From Thioalkalivibrio nitratireducens DSM 14787 (GTDB lineage: Bacteria; Pseudomonadota; Gammaproteobacteria; Ectothiorhodospirales; Ectothiorhodospiraceae): a stretch of 64,000 nucleotides of DNA. The stretch's first letter is position 1, and every line of letters begins with the position of its first letter. Where the stretch lies: contig NC_019902.2 of the NCBI RefSeq assembly GCF_000321415.2, forward strand, positions 2,976,001-3,040,000, given 5' to 3'. The position numbers and the translations under genes were made by a program. Shown piece after piece: positions 1 through 64,000 of the stretch. The notes beneath the pieces were generated by a model. The model was not told where the DNA came from. It ran no database searches and saw only the letters and a list, made by a program, of their open reading frames with translations.

Positions 1-3
1 GCG

Positions 4-1500
4 CTAGGCCGCCGGGGGAATCCCCTGCAGGCAGCGGCGCTCCGGCGGCACACCCAGCCGGTCGAGCACCGCGGCGGCGGCATCGACGAAGCGGCCGGGG
101 CCCGCGACGTAGTAATCGCGGCCGCTCGGGTCTTCCACGCGGGACAGGCTTCCCGCGATCAGCGCGGGCCAGGCCTCCCGGTCGCTGGCAGCGTTCACCC
201 GCACCGGCTTGTAGCGGAAGTTGTCGAGGGCGTCGTCCCAGGAACGGCAGAGATTGTCCTCGTAATGGCCGATTGCGCCGGTGGCCAGCCAGACCAGATC
301 CATCGCATCGGCGATGTCCAGCGCAATCACGTGCTCGATCAGGCTCTTGATCGGCGCGAACCCGGTGTCGCAGGCCAGGAAGACCAGTGGCCGCTCGACC
401 TCGTCCCCGATCACGAAATCCCCGTACGGCCCCTCGATTTCGACGCGCTCCCCCTTGCGCAGGCGTTCGAAGCAGTACACCGCGAACGCATCCTCGCGGT
501 CCTCCGCCACGTGCAGCACCAGGTTCCGGTCATCGCAGGGGCAGTTGGCCAGGGGCAACCGACCCTCTACCCGGCCCTCATCCAGGCGCACACGAACGTA
601 CTGCCCACCAAGGAAACGCAGGCGCCGGGTCCGCGGCGTCTGCACCCTCACCACCCGCACATGGGTCCCCTGATGTTCGACGTCGCGCACCATCGCCTCG
701 ATCGTCTGCAGCGGGATCTGGTCGGGACTGCGCGCGACCCCGACCTCGACCACCAGGTCGGTGACCGGTGCGACCGCGCACATCAGCGCATACCCCTGCG
801 CGCGCTCACTTTCGGGGATCACGTAGTCGTGCGGCCGCACTTCCCGGATCTCCCCGGACACGACCCGTGCCTTGCACTCCCCGCAGTTGCCGTTGCTGCA
901 GCCGTAGCTGATCGACAATCCAGCTCTTAGCGCGGCATCGAGCACCGTGTCCGAGCCCTCCACCAGGAACTCCTGGTGGTCGGGAAGCAGCCGCACCTGC
1001 GGTGCCATCACGCTCATCCAGTGACTCCGATCCGCGAGGGCGCTGCCCATCGCATCCGATTCCGCCAGCCCCTGGTGCAACGCGCTCTGCATCCAGAGCT
1101 TGATCTCCCGCGCGACCGCGCGTGTGTGCCCGTCACGATGTTTCTCCAGTTCCCGCAGACGGGATTCCAGTGCTTCGAACACGGCCGCGTAATGCTCGGC
1201 CTGCCGGCGGGCACGCGTCAACTTGTGACCCAGGATCGCCAGCCTTTCGGCAAGCACCTGCGGCTCGGGCAGGCTACGGCCGGCGACATCCCGGCCCAGC
1301 GCCGCGGCCTTGATCCGGTCGACGCGTTCGAGCGTTCGCTCGTCTTCCAGCCGGGTTCCGGGATACAGCGAGAGCAGGTCGTCGACCCGGACCGTGCCGT
1401 CGAAACTGGGCAGATCACCGCATTTGATGCGTGTCTGCAATTCACCCCGCGTCACCCCCGCCAATCGCGCCGCGCGGATCACCGAAAGCTGTTTTTCCAT
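4..1500 (-). CDS. [2Fe-2S] ferredoxin-domain flavin oxidoreductase
   Basis: A plant-type ferredoxin domain (CSNGNCGECKARV and a later LMCA supply the four cluster cysteines, about residues 200-245 of the 498-aa product) is followed by an FAD-binding beta-barrel and an NAD(P)-binding domain ending near LGVPPERRCLQ. The family moves electrons from NAD(P)H through FAD to the iron-sulfur cluster. The N-terminal 170 residues are unusual: an HTH/MerR-like opening (IRAARLAGVTRGELQTRI) and a helical, charged stretch that could be a partner-binding or coiled-coil region. I start at the ATG at 1500 because GGAG lies just upstream; an in-frame ATG at 1527 has no such site. Substrate is unknown. Confidence 0.85.
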   Translation of the reverse strand: MEKQLSVIRAARLAGVTRGELQTRIKCGDLPSFDGTVRVDDLLSLYPGTRLEDERTLERVDRIKAAALGRDVAGRSLPEPQVLAERLAILGHKLTRARRQAEHYAAVFEALESRLRELEKHRDGHTRAVAREIKLWMQSALHQGLAESDAMGSALADRSHWMSVMAPQVRLLPDHQEFLVEGSDTVLDAALRAGLSISYGCSNGNCGECKARVVSGEIREVRPHDYVIPESERAQGYALMCAVAPVTDLVVEVGVARSPDQIPLQTIEAMVRDVEHQGTHVRVVRVQTPRTRRLRFLGGQYVRVRLDEGRVEGRLPLANCPCDDRNLVLHVAEDREDAFAVYCFERLRKGERVEIEGPYGDFVIGDEVERPLVFLACDTGFAPIKSLIEHVIALDIADAMDLVWLATGAIGHYEDNLCRSWDDALDNFRYKPVRVNAASDREAWPALIAGSLSRVEDPSGRDYYVAGPGRFVDAAAAVLDRLGVPPERRCLQGIPPAA

Positions 1501-1644
1501 TCTTCTCCGCTTCCCAGGTCGCGGCATCGTCGATTCCGGCAGGACTCCGCCAATGAGGCGCCTTGCCGGGAGCTCGATTCGAAGCGTAGCACCTGGGTGC
1601 CGACGTCGCAGCGCAAGAACCTGATGGATACCCGCGTCCTCTCG

Positions 1645-1716
1645 CCAACCCTCCCCCGCAAGCGGGGGAGGGGGCTTTCATCGTCGGGGGTGGTGGGCGC
1701 GCACCATGGGAGTTAG
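1645..1716. repeat. dispersed repeat: hairpin plus family A unit
   Basis: A perfect 9-bp hairpin (CTCCCCCGC, AA, GCGGGGGAG, 1651-1670) is followed by a roughly 42-bp unit, CTTTCATCGTCGGGGGTGG through ACCATGGGAGTTAG (1675-1716). The same composite recurs at 34803-34870, and the second unit alone, in either orientation, near 34419, 34746, 36542 and 48540. Confidence 0.75.
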
Positions 1717-1776
1717 CGTGTCTGCACGCCCCGTTCACACCATAGGAACGACGATCGGCGGGGTTCCACGCCGATC

Positions 1777-1800
1777 AAAAAAAACCGCCCCGGAGGGCGG
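1777..1800 (-). terminator. Rho-independent terminator
   Basis: On the minus strand CCGCCC, loop TCCG, GGGCGG is followed directly by eight T residues (1784-1777), a textbook intrinsic terminator. No convincing protein gene ends here, so it most likely closes the candidate RNA that starts near 2036. A second 8-bp palindrome (GATCGGCG and CGCCGATC, 1753-1776) lies just beyond it. Confidence 0.75.
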
Positions 1801-2036
1801 CAAAGGCGCGATGGAGGAGAGTCGCGCACGCGCATGATCGGTCACGGCCGAGGTGCCTCCGCATCACCCCGCGAGGCCTGCCGTCGGCAGCCTCCTCAGC
1901 GGTGAATGCCTTCGGGTGGTCCAGATCCGCACCACCGCTGCGGCAATCATCCGCCCGGTCCTGACTGACGCAATCGCGCTGCGCATGCAGCAGTTCCACG
2001 ACGCCGTCAGGCCTAGACGAACCCATAAACAGCACA
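1777..2036 (-). ncRNA. candidate sigma54-dependent non-coding RNA
   Basis: The segment is bounded by a sigma54-like promoter (2047-2062) and a strong intrinsic terminator (1777-1800), predicting a transcript of about 260 nt. It contains internal complementary stretches (CTGACGGCGT with GCGTCAGTCAG) able to fold. A 57-codon frame from an ATG at 2037 exists but has no ribosome binding site and no recognisable product. It does not carry the hallmarks of 6S, tmRNA or RNase P RNA. The identification as a transcript is inference from the flanking signals. Confidence 0.4.
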
Positions 2037-2046
2037 TGAGAACTTA

Positions 2047-2062
2047 AGCATGATCTGTACCA
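2047..2062 (-). promoter_or_regulatory. sigma54 (-24/-12) promoter
   Basis: Minus-strand TGGTACAGATCATGCT matches the sigma54 consensus TGGCAC-N5-TTGC at both invariant dinucleotides (GG at -24, GC at -12) with correct spacing and two mismatches elsewhere. It lies about 275 bp beyond the stop codon of a sigma54-type activator gene transcribed in the same direction. Confidence 0.5.
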
Positions 2063-2170
2063 ACTGCGGGGTCTCGCGCCCGAAATCATGCAAAAACACG
2101 CATTAACAATACCTTACAAGAACAAACAAAAGATTGGAGGCAGCCGGATTGGCCCTCCCATCGGGAGCAC

Positions 2171-2230
2171 GGCTGCCACAAGTGGCAGCCATGGCAGCCA
2201 CCCTGGCAGACACTGGCAGACACTGGCAGA
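2171..2230. promoter_or_regulatory. palindrome and TGGCAG repeats, candidate activator-binding site
   Basis: GGCTGCCAC-AA-GTGGCAGCC (2171-2190) is a palindrome with perfect 9-bp arms. It is followed by further TGGCAG copies, including two abutting direct repeats CACTGGCAGA (2211-2220, 2221-2230). The palindrome is centred about 145 bp upstream of the predicted sigma54 start, a usual distance for an upstream activating sequence. That the neighbouring activator binds here is inference. Confidence 0.5.
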
Positions 2231-2337
2231 GGATCGGCAACCGCAATTACGGCACCCACACGATGCAAGTCGACCGCGCAGGCAGCCTCGGGCAGGGGAT
2301 GCGCTGGCCCACGTTCCGACAGGACGGCCTGACGACG

Positions 2338-3684
2338 TCAGTCCGACCCCTCGTGCTCCGGTGTACCGGCTTCCAGCCGCTGCAGCTTCCGGTACAGGGT
2401 CCGTTCCGATACGCCCAACTGCCGTGCCAGTTCCTGGCGATCGCCGGGATGTTGCGCAACGACACGCGCCAGGTACTGCCGTTCCAGTTCATCGAGCGGA
2501 ATCACCGTGTCGGCAGGCGGCACGGCCTCCCCCGCCGGCTGGAACTCGAGATCGACGATCAGGTCCGCGGGCTGGATCGAGTCCCCGTCGGCCAACAGGC
2601 TCGCGCGCTCGAGCACGTTGCGCAGTTCCCGGATGTTGCCGGGGAATCCCATGCCTTCCAGGGCCCTGAATGCGGCCGGCGTCAGGCGCTTGCCGCGCGC
2701 CGAGCGCAACCGGCTCATCAAGGCCTCGACCAGCAGCGGCAGATCCTCCCGCCGCTGCCGCAGGGACGGCAGCAGGATCGGAAACACGCCGATGCGGAAA
2801 TAGAGATCGAGCCGGAACATGTCCGAGGCCACCAGCGCCTTCAGATCCCGGTGCGTCGCACAGACCAGCCGGAAATCGGCCTCCTGCGGCACCGCGCTGC
2901 CCACCCGGCGAAAGCATCCCGTCTCAAGCAGGCGGAGCAGCTTGACCTGCATCGACAGGGGGATGTCGCCCACCTCGTCGAGGAACAGCGTGCCGCCGCG
3001 TGCGGCTTCGACCAGCCCGGTCTTCAGACTGGTCGCGCCGGTGAATGCACCCTTCTCATGACCGAACAACTCGCTCTCGAACAATGTCTCGGTGAGTCCC
3101 GCGCACTCCACCGGCACGAACGGTCCGTCGCGGCGCGCGCTGGATTCGTGGATCGCCTGGGCCACCATTTCCTTGCCCGTGCCGGTCTCACCGAGCAGCA
3201 GCACGGCCGCCTCGCTGGGTGCCGCCCGCTGGATCATTTCCAGCATCCTCCGGAAGGCCGGCGACCGGCCGACCATCCGCGAGGTGCTCGGCGTTGCACT
3301 CGCCACCAGGGTCTGGCGCATGATCTCCAGCACGTAGTGGATACTGCCATCGGCGCCGGGAACCGGGTGCGTCTCCACGTCTACGTGCTCCGCGCCGCGC
3401 GGCGTGTGGTGGATGTGCATTACCCGGCTCACGTCGTGCGACGCGAGAGTTGCGTGTAACGGGCAGCTTTCACCCGCCTGATCACAGGGTACTGCGTAGC
3501 CGTGCGAGACCTCGTAGCAGCGGCTGCGCTCGCTCAGCGGTGCGTCGCCGAACGCCCGCACGTAGGCCGGATTCGCGGCCAGGATGAAGTAGTCGAGATC
3601 CAGCAGCACCGCGGGATCCTGGTAGGCGTTGAGCAACGCCAGCGTTTCCGTGGGGATCTCGGGGCTGGCGGTGTTCTTCGTCAT
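2338..3684 (-). CDS. PAS-domain sigma54-dependent transcriptional activator
   Basis: The 448-aa protein has an N-terminal PAS-like sensor (about 15-125), a sigma54 AAA+ domain with Walker A GETGTGKE (165-172), the sigma54-contacting GAFTGA loop (212-217) and Walker [10 protein letters not shown], and a C-terminal Fis-type HTH ([20 protein letters not shown]). The PAS region holds a cysteine cluster C56, C67, C74 ([12 protein letters not shown]...SCPL) that could bind a metal, an Fe-S cluster or sense redox state. It has no receiver domain, so it is probably ligand- or redox-controlled and not driven by a histidine kinase. A palindrome lies just upstream of the start. The sigma54-like promoter downstream is a likely target. 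Confidence 0.9.
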
Positions 3685-3695
3685 GTCAGGTTGCC

Positions 3696-3709
3696 TGTCA
3701 ATTCTGACA
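3696..3709. promoter_or_regulatory. palindromic operator candidate
   Basis: TGTCAATTCTGACA is a perfect dyad of TGTCA/TGACA with a 4-nt centre, 12 bp upstream of the activator start codon and about 60 bp before the divergent RNA ligase gene. It could be an operator for either; the binding protein is unknown. Confidence 0.35.
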
Positions 3710-3768
3710 AGGGACAGGATAACAGGGTCGAACCTGCCACCGGCAGCGCGAGCGCATTACACTGGGGC

Positions 3769-4866
3769 ATGGACGGACCGACACTGGCAGACGCGATCGA
3801 CGCGGGGCGAGCCGAACGGCTGTGCTTCGAAGGGTTGGAGTATGCTCGGCTCACCGAGACGGTTGCGGGCTATCCGAGGGGAAGCGTGGTGTTGCCCGGC
3901 GGCGTGGTGATCCCCGGTTACCCGTCCATCGGACGGGTTCACTCGCTGTCCGCGGGACTGCGGGAACAGTTCGACGGCCCGTTCTGGGCAGAGGAGAAGA
4001 TCGACGGGTTCAATGTCCGGATCCTGCGTCACGAAGGCGCGGTGCTGGCCTTCAGCCGCGGCGGTTTCGTCTGCCCGTTCAGCACCGACCGCCTGCACGA
4101 TTTTATCGACCCGGCCCTGTTCGAGATCGAACCCGACCTAGTGCTGTGTGCCGAGATCGCCGGCCCGGAAAACCCGTATCTCGAGGGTTCACCTCCGTTC
4201 GTGACCGAGGACATCGCGCTGTACGTGTTCGACATGATGCGCCAGGGTCGGGGTAGCTTCCTGGGCCAGCAGGAAAAGATGGGCCTGATCGCGTCACATG
4301 GCCTGCCCCCGACGCGCACTTTCGGCCGTTTCGAACCCCATGATGTCGACCCGTTGCGGGATCTGATTTTCCAGCTCGATGCCGAAGGTGCGGAAGGGCT
4401 GGTGCTGAAGGGTGAATGGGGCGGGAAGCGGGCAAAGTATGTGACTGGCCGCTCCAACGTGACCGACATCCGCGTCTGCAGCGAGCAATTGCTCGACCTG
4501 CCGCCCGAATATTTCATCAACCGGCTGACACGCCTCGCAATATTCGTGACCGAGCATGGCCAGCAGGGCGATCCCGAACTCGAGCGCAGCCTCGGCCACG
4601 CCTTCCTGTCCGGGCTGGACCGGGCCGTCGAGCGCAGCCGATCGCGCGGCCGCGTGGATCACCGTTACCGGTGCCGGTTCCGGGAACGCCGCAACGCACT
4701 GCACTTCATGGACCACATGGCCGCTACCGGCGGGCATCGGGTCCGCATGGCCCCAGGCATGCCGGTGCAGCAGGACGGCTACTGGATCCTGGAATTCGAG
4801 CGCGTGTTCGACCGGATGACCGGCACGCTGGCCACCGCCCTTTCGGGTGCAGTGCAGTACGACTGA
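3769..4866 (+). CDS. ATP-dependent RNA ligase, Pab1020/Rnl3 family
   Basis: The 365-aa protein carries the nucleotidyltransferase motif KIDGFNVR (lysine 77, which takes the AMP), then CAEIAGPENPY, EGLVLKGE and a lysine-rich AKYV motif in the order of the covalent nucleotidyltransferases. Length and the helical C-terminal half fit the archaeal-type Rnl3 family, which seals or circularises RNA ends. I start at 3769, where GGGG precedes the ATG; the open frame extends upstream to 3502 through the divergent activator gene. It converges on the PIN-domain gene 20 bp downstream, a family known to co-occur with this ligase. The RNA substrate in bacteria is unknown. Confidence 0.88.
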   Translation: MDGPTLADAIDAGRAERLCFEGLEYARLTETVAGYPRGSVVLPGGVVIPGYPSIGRVHSLSAGLREQFDGPFWAEEKIDGFNVRILRHEGAVLAFSRGGFVCPFSTDRLHDFIDPALFEIEPDLVLCAEIAGPENPYLEGSPPFVTEDIALYVFDMMRQGRGSFLGQQEKMGLIASHGLPPTRTFGRFEPHDVDPLRDLIFQLDAEGAEGLVLKGEWGGKRAKYVTGRSNVTDIRVCSEQLLDLPPEYFINRLTRLAIFVTEHGQQGDPELERSLGHAFLSGLDRAVERSRSRGRVDHRYRCRFRERRNALHFMDHMAATGGHRVRMAPGMPVQQDGYWILEFERVFDRMTGTLATALSGAVQYD

Positions 4867-4885
4867 CCGGCGCCGGACGGTCCGG

Positions 4886-5491
4886 TCAGCCGGACGTCTT
4901 GGGAACCCCTCCGCCCTGAGATTCCGCTAGGTTCTCCATGACCCGGCGCAGGTAGTCGGCGGTGACCAGCTTGATGCCCATGCGGTTGCCGAGCTTGCGC
5001 ATGCCCTCGTCCGCGCTGGCCAGTTCGGCGTCGAGCTCCAGCGCCAGCAGCACTGCATCGACGTCTTCCCGGGAATCCACGAGTCCCTTGCGCATTGCCT
5101 CCCGGTACCGCTCGCGCAGCTGGGTGATGATCTCCGGGGGCATATCCGCGGCCGCGCCGGCGCGCTTGGTATGTTCCTCCGCGATGCGCAGACCGCGATC
5201 GATCCGGGTGCGAACCTCGTCGATGAACTCGTACAGGATGTCGCTGGGGATCGTCAGCGTGAAACGCCTGGGCGAGCGCACCCAGACGACCGTCTCGAAG
5301 TCGGCCGCGAGTTCAGCCAGATCGCGCATCGTCCGGAACTCGTCGTAGACCGACAGCGGCATGAAGAACTCGGCCGGGCAGCGCTGGGCGAGACGCAGGA
5401 AGGTGCGAAGGCCATCCCCGGGATCCTCGCCAAACTGCCCGAACACGTGCGGATTGGTGAAAACGCTGGTATCCAGAACGAAGCGACGCAT
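4886..5491 (-). CDS. RNA ligase partner protein, PIN-like domain
   Basis: The start at 5491 gives 201 aa opening MRRFVLDTSVFTNP, a PIN-type first strand with the catalytic aspartate. Further acidic positions follow in DVDAVLLALELDAELASADEG and a C-terminal LVTADYL, consistent with a metal-dependent RNase fold. It matches the 'RNA ligase partner' family that occurs in genomes with Pab1020-type ligases. Here it converges on that ligase. A role in making the ends the ligase seals is plausible but inferred. The frame upstream to 5605 lacks homology-like sequence. Confidence 0.82.
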   Translation of the reverse strand: MRRFVLDTSVFTNPHVFGQFGEDPGDGLRTFLRLAQRCPAEFFMPLSVYDEFRTMRDLAELAADFETVVWVRSPRRFTLTIPSDILYEFIDEVRTRIDRGLRIAEEHTKRAGAAADMPPEIITQLRERYREAMRKGLVDSREDVDAVLLALELDAELASADEGMRKLGNRMGIKLVTADYLRRVMENLAESQGGGVPKTSG

Positions 5492-5661
5492 CGATGCTCC
5501 CGGCCGGTGGCCTGCCCAACTCTCATCATCGGGGCGCCCGGCCAGACCCGTCAACCGGCTGCTGCAGCATCTTCGGAGGGAACGCGGTCGTTCCCGGCCC
5601 GGCAACCTCGCGCCACGAACGCGGTCTACCCTCCATCCAGACGATAACGGGAGCGACAGCA

Positions 5662-6267
5662 GTGCGCGGGATCGAACACATACCCTGGCTGTACGATGCG
5701 TTGATGAGCGTGATGGACGTCACCGGCTTCTCGCGCTGGCGGCGCAAGCTGGTTTTCGAGGCGCGCGGCCCGACGCTGGAGGTGGGCTGCGGTACTGGCC
5801 GCAACCTGCCGCACTATCCCACAGACACCGACCTGGTGGCCTTGGACCCCGACCTCGCGGCGCTGCGCCGTGCGCGTCGGCGTGCGCCGGGCACCCTGCT
5901 CGTGGCGGCGCGCGCCGAAGCGCTGCCCTTCCGGAGCGACCGCTTCGAAACCGTGGTCAGCGGCCTCGTTTTCTGCAGCGTGCAGAACCCGGATCGGGGA
6001 CTGGCCGAGATCCGGCGGGTGTTGGCCCCGGACGGGGAACTGCGCATGCTCGAGCACGTACGCCATCACCGTCCATCCCTAGCCCGGCTGCAGGACGGCA
6101 TCCAGCCCGCCTGGACCTGGATCACCGGCGGCTGCCACCCGAACCGGGATACCGAGGCGACGGTGGCGCGGGCGGGGTTCGCGATTGATCCCGTCGATCG
6201 CGTGGCACGGGGCGTGATGCGGCGCTTCTCCGCGCGGGCCGAGGGAGAATCCGGGCCGCGGATCTGA
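5662..6267 (+). CDS. class I SAM-dependent methyltransferase
   Basis: The 201-aa product opens VRGIEHIPWLYDAL. The SAM-binding motif I is LEVGCGTGRNLP, followed by LVALDPD (motif for the ribose), AEALPFRSDRFETVVS, and a motif corresponding to RRVLAPDGELRMLEHVR, as in the UbiE/MenG-like Methyltransf_11 group. I chose the GTG at 5662, which has GGGAG eight bases upstream and starts just where the family's first helix begins. The acceptor is unknown; phospholipid, quinone and small-molecule enzymes share this pattern. Confidence 0.8.
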   Translation: MRGIEHIPWLYDALMSVMDVTGFSRWRRKLVFEARGPTLEVGCGTGRNLPHYPTDTDLVALDPDLAALRRARRRAPGTLLVAARAEALPFRSDRFETVVSGLVFCSVQNPDRGLAEIRRVLAPDGELRMLEHVRHHRPSLARLQDGIQPAWTWITGGCHPNRDTEATVARAGFAIDPVDRVARGVMRRFSARAEGESGPRI

Positions 6268-6443
6268 CCGCAGGCCGGGGATCAGGCCCGACACTCTCCA
6301 GAAGGGAGCAAAGGCCGGTAACGGCCAGGCGCAATGCGGCTCTGTGGGGACGGATCGCCGGTGCCAGCGTCGGCCCGAGGGGGTGTCAGGGGGTGCCCGG
6401 GTCCGCCAGACGCTGTTTCTGCTCCTGGATGCGCTGCCAGGAA
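6268..6443. other. gap without a recognised gene
   Basis: Between the methyltransferase and the start of the IS66 remnant I see no coding sequence or clear terminator. Confidence 0.5.
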
Positions 6444-6568
6444 GTAAGCGTCCATTCGAGGACGTCTACCGGAGCGGTTCCTGGGAGGTTACCGTAAAGC
6501 GCCGGAGGGCCCGCCCCGGTGCCCGGCGACCGAGACGAGACGCCTCGTGTTGGTTTTGGATGCCGGGT

Positions 6569-7933
6569 CTACGCCGGTGGGGGTCGGTCGAGATCGGAAC
6601 GTAGTGGATCGTCGGCGAACAGGATCTTCCATCGTCGCGGGGTGAGGTCGATCACGTCGCGGGCCGGATGCTGGCTCACCCGCTGCAGGACATCGGTCAG
6701 ATAGACCGACGGGGAGATCCCTTGTAATCGGCAGGTTACGATCAGGCTCTGGATGATGCCGATCTGTTTCGCGCCCAGTTCGGTCCATGCGAACAGGAAA
6801 TTTTTCTTGCCCATGGGAATCGGGCGCAGCGTCCGTTCGATGTGATTCGGATCGATGGCGACATCGGGATCGTGGAGGAAGACCTGCAACGCCTCGATGC
6901 GACCGCGGGCATAGACCAGCGCCTTGCTCAGGGGGTTGCTCGGGGGGTTGCTCGGGGTCAGGTCCGGGCGATGGCATTGTTCGTCACACCAGCGCCAGAA
7001 GTCCTGGGCCTTCGGCAGGGTCTGCTCGGTGCGCAGGGCGAGCTTCTCGGCGCCTTCCAGGCCCCGGGCGCGGATTTCCTCTTCCACGGCGTAGAACGCC
7101 CGGATTTGCCGCAGCGCTTCTCCGGCGGCCTGCGGCTCGGCGTCCAGCGCGCGCTCGAAGTAGCGGCGCGTGTGCGCCCAGCACCCGGCATGGGTCACGG
7201 CCTGGACCAACTCGACAAAACGTTCATACGCCCCGTAGCCGTCACTTTGCAGCCCCCCGGTAAACTTGGCGCCGAGGATCTTCTCGACATTGTCGAAGTG
7301 GCGGTTGCTGGCATAGGGGAAGCAGATCTCGCCGTCCTCGCCGTAGACCGGCCAGAAGTAGGCGCTGCGCATCTTGCCCGGGGCACTGCGCCCGGCCTTG
7401 ATCGGGGTCTCGTCCACGGTCACTACCCGTCCCTGGCGGATGTGCTCGAGTTGCGCCTTGTAGATCGGCTCCAGCAGGCCGATGGCCCGCGCCGCGAGGG
7501 TACCCAGGGTCATCCGGCTCAACTGGATCCCGCTCTGCAGCAGGCGCTGGTGCTGGCGGTACAACGGCAGGTGGTAGAGAAACTTGTCGATCAGCATGCC
7601 TGCGAGGAAGCTGACATCGGCGACGCTGCGATCGTGCACGTTCGCCGGTGCCGGGGTCGTGATCAGTTGCTCGGTATCGCGGCGCTTGAGCACCGGGCGG
7701 TGGTACTCGAGGATCACGTAGCTGCCTGGGCACTGCGCCAGCCGGTAGCGCTTTTTGACCTCAAACTGCAGGCCTTCGAGCAACGCCTGGAAGCCGGTGC
7801 CGCTCAGCGCCACCACACCGGCACGCGCCCCCGGCTGCAGCGCGAACTGACCCTGCTCCAGCCGTTTGCTCCAGACACAGAAGCCGTCACCGTCGAAGTA
7901 CAGCACCTTCAGTTGCGTGCGCCGACGATTCAC
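6569..7933 (-). pseudogene. IS66 TnpB-TnpC fusion
   Basis: A single 454-aa frame opens with the last half of the IS66 Orf2/TnpB protein ([20 protein letters not shown] to LLEGLQF, about 1-55), then passes straight into TnpC from EVKKRYRL onward. The N-terminal zipper and zinc-finger part of TnpC, normally over 100 residues, is gone. The TnpC catalytic pattern is kept: VVTVDETPIKAG (first Asp), LQSDGYGAY (second Asp) and NHIERTLRPIPMGKKN (Glu). A short duplication gives SNPPSNPLSK. The fusion arose by an in-frame deletion joining the two genes and is probably non-functional, though the frame is open. Confidence 0.8.
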
Positions 7934-8064
7934 GAACAGGAACCCCGAACCATCCAGCGGATCGTGCCCAGGCGGTTGCGCACCAGTGCCGACAACCCAT
8001 CGAAGGACTTACGCATGTCGGTGGCCTGGGTGCACAACCACCAGCGGGTCGGCCGCGTCAGCAT
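7934..8064 (-). pseudogene. IS66 tnpB, 5' part
   Basis: From the ATG at 8064 the frame reads [22 protein letters not shown], the conserved TnpB opening, then loses the family pattern ([11 protein letters not shown]). The expected continuation [10 protein letters not shown] is in the next frame, at the start of the fusion. One frameshift near 7965 therefore breaks tnpB. Confidence 0.75.
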
Positions 8065-8199
8065 GGCTCCGTACGGTGGATGCGCAGCACCACGCCGCCT
8101 CCCAACTCGAGTTCGATCTTCCAGGCCGGCGTCCCCGGGGACCGTCGCGGTACGCGCCTCGGCAGCGGAACATCGGGAGCGACCGGCGATCCCACTGAC

Positions 8200-8715
8200 A
8201 TGGACACACCTCTGCTGATCATCGGCGCCCTGCTCGTTGCCACGCTGATCGCCTTCTTCACTGGAGTCCTGCCTTACCCGATCGGCTGGATCATCCTGAC
8301 CGTCGCCTTCATCGGGCGACTGATCGTGCTCATGTCCAGTGCCTTTGAGGCGATGGGCATGAGCCTGCCCGGTTCCTCCACCCAGGCGGCGGAGGATCCC
8401 GAGAAGATCGAGTCGGCGGCCCACTCGGCCGAGGTCCTGCTGGAGGCGATCCACGCCAACCGGCGCCCCCGCGACATCATGACCCGCGAGGCTTTCGAGA
8501 ACGCCCTCGCCGTGGTGATGGCGCTTGGTGGTTCCACCAACGCGGTGCTTCACCTGCTGGCCATCGCCCACTCCGCCCGGGTGCACCTGGACATCGACGA
8601 TGTCGAGCGGATTCGACGCAAGGTCCCCGTACTGTGTGACCTCAAGCCGTCCGGACAATACGTGACCACCCGGTTCCACGCGGTTGGCGGCACTCCCCAC
8701 GTGATGAAGATGTAG
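8200..8715 (+). pseudogene. chimera: short membrane segment joined to an IlvD fragment
   Basis: The first 44 codons from the ATG at 8200 encode a hydrophobic segment ([20 protein letters not shown] and a second [16 protein letters not shown]). The frame then continues as dihydroxy-acid dehydratase: [71 protein letters not shown]. This is only the middle of IlvD (about 130 of over 550 residues), without its N-terminal cluster region or C-terminal domain, so it cannot be active. It lies between an IS66 remnant and an integrase fragment and was probably assembled by recombination. The membrane piece is not assigned. Confidence 0.75.
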
Positions 8716-8724
8716 CGGCGCATG

Positions 8725-8928
8725 CTACCGGCTCGGGAAGAGGTAGCGGCCGCTGGTCAGGCCGGCCTTGGCGATCCAGGCAGCAACCGCCACCCGGGTC
8801 GGCTCGGTGAGTTCGAAGCGGACGGGTTCACGGGTCTTCTGCGGGATCACACTGGCGCGGGTCAGGACTTCACCGCCGCGGGCCACATCGTTTACCCGCA
8901 ACTGCAACAGATATCCAACCACCTTCAC
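8725..8928 (-). pseudogene. tyrosine recombinase (phage-type integrase) fragment
   Basis: The short frame reads LRVNDVARGGEVLTRASV, KTREPVRFELTEPTRVAVAA and WIAKAGLTSGRYLFPSR, characteristic of site-specific integrases linked to genomic islands. The catalytic Arg-His-Arg-Tyr part downstream is missing, and the frame stops after FPSR. It marks past integration in this zone. Confidence 0.65.
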
Positions 8929-9190
8929 TCACCCCTGATGTGGCTGACGTCAGTCGTCTGCGGCGTCGTCCTCTCGGTGGGCCGGTTTACCAGGACACCG
9001 TTTGATCGTACTCGTACTCCGACGCGGGGTGGGCGTGGGGATTTCCGGCAGAGCATGCCTCTGCGTCGATGGCATCCTGCGGAGCGTCTTTGTACCACGA
9101 CGGGGGGCCGCGCCTGGGCGATGCGGGGTGGGATGGCTGGTTCGCCGATTGACTCCAGCCAACCTGGTCCGCGCATTCGCCGGACACCCG

Positions 9191-9200
9191 CCCCCCCCCC
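9191..9200. repeat. ten-cytosine tract
   Basis: Ten consecutive C residues (preceded by CCCG) lie about 75 bp upstream of the ppnN start. Such a run is prone to slippage and could alter promoter spacing. Confidence 0.6.
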
Positions 9201-9275
9201 GCATCGGCTGGCCGTTTGTTTTCCCGCACAGTGCCTGCGCTCAGAGTCTCGTGCCGGCACACCGGATCGAAGATA

Positions 9276-10685
9276 ATGCAGCCCATGGACGATCATACAA
9301 ATACAGGTACGCCCGTCAGCGGCGCCAAGATTTCGACCCGGGTGTATCCGGCCGGGACATTGAACATGCTCTCGCGCGAGGAAGTCGCGCGCTTGTCGGA
9401 TGCAACCGAAGAGGTTGGAGAAGTTCTGCGTCAGTGCGCGCTGGCCGTGCTCAACTCTGGCGAGCAGGGCGATGATGCCGAATCCATGCTGCGCGCCTAC
9501 GAGGATTTCCGCATCCAGGTCCACCAGGTCAATCGCGGCATGCGCATCGACCTGGAAAACGCGCCGGCCTGCGCGTTTGTCGACGGCAAGATGATTCGCG
9601 GGATTCGCGAGCTGCTGTCGGCCGTGGTCCGCGACATCGTCTACTTCCACACCGAGATCGGGCCCAACCCCTATTTCGATCTGGCCATGCCGGAAGGCAT
9701 CACCAACACCGTTTTCGAAATCCTGCGCAACGCCCGCCTGCTCAACGCCCAGCGTGAACCCAACCTGGTGGTCTGCTGGGGCGGGCACTCGATCAGCGGT
9801 GAGGAGTACGACTACACCAAGGAAGTCGGCTACCAGCTGGGTCTGCGCGGCCGCGACATCTGCACCGGCTGCGGACCAGGAGCGATGAAGGGCCCGATGA
9901 AAGGAGCGACCATCGGCCACGCCAAGCAGCGCACCCTGCCGGGCCACTATGTCGGCGTCTCCGAACCGGGGATCATCGCCGCCGAGGCGCCCAACCCGAT
10001 CGTCAACGAGCTGGTCATTCTGCCCGACATCGAAAAGCGCCTCGAGGCCTTTGTCCGCCTGGGCCACGGAATCGTCGTGTTCCCTGGCGGCGTGGGCACG
10101 GCCGAAGAGATCCTGTTCATGCTCGGCATCTTGCTGAATCCGGCCAACCGCGAAGCGCCGTTTCCGCTGATCTTCAGCGGCCCGGAGGCGGCGCGCGGCT
10201 ACTTCGAGGAGATCGATCGATTCATCGGCCTGACCCTGGGCGACCGGGCACGCGAGCTCTACCGCATCGTCATCGATGATCCGGTCGCCGTAGCCCGAGA
10301 GATGACCCGCGGCATCGATCAGGTCCGGGAGTGGCGTGTGCACATCAACGACGCCTTTTATTTCAACTGGCTGCTGGACATCCAGCCGAGTTTCCAGCAG
10401 CCCTTCGAACCCAGCCATGCGGCCATGCGGTCGCTGGAAATCTCGCGCGAGCTGCAGCCGCACCAGCTCGCGGCCAACCTGCGTCGGGCCTTTTCCGGCA
10501 TCGTCTCGGGCAACGTCAAGCCCCAGGGCGTGCGCGCCATCCGTGAGCACGGCCCCTTCGAGATTCGCGGCGAAGCCGACATCATGGAAGCCCTCGACCA
10601 GCTCCTGCGTCGATTCGTCGCCCAGAACCGCATGAAACTCCCCGGCGGCGCGGCCTACGAGCCTTGCTATCGGATTGTCAGCTAA
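9276..10685 (+). CDS. ppnN: pyrimidine/purine nucleotide 5'-monophosphate nucleosidase, LOG family
   Basis: The 469-aa protein parallels E. coli PpnN (YgdH, 454 aa) along its whole length. The opening is TRVYPAGTLNMLSREEV, then LVVCWGGHSISGEEYDYTKE, the LOG nucleotide site ICTGCGPGAMKGPMKGA, PGGVGTAEE (the second active-site motif), and the C-terminal AFSGIVSGNVKPQGVRAI and AQNRMKLPGGAAYEPCY. The enzyme cleaves nucleoside monophosphates to base plus ribose 5-phosphate, a salvage and (p)ppGpp-regulated step. I use the ATG at 9276; 9285 is possible. The gene stands intact among mobile debris, with a C-tract upstream. Confidence 0.92.
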   Translation: MQPMDDHTNTGTPVSGAKISTRVYPAGTLNMLSREEVARLSDATEEVGEVLRQCALAVLNSGEQGDDAESMLRAYEDFRIQVHQVNRGMRIDLENAPACAFVDGKMIRGIRELLSAVVRDIVYFHTEIGPNPYFDLAMPEGITNTVFEILRNARLLNAQREPNLVVCWGGHSISGEEYDYTKEVGYQLGLRGRDICTGCGPGAMKGPMKGATIGHAKQRTLPGHYVGVSEPGIIAAEAPNPIVNELVILPDIEKRLEAFVRLGHGIVVFPGGVGTAEEILFMLGILLNPANREAPFPLIFSGPEAARGYFEEIDRFIGLTLGDRARELYRIVIDDPVAVAREMTRGIDQVREWRVHINDAFYFNWLLDIQPSFQQPFEPSHAAMRSLEISRELQPHQLAANLRRAFSGIVSGNVKPQGVRAIREHGPFEIRGEADIMEALDQLLRRFVAQNRMKLPGGAAYEPCYRIVS

Positions 10686-11097
10686 AGGATAGGAAATCCA
10701 ACCGTCTTCACCGCAAGATCCCTTTGCCCAATAGTACTGTCAAGGCTCCGTCGCCACCCCTGTCAAGCCCCGCTCCCACTCCATGACCCAGGGGTAGCCG
10801 GCGGGAGACCGCCGGATCGTTTGTCGTCGGGCGGTCAATGGCGGGTGTTGGGCGCGAACGCGCTGGGTCACCGGATGGCGGGGACGGGAGTCGACCCAGA
10901 GCGGGCACCCGGTCCGTATGGATGAGTGGCCGCAGTCGAGGAAGGCGCAGCCTCTCCCTCGTACCCATCTAGCGTATCGCCTCGTTCGGCCACACCGATG
11001 GGCGTAGCATTCAAGCGCTTCGCGCACCACCAGACAGTCGGTAGGGCTCACCTTATCGACGATCGACAGAAAACCCCGGTTGGTGCAGCTCCACCTC
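10686..11097. other. no gene recognised
   Basis: A 103-codon minus-strand frame (10740-11051) has no recognisable domain, and its composition is like the surrounding degenerate DNA. I see no terminator or repeat here. Confidence 0.5.
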
Positions 11098-11695
11098 AGG
11101 AGACCTCCAGTGTGTCCAGGATCGCCTGGTCGTTAGGATGGCAGGCCACCGTGCGCAAATGGGCACGCGGTACCAGAAGCACCGCCTGCGACTCCCAGCC
11201 CATCGCGCTCGGGGTGCCGCCCATGCGCCGCGCCCGATAATAGCGGGTGAAACTCTGTGAGCGCGGCACATCGCACAGAAACGTCGCCAGTCCACCACCA
11301 GCCCCGACTCCTCCCACGCCTCGCACCGCGCCGTTTGTTGCAAACTGGCACCCGGAACCGGCCTGCCCTTGGGAAAGGTCACCGCGTAGCCGCCGACCTA
11401 ATTGGTCGGCGCCACCAACCAGAACCGACCGTCCGTCTCCTCGATCACCACCCCGGCCACCGGCTTGAGGCCTGGTGCGCATGTGAAGGCGGGTCCGTCA
11501 ATGTCGGATCCCTCGGCCGGGCTCCCGGGCACGAACGGGATGCCGTTCAGTTCCCGCCGGCACGGGTCCACCAGGGACCACACAGGCCACCGTGAGTGGA
11601 TCGGACCACGTCGACAGGGGAGTGGCGACGGTCGGCTTCCAGATGGCCACCAGTTTGCCGCGGCGGTCCCGTTGGGGATGGTAGTGTTTCACCAA
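11098..11695 (-). pseudogene. broken Nudix hydrolase gene
   Basis: Pieces in three frames join into one Nudix-like protein: MVKHYHPQRDRRGKLVAIWK (start 11695), then RRELNGIPFVPGS and KPVAGVVIEETDGRFWLVAP, then VTFPKGRPVPGASLQQTARC with EAWEESGLVVDWRRF (the Nudix box), then SQSFTRYYRARRMGG and HPNDQAILDTLEVS. An in-frame stop follows APTN near 11400, and at least two frameshifts separate the pieces. The box itself is eroded, since the usual first Glu and RE pair are changed. The gene is dead. Confidence 0.65.
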
Positions 11696-11821
11696 TGCTC
11701 CTACCTCTCAGTGGGACGGATCCGACCGCTGCGCCTCGACCTCGGCCAGAGGCGCTCACCCTCGCACCGCTTTCGGCGTGATACGTGGGACCCTGCTTGT
11801 CTCGCAAGTCGCCCCGCAGGT

Positions 11822-13531
11822 TCATTCGGGCAGGGTGTAGCGGGCCTGGACCAACTCGGTGAGCATCTGCCGTGTCTGAGCCGGCGGCAGGTCCGTGCGC
11901 CGTTCGAAACGTTGTGTCTCCTCGGCTAGGAACTCGTCCCTGACGGCGTGACGAAACCAGCGCGAGTAGTCACCGCGGCGCAGGCGAAACAGCCAGGTCT
12001 CTTCGTCGATGCCCTGCGCGATCTGACAGAAGATGGCGAGGTTCTGCGCCTTCAGGTTGTGGCGCCCGTCGGGGCCGCGGAAATAGAAGCTGTGCCAGCG
12101 CAGGTCGCCCTCGGCGTACTTGCGGTGATGGCGCATGCGCTCCGCGCGCCCGGGCATGGGCCGCACGGCGAAGGGGAGCTTGGCGTCGCTGACAAACCAG
12201 GCGACCACTTGGTCCGCCTCCCGACTCAGGTCTTCGGGCCAGGGGACCGCGCGACCCGTGGCCCGGCCGAACCTGGCGAGCGTGTCCTGAGGGGAGGCGC
12301 CGATGGCGATCACGATGTCGATGGGCGCCAGGATCTCCGGTGCGACATGCTCCGGGTGCACCGTCACCAGCAAGGTTTCGCCGAGTCGCTTGGGCAGCGC
12401 GGACCCCGTGTGTCCCCAGGTGTCCGGGAGCATGTGGTGGGCTTCATCGAGCACCAGCCAGTGCGGCCGTCCGGTTCGCGCCCGCAGCGCTTGCAGGTTG
12501 GGAACGAGTTGCGCCAGGAACGCCGGCCGGTCGCCGAGCGGGATGCCGAGGAGGTTGATGCTCAGATTGAATTTCGGATCCTCGAGGATCGAGAGAATCT
12601 CCGTGACACTCGGAGCGCGCCACTGGTTGCCGAGTGCCACGACATCCCCGAGCGTGCCGTAGTCGCCTTCCGGGTCGACGATGCAGACCTGGAAGTCCTT
12701 TTCAATCAACCGTTCGATGATGCCGGCGGTGAGTGTGGACTTGCCGCTGCCCGATGGACCCGCGACGAGCATGTTGTGGCCGAATGGTGGCAGGTTGACC
12801 ATCGTTCCGTCCGCTGCCGTGCCGAGCGGGATCAGGTGCTGTTCGAGCCTGCCGTCCAGTCGGTGCAGGTCGTCGGCAATCACTTCGTCGATCACTTCGA
12901 TGACTCCGCTGCCGTTTTCGGCCTTCGTGACGAAGGTTGCGGCGGCCTTGAGGGACGGCACTGCATTGGCCACCGCCGCGGAGCACTCGCACAAATCGAG
13001 AAACGAGTGGTCGTTCTCGGCGTCACCGACACCCACCACCTCGTGACGCGAAAGCCCGAGCTTGCGCAACGCGCGTTCCAGGCCCTTCGCCTTGTTGATG
13101 CCAGCCGGCAACACCGTCAGGGCGTCACGGTTGCCGATCACCTGCGCCTCCAGCCCGAGTTCCCAGATGACGTCCTGCACAGCCGCCCGATGCGCCGCAT
13201 GGGTCCCCACGAGCACCTGCCCGATCTCGAGGGGTTCCACGCCGCGTTCCTGCAGTCCCTTGATCAGAAGCTTCGGCGGCGGGTTGGCAAGGTGATGTTC
13301 CTCCCGGGTCGCGGGGTTGTAGACGACGGCGCCGTTCTCAGCGACGACCAGATCGAAAAGTCGTGCGCAGGGGCAGACCGACAGCAGGTCGTCCACGCGT
13401 CGTCCCGTGACGAGAATCGCCCGCCGCCCCGACTTCCTCAGCCGTTCGACGGCACGAACCGTGTCCTCTGAAATCCGGTCACGGGAGGCGAGTGTTCCGT
13501 CGTAATCTGCCGCCAGCGCGAGGTAGTGCAT
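11822..13531 (-). CDS. HAD-IIB phosphatase fused to HerA/DUF87-like ATPase
   Basis: Residues 1-215 form a Cof/sucrose-phosphatase-like HAD hydrolase: nucleophile DYDGTLA (D9, D11), then GINKAKGLERAL and GVGDAENDHSFL for the metal aspartates. Residues 225-569 are a P-loop ATPase of the HerA/VirB4 type: MLVAGPSGSGKST (Walker A 258-266), CIVDPEGDY, and WLVLDEAHHM (Walker B about 359-364). The ATPase half lacks a visible nuclease or membrane part. The start at 13531 has GGTGAG upstream. It is flanked by pseudogenes and an interrupted stress gene and has no clear operon partner. The substrate and purpose of the fusion are unknown. Confidence 0.8.
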   Translation of the reverse strand: MHYLALAADYDGTLASRDRISEDTVRAVERLRKSGRRAILVTGRRVDDLLSVCPCARLFDLVVAENGAVVYNPATREEHHLANPPPKLLIKGLQERGVEPLEIGQVLVGTHAAHRAAVQDVIWELGLEAQVIGNRDALTVLPAGINKAKGLERALRKLGLSRHEVVGVGDAENDHSFLDLCECSAAVANAVPSLKAAATFVTKAENGSGVIEVIDEVIADDLHRLDGRLEQHLIPLGTAADGTMVNLPPFGHNMLVAGPSGSGKSTLTAGIIERLIEKDFQVCIVDPEGDYGTLGDVVALGNQWRAPSVTEILSILEDPKFNLSINLLGIPLGDRPAFLAQLVPNLQALRARTGRPHWLVLDEAHHMLPDTWGHTGSALPKRLGETLLVTVHPEHVAPEILAPIDIVIAIGASPQDTLARFGRATGRAVPWPEDLSREADQVVAWFVSDAKLPFAVRPMPGRAERMRHHRKYAEGDLRWHSFYFRGPDGRHNLKAQNLAIFCQIAQGIDEETWLFRLRRGDYSRWFRHAVRDEFLAEETQRFERRTDLPPAQTRQMLTELVQARYTLPE

Positions 13532-13732
13532 ACGCTCACCGCCATCCTGTGCTACCGGAGTATAGGCAGGAACGGTGCCCCACCTCTCCGGACGCCGTCG
13601 GCCTCATGGTCTCTCCAGCGTGTCCGGGCACGGGGCAGCCATAGGAGATCACAGGGCGCCTCGGGGGTGTCCGCTCGTTACTCGCCTGGAGCTCGCCGTC
13701 CGTGCCGGGCGAACACTCAGGACCGACCGTGG

Positions 13733-14219
13733 TCAGCCGTTGCCGGGCACCACCAGCGTCAGGCACCGCGCCTGCTGGCAGACGGCCTCCGCGGTGCTGC
13801 CCAGCAGCCGCTCCGCCAACACGTTGTGACCGCACCGCCCGAGAATCACAAGATCCACGTCGTGTTCCTGCGCCACCCGCGCGATCTCTGCCGAAGGCCG
13901 GCCCCGGCCCAGCAGTTCCGCATCGAAGACATGCTCCCCGGCACGTTCGGCCAACGCCGACACATGGTCTTCGATCGTCTGGCGTTCCCCGGCATATTCG
14001 CGCTGGTCCACCCAGCCGCCGACTGACACCACCAACGCGCTGTCACAGTGTCGAAGCAGTTCCAGGAAGGCGGCCTCGGCGGCACCCGCGGCCGGCGAAC
14101 AATCGGTCGCCAGTAGTAGCCGCGAGACCGGCACCGCCGGCAGATCCACTGAGGGGTCGGTCGGTGTCAGCAGCACCGGACGGTCGGCCCCGCGGATGAG
14201 TTCCTGCACCGTGCTACCC
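13733..14219 (-). pseudogene. tandem universal stress protein, 3' part (interrupted by IS)
   Basis: Read from the insertion point, the frame gives STVQELIRGADRPVLLTP (end of a first Usp domain) followed by a complete second UspA domain, VSRLLLATDCSPAAGAAEAA to VILGRCGHNVLAERLLGSTA and CLTLVVPGNG. The 5' part lies at 16643-16985, beyond the IS. Removing the element and one copy of the duplication restores an exact 274-codon gene (273 aa), the usual tandem Usp size. The ATP-binding pattern G-2X-G-9X-G(S/T) is kept in this half. Confidence 0.88.
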
Positions 14220-16642
14220 CTGCCCATTACCCACAAATGGCGCAGACCAATCGATGCAGGGCAGTGTCATCCGATTTCATCTCTCAGGGCGTAGGCGAAG
14301 GACATGGTGGTGAGTTTGGCGTAGCCGTGCCACATCAGTTGGTGGCCAGGCGGCGGATCGTGATTGCGGTTGGTGTACCCACCGAGGATAGCGACTTCGC
14401 GGACAGCTGCCCGGAGGCTGCTGGGGCGAGGCCGGCGCCGGGACTGCGCGTAGTCGCCGAGCACCCGCAATTCGACGTCCGAGAACAGCAGTTCCGGTGG
14501 CAGCTCCGGGGCCTCCCGTCCCAGCAGGGTCATCAGCATCACCCGCCAGGCGATGACCAACCGGATCGCGATGGCGCGTTCCAGACGCTCGACGCTGTGG
14601 TGGCCGAGCTCGTCGATCTTGCAACCCGATTTCAGCACCCGGTGCCAGTCCTCGATGCGCCAGCGCAGGCGGTACCAGCGCAGAATCTCGGCGGCCTGTT
14701 CGGCCGAGGCGACGGTCAGGGTGGTGAGCACGAACCACTCAAGCGGCTTTTCCCCTTTCGGCGGATCCCGTTCCAGCGCGTGCACCACGGTCAGTTCCAG
14801 GGTGACCGGCTGATCGGCATCGGCGGGTGTGCCACGGAGCGTGACCGGGGTGTAGCGCAGTTCCAGTTCCGCGGTCCGTGCCGCCCGACCCAGGCGGGCG
14901 GGGCGCTTGCTGGTCTTGGTGCGCAGGCTCTGCCCGTCGACCTGGAGTTCGACCGACCCGCGGCTCGCCGTCGCCCGAGCGACGTCGAACAGGCGCCGCC
15001 CGTCGGCAAGCCGGCGGTTGTGCTGGGCGCGGATCACCAGCTCCACCGCGGGGTGACGCTGCTGCTCGACATAGAGCTCGAACGCATCGGCCTCCCGGTC
15101 GGCGACACTGATCACCCGGGTATTGGGGAGGGTCGCCGCCAGTGCCGCTGCATCGCGCAGACCGGCGATCCAGCGGAAGCTCTTTTTCTCTTCCTGCGCC
15201 GGTTCCGCGTCGCCCCGCGGCTGCGGCGCCTCGAACTGCGCTTGCAGCACGCCCAGCGGCAGCCCGTCGGCGTTGACCGCCAGCGTCGAGTGCAGATGCA
15301 GCCCCAGACTCTCGGCACCGGTTTGGTTGCGGCCGATGACCCCGACGCCGCGCGTCTGCGGGCGGGTGGTGAAGTTCAGATCGGTGCCATCCTGCAGGCA
15401 CAGCACCGTTGCCTGCGCCTGCATCCGGCGCTGCGTGCACGCCCGATGCGGCGCCAGGATATGCTCCGGCGTCACGTCGGAGTCCTCCGGCTGGTCGATC
15501 AGCCGGTAGTAGCCCTTCACCGCCGCCCAGTCGTCGCGGGCCACCGCGGTGAACGCGCGCAGCGGATCCTCGCCCTGGCGCCGGGCGCTGTCCACCAGTC
15601 GTTTCGTCAATCGCTTGTCCCCCAGGGGCGCACCCCCGAACTCGTGTTCAGCCCACTGCTGCGCATCCAGACCCTCGGCGGGTTCCAGCGGCGTGTCGCC
15701 TCGTGCCGGTGCCGGACCGACGCCCAACCGTGCGCGCCAGTCGGGTTCGAGTTCATAGACATAGATCGCCTTGCGTGTCTCTTCCGCGGCGTGGCCGCGA
15801 TCCTGGCGACCCCGGCCACAGGTCTCGCCCACAAAACGCCAGTTCGACGCCCGCAGGCTGACCCCGGTGTGCGGAGGCTCGATGAAGGTCTCCACCAGCC
15901 AGGGACGATACCCATGGCAGGCCTCGAAGTCAGCCCCCAGCCGCCGAAACGCCCGACCCAGTGTCCACGAGGCGAGGTTCCGACAGGAAACGCCCGGACG
16001 CAGCAGGAACCGATTCAAGCCAACAACACGATGCCGATGGCGTTCCCGCAGCGCCGGATCCCAGCCGATCCAGGCATCGCGGGCGGCCAGCTGTAGTGCC
16101 GACGCCGCGAACCCCAGCGCCCCCAGCCAGCCCTGTGCCGAACCCACCAGATAGCGCACCTGCGCGCCCACCAGCGGCCCCATCCCGCGCGGGTGCTCAC
16201 GCGCCATCAGCTCATTCCAGAGCGCCCGGTGTTCGGCGGTGTCCACCCGTACCAGCTCCAGGCCCTCCAGCTCGGTGACCTCGCGGCCCACGCCTTGCGG
16301 TGCCGGCACCGCCTCCCCCAGACGCCGGCCCTGGCCCCCGCGCCCCGGGGTGCTGCGCGCAGGCGGCAGCGTGATCCGGCCTGCACGCTCCAGCGCCCGC
16401 AGCGCCTTCAAACAGCCCGCCCGCTGCACGCGCCCACGCGCATCGAGAAAACCCAACGTGGCACAGACCCGGTCCGCAAGCCCCGTGCGGTGCAACTCCG
16501 GCGCTTCCCGGATCAGCGCCTGCACCCGAGCCAGGTTCGCCGGCGCGCTCAACGTGCGCTTGATCTGGCTCTGCTCCCACATGCCCGGCACGGTACCCGG
16601 CCGGCAGGCGTTTGTCCAGCACTAGATGTGGGTATAGGGCAG
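14220..16642 (-). mobile_element. complete IS4-type insertion sequence with target duplications
   Basis: The 2423-bp element has imperfect terminal inverted repeats: CTGCCCATTACCCACA on the left matches CTGCCCTATACCCACA on the right (16 of the outer 21 positions). It is flanked by an 8-bp direct duplication TGCTACCC (14212-14219 and 16643-16650). It carries one intact transposase. Perfect duplications and an undamaged frame point to a recent insertion. Confidence 0.9.
14267..16591 (-). CDS. IS4-family transposase with N-terminal DUF4338 (DruA-like) domain
   Basis: The 774-aa protein has two parts. The N-terminal 300 residues are a DUF4338 domain: LVRVDTAEHRALWNELMA, VGAQVRYLVGSAQGWLGALG, RDAWIGWDPALRERH, RNLASWTLGRAFRRLGADF and ASNWRFVGETCGRGRQD. 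The second part is a Tn5/IS4-like transposase from EFGGAPLGDKRLTKRLV: LCLQDGTDLNF (first Asp), VISVADREADAFELY (second Asp), and the Y-(2)-R-(3)-E-(6)-K signature in YRLRWRIEDWHRVLKSG. DUF4338 is also the family of the Druantia defence protein DruA. Intact ends suggest the element may still move. Confidence 0.88.
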   Translation of the reverse strand: MPGMWEQSQIKRTLSAPANLARVQALIREAPELHRTGLADRVCATLGFLDARGRVQRAGCLKALRALERAGRITLPPARSTPGRGGQGRRLGEAVPAPQGVGREVTELEGLELVRVDTAEHRALWNELMAREHPRGMGPLVGAQVRYLVGSAQGWLGALGFAASALQLAARDAWIGWDPALRERHRHRVVGLNRFLLRPGVSCRNLASWTLGRAFRRLGADFEACHGYRPWLVETFIEPPHTGVSLRASNWRFVGETCGRGRQDRGHAAEETRKAIYVYELEPDWRARLGVGPAPARGDTPLEPAEGLDAQQWAEHEFGGAPLGDKRLTKRLVDSARRQGEDPLRAFTAVARDDWAAVKGYYRLIDQPEDSDVTPEHILAPHRACTQRRMQAQATVLCLQDGTDLNFTTRPQTRGVGVIGRNQTGAESLGLHLHSTLAVNADGLPLGVLQAQFEAPQPRGDAEPAQEEKKSFRWIAGLRDAAALAATLPNTRVISVADREADAFELYVEQQRHPAVELVIRAQHNRRLADGRRLFDVARATASRGSVELQVDGQSLRTKTSKRPARLGRAARTAELELRYTPVTLRGTPADADQPVTLELTVVHALERDPPKGEKPLEWFVLTTLTVASAEQAAEILRWYRLRWRIEDWHRVLKSGCKIDELGHHSVERLERAIAIRLVIAWRVMLMTLLGREAPELPPELLFSDVELRVLGDYAQSRRRPRPSSLRAAVREVAILGGYTNRNHDPPPGHQLMWHGYAKLTTMSFAYALRDEIG

Positions 16643-16985
16643 TGCTACCCAGCAGCACATCATCCAGGGTGCGGTGGCCGTGGGCCCCGGCCAGAATCAC
16701 GCCGGCGCCCCGTTCTTGCGCCACGCGCACGAGTTCTTCGACCACCGGACCGGTTCCGACCACCGTGTCCAGCTCGAAGCCCTTCCCGTGCAGTGCCGCT
16801 GCGGCCTCCTCGAGCCGCTTCGCGGGCCCCCCGACCTTCTCTGCTTCCTCTTCGTCCCGCGCGCCCCCGCGTACATGGACCAGAGTCAGCCGGTTGCACC
16901 CCAGTGACCGTAGCCGTTCCGGCTGCGCCTGCAGCCGCTGCCACGCTGGAGAGAAATCCACTGCCACAAGGATATGTTCGAACAT
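16643..16985 (-). pseudogene. tandem universal stress protein, 5' part
   Basis: From the ATG at 16985, with GGAGGAA five bases upstream, the frame opens MFEHILVAVDFSPAWQRLQA and continues to GVILAGAHGHRTLDDVLLG, where the IS begins. Beyond that the frame runs into IS sequence. It is the 5' end of the gene whose rest lies at 13733-14219. A truncated single-domain product could still be made, but it lacks the end of its Usp fold. Confidence 0.88.
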
Positions 16986-17199
16986 GCCTTCCTCCAGAAC
17001 CACTTGGCAGAGCCTGCGTCGCCGGCCCCGGGCATTCGCGACACGGGCGCGGATGCCGTGCATTCCCCCTTTCTTATAGCTTCCGAAATCGCCCGACGCG
17101 TACTGCGGGGTCGACCGCCCTGGCGTGTCGCGCCCGGTATAACGCGCGCCCCTGATGATCCCCGTGATTCCCGACGCGGCCGCGCGCGGGCCGCGGTGT

Positions 17200-17373
17200 T
17201 CAGGGTCTCCGGCGCTCCTCGTGCTCTCGCTGCCGTTCGACCACCGCCCAGAGGCGGCCTTGCATCTCGGTGAACAGGCCGATGACGTCATCCATCGTCA
17301 AGATTCCGACCAGCGCACCGTCGGCGTCTACTACCGGCAAATCGCCACGCACCTGATCCAGAAGGCGGGGTTC
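17200..17373 (-). pseudogene. CBS-domain protein, C-terminal fragment
   Basis: The minus strand encodes LLDQVRGDLPVVDADGALVG followed by ILTMDDVIGLFTEMQGRLW and ends in a charged tail ERQREHEERRRP. This is one half of a CBS pair. A stop codon at 17374-17376 cuts the frame, and upstream sequence (17400-17540) shows only weak similarity in another frame. It is a relic, perhaps of the CBS/Usp stress genes that often cluster. Confidence 0.6.
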
Positions 17374-17546
17374 TCACGTAACCCGGCACAGACTCGCGCG
17401 GTCACGCTGATGGATAGCGCACATCCCTGTGCGCCACCCTTCGGGCGACCGGCCCTGTGCGGGCCGGTCAGCCCGCACCCTCGTCGGGTCCGGTTGCGAC
17501 TCAGGCCGTTCGGCCCTAGCGAAAACGGGGCCCGTCGACCGTGGAC

Positions 17547-18698
17547 TCACGCCGCGGAATCGACGCGCTCGCCGGAGCGGATGGTGGCATAGGGCGAGTC
17601 CAGAATGCGCTCACCCGCTTCGAGCCCCGTGAGCACTGTGACCATGTCACCCTGAACGGAACCGAGCCGCACCATCCGGACACGGGCCGTGCCATCCGCC
17701 TCCACCACGGCGACGCGGGGAAGGGCGCCCCCGGGAATGATCGCGGACAATGGAATGCGGACCAAGCCCGGCGTGGTGTCCGTTCCCGGGATATGCACAT
17801 CCGCATACATACCCGGTCCTCCGGGAACACCGCGCGGAAGGTCGAACTTCACCGTCACCGTGTGCCGCTGCGGATCGGCGATCGGGAAGATCTGCGCCAC
17901 ACGCGCGTCGACCTCGGTCTTGCTCACGTCCAGCGTCACCCGGACCATGTCCCCGACCCGAAGCCGGGCGACGAGCCGCGCGGGGATGTCGGCCTCGACG
18001 CGGAGGACTTCAACGTGACCGAAGCTGACCAGCGGCTGGCCCGGCTGCACCGTGTCGCCCTCCTCCACATGCTTGCGCATGATCAGCCCCGAGGACGGTG
18101 CGACGGAACGGGTGTCCCGGATGGCCGAGTCGATCTCCTCGAGTCGCGAGCGCGCCTCTTTCCAGCGCGATGCAGCCTGGTCGATCCCGATATACCGGGA
18201 ATAGAGATCCGCGTGCCGGTCCACCGCAGGGTCACCCATACCGGCCATCGCACCCATCGGACGCGTGAAAAACTGATCGAACATTGCGGGCATGCCCATG
18301 CCCGGCATCTGGCCGATGTTCCGGGCACGCGGCGACGCCACCTCCCGGCCATACTGCATCTGTGCCTCGCGCATCGCCGCCTCGGCCGAGCGCATCTCCG
18401 CGAGAGCCTGCTGACGCTGTGCGACCAGGCGCTCGTCGCTGATCGCGACCAGCACCTCGTCACGATCGAAGAAGTCCCCCTCGGCACCCGCGACCAGCGT
18501 CACGCGCCCCCCGATCTGGGCCGTCAGGGCAACCTCGCGAAACGGCACCACGGTACCGCTGACCGTCTGTTCACCCGCCGCCGCGGCTTCCACGGTGATC
18601 ACCGGCCCGAACTGGGCCTGCGAAATGCCTGCGAACAGGAGGGTTGCTGCAGCGAGGGCAGCGGAGAGCGCTCTGTTTGAAATCATGGTCACTTTCAT
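17547..18698 (-). CDS. RND efflux periplasmic adaptor (membrane fusion protein)
   Basis: The 383-aa protein has a signal peptide (ALSAALAAATLLFAGISQAQ), a split biotinyl-lipoyl-like hairpin (EVALTAQIGGRVTLVAGAEG and APSSGLIMRKHVEEGDTV), a coiled coil in between, and the beta-barrel and membrane-proximal domains (LPRVAVVEADGTARVRMVRL). An unusual insertion rich in Met, Gly and Pro (NIGQMPGMGMPAMFDQFFTR) sits in the hairpin. Adaptors link an inner-membrane pump to a TolC channel. No permease or channel gene adjoins it, as flanks are IS debris. The start may be 18698 or 18686; neither has a clear ribosome site. Confidence 0.82.
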   Translation of the reverse strand: MKVTMISNRALSAALAAATLLFAGISQAQFGPVITVEAAAAGEQTVSGTVVPFREVALTAQIGGRVTLVAGAEGDFFDRDEVLVAISDERLVAQRQQALAEMRSAEAAMREAQMQYGREVASPRARNIGQMPGMGMPAMFDQFFTRPMGAMAGMGDPAVDRHADLYSRYIGIDQAASRWKEARSRLEEIDSAIRDTRSVAPSSGLIMRKHVEEGDTVQPGQPLVSFGHVEVLRVEADIPARLVARLRVGDMVRVTLDVSKTEVDARVAQIFPIADPQRHTVTVKFDLPRGVPGGPGMYADVHIPGTDTTPGLVRIPLSAIIPGGALPRVAVVEADGTARVRMVRLGSVQGDMVTVLTGLEAGERILDSPYATIRSGERVDSAA

Positions 18699-19011
18699 GT
18701 CGAAAATCTGGAATGCAGCCTGTGAAACACCAATGCTATAAGTATATCCACAACTACTTATGCACTACGAGGGGAATGACAGGGGAAGAAGGGGTGAATG
18801 AATCCGGTACCCGGCCAGTGCTGCAACAGTGTGCGGGCGAGTCGGGAACAAAGCAGAGTTGAGCACCTGTGGGCACTGGCAGTTCCTTGGAAACGCATTG
18901 CAGCTGTTGCAATGTCGCTGCCATACTGCCGGCAGGTTTTCGAGGGTCCAGCCACCGTGACAGCTGACCCATGTCTCGACCTGACTCGGGGCGTGGTGGA
19001 ACACAAGCGGA
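18699..19011. other. gap upstream of adaptor; no gene recognised
   Basis: This stretch includes the AT-richer upstream region of the adaptor gene. Frames crossing it on both strands show no domain. Confidence 0.45.
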
Positions 19012-19487
19012 TTCCGCTCCGATCTCTACTACCGGCTCGCCGGAGTGACGGTCCACCTGCCTCCCCTGCGCGAACGGCGGGAGTATATGGCCGTCTGCAT
19101 CGATCGCTCGGCGCGGCACTACCGGCTGAAAGCTGCGGCGGACCTGCGCACGCACCTGTTCGAACGGTCCTGGCCGGGCAATTTCACGGAACTGCGGCAT
19201 GTGCTCGATGCGCTCCGGCTCGCGGCGGGCGCATCGGGCTCGCGGACTTGCCGGAAGACTCTGCCCCCGTGGCCCGAGTTCTGGACCCTGATCTCGGCAT
19301 GGCCGGCAATGGCACCGATCCCCTCCCCTTTTCCGCGGAAGAACGCAGGGAACGTGAATCGTTGGGGGCGACCCTCGCCGCACACCATAGCAACAGGACA
19401 CTGGCCGCGCGCCACCTCGTGATCGACCGCGCCACGATCTGGCGCAAGCTGCACCGCCTTCGCCTGATCCCGGAAGGTTCTCGCTGA
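19012..19487 (+). pseudogene. sigma54-dependent activator, C-terminal remnant
   Basis: The frame from 19012 reads FRSDLYYRLAGVTVHLPPLR, ERREYMAVCIDRSARHYRLK, and FERSWPGNFTELRHVLDALR, the end of a sigma54 AAA+ domain. After a frameshift near 19225 it continues as a Fis-type HTH (ATLAAHHSNRTLAARHLVID, RATIWRKLHRLRL). Walker A, GAFTGA and the sensor part are missing. The order suggests an AcoR-like activator decayed by deletion. Confidence 0.7.
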
Positions 19488-19750
19488 TGCGTGACCCTTT
19501 CCGTCAAATTGCCGCCGCCCTCGAACGCGCCCGCCTGACCACCGTCATCGATACCTTCCATGCCGACCTGCGCGCCCAGTACGGAGACCGCCTCCTGCCC
19601 AGCAATCATCGGGCACTGCCGGCGATGCGCGCCCGCCGCAGCGCGCTCAGCCCGCGCATGCAGGTGCGGTGCGACGGCTGTGCCGAACAACGCTTCGTGC
19701 CACATTCCCGCGGCCACCGCGCCTGTCCCCACTGTCAGCACCACGAAAAT
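19487..19750 (+). pseudogene. IS91-type transposase, N-terminal zinc-binding fragment
   Basis: The start reads MRDPFRQIAAALERARL, then AQYGDRLLPSNHRALPAMRA and the zinc-binding cysteines VRCDGCAEQRFVPHSRGHRA-CPHCQHHE typical of IS91-like Y2 transposases. After HHEN the family pattern stops and the rest of the gene is replaced by another IS remnant. Confidence 0.7.
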
Positions 19751-19827
19751 CCGATCACCGAAGCGCGTGTGCTGGCTGTCCGCTCCGGGCCCGACAAGGG
19801 ACGGTCAACCGCGCAAACCGTGCCCGC

Positions 19828-20304
19828 TCAGGGTCGCGACCCGTCAGTGGCAGTGGACGGCCCAAACCCGCTACCCACCTGCGGACCACGACGGGCAGCA
19901 ACCTGGTTGCAAGCAGCCACCGGTTCTTCGTGCAGCGGGTGAAAGCCGACCCGGCAGTCGGTGCAGTAGAAGTACCCGCGCTCCAGGTCGACCGGCCCCT
20001 GCAGGGTGTTGCCGTGCTTGGGATCCCGGCGCTTGCGCCGGATCGGTTTACCGCAGCACGGACACCGGGCCTGGCGCTGGTCCTTGAGATGGGCGTAGAG
20101 CGCATCGGCCAGCGATTGCAGCACGCCACCGAGCAGCTGCTGGCGGCTGCGGGTGAAATGCTGGCTCAACTCCAGCAGCGTAGGCGGCTTTTCCTGTTCG
20201 AACAGGGGCCGCATCTGCTCCAGCCATTGATCCAGTTGTTCATGAGCCATGCGGCGGACCTCCTCCAGCGGGTCGAGGTCCAGCACTCGAGCGGCGCAGC
20301 CCAT
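19828..20304 (-). pseudogene. ISKra4-type transposase, N-terminal fragment
   Basis: From 20304 the frame gives a helical N-terminus (DPLEEVRRMAHEQLDQWLEQ) and a zinc ribbon CPCCGKPIRRKRRDPKHGNT plus YFYCTDCRVGFHPLHE, as in ISKra4 family transposases. The catalytic domain is absent and the end is unrelated sequence. Its start overlaps the DUF4338 stop region by position, as in an IS with two coupled genes. Confidence 0.65.
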
Positions 20305-20307
20305 CGC

Positions 20308-20780
20308 TTAGCCCTCCCCGCGCAGCCAGCGCCGGCTGTGCCGGTGCAAGGGATAGAGCCACACGCTTTTCGGCGCGACGCCGTGACGACGGTGGTGGCG
20401 GTCGTCGCGGCCGCGGCCGCGGGTCTCTCCCACCGCCATCCAGTTGGCGGCCCGATAGCACGCGCCGCGAAAGCGGCGGGAATCCACCAGCGTTTCGAGC
20501 AGCCAGGGCGTGACACCATACTGCGCCGGCCAATCCGCCACCACCTGCCGGGCACTCCGGGCCAGGAGGTGGCTCGCCAGGTTCGGGACCTGCGCCCAGG
20601 ACAGGATCAGAAAACGGCTATTGCACAGGACATGCTGCAGGCGCGCCCGACGCTGCGCGTCGCTCCAGCCGATCCAGCGATCCCGGCCCTGCAGCCGCCA
20701 GGCGGGACTCGAGTATTGCAGGCAGCCGACCACCCCCTGTGCGGATACGGCCAGATAGCGCAGATGGGCGCCAAAAGGCT
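20308..20780 (-). pseudogene. DUF4338 (DruA-like) gene, 5'-truncated
   Basis: The frame reads LRYLAVSAQGVVGCLQYSSP, RDRWIGWSDAQRRARLQHVL, RFLILSWAQVPNLASHLLAR, and RAANWMAVGETRGRGRDDR, closely parallel to the N-terminal domain of the IS4-type transposase in this window. The first 100 or so residues are missing. It ends 3 bp before the ISKra4-type gene, so the two were probably one operon in one element. Confidence 0.7.
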
Positions 20781-20864
20781 ACGCTCCTCGCGATGACGGT
20801 TGGGTTGGAGTCTGCCATTTCGGAATCGCGAAGCTTCCGTGATAATGAACATGACAGAAGACCA

Positions 20865-21473
20865 TTATTCAGCGTTTCCCAACGGCCGGACCGCGACCAC
20901 CTGCACCACGGCACCGTGCCCCGTGTGCAGGCGGCCCTCATGGACCTCTCGCTCGTACTCACGCGCGTGCTCGAATTCCAGCCCGGCCAGTTCTGTGCGC
21001 AGTTCGTCCAGGGTCATCATCAGGCTTGCATCCGACGGGCCTCCCGTTCCCAGCGCGAGTTGGGCCGGAGTATAGGCCTCGAGAATCAGCCGCCCCCCCG
21101 GGCGCAGGCCCTGCACCACCTGCCGGTGCAGGGTCCGGCGCACCGGAGCCGGCAGGTGGCAGAAAATCGACACGATCAGGTGCCAGGATTCCGGCTCGAT
21201 GCGATAGACGTCGAGGTCGGCGACCTCGGTGTCGATGCGCACCCCGCGCTGCACCGCAAGCCGCTTGGCCTTCGCGAGGCCGACAGGCGAGGCATCCACC
21301 GCATGCACTTCGAACCCCTGTTCTGCGAGGAACACCGCGTTGCGCCCCTCCCCCTCGGCCAAGCATAGCGCCCGGCCTTGGCGGGGCAGGTTACCCACCG
21401 CCTCGCGCAGGAATTCGTTCGGCTCGGTACCGTAGACATATTCGTCCGTCCCGTACCGCTGGTCCCAGATCAT
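20865..21473 (-). CDS. class I SAM methyltransferase, TehB/thiopurine-methyltransferase-like
   Basis: The 202-aa product begins MIWDQRYGTDEYVYGTEPNE, a typical opening of the tellurite-resistance TehB-like group. It then shows CLAEGEGRNAVFLAEQGFEV (SAM site), VHAVDASPVGLAKAKRLA, and GLRPGGRLILEAYTPAQLAL. I start at 21473, preceded by GGGAGGTGG. It probably methylates a small thiol-, Se- or Te-containing compound. The acceptor is not shown by sequence. Confidence 0.8.
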   Translation of the reverse strand: MIWDQRYGTDEYVYGTEPNEFLREAVGNLPRQGRALCLAEGEGRNAVFLAEQGFEVHAVDASPVGLAKAKRLAVQRGVRIDTEVADLDVYRIEPESWHLIVSIFCHLPAPVRRTLHRQVVQGLRPGGRLILEAYTPAQLALGTGGPSDASLMMTLDELRTELAGLEFEHAREYEREVHEGRLHTGHGAVVQVVAVRPLGNAE

Positions 21474-21795
21474 CGTCCACCTCCCGCCGCAGGTCCCCCT
21501 CGGCCCGACCACCGTCGGGGCCAATAATAGGTTACCGGCTGCAGGCGCCGCCCGGACCCACGGTGACGCGGGTGGCCAGAACCGCCCGCCCAGCACACGC
21601 CGAACGCAGTCCCGTCGTCATCGCGAGGCCGCCGGCCGCGGCGATCCATGCAGCGGCTGGGCTGCCGCGCCGCTGTGACGGACGAAAACCGCCGGTGGTC
21701 ACGAGGGCCACGGGACCGTGGGGTTCCGTTGCCCCTGCGCCCGCTTTGCCCTACATTTGCGCGCGCTCCAGCATCTTCTGATATTCCAAACCAGA

Positions 21796-22644
21796 ATGAA
21801 CGAAATCACGAACCTCGTACGCGCACGCCTCACCCGCCTGGTCGAGGCGCACCTGACGCAGCGGCTGATCATCGCGCTGATCCTGCTGAACGCGGTCACG
21901 CTGGGACTCGAGACCTCGAGCACCGTGATGGGCGTGATCGGGCCGGTGATCAACGTGGCCGACACGCTGATCTTGACGATCTTCACCATCGAGGTACTGG
22001 CCAAAATGGTCGCCTACGGGCTGCGCTTCTGGCGCAACCCCTGGCATGTCTTCGACTTCTTCGTCGTCGGCATCGCGCTGATTCCAGGCACGGGCCCGTT
22101 CTCGGTGCTGCGCGTACTGCGTCTGCTGCGCCTGGTCTCGATGGTGCCGAAGCTGCGCTTCATCGTCGAGGCGCTGCTGCGGGCGATCCCCGGAATCGCT
22201 TCGATCCTCGGCCTGCTGGTGCTGGTGTTCTACGTGTTCGCGATCATCGCCACCGGGCTGTTCCGGGAAAGCCACCCGGAATGGTTCGGGACGCTCGGCG
22301 CGTCCATGTACACCCTGTTCCAGGTGATGACGCTGGAGAGCTGGTCGATGGGCATCTCGCGCCCTGTGATGGAGGTCCATGCCTGGGCCTGGGCCTTCTT
22401 CGTGCCGTTCATCCTGGTGGCAACCTTCACCGTGCTGAACCTGTTCATCGCAATCATCGTCGACGCGATGCAGCGCATGCACGAGCACCAGGTGGCCGTA
22501 GAAGAGCAGACGATCACGACCGTGGTGCACGAGGAAAATGCCAGCCTGCATGCCGAACTCGCGGCGCTGCGCGAGCAGACCGAGGCACTGCAGGAACGCC
22601 TGGTCCGCATGCAGGCGCTGCTGGAAAAACGGCAGTCTCCCTGA
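21796..22644 (+). CDS. bacterial voltage-gated sodium channel (NaChBac/NavAe type)
   Basis: The 282-aa protein has six membrane helices. S4 carries the gating charges at R106, R109, R112, K119 and R121 (SVLRVLRLLRLVSMVPKLR). The pore has the sodium filter TLESWS (179-184), the same first five residues as NaChBac. S6 ends FIAIIVDAMQ and is followed by a coiled coil (EENASLHAELAALREQTEAL) that assembles the tetramer. Such channels serve pH homeostasis and motility in alkaliphiles; a close relative is known from Alkalilimnicola. Start by comparison with the family; the ribosome site is weak. Confidence 0.93.
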   Translation: MNEITNLVRARLTRLVEAHLTQRLIIALILLNAVTLGLETSSTVMGVIGPVINVADTLILTIFTIEVLAKMVAYGLRFWRNPWHVFDFFVVGIALIPGTGPFSVLRVLRLLRLVSMVPKLRFIVEALLRAIPGIASILGLLVLVFYVFAIIATGLFRESHPEWFGTLGASMYTLFQVMTLESWSMGISRPVMEVHAWAWAFFVPFILVATFTVLNLFIAIIVDAMQRMHEHQVAVEEQTITTVVHEENASLHAELAALREQTEALQERLVRMQALLEKRQSP

Positions 22645-22724
22645 CCCCGACGCCAGGCCCGGCACCGGCACGGCAGACTGCGGTGCGGAAGAGCGCTGCA
22701 TCCTCCGCCGCGCGGCATTCGCGG

Positions 22725-22786
22725 CACCCACGGCAACCCCGGTGCCAGGTGGCGGATGACGGCCTTCGGCCTTTTCCGCCCTACGC
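22725..22786. repeat. dispersed palindromic repeat, family B copy 1
   Basis: CACCCACGGCAACCCCGGTG is followed by the palindromic core GGCGGATGACGGCC-TTC-GGCCTTTTCCGCC and CTACGC. Near-identical copies are at 34672-34732 and (inverted) 48584-48646. The core can fold into a REP-like hairpin. The rest of the 22645-22949 gap shows nothing else. Confidence 0.75.
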
Positions 22787-22949
22787 ATCCGCACCTCCGT
22801 TGATCTCAAAGGAGCTGCCGCTCGCGTCTCGGCGACCCGTAGACTGGGCCAAGTGACCCTGCATGGCTGCGTGCCAGCCAAGGGCAACGGGGATCCGGCA
22901 GGAACCGTGGCCGCACCGGGAGCCCGGGCAAAATGCGCGTCGCCCCGAG

Positions 22950-23879
22950 TCAGGTTTCCGACAGCACCTTGAGGTGGGCCGCGACGCTGCGGCCCAGCGC
23001 CGAGAGGTTGTACCCGCCCTCGAGCACCGAGACCAGACGCCCGTCGCAGTGCCGTTTCGCGATGTCGTACAACGCGCCGGTGAGCCACGCGTAGTCCGAC
23101 TCGACCAGCCGGAAGCCCGCCAGGTCGTCCTCGAGGTGGCCATCGAAACCGGCCGACACCAGGATCAACTCCGGCCGGAACGCCTCCAGTGCCGGCAGCC
23201 AGTGCTGTTCCACCGCCGCCCGCAGCGCCGCGCCATCGGTGCCGGCAGGCAGCGGCAGATTCAGGATATGGTCGCTGACCGTGTCGGCCCCGCTATGCGG
23301 ATAGAACGGATGCTGGAAACTGGAACAGAAGAGCACGCGCGGTTCGTCGCGGAAGATGTCCTCGGTGCCGTTGCCGTGATGCACGTCGAAGTCCGCGATT
23401 GCGACCCGCGACAGGCCGTGACCTTCCATGGCATGGGCGGCACCGACCGCAACGTTGTTGAACACGCAGAACCCCATCCCGTAATCGGCCCCGGCATGGT
23501 GCCCCGGTGGGCGAACGCTGCAGAAAGCGGTGTGCGTCGAATTGGCGAGCACCAGGTCCACCGCGAGCACGACCGCTCCGGCAGCATGGTGCGCCGCGTC
23601 CAGGCTGTGCTCGCCGAAATAGGTATCGCCCCCGTCCAGCGTGGTCCACTCGCCCGGCCCCGGCGCCCCTTCGGCCAACGCATCCAGGTATTCGGGGGAA
23701 TGTACCCGCAACAGCTGCTCACGGCTGGCCAGCGGTGCCTCTCGATGGCGCAACCAGGGCTCGACCCCGGCCGCGATCAGCTGGTCGTCGATCGCGGACA
23801 GCCGCTCGGGGCTTTCGGGATGGTAGCCGGGTCCCCGGTGCCGGGAACAGTTCGGGTGGGAAATGAAAAAGAGTTTCAT
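22950..23879 (-). CDS. histone-deacetylase-family protein (AcuC/AphA-like)
   Basis: The 309-aa protein carries the deacetylase set: RPPGHHAGADYGMGFCVFNN (general-base histidine pair), VAIADFDVHHGNGTEDIF (zinc Asp and His), SAGFDGHLEDDL (second zinc Asp) and LEGGYN near the end. It removes acyl groups from lysine or polyamines in the cytoplasm. The start at 23879 gives the family opening MKLFFISHPNC. It is divergent, across 143 bp, from a Pat-type lysine acetyltransferase, so it may reverse that enzyme's marks, as AcuC does for acetyl-CoA synthetase in Bacillus. Confidence 0.88.
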   Translation of the reverse strand: MKLFFISHPNCSRHRGPGYHPESPERLSAIDDQLIAAGVEPWLRHREAPLASREQLLRVHSPEYLDALAEGAPGPGEWTTLDGGDTYFGEHSLDAAHHAAGAVVLAVDLVLANSTHTAFCSVRPPGHHAGADYGMGFCVFNNVAVGAAHAMEGHGLSRVAIADFDVHHGNGTEDIFRDEPRVLFCSSFQHPFYPHSGADTVSDHILNLPLPAGTDGAALRAAVEQHWLPALEAFRPELILVSAGFDGHLEDDLAGFRLVESDYAWLTGALYDIAKRHCDGRLVSVLEGGYNLSALGRSVAAHLKVLSET

Positions 23880-23947
23880 TGCACGTGCCCCATCAGGCGC
23901 GGACATCGTCTCCAGGCGCGGCACACGACTGGAGACGGGCCGCTACG

Positions 23948-23976
23948 TTGACTATTAGAGCAGGAGCCGATACACA
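23948..23976 (+). promoter_or_regulatory. sigma70-type promoter for the Pat acetyltransferase gene
   Basis: TTGACT (23948-23953), 17-bp spacer, TACACA (23971-23976), about 45 bp before the ATG at 24023. The -35 box fits well and the -10 box moderately. Confidence 0.45.
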
Positions 23977-24022
23977 AGTCTTATTGCAGCGCAGCAAACT
24001 CACTCCCCGCGCAGGACAGACC

Positions 24023-26710
24023 ATGGGTCCCCATTATCTCAACCGCATCCTCTCCGCGCGCGGCATCGCGGTGATCGGCGCGAGCAACCGCCCCGGCTCG
24101 GTCGGGTCGCTGATCTTCCGCAACATGCTGTCGATGGGCTACGAGGGCGACCTCTACGCGGTCAACCCGAAATACCGGAAGGTGCACGGCCGCAAGAGCT
24201 ATCCGGACGTGGGCGCAATCGGCCGCAACCTGGATCTGGCGGTGGTCGCAACCCCCGCCTCGGCGGTTCCCGGCATCATCCGCGAGTGCGGCCAGGCCGA
24301 CGTGCAGGGCGCGATCGTGATCTCCGCCGGGTTCGTCGAGGAAGGGCCGAAAGGCGTTCGTCTGCAGGAGGCCATGCTCGAAGCGGCGCGCCAGACCGGC
24401 CTGCGCGTGATCGGCCCGAACTGCCTGGGGATCATGCGGCCGCGTCACCGGATCAACGCGACCTTCAGTCGGAACCATGCGCTGCCCGGACACCTGGCGC
24501 TGGTCTCGCAGTCGGGTGCGATCTGCACCGCGATCCTGGATTGGGCCGAGGATCAGCACATCGGGTTTTCGCTGGTGGCATCGCTCGGCGACGCGGCGGA
24601 CGTCGACTTCGGCGACCTGCTCGACTTCCTGGCACTCGATCCCGAAACCCGCAGCATCCTGCTGTACGTCGAAGGGATCCGCCATTCGCGGCGGTTCATC
24701 AGCGGCCTGCGCGCCGCAGCGCGGATGAAGCCGGTGATCGTGATCAAGTCCGGCCGGTACGCGGAGGGCTCGCGCGCCGCGATGTCCCACACCGGTGCGC
24801 TGGTCGGCGCCGACGACGTGTTCGATGCCGCGCTGGAACGGGCCGGTGCGGTACGCGCCCAGACCGTTCAGCAGATGTTCTCGGCCGCGAGCATCCTGTC
24901 CAGCGGCGCGCGGGTCCGCGGCAACCGCCTGGCCATCGTGACCAACGCCGGCGGCCCCGGCGTGATGGCCACCGACCGCGCGGTGGAGCTGGACGTGGCC
25001 ATGGCCGAGTTCGGCGCCACCACCATGAAGCGACTCGATGCCGCGCTGCCGCCGCACTGGTCGCATTCGAACCCGGTGGATCTGCTCGGCGACGCCGACC
25101 CTGCCCGCTACGACGCGGCCCTGGCCGCCTGCCTGGAAGACCCCAGCGTCGATGGCCTGCTGGCGATGCTGACCCCCCAGGCGATGACCGACTCCGACGC
25201 ATCCGCGGAAACCGTGATCCGCGCGGCACAGCGCGTCGCACAGGGCAAGCCGGTGCTCACCTGCTGGATGGGCGGCAAGCAGGTGGAAAAGGCGCGCGAT
25301 CGCTTCTGCACCGAAGGCCTGCCTCATTTCATCACCCCCGAGGCCTCGGTGGAGGCGTTCGCCTACCTGACCGCGCACCAGCGCAACCAGCGACTGCTGC
25401 TGCAGGTGCCCGGACCGCTCAGCGACCGCAGCCCCGCCGACGTGGAAGGCGCGCGCATGATCATCGAAGGGGCGCTCGACGAGGGCCGCAAGGTGCTCGG
25501 CACGATGGAATCCAAGGCCGTGCTGGCCGCGTTCCGGATTCCGGTCACGCAGACCGTGCAGGCGCACACCGCCAGCGAAGCGCTGGTCGCCGCGAGCACC
25601 TTGGGCTACCCGCTGGCGATGAAGATCGCCTCCCCCGACATCACGCACAAGTCCGATGTCGGCGGCGTGCGTCTGAACATCACCACTGCCGAGGCGGTGC
25701 GCAAGGGGTTTCTGACCACCATGCAGGAAGCACGCGAGGCGCGGCCCGACGCGCGGCTCGAGGGCGTGACGCTGGAGCGCATGTACCGCAGCCATTACGG
25801 GCGCGAACTGATGGTCGGCGTGCTGCGCGACCCGGTGTTCGGACCCGTGATCAGCTTCGGGTCGGGCGGAACCTCAGTCGAGGTGCTGCATGACCGGGCG
25901 GTCGCGCTGCCGCCGCTGAACGAGACGATCATCCGCGGGATGATCGGCCGCACCCGTGTTGCGCGGTTGTTGCAGCGCTTTCGGCACATGCCGCCGGTGG
26001 ACAAGCTAGCGCTGGAGCAGGTGCTGCTGCGCATCTCCGAGATGGCCTGCGAGCTGCCCGAGATCCACGAGGTCGACATCAACCCGCTGATCGTCGACGA
26101 AAACGGGCTTGCCGCGGTCGACGCCCGGGTCGTCGTCGACTTCCGCCCGAGCTCCGCCGACCGCTATGCGCACATGGCGATCCATCCCTACCCCGGGCAT
26201 CTGGTCGAGACCTGGCCGATGCCGGACGGGATCACGTTGACCATCCGCCCGATTCGCCCGGAAGATGCCCAGATCGAGCAGGCCTTCGTGCGCGGCCTGT
26301 CGGACGAATCCCGCTACTTCCGGTTCATGCAGGCAGTGCATGAACTGACCCAGGAGATGCTGGTGCGCTTCACCCAGATCGACTACGACCGCGAGTTGGG
26401 GCTGATCGCGGTCGTCGAGGGCGAAGCGGGCGAGGAAAAGCAGGTCGCGGTCGCACGCTATACCGCGAACCCCGACCAGCGCAGCTGCGAGTTCGCGATC
26501 GTGGTCGCCGACGAATGGCAGGGACGCGGGATCGGCACCCACCTGATGCAGTCGCTGATGCAGGCGGCGAAGGCGCGCGGAATCGACCTGATGGAAGGCG
26601 AAGTGATCGCCGGCAACAACACCATGCTCGGACTGATGCGCCGGCTCGGCTTCTCGATTCGGCCGAACCGCGACGACGAGGGTGTGGTCGAGGTCAGCCG
26701 CGCGCTGTAG
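24023..26710 (+). CDS. Pat/PatZ-type protein lysine acetyltransferase (acyl-CoA synthetase-like + GNAT)
   Basis: The 895-aa protein has an NDP-forming acyl-CoA synthetase body: a CoA-binding start (IAVIGASNRPGSVGSLIFRN), succinyl-CoA-synthetase-like folds (LRVIGPNCLGIMRP, KSGRYAEGSRAAMSHTGALV) and an ATP-grasp part (GYPLAMKIASPDITHKSDVG, EIHEVDINPLIVD). A C-terminal GNAT domain follows from about 735 (TIRPIRPEDAQIEQAFVRGL; ADEWQGRGIGTHLMQSLM is the acetyl-CoA loop). This is the layout of PatZ (YfiQ), which acetylates acetyl-CoA synthetase and other proteins. I start at 24023 because MGPHYLNRILSARGIAVIGA matches the family's opening. Confidence 0.9.
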   Translation: MGPHYLNRILSARGIAVIGASNRPGSVGSLIFRNMLSMGYEGDLYAVNPKYRKVHGRKSYPDVGAIGRNLDLAVVATPASAVPGIIRECGQADVQGAIVISAGFVEEGPKGVRLQEAMLEAARQTGLRVIGPNCLGIMRPRHRINATFSRNHALPGHLALVSQSGAICTAILDWAEDQHIGFSLVASLGDAADVDFGDLLDFLALDPETRSILLYVEGIRHSRRFISGLRAAARMKPVIVIKSGRYAEGSRAAMSHTGALVGADDVFDAALERAGAVRAQTVQQMFSAASILSSGARVRGNRLAIVTNAGGPGVMATDRAVELDVAMAEFGATTMKRLDAALPPHWSHSNPVDLLGDADPARYDAALAACLEDPSVDGLLAMLTPQAMTDSDASAETVIRAAQRVAQGKPVLTCWMGGKQVEKARDRFCTEGLPHFITPEASVEAFAYLTAHQRNQRLLLQVPGPLSDRSPADVEGARMIIEGALDEGRKVLGTMESKAVLAAFRIPVTQTVQAHTASEALVAASTLGYPLAMKIASPDITHKSDVGGVRLNITTAEAVRKGFLTTMQEAREARPDARLEGVTLERMYRSHYGRELMVGVLRDPVFGPVISFGSGGTSVEVLHDRAVALPPLNETIIRGMIGRTRVARLLQRFRHMPPVDKLALEQVLLRISEMACELPEIHEVDINPLIVDENGLAAVDARVVVDFRPSSADRYAHMAIHPYPGHLVETWPMPDGITLTIRPIRPEDAQIEQAFVRGLSDESRYFRFMQAVHELTQEMLVRFTQIDYDRELGLIAVVEGEAGEEKQVAVARYTANPDQRSCEFAIVVADEWQGRGIGTHLMQSLMQAAKARGIDLMEGEVIAGNNTMLGLMRRLGFSIRPNRDDEGVVEVSRAL

Positions 26711-27011
26711 GCGGCCCGCTTCGCCGCGTAACCCCCTGGCGCGCGTCCCGATCCCATCCGCGGCCGGTTCAGCCCGCCGGTCGAACGGATGGGATTCCCT
26801 GCTGCGCGAAGCTGAAGATCGGCGCGTAACCCAGTGGGTCATGCCAGCCGTCCGCTTCAGTCCGATCCTGTTGCCACGGGATTTCTGCGGCCCGGGCGCC
26901 ACGCTTGCGTCAAGCGCCCGCGAGGTGGCGGCCACGAGACCCTCGGAGACTTGCTGACGGCTTTTCCTCGGCCGTTGCCAAGGCCGGTGGGCACGCCGCG
27001 CTCAGCCGCCC
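26711..27011. other. convergent gap; nothing recognised
   Basis: The space between the convergent Pat and arsJ genes holds no gene and no clear intrinsic terminator. Confidence 0.5.
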
Positions 27012-28232
27012 CTAAGACTGGCGCAGAGATCGCGAGCCGTGGGTGCGCGGAAGCAGCGCGGAGAGCATCCAGGCGGCGAACACGAAGGCAGTGGATGCGA
27101 TCAGGCAACCGATCAGACCGTGGGTCATGAAGATCCAGCCCGACAGCACGGTGCCCACGAGCCGCCCACCGGCGTTGGCCATGTAGTAAAAGCCGACCTT
27201 CATCGCGACCCGGTCCGCTTCGGCGTAATCCAGGATCAGGAACGAGTGCACCGCCGAGTTGATCGCGAACACGATGCCGAAGACGCCGAGGCCGATGATC
27301 AGCACCGCGCCTGGGTGCAGCCCCGCCTCCAGCGCGATCACGATGCCGATCGGGATCAGCATCAGCACCAGTGCCCAGAACCGCGCGGTCAGTCCGGTCG
27401 GATCCACGCCCCGGCGAGCGAGCAGCGACGGCACCGCCGCCTGCACGATGCCGTAGCCGATGATCCACAACGCCAGGAACGCGCCGACCTGCAGGTGGTT
27501 CCAGCCCAGCGTCGCCGAAAGAAATACCGGCAGCGCGACCACGAACCAGACGTCGCGGGCGCCGAACAGGAAAAACCGCGCCGCCGAAAGCACGTTGATC
27601 GCCGGGCTGTTCGCGAACATCTGGGTGAACTTCGGCTTGCCGCCGACGCGGCCGAGCCCGCGGGGCAGGCCCAACGCCGCCAGCGTCAGGCTCGCCACCA
27701 GCAGCGCGGCCAATGCGACCAGCGCGCCCCGAAATCCCACTGTGTACAGCAACGCCGCTCCGACGAAGAAGCCCAGCCCCTTCAGCGCATTCTTCGAACC
27801 CGTCAGCCAGGCGACCCAGCGGAACAGTCGCCCCTGCACATCGCCAGCGACCAGCTTCACGCCGGATTTCGCGTTCATCTTGTTCAGGTCTTTCGCGATG
27901 CCCGACAGCGCCTGGGCAAACATCACGTAGGCGACCGTGAGCCAGGCCTCGGGCACCGTGAGCATCAGCAGTGCCGCAATCTGCAGCAGCGTTCCCGAAA
28001 TCAGTGTCGTGTTCAACCCCAGCCTTGCCGCCAGCCAGCCGCCGGCGAGGTTGGTCACGATGCCGAAGAACTCGTAGAACAGGAACAGCAGCGCGATCTC
28101 CAGCGGGCTGTAGCCGAGCTGGTGGAAGTACAGCACCACCAGCATCCGGATCGCGCCGTCGGTGATCGTGAACGCCCAGTAGTTCGCGGTGATGCGGGCG
28201 TACGCGGCCAGGCCGAGTGTCGATGGGTTCAT
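27012..28232 (-). CDS. arsJ: organoarsenical efflux MFS transporter ArsJ
   Basis: The 406-aa protein has twelve predicted membrane helices. It matches ArsJ in diagnostic stretches: ITANYWAFTITDGAIRMLVV, LGYSPLEIALLFLFYEFFGI, VTNLAGGWLAARLGL, ALSGIAKDLNKMNAKSGVKL, WLTGSKNALKGLGFFVG and SAARFFLFGARDVWFVVALP. ArsJ exports 1-arseno-3-phosphoglycerate, which a GAPDH-like enzyme makes from arsenate; the product then falls apart outside. The usual adjacent gapdh and arsR genes are not in the window, so the enzyme must come from elsewhere. tspO lies upstream on the same strand. Confidence 0.88.
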   Translation of the reverse strand: MNPSTLGLAAYARITANYWAFTITDGAIRMLVVLYFHQLGYSPLEIALLFLFYEFFGIVTNLAGGWLAARLGLNTTLISGTLLQIAALLMLTVPEAWLTVAYVMFAQALSGIAKDLNKMNAKSGVKLVAGDVQGRLFRWVAWLTGSKNALKGLGFFVGAALLYTVGFRGALVALAALLVASLTLAALGLPRGLGRVGGKPKFTQMFANSPAINVLSAARFFLFGARDVWFVVALPVFLSATLGWNHLQVGAFLALWIIGYGIVQAAVPSLLARRGVDPTGLTARFWALVLMLIPIGIVIALEAGLHPGAVLIIGLGVFGIVFAINSAVHSFLILDYAEADRVAMKVGFYYMANAGGRLVGTVLSGWIFMTHGLIGCLIASTAFVFAAWMLSALLPRTHGSRSLRQS

Positions 28233-28259
28233 CGCGGATCACCCGCCACATTCCGAAGA

Positions 28260-28365
28260 CCCGGAGGGGGTGGATGCAGCCCGGGCCGTCGGCGGCCACG
28301 GATGGCCGCCGTCGAGCGCCCACGGAGGGCTCGAGCGCGCCCGGGCTGCGTCCACCGCCTTCGGG
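28260..28365. repeat. large imperfect palindrome
   Basis: Two 27-nt arms (28260-28286 and 28339-28365; 24 matches; core GCAGCCCGGGC) enclose a second hairpin CGGCGGCC-ACGGAT-GGCCGCCG (28290-28311). It sits between tspO and arsJ and can extrude as a cruciform or form a long RNA hairpin. Confidence 0.65.
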
Positions 28366-28392
28366 TCCAAGCACGGCGTGCGGCAAGGTTCA

Positions 28393-28884
28393 TCAGTTCA
28401 ACACCCAGAATGCGTGGTTCAGGAAAGCCGCGAAGCCAACCCAGGCCAGGTACGGCAGCAGCAGCGCCCCTGCCAGGCGGTCGAGGCGCCAAAACAGCAC
28501 CAGCGTAGCGAGGATCGCGAACCACAGCACGACGATCTCGAACAGCGCGAGTCCGATCTGCTGGAAGCCGAAAAAGAGGAACGACCAGAGCAGGTTCAGC
28601 GCCAGCTGCACCATGAACAGACCGAGCGTCCAGGGCGCGCGCCGGAAACCGTGCGCGCGCCAGATCCGCCAGGCCGCGTAGGCCATCATCACGTAAAGGG
28701 CCGTCCACACCGGTCCGAACACGGCGTTCGGCGGCGCGAACTCCGGCCGCACCAGCTGCGGGTACCAGTCGGCGACCGAGGTTCGCGTGACCAGGCCGCC
28801 GATGATCGCGACCACCAGCACCAGCGCCAGCCACAAGACCAGCCCGCGCAACTCCCGCCAGGACAGCGCATCGCCTCGGTTCAT
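28393..28884 (-). CDS. tspO: TspO/MBR family membrane protein
   Basis: The 163-aa product has five membrane helices and TspO landmarks: WYPQLVRPEFAPPNAVFGPV (the WxxxLxxPxxxPP loop), WTALYVMMAYAAWRIW, LNLLWSFLFFGFQQIGLALF and LPYLAWVGFAAFLNHAFWVL. TspO binds tetrapyrroles and links oxygen, light or stress to gene control. The start at 28884 has GGGGGGAA eight bases upstream; an ATG at 28932 is less likely. It precedes arsJ on the same strand, separated by a palindrome. Confidence 0.88.
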   Translation of the reverse strand: MNRGDALSWRELRGLVLWLALVLVVAIIGGLVTRTSVADWYPQLVRPEFAPPNAVFGPVWTALYVMMAYAAWRIWRAHGFRRAPWTLGLFMVQLALNLLWSFLFFGFQQIGLALFEIVVLWFAILATLVLFWRLDRLAGALLLPYLAWVGFAAFLNHAFWVLN

Positions 28885-29105
28885 CGGATTCCCCCCTGTC
28901 GTCGCGTTGCCCGGACCACCCGGCTGCGACATTTCGACCCGAACCGATATGGTACCGCCCCGGCGTTCCCCGGAGGAGGCGAAGCAGCTCGGCCGTCAGG
29001 AGAATCGCCCCGTCGAAGCGCCAGATCGGCGAGAGGGCTCGCCTACACGCGAACAGATCGCGCGGAGCTCTTGTGATGATCAACTTTGTTGCCGCTGTGT
29101 GTCGT

Positions 29106-29134
29106 TTGCCCGGGTACGGCGTGGTGAGTAGAGT
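29106..29134 (+). promoter_or_regulatory. sigma70-type promoter of the MntA-HepT pair
   Basis: TTGCCC (29106-29111), 17-bp spacer, TAGAGT (29129-29134), 31 bp before the GTG start of the antitoxin gene. Confidence 0.45.
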
Positions 29135-29165
29135 GTTAACAAGCTGAGGCTGCGAGAGGAGTGCC

Positions 29166-29483
29166 GTGACCGCACGATGTGATACCCGGGACGATGTGCT
29201 CCGCATCCTGAAGCAGTCCAGGGATGAGCTGCGCGCGCTCGGGGTGCGGCGGGTGGGCCTCTTCGGCTCGTTCCGACGCGGCGACGCCCAGTCTGCCAGC
29301 GACGTCGATCTGCTCGTCGAGTTCGAACCGGGCGAGAAGACCTTCGACCACTTCCTGGCACTTTCCGGCCTGCTCGAGGAGGCGATGCAACGGCCGGTGG
29401 ATCTGGTCACGCCGGAGGCGCTGAGCCCCCATGTCGGTCCGCACATCCTCAGGGAAGTGGAGTATGTCCCGCTCGTCGCTTGA
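29166..29483 (+). CDS. mntA: MntA-type nucleotidyltransferase antitoxin
   Basis: The 105-aa protein holds the minimal nucleotidyltransferase signature VGLFGSFRRGDAQSASDVDL (GSF-X9-D-X-D) and little else, as in the MNT proteins. In characterised HepT-MntA systems it inactivates HepT by adding AMP units to its tyrosine. The GTG start at 29166 has AGGAG upstream. It overlaps hepT by 20 bp, so the two are translationally coupled. Confidence 0.9.
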   Translation: MTARCDTRDDVLRILKQSRDELRALGVRRVGLFGSFRRGDAQSASDVDLLVEFEPGEKTFDHFLALSGLLEEAMQRPVDLVTPEALSPHVGPHILREVEYVPLVA

Positions 29484-29820
29484 GTTTCTGCGACACATCC
29501 TCGACGAGCTGGAGTACTTGTCGGCAGAGGCGCAAATTCTCGACCTTCGGCAGCTTCAAACCGACGCCCGTGCCAAGCGGGCAGTGGTGCGCAGCCTCGA
29601 GATCATCGGGGAAGCAGCGAAGCAGCTTTCCGAGGATCTACGCGCTCGCCATCCGGAGGTTCCCTGGCGAGCGCTGACCGCGATGCGCGACAAGATGATT
29701 CATCACTATTTCGGTGTCGACTACGAGATCGTTTGGGACGTTCTGGCGACCAAGGTTCCGGGCCTGCGGGCGCAGGTCCGGCAGGTGCTCGAAGACGAGG
29801 GGCGACTGGAAGGCGGATAG
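29464..29820 (+). CDS. hepT: HepT-type HEPN ribonuclease toxin
   Basis: The 118-aa helical protein carries the HEPN active motif R-X4-H-X-Y in MRDKMIHHYFGV, whose tyrosine is the AMPylation site. Other family landmarks are AKRAVVRSLEIIGEAAKQLS and VPWRALTAMRD. The family cleaves RNA when freed of its MNT partner. The ATG at 29464 lies inside the end of the antitoxin gene. Confidence 0.9.
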   Translation: MSRSSLEFLRHILDELEYLSAEAQILDLRQLQTDARAKRAVVRSLEIIGEAAKQLSEDLRARHPEVPWRALTAMRDKMIHHYFGVDYEIVWDVLATKVPGLRAQVRQVLEDEGRLEGG

Positions 29821-30085
29821 CGGGCAAGGCCGCGATCGGCATGGTCCCTGTGGGAGGCGAGCCCGCGCGCCGATTGAAGGCCGGGGACACCACCGGCGAC
29901 CGGGGCTTCTGCCGGGGCCGGATCGGCCAGGGGCTGGCCTGCTACCGGGCGGGGAACGGGGGACGGCCGGTTGCACTTTCACGCCGGGTTCAGGTCCATG
30001 CTGCACAGTGGCGATGACCGCTGCCTGACAACGCGCTGCACCGACCGATGTCCGCTTCTCCCGAGATCCCGTTCCGGCTGCCCCG

Positions 30086-31291
30086 ATGACCCGCCTGCTC
30101 CTCGCTTTCGTGACGCTCGCCGCGCTGGCCGGGGCGGGGATTTTCTGGTGGTTGGAACGCGAGCCCGAACCCGCCGGGGCTCGTCCCGCCGCGGCGGCCC
30201 GGCCGGTCGCTGTCGAAACCGTGGCGGTGCAGACGCGCGACCTCGTCCGCGAACTGTTTTTGACCGGTTCGCTGGAAGCCTCGCGGCGCATCGAGGTGAT
30301 GCCGCGCCTCGGCGGCCGGATCGAGCGGATCCCGGTCGAGATCGGTGACACGGTCGTTCCCGGCGACCTGCTGCTGCAGCTCGATCCCGAGGAGTTCCAG
30401 CAGGACCTGCTGCAGGCCGAAGCGGAGTTCGCGGTCGCGCAGGCGGGCCTCGGCGAGGCGCGCGAGAGTCTGAACGCGGCGCGCCGCGAGTTGACCCGGG
30501 TGCGCGAACTGCATGGCCAGGGGATCGCTTCGGCCGCGGAACTCGAGGCGGCGCAGACGCAGGTGGCGCTGCAGCAGACACGCGTCGAGCTGGCGCAGTC
30601 GCAGCTGCGCAGCCGCGAGGCCGCACGACGCAGCACGCAGATCCGGGCGGAGTTCACCCGGGTCCGCGCCGACTGGGAGAACGGCCTGCCCCGCCATGTC
30701 GCTGAGCGTCTCGCCGACCCCGGCGCGCTGGTGGCGGCGAACACGCCGGTGCTGACGCTGGTCGCGCTGGACCCGCTGCGTGCCGTCGTTTTCGTCACCG
30801 AGGCGGACTACGGCCGGCTGCGCGCGGGGCAGCCGGTGCGCCTGCGCACCGCCGCCTGGCCCGGCGAAACGTTCACCGGTCGCGTGACCCGCATCGCTCC
30901 GGAGTTCCGCGAGGCTTCCCGGCAGGCCCGGGTCGAGATCGAGGTTCCGAACCCGGAACTGCAGCTGCGGCCGGGGATGTTCGCCGAGATCGCGATCGAG
31001 CTCGAGCGCCGGCTTGGTGCGCAGTCCGTTCCCCGCGACGCGCTGCTCCAGCGTGAAGAGGGCTTCGTGCTGTTCACCGTGGACCCCGCCACCGACCCTC
31101 CGCAGGCCCGCAGGCACCGGGTGACGCCGGGCATCCGCGACGGCGACTGGGTGGAGATCGTCGAGCCGGAGCTTTCCGGCGCGGTCGTGACGCTCGGCCA
31201 GCACCTGCTTTCCGAGGACACCCCGGTGCGCCTGCAGGGGGCCGGCGGGACGGCACCGCGCGGCAAACCCGACGCGGCGCCCGGACGATGA
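30086..31291 (+). CDS. RND efflux periplasmic adaptor
   Basis: The 401-aa protein has an N-terminal membrane anchor (LLLAFVTLAALAGAGIFWWL), a lipoyl-like domain (SRRIEVMPRLGGRIERIPVE, IGDTVVPGDLLLQLDPEEF), a long coiled-coil hairpin rich in Ala, Glu and Arg (about 115-195), and a barrel (GQPVRLRTAAWPGETFTGRV). It joins the permease encoded next (start overlapping by ATGA) to an outer-membrane channel, probably the TolC-like gene at 34900. Confidence 0.9.
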   Translation: MTRLLLAFVTLAALAGAGIFWWLEREPEPAGARPAAAARPVAVETVAVQTRDLVRELFLTGSLEASRRIEVMPRLGGRIERIPVEIGDTVVPGDLLLQLDPEEFQQDLLQAEAEFAVAQAGLGEARESLNAARRELTRVRELHGQGIASAAELEAAQTQVALQQTRVELAQSQLRSREAARRSTQIRAEFTRVRADWENGLPRHVAERLADPGALVAANTPVLTLVALDPLRAVVFVTEADYGRLRAGQPVRLRTAAWPGETFTGRVTRIAPEFREASRQARVEIEVPNPELQLRPGMFAEIAIELERRLGAQSVPRDALLQREEGFVLFTVDPATDPPQARRHRVTPGIRDGDWVEIVEPELSGAVVTLGQHLLSEDTPVRLQGAGGTAPRGKPDAAPGR

Positions 31292-34200
31292 TCAACCCCG
31301 CCCGGCTCACTGTGCACCGGCCGGTGATGACCGGCATGGCGACCCTGATCGTGATCCTGCTCGGCCTTGCCGCGCTGACCCGGCTGCCGGTGGACCTGCT
31401 CCCGGACATCACCTACCCGGTGCTGACCGTGACCACCGCCTACCCCAACGCCGGCCCCGAGGAGGTCGAGCAACTCGTGACCCGCCCGATCGAGCAGGCG
31501 GCGGCCGCGATTACCGGCGCCCGGGAGATCCGCTCGACGTCGAGCGAGGGCAGCAGCAACGTCCGCGTGCAGTTCGGCTGGGGCACCGACCTGCGCGAGG
31601 CGGTCGATGACCTGCGCGACCGGCTGGCCCGGATCGCAAGCCAGCTGCCGGAGGGGGCGGACCAGCCGCTGGTCCGGCAGTTCGACACCCAGGCATCACC
31701 GATCATGCAGCTGGGCGTGGGCAGCGCGCTCGACCCGATCCAGCTGCGCGCGCTGATCGACAACCGCATCGCGCCGCGATTCGAGCGCCTGCCGGGGGTC
31801 GCCGCGGTGGACGTCCGCGGCGGTCTCGAGCGAGAGATCCGCATCGAGGTGCATCCCGAGCGCCTGCAGGCGCTGGGCATCGGGCTGGACACCGTGCGCA
31901 GTGCGCTGCAGGAGGCCAGCGTCGTGTCCCCCGGGGGACCGGTAGTCGAAGGCCGCCGCGAGTTCCGGCTCCGCACCGAGGCGCAGTTCCGGGATCTCGA
32001 AGAGATCGCGAACACGGTGGTGCGCCGCGACGAGACCGGGCCGGTGCGGCTGTTCCAGATCGCCGACATCCGCGACACCCACCAGCGCCCGACACGGACG
32101 TTCCGGGTCGACGGCGCCGACGGGATGGTGCTCGCGATCCGCAAGCTCGCGGACGCGAACACGGTCGACGTCGCGGCGGCGGTACGCGCGGAGGTCCGCC
32201 GGATCGAGCGCGACTTTCCGCAGGTCGCGATCCAGATCCCCTCGGACGGGTCACGATTCATCTCGCGCTCGATCGCGAATCTCGGGCAGGCGATCCTGTA
32301 CGGGTCGGCACTGGCTGTGCTGGTGCTGCTGGCGTTCCTGCGCAACCTGCGCTTTACGCTGGTGGCCGCGACCGCGATCCCGATCTCGGTAATCGCGACC
32401 TTCGGGCTGGTCTACTTCGGCGGCCTGACGCTGAACCTGATGACGCTCGGCGGGATCGCGCTCGGCGTCGGCCTGATGGTCGACAACGCGATCGTCGTGA
32501 TCGAGAGCATCGCGCGCAACCGCGAGGAGAACCCGGGCCTCGGGATCCCCGAGGCCGCGATCAAGGGCACCGGACAGGTTTCCGCGGCGATCGTCGCGAG
32601 CACCCTGACAACGCTCGCGATCTTCCTGCCGCTGTTTTTCGCCGAGGAACTCGCCGGGCAGCTGTTCAAGCCGCTGGCGGCGGTGGTCGCGTTTGCACTG
32701 GCGGTGTCGCTGATCGCATCGCTGACACTGGTGCCGATGCTGATGGCGCGGCGGATGCTGCATTCGGCGAGCGCGGCGACCGCGACCCCGCACGGACTGG
32801 AACGCACTTACCTGCGGTTGCTGGAACCGGCGCTGCGGCACCCCTGGTGGGTGGTGCTGGCGAGCCTCGCGCTGCTGCTGTTCGCCCTGCAGGGCTACCG
32901 CGGCGTGGGCACCGAGTTCCTGCCGGCCACCGACGAGGGCGACATCCGGATCAACCTGTCGATGGAACCCGGCACGCGGCTGGAGGTGCTGGACGCGGTG
33001 ACCCGCGAAGTCGAGGCGACGGTGCGCGAACGGGTTCCCGAGGCGCAGCACATGGTCACCAGCATCGGCGCTTCGGCGTTCGGTTTCGGGTCGCCAAGCT
33101 CGTCCAACCTGCGCCTGAACGTCGGCCCGCGCGATGCCCGCGACCGCTCCAGCGAGGAGATCGCGGCCGCACTGCGCCAGGCAATCGGCCAGCCGCCCGG
33201 GGTGACCGTGCGCGTACGCGCCTCCGGCGGGATCTTCATGCGCGGCTTCGGGCGCGGCGACGACACCGAGCGCCTGTCGATCGAGGTGCGGGGGTTCGAC
33301 CGGGTCGCGATGAACGCGGTTGCGCTGGCCTTCGGCGAGGCGGTCGAGGACATCCCCGGCGTCACCGACGTGCGCGTGGGCGACGACGGCGGGCAGCCGG
33401 AGTTCCTGACCCGGATCGACCGCGCGCGGGCCGCGGACCTCGGCGTCGACGTGCGCAGCATCGCGCAGGCGATCGAGACCGCGATTGGCGGCTCGCGCGC
33501 CGGGCAGTTGCGGACCGGGGGCACCGAGACGCGCATCTGGGTGCAGGTGCAGGACGCCGAACACCGGCGGCTCGACGAACTGCTGAACCTGACCGTCGCC
33601 GGCGCCGGCGCCGGCGGCGAGCGCATCCCGCTGCGCAGCCTGGTGCGGTTCGAGCCGGTGATCGGGCCTTCGAGCATCCAGCGCCGCGAGCAGGCGCGCA
33701 TCGCGACGCTGTTCGTGAACGTGGCGGAGCGCCCGCTGGGCGACATCGCGGCCGACGTGCGCGCGGCACTCGCCCAGATCCCGCTGCCGGACGAGGTGGA
33801 CTACCAGGTCAGCGGCGACATCGAGGAGCAGGAGGCGGCGTTCTCGGAGCTGTTCCTCGGCACGGTGCTGGCGATCCTGCTCGTCTACATGGTGATGGCC
33901 AGCCTGTACGAGTCCTTGCGCGACCCGCTGATCGTGATGTTCTCGGTGCCGCTGGCGGCGATCGGCGTGGTGCTGGCGCTGCGCCTGACCGGAACCACGC
34001 TGAACGTGCAGTCGCTGATCGGAGTGATGCTGCTGGTCGGCATCGTGGTGAACAACGCGATCCTGCTGGTCGACCGGATGGCGCGGCTGCAGCGCGGCGA
34101 GGGCCGCGCGGTGCGCGACGCGGTGCTCCTCGCAGCAAGGCAGCGGCTGCGGCCGATCCTGATGACCACGCTGACGACGATCCTCGCGCTGGTGCCCTTG

Positions 34201-34380
34201 TCGCTCGGCCTCGGCGAGGGCGGCGAAGCGCAGGCGCCGATGGCCCGCGTGGTGATCGGCGGGCTGATCTCCTCGACGCTGATCACGTTGTTCCTGATCC
34301 CGGCGCTGTACCTGATCGTTCACCGCACCGCGACGGCAACGGCAGCGCCGGTCGTGCCGCCATCACGAGAGACGGCCTGA
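31288..34380 (+). CDS. RND efflux permease (AcrB/HAE-type)
   Basis: The 1030-aa protein has the standard RND architecture. There is a first helix (PVMTGMATLIVILLGLAALT), a large periplasmic loop starting DLLPDITYPVLTVTTAYPNA, helices 2-6 including GIALGVGLMVDNAIVVIESI (the conserved motif with the proton-relay aspartate), a second loop, and helices 8-12 (LIGVMLLVGIVVNNAILLVD). It exports drugs or toxic compounds using the proton gradient. Its ATG overlaps the adaptor's stop. The cargo cannot be read from sequence. Confidence 0.93.
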   Translation: MINPARLTVHRPVMTGMATLIVILLGLAALTRLPVDLLPDITYPVLTVTTAYPNAGPEEVEQLVTRPIEQAAAAITGAREIRSTSSEGSSNVRVQFGWGTDLREAVDDLRDRLARIASQLPEGADQPLVRQFDTQASPIMQLGVGSALDPIQLRALIDNRIAPRFERLPGVAAVDVRGGLEREIRIEVHPERLQALGIGLDTVRSALQEASVVSPGGPVVEGRREFRLRTEAQFRDLEEIANTVVRRDETGPVRLFQIADIRDTHQRPTRTFRVDGADGMVLAIRKLADANTVDVAAAVRAEVRRIERDFPQVAIQIPSDGSRFISRSIANLGQAILYGSALAVLVLLAFLRNLRFTLVAATAIPISVIATFGLVYFGGLTLNLMTLGGIALGVGLMVDNAIVVIESIARNREENPGLGIPEAAIKGTGQVSAAIVASTLTTLAIFLPLFFAEELAGQLFKPLAAVVAFALAVSLIASLTLVPMLMARRMLHSASAATATPHGLERTYLRLLEPALRHPWWVVLASLALLLFALQGYRGVGTEFLPATDEGDIRINLSMEPGTRLEVLDAVTREVEATVRERVPEAQHMVTSIGASAFGFGSPSSSNLRLNVGPRDARDRSSEEIAAALRQAIGQPPGVTVRVRASGGIFMRGFGRGDDTERLSIEVRGFDRVAMNAVALAFGEAVEDIPGVTDVRVGDDGGQPEFLTRIDRARAADLGVDVRSIAQAIETAIGGSRAGQLRTGGTETRIWVQVQDAEHRRLDELLNLTVAGAGAGGERIPLRSLVRFEPVIGPSSIQRREQARIATLFVNVAERPLGDIAADVRAALAQIPLPDEVDYQVSGDIEEQEAAFSELFLGTVLAILLVYMVMASLYESLRDPLIVMFSVPLAAIGVVLALRLTGTTLNVQSLIGVMLLVGIVVNNAILLVDRMARLQRGEGRAVRDAVLLAARQRLRPILMTTLTTILALVPLSLGLGEGGEAQAPMARVVIGGLISSTLITLFLIPALYLIVHRTATATAAPVVPPSRETA

Positions 34381-34899
34381 ACCCGACGTTCCGGACCGCG
34401 GCGGTTGGGTGCCAAGGGTCATGGCGCAGGCCAACCCCGACGATAAAAGAGGCTCTTGAGAAACAAACTGCCAAAGCAACATGAAATCACTGGGTTACCA
34501 GAGTGCCGATGGTGCCCCACTGGGGTCCCCTTTTCTCTGCGAACACCTGCCCCGGTATGGACCGGGGATGGGATGCTGATTAGCACGATAGCTCCGCCGG
34601 CGCTCCGACCGGCATTGTCCGGCAGGGCTGCGGATGTGGGAGGCAAGCCCCCTGGCCGATGGGTTTTCCGGCGCCCACGGCAACCTTGGCGTCGGGTCGG
34701 CGGATGACGGCCTTCGGCCTTTTCCCCTACGCCTGTTCCTTGTCGCGGGGGGTGGCTGGGCACCATGGAGGGTAACGTGAAAGTTGCACGCTGCGCCCCT
34801 CTCCAACCCTCCCCCGCAAGCGGGGGAGCGAGACTTCTATCATCGGGCGTGCTGGCCTGCGCCATGGCTGCCAGCGCTTTTCAACGGAGATGTCAGACC
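34381..34899. repeat. intergenic repeat cluster (families A and B)
   Basis: The 519-bp gap has no gene but contains three family A units (34419-34453, 34746-34779, 34834-34870), one family B palindrome (34672-34732) and the 9-bp hairpin CTCCCCCGC-AA-GCGGGGGAG (34809-34828) seen also at 1651. Repeats have accumulated here without breaking the pump operon's order. Confidence 0.7.
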
Positions 34900-36540
<1,641 letters not shown>

Positions 36541-36541
36541 G

Positions 36542-36580
36542 CTAACTGTCATGGCCCCGGGCCACTCCTGACCATGAAAG
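36542..36580. repeat. dispersed repeat, family A copy
   Basis: CTAACTGTCATGGCC through ACCATGAAAG is an inverted, diverged copy of the family A unit, directly after the TolC-like stop codon. Confidence 0.55.
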
Positions 36581-36651
36581 ACAATCGACCAGAGGGCTGG
36601 TCTCCGCGGACGCATTGGCGTTTGGGGCGGGCCGCTACGCTGGAATCCACC

Positions 36652-36745
36652 GTGGAGGAGCGAGCCTTGCTCGCGAAACGGCGTCGGGTTAGCCGCCAGC
36701 GCCGGGCGCGCCTGCGGCGCGTTCGCGTGCAAGGCATGCTCCCAC
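36652..36745. repeat. REP-like inverted repeat
   Basis: GTGGAGGAGCGAGCCTTGCT-CGCGAA (36652-36677) pairs imperfectly with TTCGCGTGCAAGGCATGCTC-CCAC (36722-36745). This resembles the GAGC-GCTTGCTC palindromes common in gammaproteobacteria. It lies in the gap before pbpG, which has no gene. Confidence 0.65.
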
Positions 36746-36929
36746 GGGGGCGCGAGCATGGTCGCGACTTTCACGCTTACACGATACGGATGCCGCGGTG
36801 GATCCGATTCGTTATGCTTTCGCGCCAAGGGGGCGTACCGCGCCCCGCTGCGGCGGGTAGCGGTCCCGGCAAGCCGATCACGACGGCACGTACCGGCAGG
36901 ATTCACCGACGAGGAGACTCGAACCACCG

Positions 36930-37862
36930 ATGAAGAACACGCTCTGGACCACACTACTGGTGGTAAACCTCATGCTCACGCTGCTGCCGGTCACTGCCTG
37001 GTCGGCCGGAAACGCCGCGGGGCTCAGCGCCACCCAACTCCAGCTCGCCTCGGTACACGCCGCGGTCGTCGATCTGAAATCGGGTGACCCGCTCTACGCC
37101 AAATTCGCCGACCGCCCGGTCCCGATCGCCTCGATCACCAAGCTGATGACCGCGATGGTAGTGCTCGACTCCGGGCAGCCGCTGGACGAGTGGCTGGAGA
37201 TCACCCAGCGTTCGGACGACCCGCCGAAGAATACCTATTCGCGCATCCGCATCGGCTCCCAGGCGACCCGCGAAGATCTCCTGCGGATCACGCTGATGTC
37301 ATCGGAAAACCTCGCCGCCTATCTGCTCGGACGCAACCACCCTGGAGGCATGGAGGCCTTCATCGCGGACATGAACGCGAAGGCCCGCGCGCTGGGCATG
37401 GAACAGACGCGGTTCGTCGATCCCTCGGGCCTTTGGCCCGATAACCACGCGAGCGCCAGCGACCTGGTGAAGATGGTGCAAGCCGCGTATCGGTATCCCA
37501 CGATCCGCGAAATGTCGACCACGTCCCGGCATCGCGTGCATTTCCGGAATCCGCGCTACAGCCTCGACTACGGCAACACGAACTCGCTTGTCAGCTCGGC
37601 GCGCTGGAACGTCGGGTTGAGCAAGACCGGCTACCTGACCGAGGCGGGGCGATGCCTGGTGATGGTCGCGGAGGTCTCCGACCAGCCGCTGGTCATGGTG
37701 CTGCTGGACTCGCTCGGCACACGCACACCGCTGGGCGATGCCGGGCGGATCCGGCGCTGGATCGAGACCGGCACCGGAGGCGCGGTGGCGAGTGCGGCGC
37801 AGGACTACGAACGCCAGCGCGCCTCCGCACTGGCCGCCAGCGGGGCCACATCTCCGCGTTGA
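36930..37862 (+). CDS. pbpG: D-alanyl-D-alanine endopeptidase (PBP7-like)
   Basis: The 310-aa protein has a signal peptide (LLVVNLMLTLLPVTAWSAG) and the three penicillin-binding motifs of the S11 family: S68-ITK71, SEN at 125-127 and KTG at 232-234. Size and the short C-terminus match PBP7/8, which cut D-Ala-meso-DAP cross-links in peptidoglycan and are not anchored by a C-terminal amphipathic helix. ASITKLMTAMVVLDSGQPLD is diagnostic. Confidence 0.9.
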   Translation: MKNTLWTTLLVVNLMLTLLPVTAWSAGNAAGLSATQLQLASVHAAVVDLKSGDPLYAKFADRPVPIASITKLMTAMVVLDSGQPLDEWLEITQRSDDPPKNTYSRIRIGSQATREDLLRITLMSSENLAAYLLGRNHPGGMEAFIADMNAKARALGMEQTRFVDPSGLWPDNHASASDLVKMVQAAYRYPTIREMSTTSRHRVHFRNPRYSLDYGNTNSLVSSARWNVGLSKTGYLTEAGRCLVMVAEVSDQPLVMVLLDSLGTRTPLGDAGRIRRWIETGTGGAVASAAQDYERQRASALAASGATSPR

Positions 37863-37949
37863 CGCAAGCCCACCGGGGGCGGACATACCCGCGGCGCGTG
37901 TCACGTTCGCTGCGGCCGCGTCGGGCACCGGGGCTCGTCCCGAAAATGC

Positions 37950-38615
37950 TCAGCAGGGCTCGGCCGAGTTACTCGCCAGTCGGCGGATGAAGCCGGGCAG
38001 AAACAGCAGCATTGCCACGAGCGCGAGAGCCAGCAGCAGGATCTGGATCAGGTTCTCCGCACCGCTGATCGCCTGGCGGGTCGCGTGACCCAGCCAGGTA
38101 TAGGCGGCGAGGTTCGGCACCAGCGCGATCGCAGTGGTCACCGTGTAGGTGCGAAGACGGATGCCGGTGAGGCCCAGGGCGTAGTTGGTCGGCGCGAACG
38201 GGAACACCGGAATCAGCCGGGTCATCGCGACGAAACGCCAGCCCTCCGCCTCGACGCCACGGATCACCCGGCAGGTCCGGGGACCGGCGCGCGCGCGCAC
38301 GTAATCTCGGGCCAGGTAGCGCCCGGTGACGAATGCCAGCACCGCGGCGATGGTCGCGCTACCGACGCTCAGGACCGTCCCGACGGCCGGGCCATACAGG
38401 CTCCCGCCCAGCAGTACCCAAACGGTGGTGGGAAGCGGCAGCATGGCCAACGCGACGAATGCGAGCACGAACAGCAGCCCGGACCAGGGGCCGATCGCCT
38501 GGAAGCGCGCCTCCAGCGTCACGAAATCGATGGACTCGATCGGGATCCAGCCGATCAGATAGATCACGGCTGCCGCGACCAGCAGCAGGGCTGGCCCCCA
38601 GAGCCAGGGGCTCAC
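37950..38615 (-). CDS. TVP38/TMEM64 (DedA-like/SNARE-assoc) membrane protein
   Basis: The 221-aa protein has about six hydrophobic segments and the family signature, VLLGGSLYGPAVGTVLSVGS and FVAMTRLIPVFPFAPTNYAL with the conserved R-x-x-P and F/P-x-N. Members act as lipid scramblases or in undecaprenyl-phosphate recycling. The GTG start (38613-38615) overlaps the rarA stop, so it is the last gene of the ftsK-lolA-rarA operon. Confidence 0.85.
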   Translation of the reverse strand: MSPWLWGPALLLVAAAVIYLIGWIPIESIDFVTLEARFQAIGPWSGLLFVLAFVALAMLPLPTTVWVLLGGSLYGPAVGTVLSVGSATIAAVLAFVTGRYLARDYVRARAGPRTCRVIRGVEAEGWRFVAMTRLIPVFPFAPTNYALGLTGIRLRTYTVTTAIALVPNLAAYTWLGHATRQAISGAENLIQILLLALALVAMLLFLPGFIRRLASNSAEPC

Positions 38616-40015
38616 GATCGACCTTCCCCAGCATCCGGCTCCGGCGGCTGGCCGCGGCCCAGCGCACGCAGGCGGTCGGCCAGGATCCGCTCGGTACCCT
38701 GCTCGCCCGGCCGGTAGAAAGACCGTTCCAGGATCTCCTCCGGAAGATAGGTCTGCCCGCGCGCGAAGCCGTCGGGCTCGTCGTGGTCATAGCGGTACCC
38801 CGCGCCGAACCCCTGTTCTTTCATCAGCGCGGTCGGCGCATTGCGCAGGTGCAGCGGCACCGGCAGGCTGCCGGTGTCCGCTATGGCCGCCCGAACCGCG
38901 CCGAGCGCGGCATAGGCGGAATTGCTCTTGGGTGCGCAGGCGAGCTCGATCGCGACCTGCACCAGTGCGAGATCCGCCTCCGGACGCCCCAGCCGCTCGA
39001 CCGTCTCCCAGGCCGCGAGCACCCGCCCGGCAATGCCCACCGCAGCCAGGCCGATGTCCTCCCAGGCCATGCGCAGCAGGCGCCGGCCCAGGTAGTCTGG
39101 ATCGCAGCCGGCATCCAGCATACGCACCAGCCAGTACGCTGCACCATCCGGGTCCGAACCGCGCACCGACTTGTGCAGCGCCGAGACCTGGTCGTAGAAG
39201 GCGTCGCCCTGGCGGTCGAACTGAAGCGCCTGCGCACCCATCACCGCGCGCAGCGCCTCGGCGCTGATCTCGCCGCCGTCGGCCAGGTCGGCCGCCGTCT
39301 CCAGCCAGTTCAGTGCCCTGCGTGCATCCCCGTCCGCGGCGGCTGCGAGGCGTTCGATCCACTCGTCGGCGAGCCGCAGCCCGCGCCCGCCGAGCCCCCG
39401 TTCCCGATCCTGCAGCGCCGCACGCAGCAGGGCGGCGATCGCGCCGGCGCCGACGGGCTGCAGGCGATACACGCGCAGACGGGACAGCAGCGCGTTGTTC
39501 AGCGCGAACGACGGGTTCTCGGTGGTTGCGCCGATGAAACGGATCGTGCCGTCCTCGATGTGCGGCAACAGCGCATCCTGCTGGGCCTTGTTGAAGCGGT
39601 GGATCTCGTCGATGAACAGCAGCGTGCCCTGCCCCGATCCCGACCGGCGTACGCGCGCCTGGTCGACGACCGCGCGCACGTCCTTGACCCCGGCCAGCAC
39701 CGCCGACAGCGTGGCGAACGCCAGCGCCCCGGTGTCGGCGGCCAATCGGGCCAGCGTCGTCTTGCCGCAGCCGGGCGATCCCCAGAGGATCATCGACGGC
39801 GGCTGCCCCCGCTCGATGGCTTGACGCAGCGGCGCCTGCGGCCCGAGCAGATGTTCCTGGCCCAGCACCTCGTCCAGGCTGCGCGGCCGCATGCGCTCGG
39901 CCAGCGGTACGGTGTCGTCGGGAGTTCCGCTCGGACCCGGTGTGCCGCGCCCTTCGCCGCTACCGGTCGAGACCGGGTCGCCGAAGAGGTCGTCGCTGGC
40001 GGGCCCGGGAGTCAC
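38612..40015 (-). CDS. rarA: replication-associated recombination protein A (RarA/MgsA)
   Basis: The 467-aa AAA+ ATPase shows MRPRSLDEVLGQEHLLGP, ILWGSPGCGKTTLARLAA (Walker A), TLLFIDEIHRFNKAQQDALL (Walker B) and IRFIGATTENPSFALNNALL (sensor 1), then the MgsA-C tail (FDRQGDAFYDQVSALHKSVR, GSDPDGAAYWLVRML). It acts at stalled replication forks with SSB. A GTG at 40015 overlapping the lolA TGA fits the operon; the open frame to 40396 runs through lolA and is not used. Confidence 0.93.
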   Translation of the reverse strand: MTPGPASDDLFGDPVSTGSGEGRGTPGPSGTPDDTVPLAERMRPRSLDEVLGQEHLLGPQAPLRQAIERGQPPSMILWGSPGCGKTTLARLAADTGALAFATLSAVLAGVKDVRAVVDQARVRRSGSGQGTLLFIDEIHRFNKAQQDALLPHIEDGTIRFIGATTENPSFALNNALLSRLRVYRLQPVGAGAIAALLRAALQDRERGLGGRGLRLADEWIERLAAAADGDARRALNWLETAADLADGGEISAEALRAVMGAQALQFDRQGDAFYDQVSALHKSVRGSDPDGAAYWLVRMLDAGCDPDYLGRRLLRMAWEDIGLAAVGIAGRVLAAWETVERLGRPEADLALVQVAIELACAPKSNSAYAALGAVRAAIADTGSLPVPLHLRNAPTALMKEQGFGAGYRYDHDEPDGFARGQTYLPEEILERSFYRPGEQGTERILADRLRALGRGQPPEPDAGEGRS

Positions 40016-40647
40016 GGCCGGTAGATGTCGGTTCCCGGCGGCGCGGTGAACTGGAACTCGGCTGGCGCCAGCGCCGGGTTGCGACGCGCGTCGCGCAGCC
40101 GCATTTCGGTGCGCTGGCCGAAGACATCGAGGAAAGCAAGCGCCCGCAATTCTCCATCGAGAGTCAGGTCCAGTTCCAGCCGCGTGAAATCGGCTTCCCG
40201 GGCGCGGGGAGACAACACCAGCCGCAGGCCGTCCGGCACCGTCTCCTCCGCGACCGCAAAGCGCTCGTCCAGCCGGTGCGGCTGGGTCAGCAGCGCGAGC
40301 GGTGTCGCCTCCAGGGAGTCGTCCAGCGGCCGTACAGTCGCCTGGCGCAGGTCGGGATCGTACAGCCACAGGTACTCGCCGTCGGCGACCACCCACTGTT
40401 CGAACGGTCCATCGAGTTCCCAGCGCAGCCGATCCGGGAGTGCCAGCGACAGCCGCCCGTCCGCCTCCTGCAACAGGAAGCCAGTCTCGTCGGTCAGCGT
40501 CTGCGTGAACTCGGCGCTATAGGTGTCCAGACCCGATAGGAAACGTTCCAGGGCCTGCCGTGCCTCACCCGATGCTGCGGCGGAGCCGGGCACGAGCAGC
40601 GCCAGCGCCACCAGGGCATAGAGGGTCTTTGCGAAGATCGATATCAT
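40012..40647 (-). CDS. lolA: outer-membrane lipoprotein carrier protein LolA
   Basis: The 211-aa protein has a signal peptide (LYALVALALLVPGSAAAS) and LolA features: LERFLSGLDTYSAEFTQTLT, ADGRLSLALPDRLRWELDGP, QWVVADGEYLWLYDPDLRQA, and FLDVFGQRTEMRLRDARRN. It carries lipoproteins from LolCDE to LolB across the periplasm. It lies between ftsK and rarA, the classic order. Confidence 0.92.
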   Translation of the reverse strand: MISIFAKTLYALVALALLVPGSAAASGEARQALERFLSGLDTYSAEFTQTLTDETGFLLQEADGRLSLALPDRLRWELDGPFEQWVVADGEYLWLYDPDLRQATVRPLDDSLEATPLALLTQPHRLDERFAVAEETVPDGLRLVLSPRAREADFTRLELDLTLDGELRALAFLDVFGQRTEMRLRDARRNPALAPAEFQFTAPPGTDIYRP

Positions 40648-40766
40648 GGCTTCACCAGGGGGCAAGTGGATAATGGTGCCAGTATCCCCGGGCGTATTGA
40701 ACCGATCCTGAATCGCGCCTGCCGCACAGGCGGCTGCGCCGCGGGCACTGCGCCGGCACCGGTGGC

Positions 40767-43076
40767 TCATTCGTTCTTCCCCGGCACCAGAACCTCGCGG
40801 TTGCCGTTCGATTGCACCGGGCTGACCAGGCCCGCCGCCTCCATGTCCTCGACCATGCGCGCGGCCCGGTTGTACCCGATCTTCAGACGCCGCTGCACGT
40901 AGGAAATCGATGCCTTGCGCGACTCGATCACGATCTGCACCGCCTGGTCGTACAGCGGGTCGCCTTCGGCGTCGGTCTGCGGCGCCTCCAGCCCCGGGAT
41001 CGCCGGCGCGCCGGCCTCGGGCTCTTCGAGGATCGAGTGTTCGTAGTCGGGTTCGCCGGTGGTCTTCAGGTACTCGACGACCTTGTGCACCTCGTGGTCG
41101 GCGACGAACGCCCCGTGCACGCGTTCGGGCAGCGCCTTGCCGGGTGCGAGGTAGAGCATGTCCCCGTGCCCCAGCAGATGCTCGGCTCCCATCTGGTCGA
41201 GAATGGTCCGCGAATCGACGCGCGAGGACACTTGGAACGCGATGCGGGTCGGGATGTTGGCCTTGATCAGGCCGGTGATCACGTCCACCGACGGCCGCTG
41301 GGTCGCCAGAATCAGGTGAATGCCGGCGGCCCGGGCCTTCTGCGCGAGCCGCGCGATCAGTTCCTCGACCTTCTTGCCGACGACCATGATCATGTCCGCG
41401 AACTCGTCGACCACGACCACGATGAACGGCATCCGGCCCAGCACCGGCGGTTCGGTCTCGGCGACCTGCTGGTCCGGGTCGAACGTCGGGTCGGCGATCG
41501 GCGTGCCGGCGGCCTCGGCGTCGCGCACCTTCTTGTTGTACCCGGCGATGTTCCGCACCCCGAGCAGCGACATCAGCTTGTAGCGCCGCTCCATCTCCGC
41601 CACCGCCCAGCGCAGCGCGTTCGATGCGTCCTTCATGTCGGTCACGACCGGCGCCAGCAAGTGCGGAATGCCTTCGTACACCGACAGCTCAAGCATCTTC
41701 GGGTCGATCAGGATCAACCGCACGTCCTCGGCGGTGGATTTGTACAGCGTCGAGATCAGCATCGCATTCACGCCGACCGACTTCCCCGAACCGGTGGTAC
41801 CCGCCACCAGCAGGTGCGGCATGCGCGCGAGGTCGGCGATGACCGGGGCGCCGCCGATGTCCTTGCCCAGCGCGATGGTCAACGGCGATTTCGCGTTCTC
41901 GAACAGGGTTGAACGCAGAATCTCGGACAGCGACACCAGTTCGCGCTGCTCGTTCGGAATCTCGAGACCGACCGTCGATTTCCCGGGGATCACTTCGACG
42001 ATGCGCACCGCGATCACTGACAGCGACCGGGCGAGATCCTTGGCGAGCGCCGAGATCCGCGCGACCTTAACCCCCGGTGCCGGGTGCAGTTCGAAGCGGG
42101 TGATCACCGGGCCCGGCTGCACCGCGACGACCTCGACTTCGACTCCGAAGTCCCGCAGTTTCAGTTCCACCAGTTGGGACATCGACTGCAGCGATTCCCC
42201 GGAATACCCGGTGGTCGCGGCCGGGGGTTCATCCAGTAATGCCAGTGGCGGGTGCGCGTCGCTGCGCTCGCCGGTGAACAGCGGCACCTGCTTCTCCTTC
42301 ATCACCCGCGGACTGGGTGGCGGGGGCTGGACACGCGGCTCCACCCGGGGCTCGGAGCGCGAAGGCGCACGCTGGGCTACGCGCGCCCGCTCACGCTCCA
42401 CGCGGATTTCGCGCTGTGCCCTTTCCGCGGCGCCGATGCGCTGGTCACGGATCGAATCGATGCGCCGCCGGCCCCATTCGATTCCGTCGAACACACCCTT
42501 GCCGAGCCGGTCCATCAACGCGAACCAGGACAGGCCGGTAAACAGCGTGAACCCGGTCAGGAACAACGCGAACAGCAGCAGCGTGGCCCCGACCAGCCCG
42601 AGCCCCGCCGCGGCCGTGCCGGCAACCAGGTCACCGAGGATCCCTCCGGCATGTACCGGCAGATGCCCGGGCAGCCAGTGCAACGCGGCCAGCGCAGAGC
42701 CGGACACCAGCGCGATCAGCAACGCACTCCCGCGCAGGCTCAGCTCGAGCGGACTGGCGATGCGCGCATCCTTGCGATGGCGGAACAACCACCAGCCGAC
42801 GCCAATGAAGATCAGCGGAATCAGGAATGCCAGATAGCCCAGCAGGTGAAAGGCCACGTCGGCGAACCAGGCACCTGCCGCCCCGCCCAGATTGCGGATG
42901 CCCTCGCCGTCACCGGTGTAGGACCAGCCCGGATCTGCGGGATGATAGCTGACCAGTGCCACCAGCAGGTACAGCGCGATCATCCCGAAGACCAGCAGCG
43001 CGCCCTCGCGCAGCCCGCGCAGCAGTTGCCGGCTCAGGCTCGCCTCGGCACCGGTCCCTACCCTGGTATCTGGCAT
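40767..43076 (-). CDS. ftsK: DNA translocase FtsK
   Basis: The 769-aa protein has four N-terminal membrane helices, a short proline-rich linker ([15 protein letters not shown]), and the motor domain with [20 protein letters not shown] (Walker A) and [16 protein letters not shown] (Walker B), ending in the gamma winged helix ([20 protein letters not shown]) that reads KOPS sites. It anchors at the septum and pumps chromosome ends for dimer resolution. I start at the ATG at 43076; the frame to 43193 lacks conserved sequence. Confidence 0.93.
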
Positions 43077-43241
43077 CTGCGAATCCGTTGGAGTGGGTTT
43101 GGCCGGAGGCGCCGGCTCCGTGCAGGTCGGCTCCAGGGCGTATCCGGCAGGTGACCCGAGCCCCGGCCTCGAGGGCCGGTTGCCGGTCCGCACCAGCCCC
43201 GTATTCCCGTCGACAACTGTTCAGGAAGCGTTCGAACTGGG

Positions 43242-43270
43242 AATTCTACGTGGTTAAAATGACGGCGCAA
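43242..43270 (-). promoter_or_regulatory. sigma70-type promoter upstream of ftsK
   Basis: Minus-strand TTGCGC (43270-43265), 17-bp spacer, TAGAAT (43247-43242). The leader to the ftsK start is about 160 nt. On the plus strand a weaker pair (TTCGAA 43231-43236, TAAAAT 43255-43260) could serve trxB. The remainder of the 43077-43449 gap holds nothing recognised. Confidence 0.4.
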
Positions 43271-43344
43271 AGTGCGGCCGCAGACCTCCGCCTTGGCGTT
43301 CGGCGGTTGTGGTCGTTGGACAGTCCTGCGGGCATTCCGAATAA

Positions 43345-44403
<1,059 letters not shown>

Positions 44404-44461
44404 GCAGCGTCAGCACGATGGCTGAACCTGCTCCGGGTCCGGGCCACGGCCCGGGGCCACC

Positions 44462-45625
44462 ATGACCGCGAGCGCCGACCGCCGCCTGCGGGTCGAGGTC
44501 CGGGACATGCTGGATGCGGTCGACCCCGGCGCCTGGGACGCACTGACGCATGGCCGGGAGCCTTTCCTGCGCCTTGCCTTCCTGGAGGGTCTCGAGCGCC
44601 ATGGCTGCCTTGGAAGGCGTTTTGGCTGGTTCCCTCAGCACCTGCTCGCGTTCCGCGAGGACGCGCTGGTGGGCGCGGCCCCCTGCTATGCGAAGACCAA
44701 CAACTACGGCGAGTTCGTGTTCGACTGGGCCTGGCAGACGGCCTGGGAACGCCAGGGCCAGCCCTATTACCCGAAGCTCGTGATCAGCGTTCCCTACACC
44801 CCGGCCACCGGGCCACGGTTACTGGTACACCCCGACGAGGCGGATCCAGACGCCGTCCGGCGCCGGTTGCTGCAGACCGCGACCGCGCGCGGCGTGGAGC
44901 TGGGAGCCTCGGGCGTGCACCTGCTGTTCCCGACCGCGGCGGAGGCGGCGCTGGCCGACCAGGCGGGCTTGGTGCGGCGAACCGGCTGCCAGTATCACTG
45001 GCACAACCGCGGCTACGCGGATTTCGATTCCTTTCTGGCGGCACTGAGCACGAAGAAACGCAAGAATATCCGGCGCGAGCGGCGGCGAGTCGCCGAACAG
45101 GGAATCGAGTTTCGCACCCTGACCGGCACGACCGCCGAGCCGGAGGACTGGGCGCGGTTCCACCGCTTCTACGTCGATACGTTCGAAAAGCACATGGGAA
45201 TCCCGACGCTGTCGGAGGGTTTCTTTGTGGGCACCGCCGCCGCGCTGGGCGACCAGGTGATCCTGTTCGAAGCGCACCTGGGCGGCCAGCCCGTGGCCGG
45301 CGCGCTCTGTTACCGGAGCCACGACTCGCTCTACGGTCGTTTCTGGGGCTGCGTCGACGATCTTCCCGACCTCCATTTCGAGACCTGCTACTATCAGGGC
45401 ATCGAGTTCTGCATCCGCGAAGGTCTGGCCCGATTCGAACCCGGGGCCCAGGGCGAACACAAGATTCCGCGCGGCTTCCTCCCGACGCCGACCACCTCGG
45501 CACATGCGATCCTGACCCCCGGGTTCGGTGCGGCGGTGCAGGACTTCTGCCTGCGGGAACGCCGGATGATGGAGGCACAATGCGCCAGCCTGATGGAACA
45601 CTCTCCTTACCGCAGCCCGGCCTGA
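44462..45625 (+). CDS. FemAB-like GNAT protein (COG3146, DUF482)
   Basis: The 387-aa protein shows the COG3146 pattern, REPFLRLAFLEGLERHGCLG, APCYAKTNNYGEFVFDWAW, YYPKLVISVPYTPATGPRLL, FLAALSTKKRKNIRRERRRV, and the end FEPGAQGEHKIPRGFLPTPT. It is a double-GNAT fold related to peptidyltransferases that add amino acids to peptidoglycan or proteins. It precedes aat, a frequent arrangement with N-end-rule aminoacyl transferases. No substrate is established. Confidence 0.85.
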   Translation: MTASADRRLRVEVRDMLDAVDPGAWDALTHGREPFLRLAFLEGLERHGCLGRRFGWFPQHLLAFREDALVGAAPCYAKTNNYGEFVFDWAWQTAWERQGQPYYPKLVISVPYTPATGPRLLVHPDEADPDAVRRRLLQTATARGVELGASGVHLLFPTAAEAALADQAGLVRRTGCQYHWHNRGYADFDSFLAALSTKKRKNIRRERRRVAEQGIEFRTLTGTTAEPEDWARFHRFYVDTFEKHMGIPTLSEGFFVGTAAALGDQVILFEAHLGGQPVAGALCYRSHDSLYGRFWGCVDDLPDLHFETCYYQGIEFCIREGLARFEPGAQGEHKIPRGFLPTPTTSAHAILTPGFGAAVQDFCLRERRMMEAQCASLMEHSPYRSPA

Positions 45626-45688
45626 GGATCCCCTGCCAGTGACACGGGGTCCTTTGGCGCACGCGCCGTCAGCTGCCGGAGCCCGACC

Positions 45689-46453
45689 ATGAGCCGCCAG
45701 GCGCGCCGGATGATCACCTGGCTCCATGCCGGTCTCGCAGACGAGCCGTTCCCACCCGCGGACCGGGCCTGGCAGGAGCCCAATGGCCTGCTCGCCGCAG
45801 GCGGCGACCTGTCGCTGCCACGGTTGCTGCGAGCCTACCGCGGGGGCATCTTTCCCTGGTACGAGGCGGGACAACCAATCCTCTGGTGGAGCCCCAACCC
45901 CCGCACCGTGCTCGAACCCGCGGCGCTGCGCCTGTCCCGGAGCCTGCGCAAGTCGATCCGAAACGGCGGATTCGAAATCAGCTTCGATCGCGATTTCGAG
46001 GCCGTGGTGCGCGCCTGCGGAGGCCCGCGCGCAGGAGCCACCGGCACCTGGATCACGGTGGAGATGCGCCACGCCTACCTGCGCCTTCACCGCGCCGGCC
46101 ATGCCCACTCGCTGGAAGTTTGGCAGGACGGCACACTGGTCGGCGGTCTGTACGGCATCGCGATGGGCCGGCTGTTCTGCGGAGAATCGATGTTCTCCCA
46201 CGTCCGCGATGCCTCCAAGGTCGCGCTGGCCTGGCTCTGCCGGCATATGGTCTCGTGGGAATGGCCGCTGATCGACAGCCAGACGCCGACGCCGCATATG
46301 CTGGCAATGGGTGCTCGCGAGATCCCGAGGGATCGGTTCCTGGAGCGGATCCGCACCCTGGTGGACCAGGACCCGGGCCCCGATTCCTGGCAGCTGGATC
46401 CGCAAATTCATCCGCTGGACGACGGCTGGCGATACCCGAAGGCATCCGCCTGA
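45689..46453 (+). CDS. aat: leucyl/phenylalanyl-tRNA-protein transferase
   Basis: The 254-aa protein carries the Aat landmarks EPNGLLAAGGDLSLPRLLRA, YRGGIFPWYEAGQPILWWSP, GTWITVEMRHAYLRLHRAGH, GGLYGIAMGRLFCGESMFS, and LIDSQTPTPHMLAMGA. It attaches Leu or Phe to proteins with N-terminal Arg or Lys, marking them for ClpS/ClpAP. One base separates its stop from the next ATG. Confidence 0.94.
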   Translation: MSRQARRMITWLHAGLADEPFPPADRAWQEPNGLLAAGGDLSLPRLLRAYRGGIFPWYEAGQPILWWSPNPRTVLEPAALRLSRSLRKSIRNGGFEISFDRDFEAVVRACGGPRAGATGTWITVEMRHAYLRLHRAGHAHSLEVWQDGTLVGGLYGIAMGRLFCGESMFSHVRDASKVALAWLCRHMVSWEWPLIDSQTPTPHMLAMGAREIPRDRFLERIRTLVDQDPGPDSWQLDPQIHPLDDGWRYPKASA

Positions 46454-46454
46454 G

Positions 46455-47756
46455 ATGCCGTCGAATTGGAACCGGCTGCCGAGGGTGAACCATGCCCGCG
46501 TGCTCGAGTGGCCCGACCGCGCCGCTGCCCTGCCTGCGTCGGCTGCACCGCTGCTCGCACAGGGCAGCGGGCGCAGCCATGGCGACGCCTGCCTGAATGC
46601 CGGAGGAACACTGCTGCTGACCGGCGGCATGGACCGCCTGATCGCATTCGACCGGCGCACCGGCGTGGTCGAGTGCGAAGCGGGCATGCGGGTCGGGGAC
46701 CTCCTGGCCTGGTCTGTGCCGCAGGGCTGGATGCTGCCGGTGGTGCCCGCAACGCAGTTCGTGAGCCTGGGCGGCGCGGTCGCGAACGACATCCACGGCC
46801 GGAATCACCGCGTCGTGGGGAGTTTCGGCCGCCACGTGATCGGGCTGGAATTGCGCCGCTCGGACGGCGAACGCCTTTGGGTCGGTCCGAAACAGCAGCG
46901 CGAGCTGTTCGCGGCCACGGTTGGCGGCCTGGGCCTGACCGGCCTGATGACGCGCATCCGGCTACAGATGACCCCGATCTGCAACGCGTTCATGCTGACC
47001 GAACGCCACCGCTTTCCCGACCTCGAAGCCTATTGGGAACTGAACGACCGCCTCGGCACCGACTGGCCGTACGGCGTCGCCTGGATCGACTGTCTGGCGC
47101 GCGGGAGCCGACTCGGCCGCGGCGTGTTCCTGACCGGCCGGCACGCGCCGCCGCAGCCCGCCAGCGCGTCGCTTCCGCGCGGGCGTTCCCGATCCCGCAC
47201 AGTGCCATTCGAACTGCCCGGCTGGGTACTGAACCGGCACGGAGTACGCGCCTTCAACCAGCTGTATTTCCGCCTGGGCGCAAGGCCGGGCCCACGCCTG
47301 CGGCACTACGAGCGTTACTTGTTCCCGCTCGACGGCCTGCGCGACTGGAACCGGATCTACGGGCGGCGCGGGTTCTACCGGTACCAGTGCGTGCTGCCCC
47401 CCGACACCGCCCGCGACGGGATCCGCACGCTGCTCCGCCGGATCGCGGCCAGCCGCCAGGGCGCCTGCCTCGCTCTGCTCAAGCGCTTCGGCCACCTGCA
47501 CTCTCCCGGTCTGCTGTCCTTTCCCCGGCCCGGGGTAACCCTGGCCCTGGATTTCACGGACCAGGGCAGTCGGACCCGGAGCCTGTTCGCCGACCTCGAT
47601 GACGTCGTGAGCGCCGCCGGCGGCGCGCTGGAACCGGGCCAGGACGCGCGGATGTCGGTGACGCTGTTCCGCCGGGGCTTCCCGAACTGGGAACGCTTTG
47701 CCCCTTTCGTCGACCCGGCATTCTCCTCCAGCTTCTGGCGCAGGATGAACCCATGA
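46455..47756 (+). CDS. FAD-binding oxidoreductase, DprE1-like
   Basis: The 433-aa protein has the PCMH-type FAD domain (LLAQGSGRSHGDACLNAGGT, FVSLGGAVANDIHGRNHRVV, ATVGGLGLTGLMTRIRL) and an ALO/DprE1-type C-terminal half (LKRFGHLHSPGLLSFPRPGV, TLALDFTDQG). With the following SDR (ATGA overlap) it parallels the DprE1-DprE2 pair that epimerises decaprenyl-phospho-ribose to arabinose in mycobacteria. In a gammaproteobacterium the pair may make a D-arabinose-like donor for lipopolysaccharide or another glycan; the substrate is inferred. Confidence 0.8.
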   Translation: MPSNWNRLPRVNHARVLEWPDRAAALPASAAPLLAQGSGRSHGDACLNAGGTLLLTGGMDRLIAFDRRTGVVECEAGMRVGDLLAWSVPQGWMLPVVPATQFVSLGGAVANDIHGRNHRVVGSFGRHVIGLELRRSDGERLWVGPKQQRELFAATVGGLGLTGLMTRIRLQMTPICNAFMLTERHRFPDLEAYWELNDRLGTDWPYGVAWIDCLARGSRLGRGVFLTGRHAPPQPASASLPRGRSRSRTVPFELPGWVLNRHGVRAFNQLYFRLGARPGPRLRHYERYLFPLDGLRDWNRIYGRRGFYRYQCVLPPDTARDGIRTLLRRIAASRQGACLALLKRFGHLHSPGLLSFPRPGVTLALDFTDQGSRTRSLFADLDDVVSAAGGALEPGQDARMSVTLFRRGFPNWERFAPFVDPAFSSSFWRRMNP

Positions 47757-48511
47757 ATGAAGGCCCCCGACGCATCGCCATTTTCGGCGCCAACTCGCGC
47801 ATCGCGATCGAGGCCGCACGTATCTGGCTGGCGAAGGGCGTGCACCTGGTAGTCGTGACCCGCAACCCTGAGCGCCTTCGCAGACTGACCGACGACCTGA
47901 CGCTGCGCGCCGCCGGGCTGGCCGAGGTACACGGTATTGCCGCCGACCTCGCCGATCTGGACGGCCTGCCGGCCCTGTGGGAATCCCTGCGCGAACGTCA
48001 TCCGGACCTGGAGGCGGTCCTGATCGCCCACGGCACCCTGCCCGACCAGGCCCGTTGCCAACGGTCACCCGAGGCCATGCTGCAGGCCCTGAGGCTCAAC
48101 GCGCTGAGTGCGATGACACTGCTGACCGTGATCGCGAACGACTTCGAGGCGCGGCAACGCGGCGTGATCGGCGTGATCGGCTCGGTGGCCGGCGACCGGG
48201 GCCGGAAGGGTAACTACGTTTACGGCGCAGGCAAGGGCATGCTGGCGCTGTTCCTGCAAGGGCTGCGCAGCCGTCTGCATGCCAGCGGCGTGCGCGTGCT
48301 GACGATCAAGCCCGGGTTCGTGGTCACGCCGATGACCGAGGGCCGCGACCGCGACGGCCTGTTCTGGGCGCGGCCCGAGCGGGTGGCGCGCGGCATCGTC
48401 CGCGCCTTCTACGGACGGCGCGACGTGGTCTACCTGCCGTGGTTCTGGCGCCCGATCCTTTGGGGGATCCGGATGATCCCCGAGCCGCTGTTCAAGCGGC
48501 TGCGTCTGTAG
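47753..48511 (+). CDS. SDR-family reductase, DprE2-like
   Basis: The 252-aa protein has the Rossmann start RRIAIFGANSRIAIEAARIW, the catalytic YGAGK motif (Y and K four apart; NYVYGAGKGMLALFLQGLRS), IGVIGSVAGDRGRKGN (the Ser), and IKPGFVVTPMTEG. It probably reduces the 2-keto intermediate made by the upstream flavoenzyme. Start overlaps the upstream stop. Confidence 0.8.
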   Translation: MNEGPRRIAIFGANSRIAIEAARIWLAKGVHLVVVTRNPERLRRLTDDLTLRAAGLAEVHGIAADLADLDGLPALWESLRERHPDLEAVLIAHGTLPDQARCQRSPEAMLQALRLNALSAMTLLTVIANDFEARQRGVIGVIGSVAGDRGRKGNYVYGAGKGMLALFLQGLRSRLHASGVRVLTIKPGFVVTPMTEGRDRDGLFWARPERVARGIVRAFYGRRDVVYLPWFWRPILWGIRMIPEPLFKRLRL

Positions 48512-48539
48512 ACGCCTCGGGGCCGGACACGGACCTCAC

Positions 48540-48646
48540 ACTAACTGCCATGGCGCGGGCAGCCACCCCCGATGATGAAAGAGGCGTAGGGCGGAAGAGG
48601 CCGAAGGCCGTCATCCGCCACTCCCACGCCGGGGTCACCGCAGCCA
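48540..48646. repeat. dispersed repeats, family A then family B
   Basis: ACTAACTGCCATGGCGCGGG to GATGATGAAAGAGGC (48540-48585, family A) is followed by the inverted family B palindrome (48584-48646). A partial second B core follows at 48668-48693 (GGTGGCGGATGACGCGCTGT). Confidence 0.7.
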
Positions 48647-48807
48647 CCGGGCAGCGCGAACGCCAGGTGGCGGATGACGCGCTGTTCCGCCATTCGGGCG
48701 CAGAGGCGCAAACGGCGGTTTCTTTACACGTCAACGATCATGGGCTACGCGTTTATGGGATAACGACGCAGGGTTTCCTGCCCACCCGAAAACGGAGGTT
48801 GCCGGAG

Positions 48808-49950
48808 ATGCACAAGATTCCCCCACTGCTTGGTTCCACCCTCGCCACCGCCCTGCTCTGGGGCACTACTGCGTCGGCGATGGAGCTGATCCAGGAGATC
48901 GGCACCGAGTACGAGCGCCTGCGGCTGGTGCAGGTTGTCGACGGGCTCGCCCATCCCTGGGCGGTGGCCTTCCTTCCCGACGGACGCAAGCTGATCACCG
49001 AGCGCGCCCGCGGCCTGTACCTGGTGGAAAATGGCGCCAAGACACGGGTGGAGGGAGTTCCCGACTTCCACGCGCAAAACCAGGGAGGGCTGCTCGACGT
49101 CGTCGTGCACCCACACTACGAGGACAACGGCTGGATCTACCTGACCTATTCCCGGGGTGACCGCAATGCCACGGTTCCGGCGCTGGCGCGCGCCCGACTC
49201 GACGGCAACCGGCTGGTCGACGTCGAGGAACTGTTCGAGTCCAACGAACCGACCCGCCCCGGCCGCCACTACGGTTCGCGGGTCGTGTTCCTCGACGACG
49301 ACACGCTGCTGATGAGCATCGGCGACCGCGGGGCCGAACCGCCGCGCGCGCAGGATTCCCTCGACCACTCCGGCAGCGTGGTACGCCTGAACGATGACGG
49401 CTCGGTACCGGCGGACAACCCCTTCGTCGGCAAGGAAGGCTACGCCCCGGAGCTCTACACGTACGGCAACCGGAATATCCAGGGCATCGTCCAGCACCCT
49501 GCCACCGGCGACATCTGGGCGACCGAGCACGGCCCGCGGGGCGGCGACGAGCTCAACCTGATCGAACCCGGCAACAACTACGGCTGGCCCACCGCGACGC
49601 TGGGCCGAGACTACCGCACCGAGGGCCCATTCCCGGATGCAGAGACCCGACACAGAGACGGCATGGTCGACCCGGTGTTCGAGTTCCTCCCGACCCTGGC
49701 GCCCTCGGGACTTGCGGTCGTCAGTGGCGAACGCTTCCCCCGTTGGGAGGGCAACCTGCTGGCCGGCGGCCTGCGCGCCCAGCGCATCCTGCGCCTGGTG
49801 ATCGAGAACCGGACCGTCGTCCACGCCGAGGAGCTTCTGCCGATGACGGTGGGACGCATCCGCGACGTGCGGCAGGGGCCGGACGGCTACATCTACCTGC
49901 TCAACGATGCGCCGGACGCGGCGCTGTACCGCCTGGAGCCGTCGCGCTAG
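48808..49950 (+). CDS. PQQ-dependent soluble sugar dehydrogenase-like protein (GSDH)
   Basis: The 380-aa secreted protein has a signal peptide (LLGSTLATALLWGTTASAM) and the glucose/sorbosone dehydrogenase propeller: LAHPWAVAFLPDGRKLITER, LLDVVVHPHYEDNGWIYLTY, YTYGNRNIQGIVQHPATGDI, WATEHGPRGGDELNLIEPGN. This group (as E. coli YliI) oxidises aldoses in the periplasm using PQQ. The ATG at 48808 has GGAGG upstream. No PQQ synthesis gene is in view. Confidence 0.88.
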   Translation: MHKIPPLLGSTLATALLWGTTASAMELIQEIGTEYERLRLVQVVDGLAHPWAVAFLPDGRKLITERARGLYLVENGAKTRVEGVPDFHAQNQGGLLDVVVHPHYEDNGWIYLTYSRGDRNATVPALARARLDGNRLVDVEELFESNEPTRPGRHYGSRVVFLDDDTLLMSIGDRGAEPPRAQDSLDHSGSVVRLNDDGSVPADNPFVGKEGYAPELYTYGNRNIQGIVQHPATGDIWATEHGPRGGDELNLIEPGNNYGWPTATLGRDYRTEGPFPDAETRHRDGMVDPVFEFLPTLAPSGLAVVSGERFPRWEGNLLAGGLRAQRILRLVIENRTVVHAEELLPMTVGRIRDVRQGPDGYIYLLNDAPDAALYRLEPSR

Positions 49951-50302
49951 CGGATCCTGCTAGCGTCTGGGCTACCGAACAGCGCCCGGAGGGCCGCGAA
50001 ACGGCAGGGAACCCCCACCACGGGGCCGGGTTCTGTCGTTCGTCCCGGGGCGCAACCGGCGGGATCAAGCGGCAGAGGGTCGGGTACTGGCCGTACCGCG
50101 ATGCCCGGCTCGCGCCCCGGCGCCCAAGGAGCCCGAATCCTGACGCGATCCGGGGCCCGAATCCCGCGGCCTGCGTTGTGCGTGGGCCGTCTATGCCCGG
50201 GATGATGCGCGCGGAAACGTCACCACGGCGGGGGAGAAGAACGGGCAACCAGCAGGTGGAGCAGCGTTGTTGCGCCTCTCGCAGCATCTGTGCCGCCGGC
50301 AT
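49951..50302. other. gap upstream of dnaE2; no gene recognised
   Basis: Frames in this stretch on both strands have no recognisable domain. imuA and imuB, the usual partners of dnaE2, are not here. Confidence 0.5.
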
Positions 50303-50354
50303 GGCAGGGTCGCGTATATACTGTTTATATGAACAGTATATACGCGACCCTGCC
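50303..50354. promoter_or_regulatory. LexA-type SOS box within a 23-bp perfect inverted repeat
   Basis: TACTGTTTATATGAACAGTA (50319-50338) fits the LexA consensus TACTGT-(AT-rich)-ACAGTA. The dyad extends to 23-bp perfect arms (50303-50325 and 50332-50354) with a 6-nt centre, TATATG, that contains the start codon of dnaE2. LexA bound here would cover the gene's start. Confidence 0.85.
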
Positions 50355-53300
50355 CGACTCCCTGCCCGGCTATGCCGAGCTGACCTGCTGCAGCAACTTC
50401 AGCTTCCTGCGCGGTGCGTCGCATCCGGAGGAGCTGGTACGGCAGGCGGCAGCGCTGGGATACCGCGCCCTGGCGCTCACCGACGAGTGCTCGCTGGCCG
50501 GAGTCGTGCGTGCGCACCAGGCGGCGGTGGAGACCGGCCTGCACCTGATCGTGGGAACCGATCTGCGGCTGTTGGAGGGCCCGCGGCTGACGCTGCTGGC
50601 GCGATCGCTGGCCGGGTACAGGACGCTGTGCCGGGTGATCACCCACGCGCGCCGTGCAGAGCGCAAGGGACAGTACCGGATCGGGGCAGAGGATCTGCTG
50701 CGATCCGAGTGGGCCGGACTGCCGGGTTGCGAAGTCCTGTGGCGTATTGAAGCGGGTACCGGAAGAACGTGCAGACCGCCGGAAGCTTCATCCCGCGCCT
50801 CCGGGGTTGCGGACCGGGGAGATCTCCCTGGACACGCCCTTTCCCCCATCCCGCGGCCCCCCGCAAGCGGTGGAGGGAGTCGCTGCGGGATGGATGAAGG
50901 CGATGCAGCGAACCCAGGGCCGGGGCCCGATCCTGGATCGCCACGCTGCGCTCGCGATGACAGAGAGCAATACCGGCGCGTACTCGATGACGGGGGGCCC
51001 GCCCCGCGCGCGTCCCGTGGCACGAACGCTGACCAAGTGCAGCTGGCGATCCCTGATGATCCATTGTCGGACACGGCAGCGGCTCTCTTGCGCAACGATC
51101 GCGATTGGATCGGGTGGCTCTGCCGGGTAGTGCCGGCGGAACGGCTGCACCTGGCGATCACGCTGGTGCGTAGCCCCGACGACGCAGCGCTACGGCAACA
51201 CGCAGCGCGGCTCGGCACGGCCACCGGGATCCCGGTGCTCGCCTGCGGAGACGTGCTGATGCACCTGCGCGGACGCCGCGCGCTGCAGGATGTGCTGACC
51301 GCGCTGCGCCTGAAACTGCCGGTGGCGGAGGCCGCGCCGGCGCTGTTCCCGAACGGCGAGCGCTGCCTGCGCCCCCGTGACGAACTGGCCCGGATCTACC
51401 CCGCCGCCTGGCTCGCCGAAACCCTGCGCGTTGCGGACCGCTGCCGGTTCCGCATGGACCAAGTGCGGTACGAATATCCGACCGATACGATCCCGACCGG
51501 CGCGCGGCCCGGACCCTGGCTGCGCCGGCTGGTCGAACAGGGCTGCCGGGAACGCTGGCCCGAAGGCACGCCGGAGAACGTTCACGCGCAGATCGAGCAT
51601 GAACTCGCGGTAATCGCCGATCTGGCCTACGAGCCCTATTTCCTGACGGTGCACGACATCGTCCGCTACGCCCGCGGACGCGGCATCCTGTGCCAGGGTC
51701 GCGGCTCAGCCGCGAACTCGGCGGTCTGCTACGCGCTCGGCATCACCGCGGTGGATCCAGCGCGTTCCAGCATGCTGTTCGAGCGCTTTATCTCGCGCGA
51801 GCGCAACGAACCGCCGGACATCGATGTCGATTTCGAGCACGAGCGGCGCGAGGAGGTGATCCAGTACATCTACCACCGCTACGGGCGTGAGCGCGCGGCG
51901 CTGACCGCGACGGTGATCCGCTACCGCCGCCGCAGCGCAATGCGCGACGTCGGCCGAGCATTGGGTATCAGCCGCGCGCGCATCGACGCACTGACCGCAA
52001 ACCTGGCCTGGTGGGACGCGGGCATTCCGCGCGAGCGCTTGCAGGAAGTCGGGCTGGATCCGGACGGGCCACTCGCCCGACAGTGGCAGGTGCTGGCACA
52101 GACGCTGACCGGTTTTCCCCGACACCTGTCACAGCACACCGGCGGCTTCGTGATCGCCGCCGGTCGCCTGGACGACCTGGTGCCGATCGAGAACGCCGCG
52201 ATGGTCGAGCGCACCGTGATCCAGTGGGACAAGGACGACCTCGATGCATTGGGCCTGCTGAAGATCGACATCCTTGCGCTGGGCATGCTCTCCTGCCTGC
52301 GCCGCTGCCTGAAGCTGCTGGCGCGGCACCGTGGTTGCCACTGGGGTCTGGCCGACGTGCCGGCCGAGGATCCCGCGGTCTACGCGATGCTGCAGCGTGC
52401 GGACACCGTCGGCGTGTTCCAGATCGAGTCGCGCGCGCAGATGAGCATGCTGCCACGCCTGAAGCCCGAAACCTTCTACGACCTGGTGATCGAGATCGCG
52501 ATCGTCCGGCCCGGGCCGATCCAGGGCCAGATGGTGCACCCCTACCTGCGTCGGCGGCAGAAACGCGAACCGGTGACCTACCCGGGCCCGGAAGTGCAGC
52601 GCGTGCTGGAGCGCACGCTGGGGGTGCCGATCTTCCAGGAGCAGGCCATCGAGCTGGCGATGGTCGCGGCCGGCTTCAGCGCCGGCGAGGCCGACGGTCT
52701 GCGCCGCGCGATCGGCGCATGGCGCCGCACCGGCAACCTCGCGAAATACCGGGAGCGACTGGTCGACGGCATGCGCCGGCGCGGCTACCCGGAGTCGTTC
52801 GCGGAGCAGATCTACCGGCAGATCCTCGGCTTCGGGGAATACGGTTTTCCCGAATCGCATTCGGCGAGCTTTGCACTGATCAGTTACGTGTCGGCCTGGT
52901 TCAAGTGCCGGGAGCCGGCGATCTTCGCCTACGCCCTGCTGAACAGTCAGCCGATGGGCTTCTACGCCCCGGCGCAGATCGTCGCCGACGCACGCCGGCA
53001 CGGGGTCGAGGTAAGGCCGGTGGACGTGACCGCGAGTGCGGAGGGCTGCAGCGTCGAGATCGCCTCTGGGGAAATGCCGGACCGAGGGCCTTGTCATTGC
53101 GAACACAGCGCAGCAATCCAGAAGGGGGAAGGGACCTCAATCCTTCATGGATCGCCGTGTCGCTCCGCTCCTCACGATGACGGATTGAATCAGCGTTTCC
53201 CGTGCAGTACCGGCAGCAGCGCCGGGGCTGGTGCCGGGAACGGCGGCGACCGCCGGGATCGTGACGACCTGGCGCTGCGCCTGGGGCTGTCGATGGTGCA

Positions 53301-53979
53301 CGGGCTTCGCGCCGGCAGTGCGAAGCGGATCGTGGCAGCACGTGGCGTACGGCCATTCCGGGATGTCGCCGACCTGGTCGCCCGCGCGCGTCTGAATCGC
53401 GGCCAGGCCACGCGACTGGCGCAGGCTGGTGCCCTCGCCCGGCTGGCCGGCAACCGGCACCGCGCACGCTGGGTTGCCCAGGCGGTCGAGGCGTCATTAC
53501 CACTGTTCCCCGAAGCCGGCGTCCCGGGACGCGCCGCGGTTCCGATACTGCCTGCACCGACAGTCGCGGAGGATCTGCTGCAGGACTATGCCGGAACCGG
53601 GCTGACGCTGGGGCCGCACCCGTTGGCGCTGCTGCGCGGGCATCCCGGGCTGGCTGGCATTCCCACCGCGGATACGCTGATTGCCGGGGGCCCGCGCACC
53701 CGCGCACGCTACACGGGCCTCGTGATCACCCGGCAGCGGCCGGGTTCGGCGAAAGGCACCGTGTTCCTGACCCTGGAGGACGAGACGGGCACGGTGAACG
53801 TGATCGTCTGGTCAGCGCTGGTGGAACGGGCACGCGCAGCGGTGATCCATGCGCGATTGCTGGAGGTGACCGGTGTTCTCCAACAGGAGGACGGCGTGAC
53901 GCATCTGGTCGCGAAGCGGCTGCGGGACCGCAGCGCCTGGCTGGGCGCGTTGGCCGTGCATTCGCGGGACTTCGGATGA
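50329..53979 (+). CDS. dnaE2: error-prone DNA polymerase DnaE2 (ImuC), with in-frame repeat insertions
   Basis: The 1216-aa protein has a PHP domain (NFSFLRGASHPEELVRQAAA), the C-family polymerase core (GILCQGRGSAANSAVCYALG, NEPPDIDVDFEHERREEVIQ with the catalytic Asps, YGFPESHSASFALISYVSAW) and an OB fold (ARYTGLVITRQRPGSAKGTV). It copies damaged DNA in SOS mutagenesis, normally with ImuA/ImuB, which are absent nearby. Two stretches break the family pattern: about residues 145-245 and 910-965, both low-complexity and repeat-derived. Start at 50329 lies in the LexA dyad; the frame upstream to 50290 is non-conserved. Confidence 0.9.
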   Translation: MNSIYATLPDSLPGYAELTCCSNFSFLRGASHPEELVRQAAALGYRALALTDECSLAGVVRAHQAAVETGLHLIVGTDLRLLEGPRLTLLARSLAGYRTLCRVITHARRAERKGQYRIGAEDLLRSEWAGLPGCEVLWRIEAGTGRTCRPPEASSRASGVADRGDLPGHALSPIPRPPASGGGSRCGMDEGDAANPGPGPDPGSPRCARDDREQYRRVLDDGGPAPRASRGTNADQVQLAIPDDPLSDTAAALLRNDRDWIGWLCRVVPAERLHLAITLVRSPDDAALRQHAARLGTATGIPVLACGDVLMHLRGRRALQDVLTALRLKLPVAEAAPALFPNGERCLRPRDELARIYPAAWLAETLRVADRCRFRMDQVRYEYPTDTIPTGARPGPWLRRLVEQGCRERWPEGTPENVHAQIEHELAVIADLAYEPYFLTVHDIVRYARGRGILCQGRGSAANSAVCYALGITAVDPARSSMLFERFISRERNEPPDIDVDFEHERREEVIQYIYHRYGRERAALTATVIRYRRRSAMRDVGRALGISRARIDALTANLAWWDAGIPRERLQEVGLDPDGPLARQWQVLAQTLTGFPRHLSQHTGGFVIAAGRLDDLVPIENAAMVERTVIQWDKDDLDALGLLKIDILALGMLSCLRRCLKLLARHRGCHWGLADVPAEDPAVYAMLQRADTVGVFQIESRAQMSMLPRLKPETFYDLVIEIAIVRPGPIQGQMVHPYLRRRQKREPVTYPGPEVQRVLERTLGVPIFQEQAIELAMVAAGFSAGEADGLRRAIGAWRRTGNLAKYRERLVDGMRRRGYPESFAEQIYRQILGFGEYGFPESHSASFALISYVSAWFKCREPAIFAYALLNSQPMGFYAPAQIVADARRHGVEVRPVDVTASAEGCSVEIASGEMPDRGPCHCEHSAAIQKGEGTSILHGSPCRSAPHDDGLNQRFPCSTGSSAGAGAGNGGDRRDRDDLALRLGLSMVHGLRAGSAKRIVAARGVRPFRDVADLVARARLNRGQATRLAQAGALARLAGNRHRARWVAQAVEASLPLFPEAGVPGRAAVPILPAPTVAEDLLQDYAGTGLTLGPHPLALLRGHPGLAGIPTADTLIAGGPRTRARYTGLVITRQRPGSAKGTVFLTLEDETGTVNVIVWSALVERARAAVIHARLLEVTGVLQQEDGVTHLVAKRLRDRSAWLGALAVHSRDFG
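50755..51060. repeat. inserted repeat-like segment inside dnaE2 (first)
   Basis: About 300 bp coding for RTCRPPEASSRASGVADRGD and further Gly/Pro/Arg-rich sequence, without DnaE2 similarity. It includes GGATCGCCACGCTGCGCTCG-CGATGAC (about 50935-50961), one arm of the repeat found complete at 53093. Confidence 0.6.
53093..53181. repeat. palindromic repeat element inserted in frame in dnaE2 (second)
   Basis: GTCATTGCGAACACAGCGCA-GCAATCC (53093-53119) is an imperfect inverted match to GGATCGCCGTGTCGCTCCGC-TCCTCACGATGAC (53149-53181). The frame stays open (HCEHSAAIQKGEG...PCRSAPHDDG). One-arm copies lie near 50935 and at 20783-20805. Confidence 0.75.
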
Positions 53980-54110
53980 CGAGCCGGGCAGACCGGGAGT
54001 GACCTGCGTGCCGTCACAACCTGCAGGCACGGCGGCGTTGCATTTGTGCCGGAAAACCACGCGACCGGGTCCTGGCCCGGACAACCCGGACGAATGCCCG
54101 GACCCGAAAC

Positions 54111-54150
54111 GCGAGCGCCCCGCGCGGTAATGGCCGCGCGGGGCGCTCGC
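54111..54150. terminator. long hairpin, bidirectional terminator candidate
   Basis: Perfect 17-bp stem GCGAGCGCCCCGCGCGG / CCGCGCGGGGCGCTCGC with loop TAATGG. It lies between the convergent dnaE2 and dsrE2 genes. A T-run is weak on both sides. Confidence 0.6.
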
Positions 54151-54163
54151 GTTCAAGCCATAC

Positions 54164-54634
54164 TCAGATGAACAGGCAGATATCGGCTTCGCCAGCGAAC
54201 TCGAAGAACGCGGCGGCCCCGGCATACTCGACGCCGTCGATGAACTCGCCGGTGTCCATCTCGAACAGATCCACGGTCATCTGGCAGGCGATCATGCGGA
54301 CTTCCGCCTCCATGCACAGCTCACGCAGATCCTCCAGGCTTGCAACACCCTTGGCCTTCATCTTCTGCTTCATCATCACGGTCATCATGCGCTGCATGCC
54401 CGGAAGTGTCTGCAGCAGAACCGGCACGGGCATCGGCATCGGCATGCCGGGATTACCGAGCGAGCTGACCTGCAGGTCCATCTTCTTCTTCAGGAGCTGC
54501 AGCCCGTAGAACGTGAAGAACACTTCAACCTCGTACCCGAGCGCTGCCGCGGTGGACGCCAGGATGAACGGGGGATACCCCCAGTCCAGGCTGCCCTTGG
54601 TCGCGATAATGGCCAGTTTCTTGCTGTCACTCAT
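54164..54634 (-). CDS. DsrE2-like sulfur-carrier protein
   Basis: The 156-aa product reads KKLAIIATKGSLDWGYPPFI, LGYEVEVFFTFYGLQLLKKK, GMQRMMTVMMKQKMKAKGVA, LCMEAEVRMIACQMTVDLFE and GEFIDGVEYAGAAAFFEFAG. This is the DsrE2 subgroup, whose conserved cysteine (here in MIACQM) takes part in persulfide transfer with TusA and rhodanese in sulfur oxidisers. A Met/Pro-rich loop (NPGMPMPMPVPVLL) is marked. I start at 54634 with GGGGA upstream. It is the last gene of the sulfur-globule cluster; tusA is not adjacent. Confidence 0.85.
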   Translation of the reverse strand: MSDSKKLAIIATKGSLDWGYPPFILASTAAALGYEVEVFFTFYGLQLLKKKMDLQVSSLGNPGMPMPMPVPVLLQTLPGMQRMMTVMMKQKMKAKGVASLEDLRELCMEAEVRMIACQMTVDLFEMDTGEFIDGVEYAGAAAFFEFAGEADICLFI

Positions 54635-54852
54635 GTCGAATATCCCCAAACTTGGTCGATGTACGGCGTGGCGCCCGGAACGAGAACCGCCACGGAACTC
54701 CCGAAGAAACCAGCCGGCCCGCCACGGCCCCGGGCTGGACCGGACCCGCCCGGCCCTGCTCTCGTCGCGCCACCGGCAAAGCCGAGGCGGGCCGCCTACC
54801 TGACGTGCTCAAACGCGGGCCCGGCATCTGCGACAACGGGGGCATTCCCTGC

Positions 54853-55014
54853 TCAGACGCCCTTGCCGTACGGCGTCTCCAGTTCACGATCGCGCCGCCA
54901 GTCGCGGACCATCGCACAACCTGCACAAACTCCAAGGGCCGCGAGGCTGGCCCATACTGAAACGGGAACCAGAACCATCGCCAGAACAAACATGATCCAT
55001 GCCAGAATTGTCAT
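54853..55014 (-). CDS. small membrane protein, 53 aa
   Basis: From the ATG at 55014, with GGAG seven bases upstream, the frame encodes one or two hydrophobic stretches (ILAWIMFVLAMVLVPVSVWA, SLAALGVCAGCAMV with a CAGC cysteine pair) and a charged end RDWRRDRELETPYGKGV. No family is recognised. It lies 98 bp downstream of the dynamin-like gene on the same strand. A longer frame to 55113 lacks a ribosome site. Confidence 0.55.
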   Translation of the reverse strand: MTILAWIMFVLAMVLVPVSVWASLAALGVCAGCAMVRDWRRDRELETPYGKGV

Positions 55015-55112
55015 CGTATCGCTCCTGTCCCCATTGCGCGGGCATTCTATAACCCTACATTCTGATCGCTTTTCATGCCCGCAGTCAATAGCCGCAAGGG
55101 CGAACGACGCCA

Positions 55113-56648
55113 TTATCCCGCCGCGTCCGTGCGCGCCGCATGGCCACCGACGCTCGATTCCGTGTTCCTGCGCTGCCCGGATGGTGCTGACGCATCTGCC
55201 GACTCTGCCGTGGACGCCGGATGCCCTTCATCCATGAACTGGTCGTTGAGGCGCTGCACGTAGGTCTCGGCCTGTTCGCGCAGCGCGTGCAGCTGCCGGA
55301 TCGCACCCCGCCCCAGTCCTGCAGGCGCCCTGAGGAAGATCGAGCGCCAGAAGGCAGTATTGCGGAAAAAGGCCGCGCGCCAGTTCCCAGACGCCGTTTC
55401 GTTGGGCAGGGTCCGCGCGACGCGCCGGGCGACCCAGCCACGATTGAAGAAATGGATGCCGAGGAGCAGGCCTGCGAGCAGCACCACCACCAAGGACGAA
55501 ATCACCGGGTGTTCCCGCATCCCCTGGGTCAGCGTGCCATCGAACCACGGGGCGAAACCACCGGTCAGCGACTGGCCGACCCAAACACCCGCCACCAGCA
55601 CCACACCCATCATCAGCGCATTCGCCTGCACGACGCGCCGGCGCCAGCGCCCCAGTGCCCGTGTCAGCGCCGGCAGGGCGTCCATCTCGATCGACTCGGC
55701 GATGGCCTGCATGGCCCCGACGATGCGGTAGGAACGCGAGGAACTGATCTCCGCGATCTTGTGGTGAATCTCCTCCCGGTCGCGGGCAGACTTGTACTCG
55801 TAACGCGCACGCACTTTCTCGTCGCCGATCTCGACCGCCGCGCTCGGGTTGTACAGGCAGTAGAAGCGACCGGTGGCGGTTCCCTGGCGCACCACGGCCC
55901 GCTGCCAGGCCGACACGACTTCCTCGAGGTTGTCCTCGCGCCAGGTCGTGTCGATCTGGTTCAGGATGAACACCAGCTTGGTGAAGTCATTGCGTGCCGC
56001 GACACGATTGACGAGGTGTTCGAGCGTGTCGCGCATCGCACCGGGTTCCGGATGCCGGGCGTCGAAGAACACCAGCACCAGATCCGACAGATCGATGATG
56101 TGGTCGGTCAGCTGCAGGATCGTCGCACGCTGTTCGTCGGCATCGAATCCCGGCGAGTCGATCAGAATGCGCCCCCGCAGGCGCTCGGATCGGACCGTTT
56201 TCATCGCCAGGAAATGGTCGACGGTGCGACCGCCGCCGTCACTGAGCCGTTCGATCTCGTCGCTGACCCGGTAGAACGGAAAGCGCGGATCGCCATCCAG
56301 CGCCAGCCCGGGAAGCTCCTGGACCTTGTCGCTGGTGCCGTAGCTGATCACGGTGAAACGGTCGTCGACCGCCTGGCTCCCGCTGCGCTGCACCGTGGTT
56401 CCGATATACTCGTTGACGAACGTCGACTTGCCGGCCGAGAAGGTGCCAAGCACCGCGATCATCGGCCACCAGGAAATGGTGAAGGCGTAAGACTCTTCCT
56501 CCGGGTCAAGTAGGCCCGCAGCGTATCCGACCCTGTCCAGCGCCTGAAACGGGGTCACAACGCCTTCCAGAGCCGGGTTCTCCTCCGACAGGCGCTTGCT
56601 GAGACGACTCAGTTGCTGGCTCACTCGGTTGCCGGGACGGTTGAACAT
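55113..56648 (-). CDS. dynamin-like GTPase with two membrane helices
   Basis: The 511-aa protein has GTPase motifs G1 GTFSAGKST (68-76), G3 DSPG (163-166) and G4 NQID (229-232), with the dynamin-type GFDADEQRATILQLTDHIID. It then has a helical stalk, two membrane segments (ANALMMGVVLVAGVWVGQSL; VISSLVVVLLAGLLLGIHFF, about 380-440) and a helical, charged tail. Bacterial dynamin-like proteins bend or fuse membranes. The start at 56648 has GGAG six bases upstream. It sits in the sulfur-globule cluster, 44 bp after the Met-heptad gene. Confidence 0.85.
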   Translation of the reverse strand: MFNRPGNRVSQQLSRLSKRLSEENPALEGVVTPFQALDRVGYAAGLLDPEEESYAFTISWWPMIAVLGTFSAGKSTFVNEYIGTTVQRSGSQAVDDRFTVISYGTSDKVQELPGLALDGDPRFPFYRVSDEIERLSDGGGRTVDHFLAMKTVRSERLRGRILIDSPGFDADEQRATILQLTDHIIDLSDLVLVFFDARHPEPGAMRDTLEHLVNRVAARNDFTKLVFILNQIDTTWREDNLEEVVSAWQRAVVRQGTATGRFYCLYNPSAAVEIGDEKVRARYEYKSARDREEIHHKIAEISSSRSYRIVGAMQAIAESIEMDALPALTRALGRWRRRVVQANALMMGVVLVAGVWVGQSLTGGFAPWFDGTLTQGMREHPVISSLVVVLLAGLLLGIHFFNRGWVARRVARTLPNETASGNWRAAFFRNTAFWRSIFLRAPAGLGRGAIRQLHALREQAETYVQRLNDQFMDEGHPASTAESADASAPSGQRRNTESSVGGHAARTDAAG

Positions 56649-56692
56649 GCAAACTCCGTGTCGTTGGTTGGAGAACCGCCCTGGCGGCAGCC

Positions 56693-57235
56693 TCAGTGTT
56701 GGGGAAAGAACGGGGCCGGCGAGCCCGGGAACGGGCCGGGATTGCCACTGAACGGGTTGAACGAATTCATCATGCCGAGCGGGCCCGACACGTTGCGGTT
56801 CAGACTCCACATGTCGCGCTGCATGTTCAGGGTCGACCCCGCCATGGTCTTCGTGTCCGAAGACATCGAACGGATATTGACGTTCATCGTGCCGATGTCC
56901 CGGGTCATCGAGGCGATGTTGCGGTTCATCGCGAGCATGTTTTCGTTCATGGAGACCATGTTCTCGTTGATGTACACCATGCGTTCGTCGATGTCGCCCA
57001 TCTTCGCCGCCATCACGGTCATTTCCCGCTCAATGGTCCGGGTCATCGCCGACATCTCGATCGCGAGACGGCTGACGTCCCGGGTCAGGCTTGTGATCAG
57101 CCAGAACCCGTACACCGCGAGCACCACGAACGCGACCAGCGAAGAATAGACGATCAACTGCAGTCGTCGGGAGCGTACGTCGTACTCGTCCGGATCCACG
57201 TGCCGGGCGTCGTTACGATAGTCGAATTCACTCAT
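56693..57235 (-). CDS. membrane-anchored Met-rich heptad-repeat protein
   Basis: The 180-aa protein has an acidic N-terminus (SEFDYRNDARHVDPDEYDVR), one membrane helix (LIVYSSLVAFVVLAVYGFWL) and about 75 residues of heptads with Met and Asn in fixed places: INENMVSMNENMLAMNRNIA, SMTRDIGTMNVNIRSMSSD. It ends Pro/Gly/Phe-rich (GNPGPFPGSPAPFFPQH). By charge the N-terminus is cytoplasmic and the coiled coil periplasmic. No known family. It is coupled in order with DUF302 and dynamin-like genes. Confidence 0.75.
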   Translation of the reverse strand: MSEFDYRNDARHVDPDEYDVRSRRLQLIVYSSLVAFVVLAVYGFWLITSLTRDVSRLAIEMSAMTRTIEREMTVMAAKMGDIDERMVYINENMVSMNENMLAMNRNIASMTRDIGTMNVNIRSMSSDTKTMAGSTLNMQRDMWSLNRNVSGPLGMMNSFNPFSGNPGPFPGSPAPFFPQH

Positions 57236-57289
57236 TACGTCAGTTCCAGCCAAAATGGAATGGGGGCTCAGCCATGCCGCCGGCCGGGT

Positions 57290-57877
57290 TCAAGCCTGAC
57301 CAGCCGCAGCGCGGTCCACGATCTCCCGCAGCGTCGACTGCAAACCCAGCGCGCGCTCCTGCAGCGCGATCGGCAAGGGTCTGCCACCATGAATCACCAG
57401 ATCCAGATTCGGCGTCATCAGCCAGAGGCCCCCGCGTTCATCCTCGTGCAAGATGATTCTGCAGGGAAGAAACGCCGCCATCGCCGTGGTATGGCGGATC
57501 AGGTCCGCAGCCAGCTGGGGGTCGCAGAACAGGTAAATCTTCAGAAACGGAAACTCCACGCCGGCCTGGTTTCGCACCTGCCGATCGACCGACAGCGCCC
57601 CCAGCGTATGGAGGTCCGCCGCCTCTGCGACCCGCCCAAGCGCGATCTCGACGTCCGCCACGGCGAGTCCGTCGGCGACCCGACGCTGGTAAACGAGCGC
57701 AGCCGTGGGATCACCCGTGGCCAGAATCGTTCGTGCAGCCCCGGAATAAACGGCGAGCGCAGCCTCATCGAGGCTGTGCGCCTTGTACACGTAGGGTTCG
57801 AGGACCAGGATCAGCCCCCCGATCGCCAGCAACGCCAGCAGCCCCACCAGGGCCAGGAGATTCCGCAACAACCGCAT
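57290..57877 (-). CDS. DUF302-domain membrane-anchored protein
   Basis: The 195-aa protein has an N-terminal anchor (LLALVGLLALLAIGGLILVL) and a DUF302 fold near the C-terminus (IRHTTAMAAFLPCRIILHED, ERGGLWLMTPNLDLVIHGG). DUF302 proteins are common in sulfur- and heme-rich bacteria, function unknown; a cysteine (FLPC) is kept. The middle region predicts helices. Confidence 0.8.
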   Translation of the reverse strand: MRLLRNLLALVGLLALLAIGGLILVLEPYVYKAHSLDEAALAVYSGAARTILATGDPTAALVYQRRVADGLAVADVEIALGRVAEAADLHTLGALSVDRQVRNQAGVEFPFLKIYLFCDPQLAADLIRHTTAMAAFLPCRIILHEDERGGLWLMTPNLDLVIHGGRPLPIALQERALGLQSTLREIVDRAAAGQA

Positions 57878-57980
57878 CCAGGATCCTCGTCATCGTCGGC
57901 GGCGACCGCCTAGTGCCGGGTTCCGGCCCCGGACAGACCTGCCCCGCTTGGCGGCATCTAAGTAAGCATATTCTAATATT

Positions 57981-59252
57981 CTACCTGAATTGTTCCAGGT
58001 GCGCGCGCCCGGACGGATGGTAACGGTCATAGATCGGAGCGAGGCGGCGCAGCATCGGAACCCGCGCGTCGTCAGGAAGCGCGCGCAGCGCGTCGTCGTA
58101 GGCGGCGAGTGCACGGCGGGTGTCTCCCGACGCAAAATGGAAATTACCCAACTCGCCGTAGAGGTCGGCACGCTCGGGGGCATCGCGCGCGATGTCATCG
58201 ATCCCCGCCGCCAGAACCTGCGCTGCGGCGCGCGGGCCGCGACTGCGATAGGCCGACCGCGCCTCCGCCAGCAGTTCCGCAGGCGGCGCCACTGCGGCAG
58301 CATCCGTGTCGACGACCGCCTCGGGTTCTGCCCGCACTTCCGGCTCCGGCGCCTCGGCGACGGCCGTGGGTTCTTCCGGTACCGCCGGATCCACAGCCTC
58401 GGAGACGATCTCGGGCGCTTCCGGCACCGCCGGATCCACAGCCTCGGCGGCGGTCTCGGACGCTTCCGGCAACGCCGGGTCCACAGCCTCGGCGACGCTC
58501 TCGGGCGCTTCCGGCACCGCCGGATCCACAGCGTCGGCGGCGGTCTCGGACGCTTCCGGCAACGCCGGGTCCACAGCCTCGGCGACGCTCTCGGGCGCTT
58601 CCGGCACCGCCGGATCCACAGCCTCGGCGACGGTTTCGGGCGCTTCCGGCAACGCCGGGTCCACAGCCTCGGCGACGCTCTCGGGCGCTTCCGGCAACGC
58701 CGGATCCACAGCGTCGGCGGCGGTCTCGGACGCTTCCGGCAACGCCGGGTCCACAGCCTCGGCGACGCTCTCGGGCGCTTCCGGCACCGCCGGATCCACA
58801 GCCTCGGCGACGGTTTCGGGCGCTTCCGGCAACGCCGGGTCCACAGCCTCGGCGACGCTCTCGGGCGCTTCCGGCAACGCCGGATCCACAGCGTCGGCGG
58901 CGGTCTCGGACGCTTCCGGCAACGCCGGGTCCACAGCCTCGGCGACGCTCTCGGGCGCTTCCGGCACCGCCGGATCCACAGCCTCGGCGACGGTCTTGGG
59001 CTCGTCGCGCGCCTCCGGCTCCGCCGCCTCGGCAACGGCGTCGAGCTCATCCGGCACTGTCGCCCTCGGCGCCGTGGCCTCGTCCCGCACCGCCGGCGCC
59101 GCCGCCTCGGCCATGCCTGGAGTCACCTCTGCCGGGTCTGGATCCGACGCGGTGCCACCGGCCAGCCAGTCACGGTTGGCCCAGGCAATCACCCAGAGCA
59201 GAATGACGAGCAGGATCCAGTACTTCCGCAAGAAAGTGCGTACCGCAGACAT
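57981..59252 (-). CDS. membrane protein with fourteen 15-residue repeats and TPR-like end
   Basis: The 423-aa protein opens with one membrane helix (KYWILLVILLWVIAWANRDW), then an acidic region, then fourteen units of the type DPALPEAPESVAEAV (residues 93-302), and a helical TPR-like end (RSAYRSRGPRAAAQVLAAGI; LYGELGNFHFASGDTRRALA; AAYDDALRALPDDARV). The repeats are very acidic, with alternating Pro and Ala, and probably extended. The start has GGTGA upstream. The gene follows parA by 39 bp, so it is a candidate partner of that ATPase. No family is recognised for the whole. Confidence 0.8.
   Translation of the reverse strand: MSAVRTFLRKYWILLVILLWVIAWANRDWLAGGTASDPDPAEVTPGMAEAAAPAVRDEATAPRATVPDELDAVAEAAEPEARDEPKTVAEAVDPAVPEAPESVAEAVDPALPEASETAADAVDPALPEAPESVAEAVDPALPEAPETVAEAVDPAVPEAPESVAEAVDPALPEASETAADAVDPALPEAPESVAEAVDPALPEAPETVAEAVDPAVPEAPESVAEAVDPALPEASETAADAVDPAVPEAPESVAEAVDPALPEASETAAEAVDPAVPEAPEIVSEAVDPAVPEEPTAVAEAPEPEVRAEPEAVVDTDAAAVAPPAELLAEARSAYRSRGPRAAAQVLAAGIDDIARDAPERADLYGELGNFHFASGDTRRALAAYDDALRALPDDARVPMLRRLAPIYDRYHPSGRAHLEQFR
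58347..58976. repeat. 45-bp tandem repeat array (14 units)
   Basis: Each unit is 45 bp with a higher-order period of four units (180 bp), where unit types ESVAEAV, SETAADAV, ESVAEAV, ETVAEAV follow in order. Near-identity of the 180-bp blocks points to recent expansion by unequal exchange or slippage. It is all in frame within the membrane protein gene. Confidence 0.9.
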
Positions 59253-59291
59253 GAGTCACCTACATCGGTTGTGCATGGGAAACCCCCGGTA

Positions 59292-59927
59292 TCACCGGCG
59301 GGACTTTCGGAAGAGCGCCCTGGCCAACTCATCCAGCTCGTGCGCCGCCTTGCCCCGGCGCTCCAGCTCGTGCACCGACAGCCCCTCGCTGAACGAGCGG
59401 CGAAAGGCCATACGCTGGCGCAGACGCGGACGTACCGCCCTCAGGCCGTCGATCATACCCAGAGCACCAAAGGCCTCGTCCGACTCGCGCACGGCCTGGT
59501 GGGTATCGGCACGGTTGATGAACCCGACGATCTCGGGCTTCTCCCGGTCGCCGCGCAGTTCCAGGATCTTGCGCACAAAACGCTGCGTGGACCAGACATC
59601 CGCCTGGCTCGGCGGCACCGGAATCACGACCTGGTCGGCCGCGAGGATCGCCGCATACATGGTGCCGAGGTCGGAGGGGCCGACATCGACGATGATCTCT
59701 TGATACTTGTCGCTCGCGTGCAGGGCTTCTTCAAGGCTCTGCGACAGCTCCAGCGACGGCGAATAACCTTCTTCTTCACGCACACGAATCACATCGGTCA
59801 GCGTCGCCTGCGGATCGAGGTCGACAGCCAAGACCGTACGCTTGTTGCTCAGCACCCACAGTGCCAGGTTGAACGCGACCGTACTCTTGCCGGTTCCACC
59901 CTTGAGGTTGCCAATCACTGTCAGCAT
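59292..59927 (-). CDS. ParA/MinD-type partition ATPase
   Basis: The 211-aa protein has the deviant Walker A LKGGTGKST (signature K9 and K14), VLAVDLDPQATLTDVI and IIVDVGPSDLGTMYAAILAA (Walker B region). No DNA-binding N-terminal extension or MinD amphipathic tail is seen. Orphan ParA proteins of this size position protein cargo such as carboxysomes, chemoreceptor clusters or storage granules on the nucleoid. It lies directly after the sulfur globule protein gene and its terminator. Confidence 0.9.
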   Translation of the reverse strand: MLTVIGNLKGGTGKSTVAFNLALWVLSNKRTVLAVDLDPQATLTDVIRVREEEGYSPSLELSQSLEEALHASDKYQEIIVDVGPSDLGTMYAAILAADQVVIPVPPSQADVWSTQRFVRKILELRGDREKPEIVGFINRADTHQAVRESDEAFGALGMIDGLRAVRPRLRQRMAFRRSFSEGLSVHELERRGKAAHELDELARALFRKSRR

Positions 59928-59950
59928 GCACGGCCTCGATGCGACAAAGG

Positions 59951-59983
59951 AAAAAGAGCCTGCCCGGTGGAAACCGGGCAGGC
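59951..59983 (-). terminator. intrinsic terminator after the sulfur globule gene
   Basis: Minus strand: GCCTGCCCGGT, loop TTCC, ACCGGGCAGGC, then TCTTTTTCC. It lies 17 bp past the sulfur globule stop and 24 bp before the parA start, so parA is expressed by read-through or from an unseen promoter. Confidence 0.85.
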
Positions 59984-59999
59984 TGCACTTACGGCGAAC

Positions 60000-60359
60000 T
60001 TACCAGCGCGGGCCACCGTATCCGGGGCCGTAGCCGTGACCCGGCCCGTACCCGTAGGGATGGCCATAGCCGTAGGCATCACCGTAGCCGCGGCCGTAAC
60101 CGTGACCGCGGCCGGTACCGCGAGCCGAGAAGTCGAAGTCGCTGAACATGTCGCCCAAACCAAACATGTCGCCCAGACCGCGACCATACCCCGGCCCATA
60201 ACCGTAACCGGGGCCGCCGTATCCGTACCCCGGTCCGCCCCAGCCGCCAGGACCACCCCAGCCACCGGGACCACCCCACTGCGCCGAAGCCATCATCGGG
60301 GCGGCGGAAAGGGCACCAAGGGACGCAGCCAGAACGACTGCCTTAACGAGCTTACTCAT
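60000..60359 (-). CDS. sulfur globule protein (CV1/CV2-like)
   Basis: The 119-aa precursor has a signal peptide ([22 protein letters not shown], cut before QWGG) and a mature chain of Gly, Tyr, Pro and Trp repeats: [37 protein letters not shown], and the end [16 protein letters not shown]. Composition and layout match the structural envelope proteins of periplasmic sulfur globules in purple sulfur bacteria. GGAGG lies six bases before the ATG. It has its own strong terminator, as expected for an abundant protein. Confidence 0.85.
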
Positions 60360-60454
60360 GAAAACCTCCAATGGGAGTTCGGCCCTCGTTTGAACTGCAT
60401 GCCGGCCAAGAGGGCCATCAACCAGCACGCATTATTGTCCTTGAACCGCCGCAC

Positions 60455-60979
60455 TCAGTAATGGAGCCCGAATAACGGAACGGTTCCAAGCGGAGACCCG
60501 TAGAGCGGCGACAACAGGCCGGGTGTTCCCAGCCCGGTTCCAGGATAAAGCATACTACTTCCCGGATAGCTTCCATACGGAAACAGGCTCGGATACCCCA
60601 GCGACCAGGGCGACAGCAGCCCGTAGCTATCCGCAGGCCCGGGGTAGAGCGTACCCGCAACACCGGGCGCCTGGAGCCCATAGGAAATCCCGGGAGCGTG
60701 CCGCAACCCTTCCTCATACCGCGTACCGGGCTGGATCAGCGCACGTGGATCATCCCGGGGCCGGCGACGATCATGGGTCGGGTCATAATCCCGCGGGGCA
60801 AACCGCCCGTCGTTATAAGGCTGGTACGCCGGTGCCGGCGGCCGGTCTTCCGGGACAGCCCAGGGATTCCGATCGCGGGCCGGGACGTCCCCACCCAGCA
60901 ACAGGCAGAGCGCAATGCAGGGCCCGAAAGCCCAGCGTGGCGCCAGGCGCGCCGTGCGATCCCCTGCCCTATCGTTCAT
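60455..60979 (-). CDS. secreted Pro/Tyr/Gly/Leu-rich protein, possible globule component
   Basis: The 174-aa protein has a signal-like segment (WAFGPCIALCLLLGGDVPAR) and a chain rich in Pro, Gly, Tyr and Leu (ISYGLQAPGVAGTLYPGPAD; YGLLSPWSLGYPSLFPYGSY; LGTPGLLSPLYGSPLGTVPL). AGGAG precedes the start. No family is recognised; place and composition suggest an envelope or accessory part of the sulfur globule. Confidence 0.65.
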   Translation of the reverse strand: MNDRAGDRTARLAPRWAFGPCIALCLLLGGDVPARDRNPWAVPEDRPPAPAYQPYNDGRFAPRDYDPTHDRRRPRDDPRALIQPGTRYEEGLRHAPGISYGLQAPGVAGTLYPGPADSYGLLSPWSLGYPSLFPYGSYPGSSMLYPGTGLGTPGLLSPLYGSPLGTVPLFGLHY

Positions 60980-61049
60980 CGCGCACGATCTCCTGTTTCG
61001 CTGCGGGCAACCGCGTGGTTCCGGTCACCCGCAGCAGGAAGCGCTCCGT

Positions 61050-61661
61050 TTACTCGGCGGCCGGGGCTTCGTACCCACCGCGGTCCGCCCGGCGCTCTTC
61101 CATTTCCTTGCGACGCTCTTCCATCATCTTCATGATCTCTTCGCGCTGCTTCTCCATCTCTTCCATATAGGCCGCGCGCCCGGCTTCCATCGCCTTCATG
61201 CGGGCCTCATGCATGGCTTCCATTTTCTCCATGTACTCCTTGCGCTCGGCTTCCATTTTCTCCATGTGCGCCTTGCGCTCGGCTTCGATTTCCTTCATGC
61301 GCTCTTCGCGCTCGGCCATCAGCGCCTTCATCTCCTCGGACATCTCCGGCATCTCGGCGGGGTAGCCCTCGCGGACCCAGGGCGGCGGTTCGAACGCCGG
61401 CCTTTCACGATCCATGAAGTCCGGGCGCGGCGGCATTCCATAGCCATGCCGGGGACCAAAGCCCTGACGCGGGCCATAGCTGTGACGCGGGCCGTAGCCC
61501 ATCGGAGCCTGGCCATAGGCCGGAACGCCGTAACCGTAGCCGGCAGCGGTCCTTTCCTGCCCTTCCTCGGCCTGAGCGCCACCCGCCAGTGCGAATGCCG
61601 TGGCCACGGCCAGCGCGGTCAGAGAAAACTTGCCAAAACGCTTGCTCACATCATGCTTCAT
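61050..61661 (-). CDS. secreted Met/Glu-rich coiled-coil protein with YGPR repeats
   Basis: The 203-aa precursor has a signal peptide (LTALAVATAFALAGGAQA-EE), a Gly/Tyr/Pro/Arg block (YGYGVPAYGQAPMGYGPRHS, YGPRQGFGPRHGYG) like sulfur globule proteins, then a long Met/Glu/Lys/Arg helix (MKEIEAERKAHMEKMEAERK; EYMEKMEAMHEARMKAMEAG). AGGAG is eight bases before the start. It is a likely larger globule-associated protein, with the helix perhaps as a scaffold. No exact family recognised. Confidence 0.7.
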   Translation of the reverse strand: MKHDVSKRFGKFSLTALAVATAFALAGGAQAEEGQERTAAGYGYGVPAYGQAPMGYGPRHSYGPRQGFGPRHGYGMPPRPDFMDRERPAFEPPPWVREGYPAEMPEMSEEMKALMAEREERMKEIEAERKAHMEKMEAERKEYMEKMEAMHEARMKAMEAGRAAYMEEMEKQREEIMKMMEERRKEMEERRADRGGYEAPAAE

Positions 61662-61697
61662 AAGGTCGATCTCCTTGAGTTGAGAGTCATGGGTAAA

Positions 61698-64000
61698 TCA
61701 TTTCAAGCGAATGCCGCGGCGGCGCCGGGCACTGCTTGCTGCGGAACCCGACGACGCTGCCTTGGCGCCTTCATCATCGTCGGACTCTGCCTCGGGGGCT
61801 CCGGTAGCACTGCCAGCCTTGCGGGGCGGGGCCCCGCGATCGGCCGGCGCCGATGCCTCGCCCGGGTCCGCCTTGGTCTTGGCTGCTGCCGAAGCCGGTT
61901 TAGAAGTGCGCGCGGACGCCGGCTTCGGTTCGGCGGAGGCACTACCCCTCTGCTGCTTCTCGCCCGCGCCCGGTGCGGCGGTGCCCGACGGAGTCTTCTC
62001 GGCGGCGCTCTCGCCCCCGGCACGCCCCCCGCTGGCACTGCGCACCCGGTCGGACCCCGGCTGCGTGCGGGAGCGATCGTCCGCCGCTTCGGCACGATCA
62101 CCGGATCCGTCGCGCTCGCCACTTTCAGCCTGACCCGTCTCCACACCCGATGGGGCGCCCCCCGCAGGGCCGCCACTGCCATCCGGCGGGGCCGCGGGGC
62201 CGGTGGGACCGCCGCCGCCCGAAGGCGGACGGTCATCGCCGCCCACCAGGCGCAGGATCCAGCGCGCGAGAGCGCGCATCAACTGCACCACGCCTTCGAC
62301 AAAACTGGCCGCGAGCGAGCGCAGGTAGAGACCGGCCAGCCCGATGAACTTCATCACGGGTCCGCCTGACGGATCGGTCATCTTCGTACTGGACGGGAAC
62401 CGCGGGCCTTCGTGACCCGGATCACCGCCTGGCTCTGGTTGCACGGCACATGCGGCACCGCCGCCGGAGCCCCCGCCGGTCGCATTCTCCTCGAGGGTTC
62501 GGCTGGCACTGATGCAGCCCAGGGGGATGACCAGCAGTGTCAGCAGCGTGGCGACGATCGTGCCGAACATCAGCGAAATCGCCATACCCTGGAAGATCGG
62601 GTCGAACAGGATCACGCTCGAGCCCGCGAGCAGCGCGAACGCGGTGATCAGAATCGGGCGGGTGCGCGCCTGGCAGGCGTGGATCATCGCGTCCATCACC
62701 GACTGCCCCTCCGCCACCGCATGGCGCGCGAAGTCCACCAGCAGGATCGAGTTGCGGACGATGATACCCGCAAGTGCGATGAAGCCGATCATCGACGTCG
62801 CGGTGAACTCCGCCCCGAGCAACCAGTGTCCGGGAATGATGCCGATCAGCGTCAGCGGGATCGGCGCCATCACGATCGCCGGCAGCAGGAAGTTTCCGAA
62901 CTCCCAGACGACCAGCATGTAGATCAGCACCAGCGCGATCGCGAACGCGATGCCCATGTCGCGGAAGGTCTCGTAGGTGACCGTCCACTCGCCCGCCCAT
63001 TCGAAGCCGACGGTGCCGTCGTTCGGAGGCGGCCCGACCCAGTGAGGATCGAGCTCACCCCCCCGTGGCAGCCGGTATTCCTTCAACTGCTCCTGGACCT
63101 CGAGCATGCCGTAGATCGGTGCCGCCAGACGGCCCACCGTCTCGGCGGTCACGTATTCGACCGGACGAAGGTTCTTGTGGAAGATCGGTTCATCCTGCGG
63201 CTGGCGTACAAACTCCCCCAGCTCCGACAGAGGCACCGAGCCACCGGCCATGGTCGGCACCGGGAGCAACAGCAGCCGCTGCAGATCCGAGCGCACGGCC
63301 ATCGGCAGGCGAATCTGGATCAGATGCGGCTCGACCAGCGACCGCGCCTTCACGTCCCCGACGATCTGGCCACCGATCGCGCTCTCCAACGTGCGGTTGA
63401 CCGCGTCGACCGTCACGCCCCGGCGCAGCGCCTTGTCACGTTCGACGATAAAGTGCCAGACGTCGTACTGCGCCTGCAGGAAGCTGTCGACGTCGTCGAG
63501 GTGCGGTGCGTTGTCGAACATGCGTTCGAGGTCGCGCGCAACCCTTCGGCGAATCTCGGGCTCCGGCCCATAGACCTCCGCCACTACCGACTGCAGCACC
63601 GGCGGGCCAGGCGGCATCTCGACGACCTGGATCCGCGCGCCGGCAGCGTCGGCCATCGGGGCGAGGAGCTCACGCGCCTCGACCGCGATCTGGTGGCTGG
63701 TCCGCTTGCGGTCGCCCTTGTCGACGAGCTGGACCTGGACATCGGCCTGCCAGGGCTCCTGACGCAGGTAGTAATGTCGCACCAGGCCGTTGAAGTTGAA
63801 CGGCGACGCGGTGCCGACATACGCCTGTACGGCGGTCACCTCGGGCAAATCGCGGAGCACCATCGCGAGTTCATGGGTGAGTGTCGCCGTTTGCGGAAGC
63901 GCAGTGCCTTCGGGGAAGTTGATCACCACGTTGAACTCGGGCTTGTTGTCCAGCGGCAGCATCTTCACCGACACATCCTTGGTGAAGAACAGCATCACGG
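61698..64000 (-). CDS. RND transporter permease with long low-complexity C-terminal tail (5' end outside window)
   Basis: At least 766 residues are in the window. The transporter part includes PEFNVVINFPEGTALPQTAT (periplasmic loop), FRDMGIAFAIALVLIYMLVV, MIGFIALAGIIVRNSILLVD and ACQARTRPILITAFALLAGS, as in CusA/AcrB-like pumps. After LLTLLVIPLGCISASR comes a second hydrophobic or amphipathic part (FIGLAGLYLRSLAASFVEGV) and about 180 disordered residues rich in Ser, Ala, Gly, Pro, Lys and Arg, ending SARRRRGIRLK. Such a tail is unusual for RND pumps. The gene ends 36 bp before the Met/Glu-rich protein gene. Confidence 0.82.
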   Translation of the reverse strand, partial: VMLFFTKDVSVKMLPLDNKPEFNVVINFPEGTALPQTATLTHELAMVLRDLPEVTAVQAYVGTASPFNFNGLVRHYYLRQEPWQADVQVQLVDKGDRKRTSHQIAVEARELLAPMADAAGARIQVVEMPPGPPVLQSVVAEVYGPEPEIRRRVARDLERMFDNAPHLDDVDSFLQAQYDVWHFIVERDKALRRGVTVDAVNRTLESAIGGQIVGDVKARSLVEPHLIQIRLPMAVRSDLQRLLLLPVPTMAGGSVPLSELGEFVRQPQDEPIFHKNLRPVEYVTAETVGRLAAPIYGMLEVQEQLKEYRLPRGGELDPHWVGPPPNDGTVGFEWAGEWTVTYETFRDMGIAFAIALVLIYMLVVWEFGNFLLPAIVMAPIPLTLIGIIPGHWLLGAEFTATSMIGFIALAGIIVRNSILLVDFARHAVAEGQSVMDAMIHACQARTRPILITAFALLAGSSVILFDPIFQGMAISLMFGTIVATLLTLLVIPLGCISASRTLEENATGGGSGGGAACAVQPEPGGDPGHEGPRFPSSTKMTDPSGGPVMKFIGLAGLYLRSLAASFVEGVVQLMRALARWILRLVGGDDRPPSGGGGPTGPAAPPDGSGGPAGGAPSGVETGQAESGERDGSGDRAEAADDRSRTQPGSDRVRSASGGRAGGESAAEKTPSGTAAPGAGEKQQRGSASAEPKPASARTSKPASAAAKTKADPGEASAPADRGAPPRKAGSATGAPEAESDDDEGAKAASSGSAASSARRRRGIRLK

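Follow-up and report, generated by a model that had tools for sequence, protein, structure and literature searches.

A conserved sulfur globule locus with a ParA-type ATPase and a candidate membrane partner: a possible system for positioning periplasmic globules

Genes and features of the locus

The window, a stretch of 64,000 nucleotides, derives from the closed 4.0-Mb, Thioalkalivibrio-like chromosome of Thioalkalivibrio nitratireducens DSM 14787, and its right end is occupied by a block of genes whose features are listed in Table 1. The initial annotation had described eleven genes on one strand, and all eleven are indeed present and on the minus strand. The intergenic gaps within the block are 36–103 bases, with the exception of 218 bases before dsrE2, and several of the open reading frames begin at a later start codon than the first one available. 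The 5' part of the RND permease gene extends beyond the window and is followed there by an adaptor gene; the identification of a 131-aa protein encoded upstream of the adaptor as an SCP-2 protein was rejected, as Pfam support is absent. A second DsrE2 copy is present in the same genome (381187-381630 in G000:C1), and an orthologue of the TPR protein is recognised by Pfam in the locus of a relative (L126).

Table 1. Features of the block and its surroundings, in window numbering.
Feature	Position	Strand	Evidence
HlyD-type adaptor, beyond the window, after the RND gene	65817-67094
RND permease (AcrB type), low-complexity C-terminal tail	61698-65723 (window part 61698-64000)	-	PF00873 508.9 bits
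Secreted low-complexity protein: signal-like N-terminus, G/Y/P-rich part, Met/Glu/Arg coiled-coil-like C-terminus	61050-61661	-	sequence
Secreted P/G/Y/L-rich low-complexity protein	60455-60979	-
Sulfur globule protein (SGP), 119 aa, signal-like N-terminus, GYG-rich	60000-60359	-	PF17228
Terminator-like hairpin between sgp and parA, 12-bp stem then T-run, CTTTTTCC	59957-59984	-
ParA-type ATPase, 211 aa, deviant Walker A KGGTGKST	59292-59927	-	AAA_31 59.5 bits
Single-helix membrane protein, Ala/Glu/Pro-rich repeats, C-terminal TPR (TPR protein)	57981-59252	-
Membrane-anchored DUF302 protein, one N-terminal helix	57290-57877	-	PF03625 53.7 bits, cut-off 23
Met-heptad single-helix membrane protein	56693-57235	-
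Dynamin-like GTPase	55113-56648	-	PF00350 56 bits, cut-off 27
53-aa membrane protein; Thioalkalivibrio-lineage accessory	54853-55014	-
DsrE2 sulfur carrier; Thioalkalivibrio-lineage accessory	54164-54634	-	NF047629 290.5 bits, cut-off 210

A strong terminator-like hairpin separates sgp from parA, so the block departs from a simple, uniform operon. A similar hairpin precedes parA in 19 of 68 loci, against 1 of 62 for the Met-heptad gene, 1 of 70 for the dynamin gene, 0 of 32 for the DUF302 gene and 0 of 15 for the TPR gene.

The sulfur globule protein belongs to the PF17228 family, as it combines a signal-like hydrophobic N-terminus with a profile score of 27.1 bits, the cut-off being 26.7 (25.8 when read from an over-long first start). 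The locus proteins are similar to SgpA-D of Allochromatium vinosum, G/Y/N/P-rich signal-peptide proteins of PF17228. The product of 61050-61661, whose orthologues adjoin the RND gene in relatives, resembles SgpD in both position and composition; the A. vinosum SgpD gene likewise adjoins a gene for a hydrophobic/amphiphilic exporter (PMC10386293). The passages of that work consulted here mention no link of SgpA-D to ParA.

Conservation of the cluster and co-occurrence of parA with sgp

Three sets of parA loci were compared: 17 named loci fetched with the dynamin as query, 31 from a class sample of 185 Gammaproteobacteria genomes, and 20 from a phylum-wide sample. Some 20 named Thioalkalivibrio contigs show the order sgp-parA-(TPR)-(DUF302)-Met-heptad-dynamin-DsrE2, and a reduced order, consisting of RND, secreted proteins, parA and Met-heptad, recurs in other gammaproteobacterial families and also in a second class. 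One second-class genome with the cluster is almost certainly Magnetococcus marinus MC-1, and in a closed genome of that class (4,719,581 bases) an SGP gene (64.9 bits) lies directly upstream of parA. The RND gene is found in 16 of the 17 named loci, 18 of the 31 class-sample loci and 13 of the 20 phylum-sample loci, and the Met-heptad gene in 17/17, 18/31 and 19/20, respectively. Thiorhodospira sibirica retains parA and the Met-heptad gene as an isolated pair, all other block genes being gone, and three Thioalkalivibrio have lost parA, DUF302 and Met-heptad together while keeping TPR and dynamin.

The core of the cluster comprises RND and adaptor, ParA, the Met-heptad protein and secreted proteins of globule type. 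The genes for TPR, DUF302, dynamin, DsrE2 and the 53-aa protein have been added in particular clades or lineages. The synteny check proposed with the initial annotation is borne out for parA and sgp, whose link in gene order extends across many families and two classes and is not a property of this genome alone. The DUF302, repeat (TPR), 53-aa and DsrE2 proteins had been proposed as further parts of the system, and their clade-specific distribution does not support this.

The association of parA with sgp is strong. Cluster-type ParA occurs in 31 and a Pfam SGP in 27 of the 185 class-sample genomes, with 24 carrying both, 7 ParA alone, 3 SGP alone and 151 neither (Fisher p = 8e-21), and the association persists when only dsrA+ genomes are considered (p = 1.6e-8). 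Independent pairs on the DsrA tree give approximately 7 for and 0 against (median p 0.016), a test that comprises only about 9–10 pairs and in which some pairings are not significant. ParA and SGP also agree in 10 of 10 named genomes (4 with both, 6 with neither), which had been picked for carrying the dynamin. Three Thioalkalivibrio strains lack both parA and SGP, and their congeners have both.

The three SGP+ genomes without cluster-type ParA are G080, G088 and G141; among the seven ParA+ genomes without a Pfam SGP, G131 and G151 have secreted low-complexity proteins beside parA, as does G057, judged by a P-rich neighbour, and in G154 the contig ends beside parA. Pfam presence and absence calls are imperfect for SGPs, which are of low complexity. 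All 31 ParA+ class-sample genomes have dsrA or soxB. No phototroph (Chromatiaceae-like) was recognised by PF00124 among the 32 globule/ParA genomes, and the A. vinosum lineage thus lies outside the comparison.

The ParA ATPase and the Met-heptad protein

The ATPase is a member of the ParA/MinD family, with full-length similarity to known members, a deviant Walker A motif with the signature Lys (KGGxGKS/T) and a Walker A' Asp; residues K9, G10, G11, G13, K14, S15, T16, D36 and D38 are invariant in 69 ParA sequences, that of the window included. R172, R176, R177 and K193 are nearly invariant in the sequences compared, and may correspond to the known DNA-binding arginines of Soj; a non-specific DNA-binding surface, with no membrane-targeting helix at the C-terminus, would mark a nucleoid-bound ParA as opposed to a membrane-bound MinD. 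The match to NF041546 (128 bits) is below the equivalog cut-off of 180. The nearest solved relative is ParF of plasmid TP228 (4dzz), matched with E 1e-13 over profile positions 7-204 of 210; it and other small partition ATPases, of about 206 aa, align end to end. Unlike ParF, however, the window's ParA is chromosomal and has globule genes as neighbours, and the locus contains no recognisable ParG-type centromere-binding partner.

As in the Mcd system (McdA/McdB), which positions carboxysomes, a ParA-family ATPase gene lies beside the genes for the structural proteins of a storage or metabolic body and occurs where that body does. The locus differs in that the presumed cargo is extracytoplasmic, such that a membrane-spanning link would be needed, and in the signature Lys, which is absent from the matched McdA structures 6non and 6noo and present in the window's ParA. 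No carboxysome gene or McdB was recognised in the window cluster in Pfam and NCBIfam scans, and the cluster is not assigned to the Mcd systems.

Both single-helix membrane proteins had been put forward as candidate bridges between ParA and the globules. The Met-heptad protein stands as a candidate link between ParA and the periplasm, being the most constant neighbour of parA and its companion in T. sibirica, whereas the TPR protein is clade-specific. Twenty-six pairs of Met residues in the Met-heptad protein fall at spacings of 7, 14 or 21, where 6.3 would be expected and where none of 20,000 shuffles reached that number, and AlphaFold predicts one continuous helix over residues 15-149. A basic, disordered N-terminus is usual in partners of ParA (PMC10241942), whereas the tails of the Met-heptad proteins are for the most part acidic in Gammaproteobacteria and, in the second class, close to neutral and equipped with a CxxC motif. 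A role for this tail as a classical basic ParA activator was therefore rejected, as the charges do not fit. The TPR protein does have a short basic N-terminus (MSAVRTFLRK), but its gene is absent from most second-class loci, and neither protein supplies a conserved partner of the usual basic type near parA.

Possible positioning of globules and alternative explanations

The presence of genes for a ParA and a partner membrane protein beside, or together with, those for globule coats suggests that the granules may be placed, and apportioned at cell division, by a machine like those that move plasmids and carboxysomes. From the gene content, the conserved order, the co-occurrence, the ATPase motifs and the continuous predicted helix with its regular Met spacing, we infer an arrangement in which structural proteins would coat periplasmic sulfur globules and the Met-heptad protein would cross the inner membrane, leaving a short tail in the cytoplasm and directing a long coiled-coil rod toward the globule. 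Cytoplasmic ParA, nucleoid-bound when in its ATP state, would contact this tail, and the contact would space the globules, or their formation sites at the membrane, along the cell and apportion them at division, as McdA does for carboxysomes. We tentatively favor the reading that this is a conserved locus in which ParA and the Met-heptad protein act across the inner membrane to position or partition globules, or the sites where these are assembled, and give it a little under an even chance; the more specific proposal of a trans-membrane ParA system, in which ParA acts via the Met-heptad protein to move or partition an extracytoplasmic cargo, the periplasmic sulfur globule, in Gammaproteobacteria and magnetotactic cocci is plausible, with somewhat less confidence.

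Several observations count against positioning. In many species the placement of globules is described as random (PMC10386293), the hairpin between sgp and parA in Thioalkalivibrio could divide them into separate units, the tail charges of the Met-heptad protein are unlike those of the usual basic partners (PMC10241942), and the class sample contains genomes, noted above, with only one of ParA and a Pfam SGP. In the literature searched we found neither an earlier report linking sulfur globules to ParA, dynamin, McdA/positioning or nucleoid/partitioning, nor any proposed machinery for the placement or inheritance of globules. If the favored reading is true, the locus would encode a system for the spatial organisation of a storage body that is among the commonest in bacteria, its ParA acting on a cargo on the opposite side of a membrane, and the prediction would extend to magnetotactic cocci, in which globules and magnetosomes share the cell. 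The reading would also provide a genomic marker of the potential to form globules, with less low-complexity sequence than the globule proteins.

The alternative that deserves most weight, although we regard it as unlikely, is that ParA and the Met-heptad protein place the RND-adaptor pump and the sites at which globule proteins are exported, and so set where globules start instead of moving finished ones. Genes for RND and adaptor often occur in the cluster, and ParA-type ATPases place membrane machines as well as bodies (PMC10241942 and general knowledge of the family); however, the T. sibirica pair has no RND gene alongside, and SGP presence predicts ParA well genome-wide whether or not the genes are linked. 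It is rather improbable that ParA has the same fold but a non-positioning role, in assembly, membrane insertion or regulation of globule or RND proteins. A Met-heptad tail that departs from the basic ParA-activating signature, and whose second-class CxxC could be redox- or metal-sensitive, would accord with such a role, but ParA is similar over its full length to ParF and other partition ATPases, and the cargo of ParA-family proteins is usually revealed by their gene neighbours (PMC10241942).

The full system proposed initially, in which the dynamin-like GTPase acts with ParA to shape or delimit globule membranes, now appears quite improbable. The protein has a GTPase domain and two C-terminal membrane-helix-like segments (residues 339-357 and 382-400), as in bacterial dynamin-like proteins (PF00350), although its AlphaFold model is poor (mean pLDDT 56.7 from 16 close sequences), GTPase part included. 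Its gene is in the block at 13 of the 31 class-sample loci and at all 17 named loci, the latter by construction, and is associated with SGP (p = 4e-16). However, 6 of 41 dynamin-bearing Gammaproteobacteria have neither dsrA nor soxB, Wenzhouxiangella has the dynamin without ParA or SGP, the three Thioalkalivibrio without parA and SGP retain it, and it is missing from 18 of 20 clusters in the phylum-wide sample and from most second-class clusters. Such a distribution had been set beforehand as evidence against the proposal, and the dynamin was rejected as a core part: it extends to more lineages than globules do, and hence is not a dedicated globule component.

We consider it very improbable that the parA-sgp association is a mere by-product of shared ancestry and a sulfur-oxidising lifestyle, even though all ParA+ class-sample genomes are sulfur oxidisers by gene content, related genomes tend to have both genes in common, and the tree-based test rests on few pairs. 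The association remains within dsrA+ genomes, the independent pairs stand at about 7:0 in its favor, the three Thioalkalivibrio strains lacking both genes have congeners that carry both, and gene order is kept across classes.

Gene order within and beyond Thioalkalivibrio

All of the genes named in the initial annotation were found in a minus-strand block (see table) within a closed chromosome of 4,002,350 bases, of which the window is bases 2976001-3040000. The nearest named relatives of this genome are Thioalkalivibrio, and its gene content includes two copies of dsrA and, by Pfam, four sulfur globule proteins (SGPs).

Features of the cluster and related loci (window positions unless marked; G000:C1 is the window's chromosome, L086 and L126 are loci in compared genomes)
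Feature	Position	Strand	Remark
HlyD-type adaptor	past window end	-	first in cluster order
RND permease	enters window, end at 61698	-	after adaptor
Three secreted low-complexity proteins		-	between RND permease and ParA; sgp encodes the last of them
sgp	60000-60359	-	
Terminator-like hairpin	59957-59984	-	3' of sgp
ParA, 211 aa	59292-59927	-	
Single-helix repeat/TPR protein		-	after ParA
DUF302 protein		-	after TPR
Met-heptad single-helix protein	56693-57235	-	after DUF302
Dynamin-like GTPase	55113-56648	-	after Met-heptad
53-aa membrane protein		-	after dynamin
DsrE2		-	after 53-aa protein
DNA-polymerase-like ORF	50290-53979		large; in-frame Arg/Gly-rich stretches
Near-perfect inverted repeat, 52 bases	50303-50354		at start of that ORF
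dsrA (two, above cut-off)	G000:C1:775290-776495; 1775437-1776630		dsrB-like match adjoins each
DsrE2, second copy	G000:C1:381187-381630		~74% DNA identity with window copy; repeated transposase-like ORFs nearby
Met-heptad profile match	G000:C1:2107082-2107471		weaker; 7.5e-22
Other weaker Met-heptad matches	G000:C1:1529847-1530224; 548321-548659; 93739-94086; 3701936-3702187		
DUF4412-type protein (PF14371)	L086:4312-5094		secreted
131-aa conserved protein	L126:16136-16531		no Pfam match

A genome-wide scan with the dynamin yielded 28 named loci, in which order is readable only on sufficiently long contigs. It is kept in Thioalkalivibrio sp. ALE31, ALMg11, AKL19, ALJ16, ALJ24, ALE14, ALJT and ALJ7, among others, and in T. 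versutus, T. halophilus and a T. paradoxus MAG. ALJ21, T. thiocyanoxidans ARh2 and ALJ3 have a site without parA, DUF302 and the Met-heptad gene that retains TPR, dynamin, DsrE2 and two secreted low-complexity proteins.

In a class sample of 185 Gammaproteobacteria genomes, most of them the sole representative of their family, parA loci of other families keep the order RND, secreted G/Y/W/N/P-rich proteins, parA, TPR, DUF302, Met-heptad. Cluster-type ParA is also present in 40 of the 299 phylum-sample genomes, the window genome being the sole one from its own class, and most of the 20 loci read there run RND, secreted proteins, a DUF4412-type protein (confirmed by Pfam in L086), secreted proteins, parA, Met-heptad. 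One of these loci sits in a closed 4,719,581-base genome (local G+C ~55%), which we take to be Magnetococcus marinus MC-1, with an SGP (64.9 bits) directly upstream of parA. The published G+C of MC-1 is 54.17%, and intracellular sulfur globules are reported in a related magnetotactic coccus, Magnetofaba australis (PMC5088516). The synteny of parA with secreted globule-type proteins, RND and Met-heptad recurs in Thioalkalivibrio, in other families and in the phylum sample.

The DUF4412-type protein is a regular cluster member outside Thioalkalivibrio, with similar genes in loci L070, L087, L126, L133, L135 and L143. In several families the first gene of the cluster, ahead of the adaptor gene, encodes the 131-aa protein or a similar one.

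Co-occurrence of ParA and sulfur globule proteins

A score gap sets cluster-type ParA (at least 206 bits) apart from other ParA proteins (at most 113 bits). Across the 185 genomes, 24 have both ParA and SGP, seven ParA only, three SGP only and 151 neither (odds ratio 173, p = 8e-21); the 62 dsrA-positive genomes (60 above cut-off plus two fragments) give 22, 6, 3 and 31 (p = 1.6e-8), and SoxB was found in all three ParA-positive genomes without dsrA. On a DsrA tree, which only substitutes for a species tree, is resolved only in part and offers few independent contrasts, ParA agrees in ~7 and disagrees in ~0 of the independent pairs contrasting in SGP (median p 0.016, pairing range 0.008-0.22). 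Concordance is complete in ten named genomes, all picked for having dynamin: ALE31, ALJ24, T. halophilus and Thiorhodospira sibirica have both, and ALJ21, ARh2, ALJ3, Wenzhouxiangella limi, a Wenzhouxiangella MAG and a gammaproteobacterial MAG have neither; incomplete assembly could hide genes in the MAGs. Three genomes (G080, G088, G141) encode globule proteins, the Met-heptad protein and the dynamin but no cluster-type ParA, and are natural tests for what ParA contributes.

Dynamin shaping of globules, as initially envisaged, is not borne out. Of the 185 genomes, 41 contain the dynamin at a strong score; dsrA is missing from 12 of these, and six of the 12 also have no SoxB above cut-off. The dynamin occurs in Wenzhouxiangella, is retained in three Thioalkalivibrio without parA, and appears in just two of 20 phylum-sample loci. 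By this distribution it is a gammaproteobacterial protein of wider occurrence, present in the locus only in some lineages.

Expression, the Met-heptad protein and a possible mechanism

The tail of the hairpin starts 29 bases ahead of the parA start, which would leave little room for a usual promoter. Of 68 other loci, 19 have a comparable hairpin before parA (about half of them Thioalkalivibrio), against at most 2% with one before the gene for Met-heptad, dynamin, DUF302 or TPR; this pattern suggests that read-through is attenuated between the structural and the regulatory genes. The hairpin is likely an attenuator by which one transcript gives much globule protein and little ParA, though parA may instead be transcribed separately from sgp.

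The Met-heptad gene was detected at 17 of 17 named, 18 of 31 class-sample and 19 of 20 phylum-sample parA loci, some contigs being too short, and in Thiorhodospira sibirica it forms an isolated pair with parA, 64 bases apart. Its product has a single membrane helix close to its N-terminal end, at residues 33-51, within one predicted helix from residue 15 to 149, followed by a disordered P/G-rich tail. Methionines recur at seven-residue spacing (26 pairs versus 6.3 expected), with similar excess in most family members. Basic residues preceding the membrane helix suggest an N-in topology with a periplasmic rod. The predicted cytoplasmic tail is acidic to neutral, whereas known ParA partners usually have a basic counterpart region (PMC10241942). 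Tails from the second class, that of the MC-1-like genome, carry a conserved CxxC motif (ECxNCSA; 18 phylum-sample sequences, L143-L162), and the motif is missing from Thioalkalivibrio tails.

From the observed gene composition, order, co-occurrence and motifs, we propose that ParA would bind the nucleoid and contact the Met-heptad protein, which would touch globules or their membrane, so that globules would be spaced and inherited. The nearest rival is that the pair sets the site of export and assembly and not the position of the finished globule. ParA belongs to a known family; a tie to an extracytoplasmic storage body would be a new variant, and no report linking sulfur globules to ParA positioning was found in the largely open-access journal literature searched. 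Among the weaker Met-heptad profile matches elsewhere in the chromosome, the one at 7.5e-22 looks like a true paralogue.
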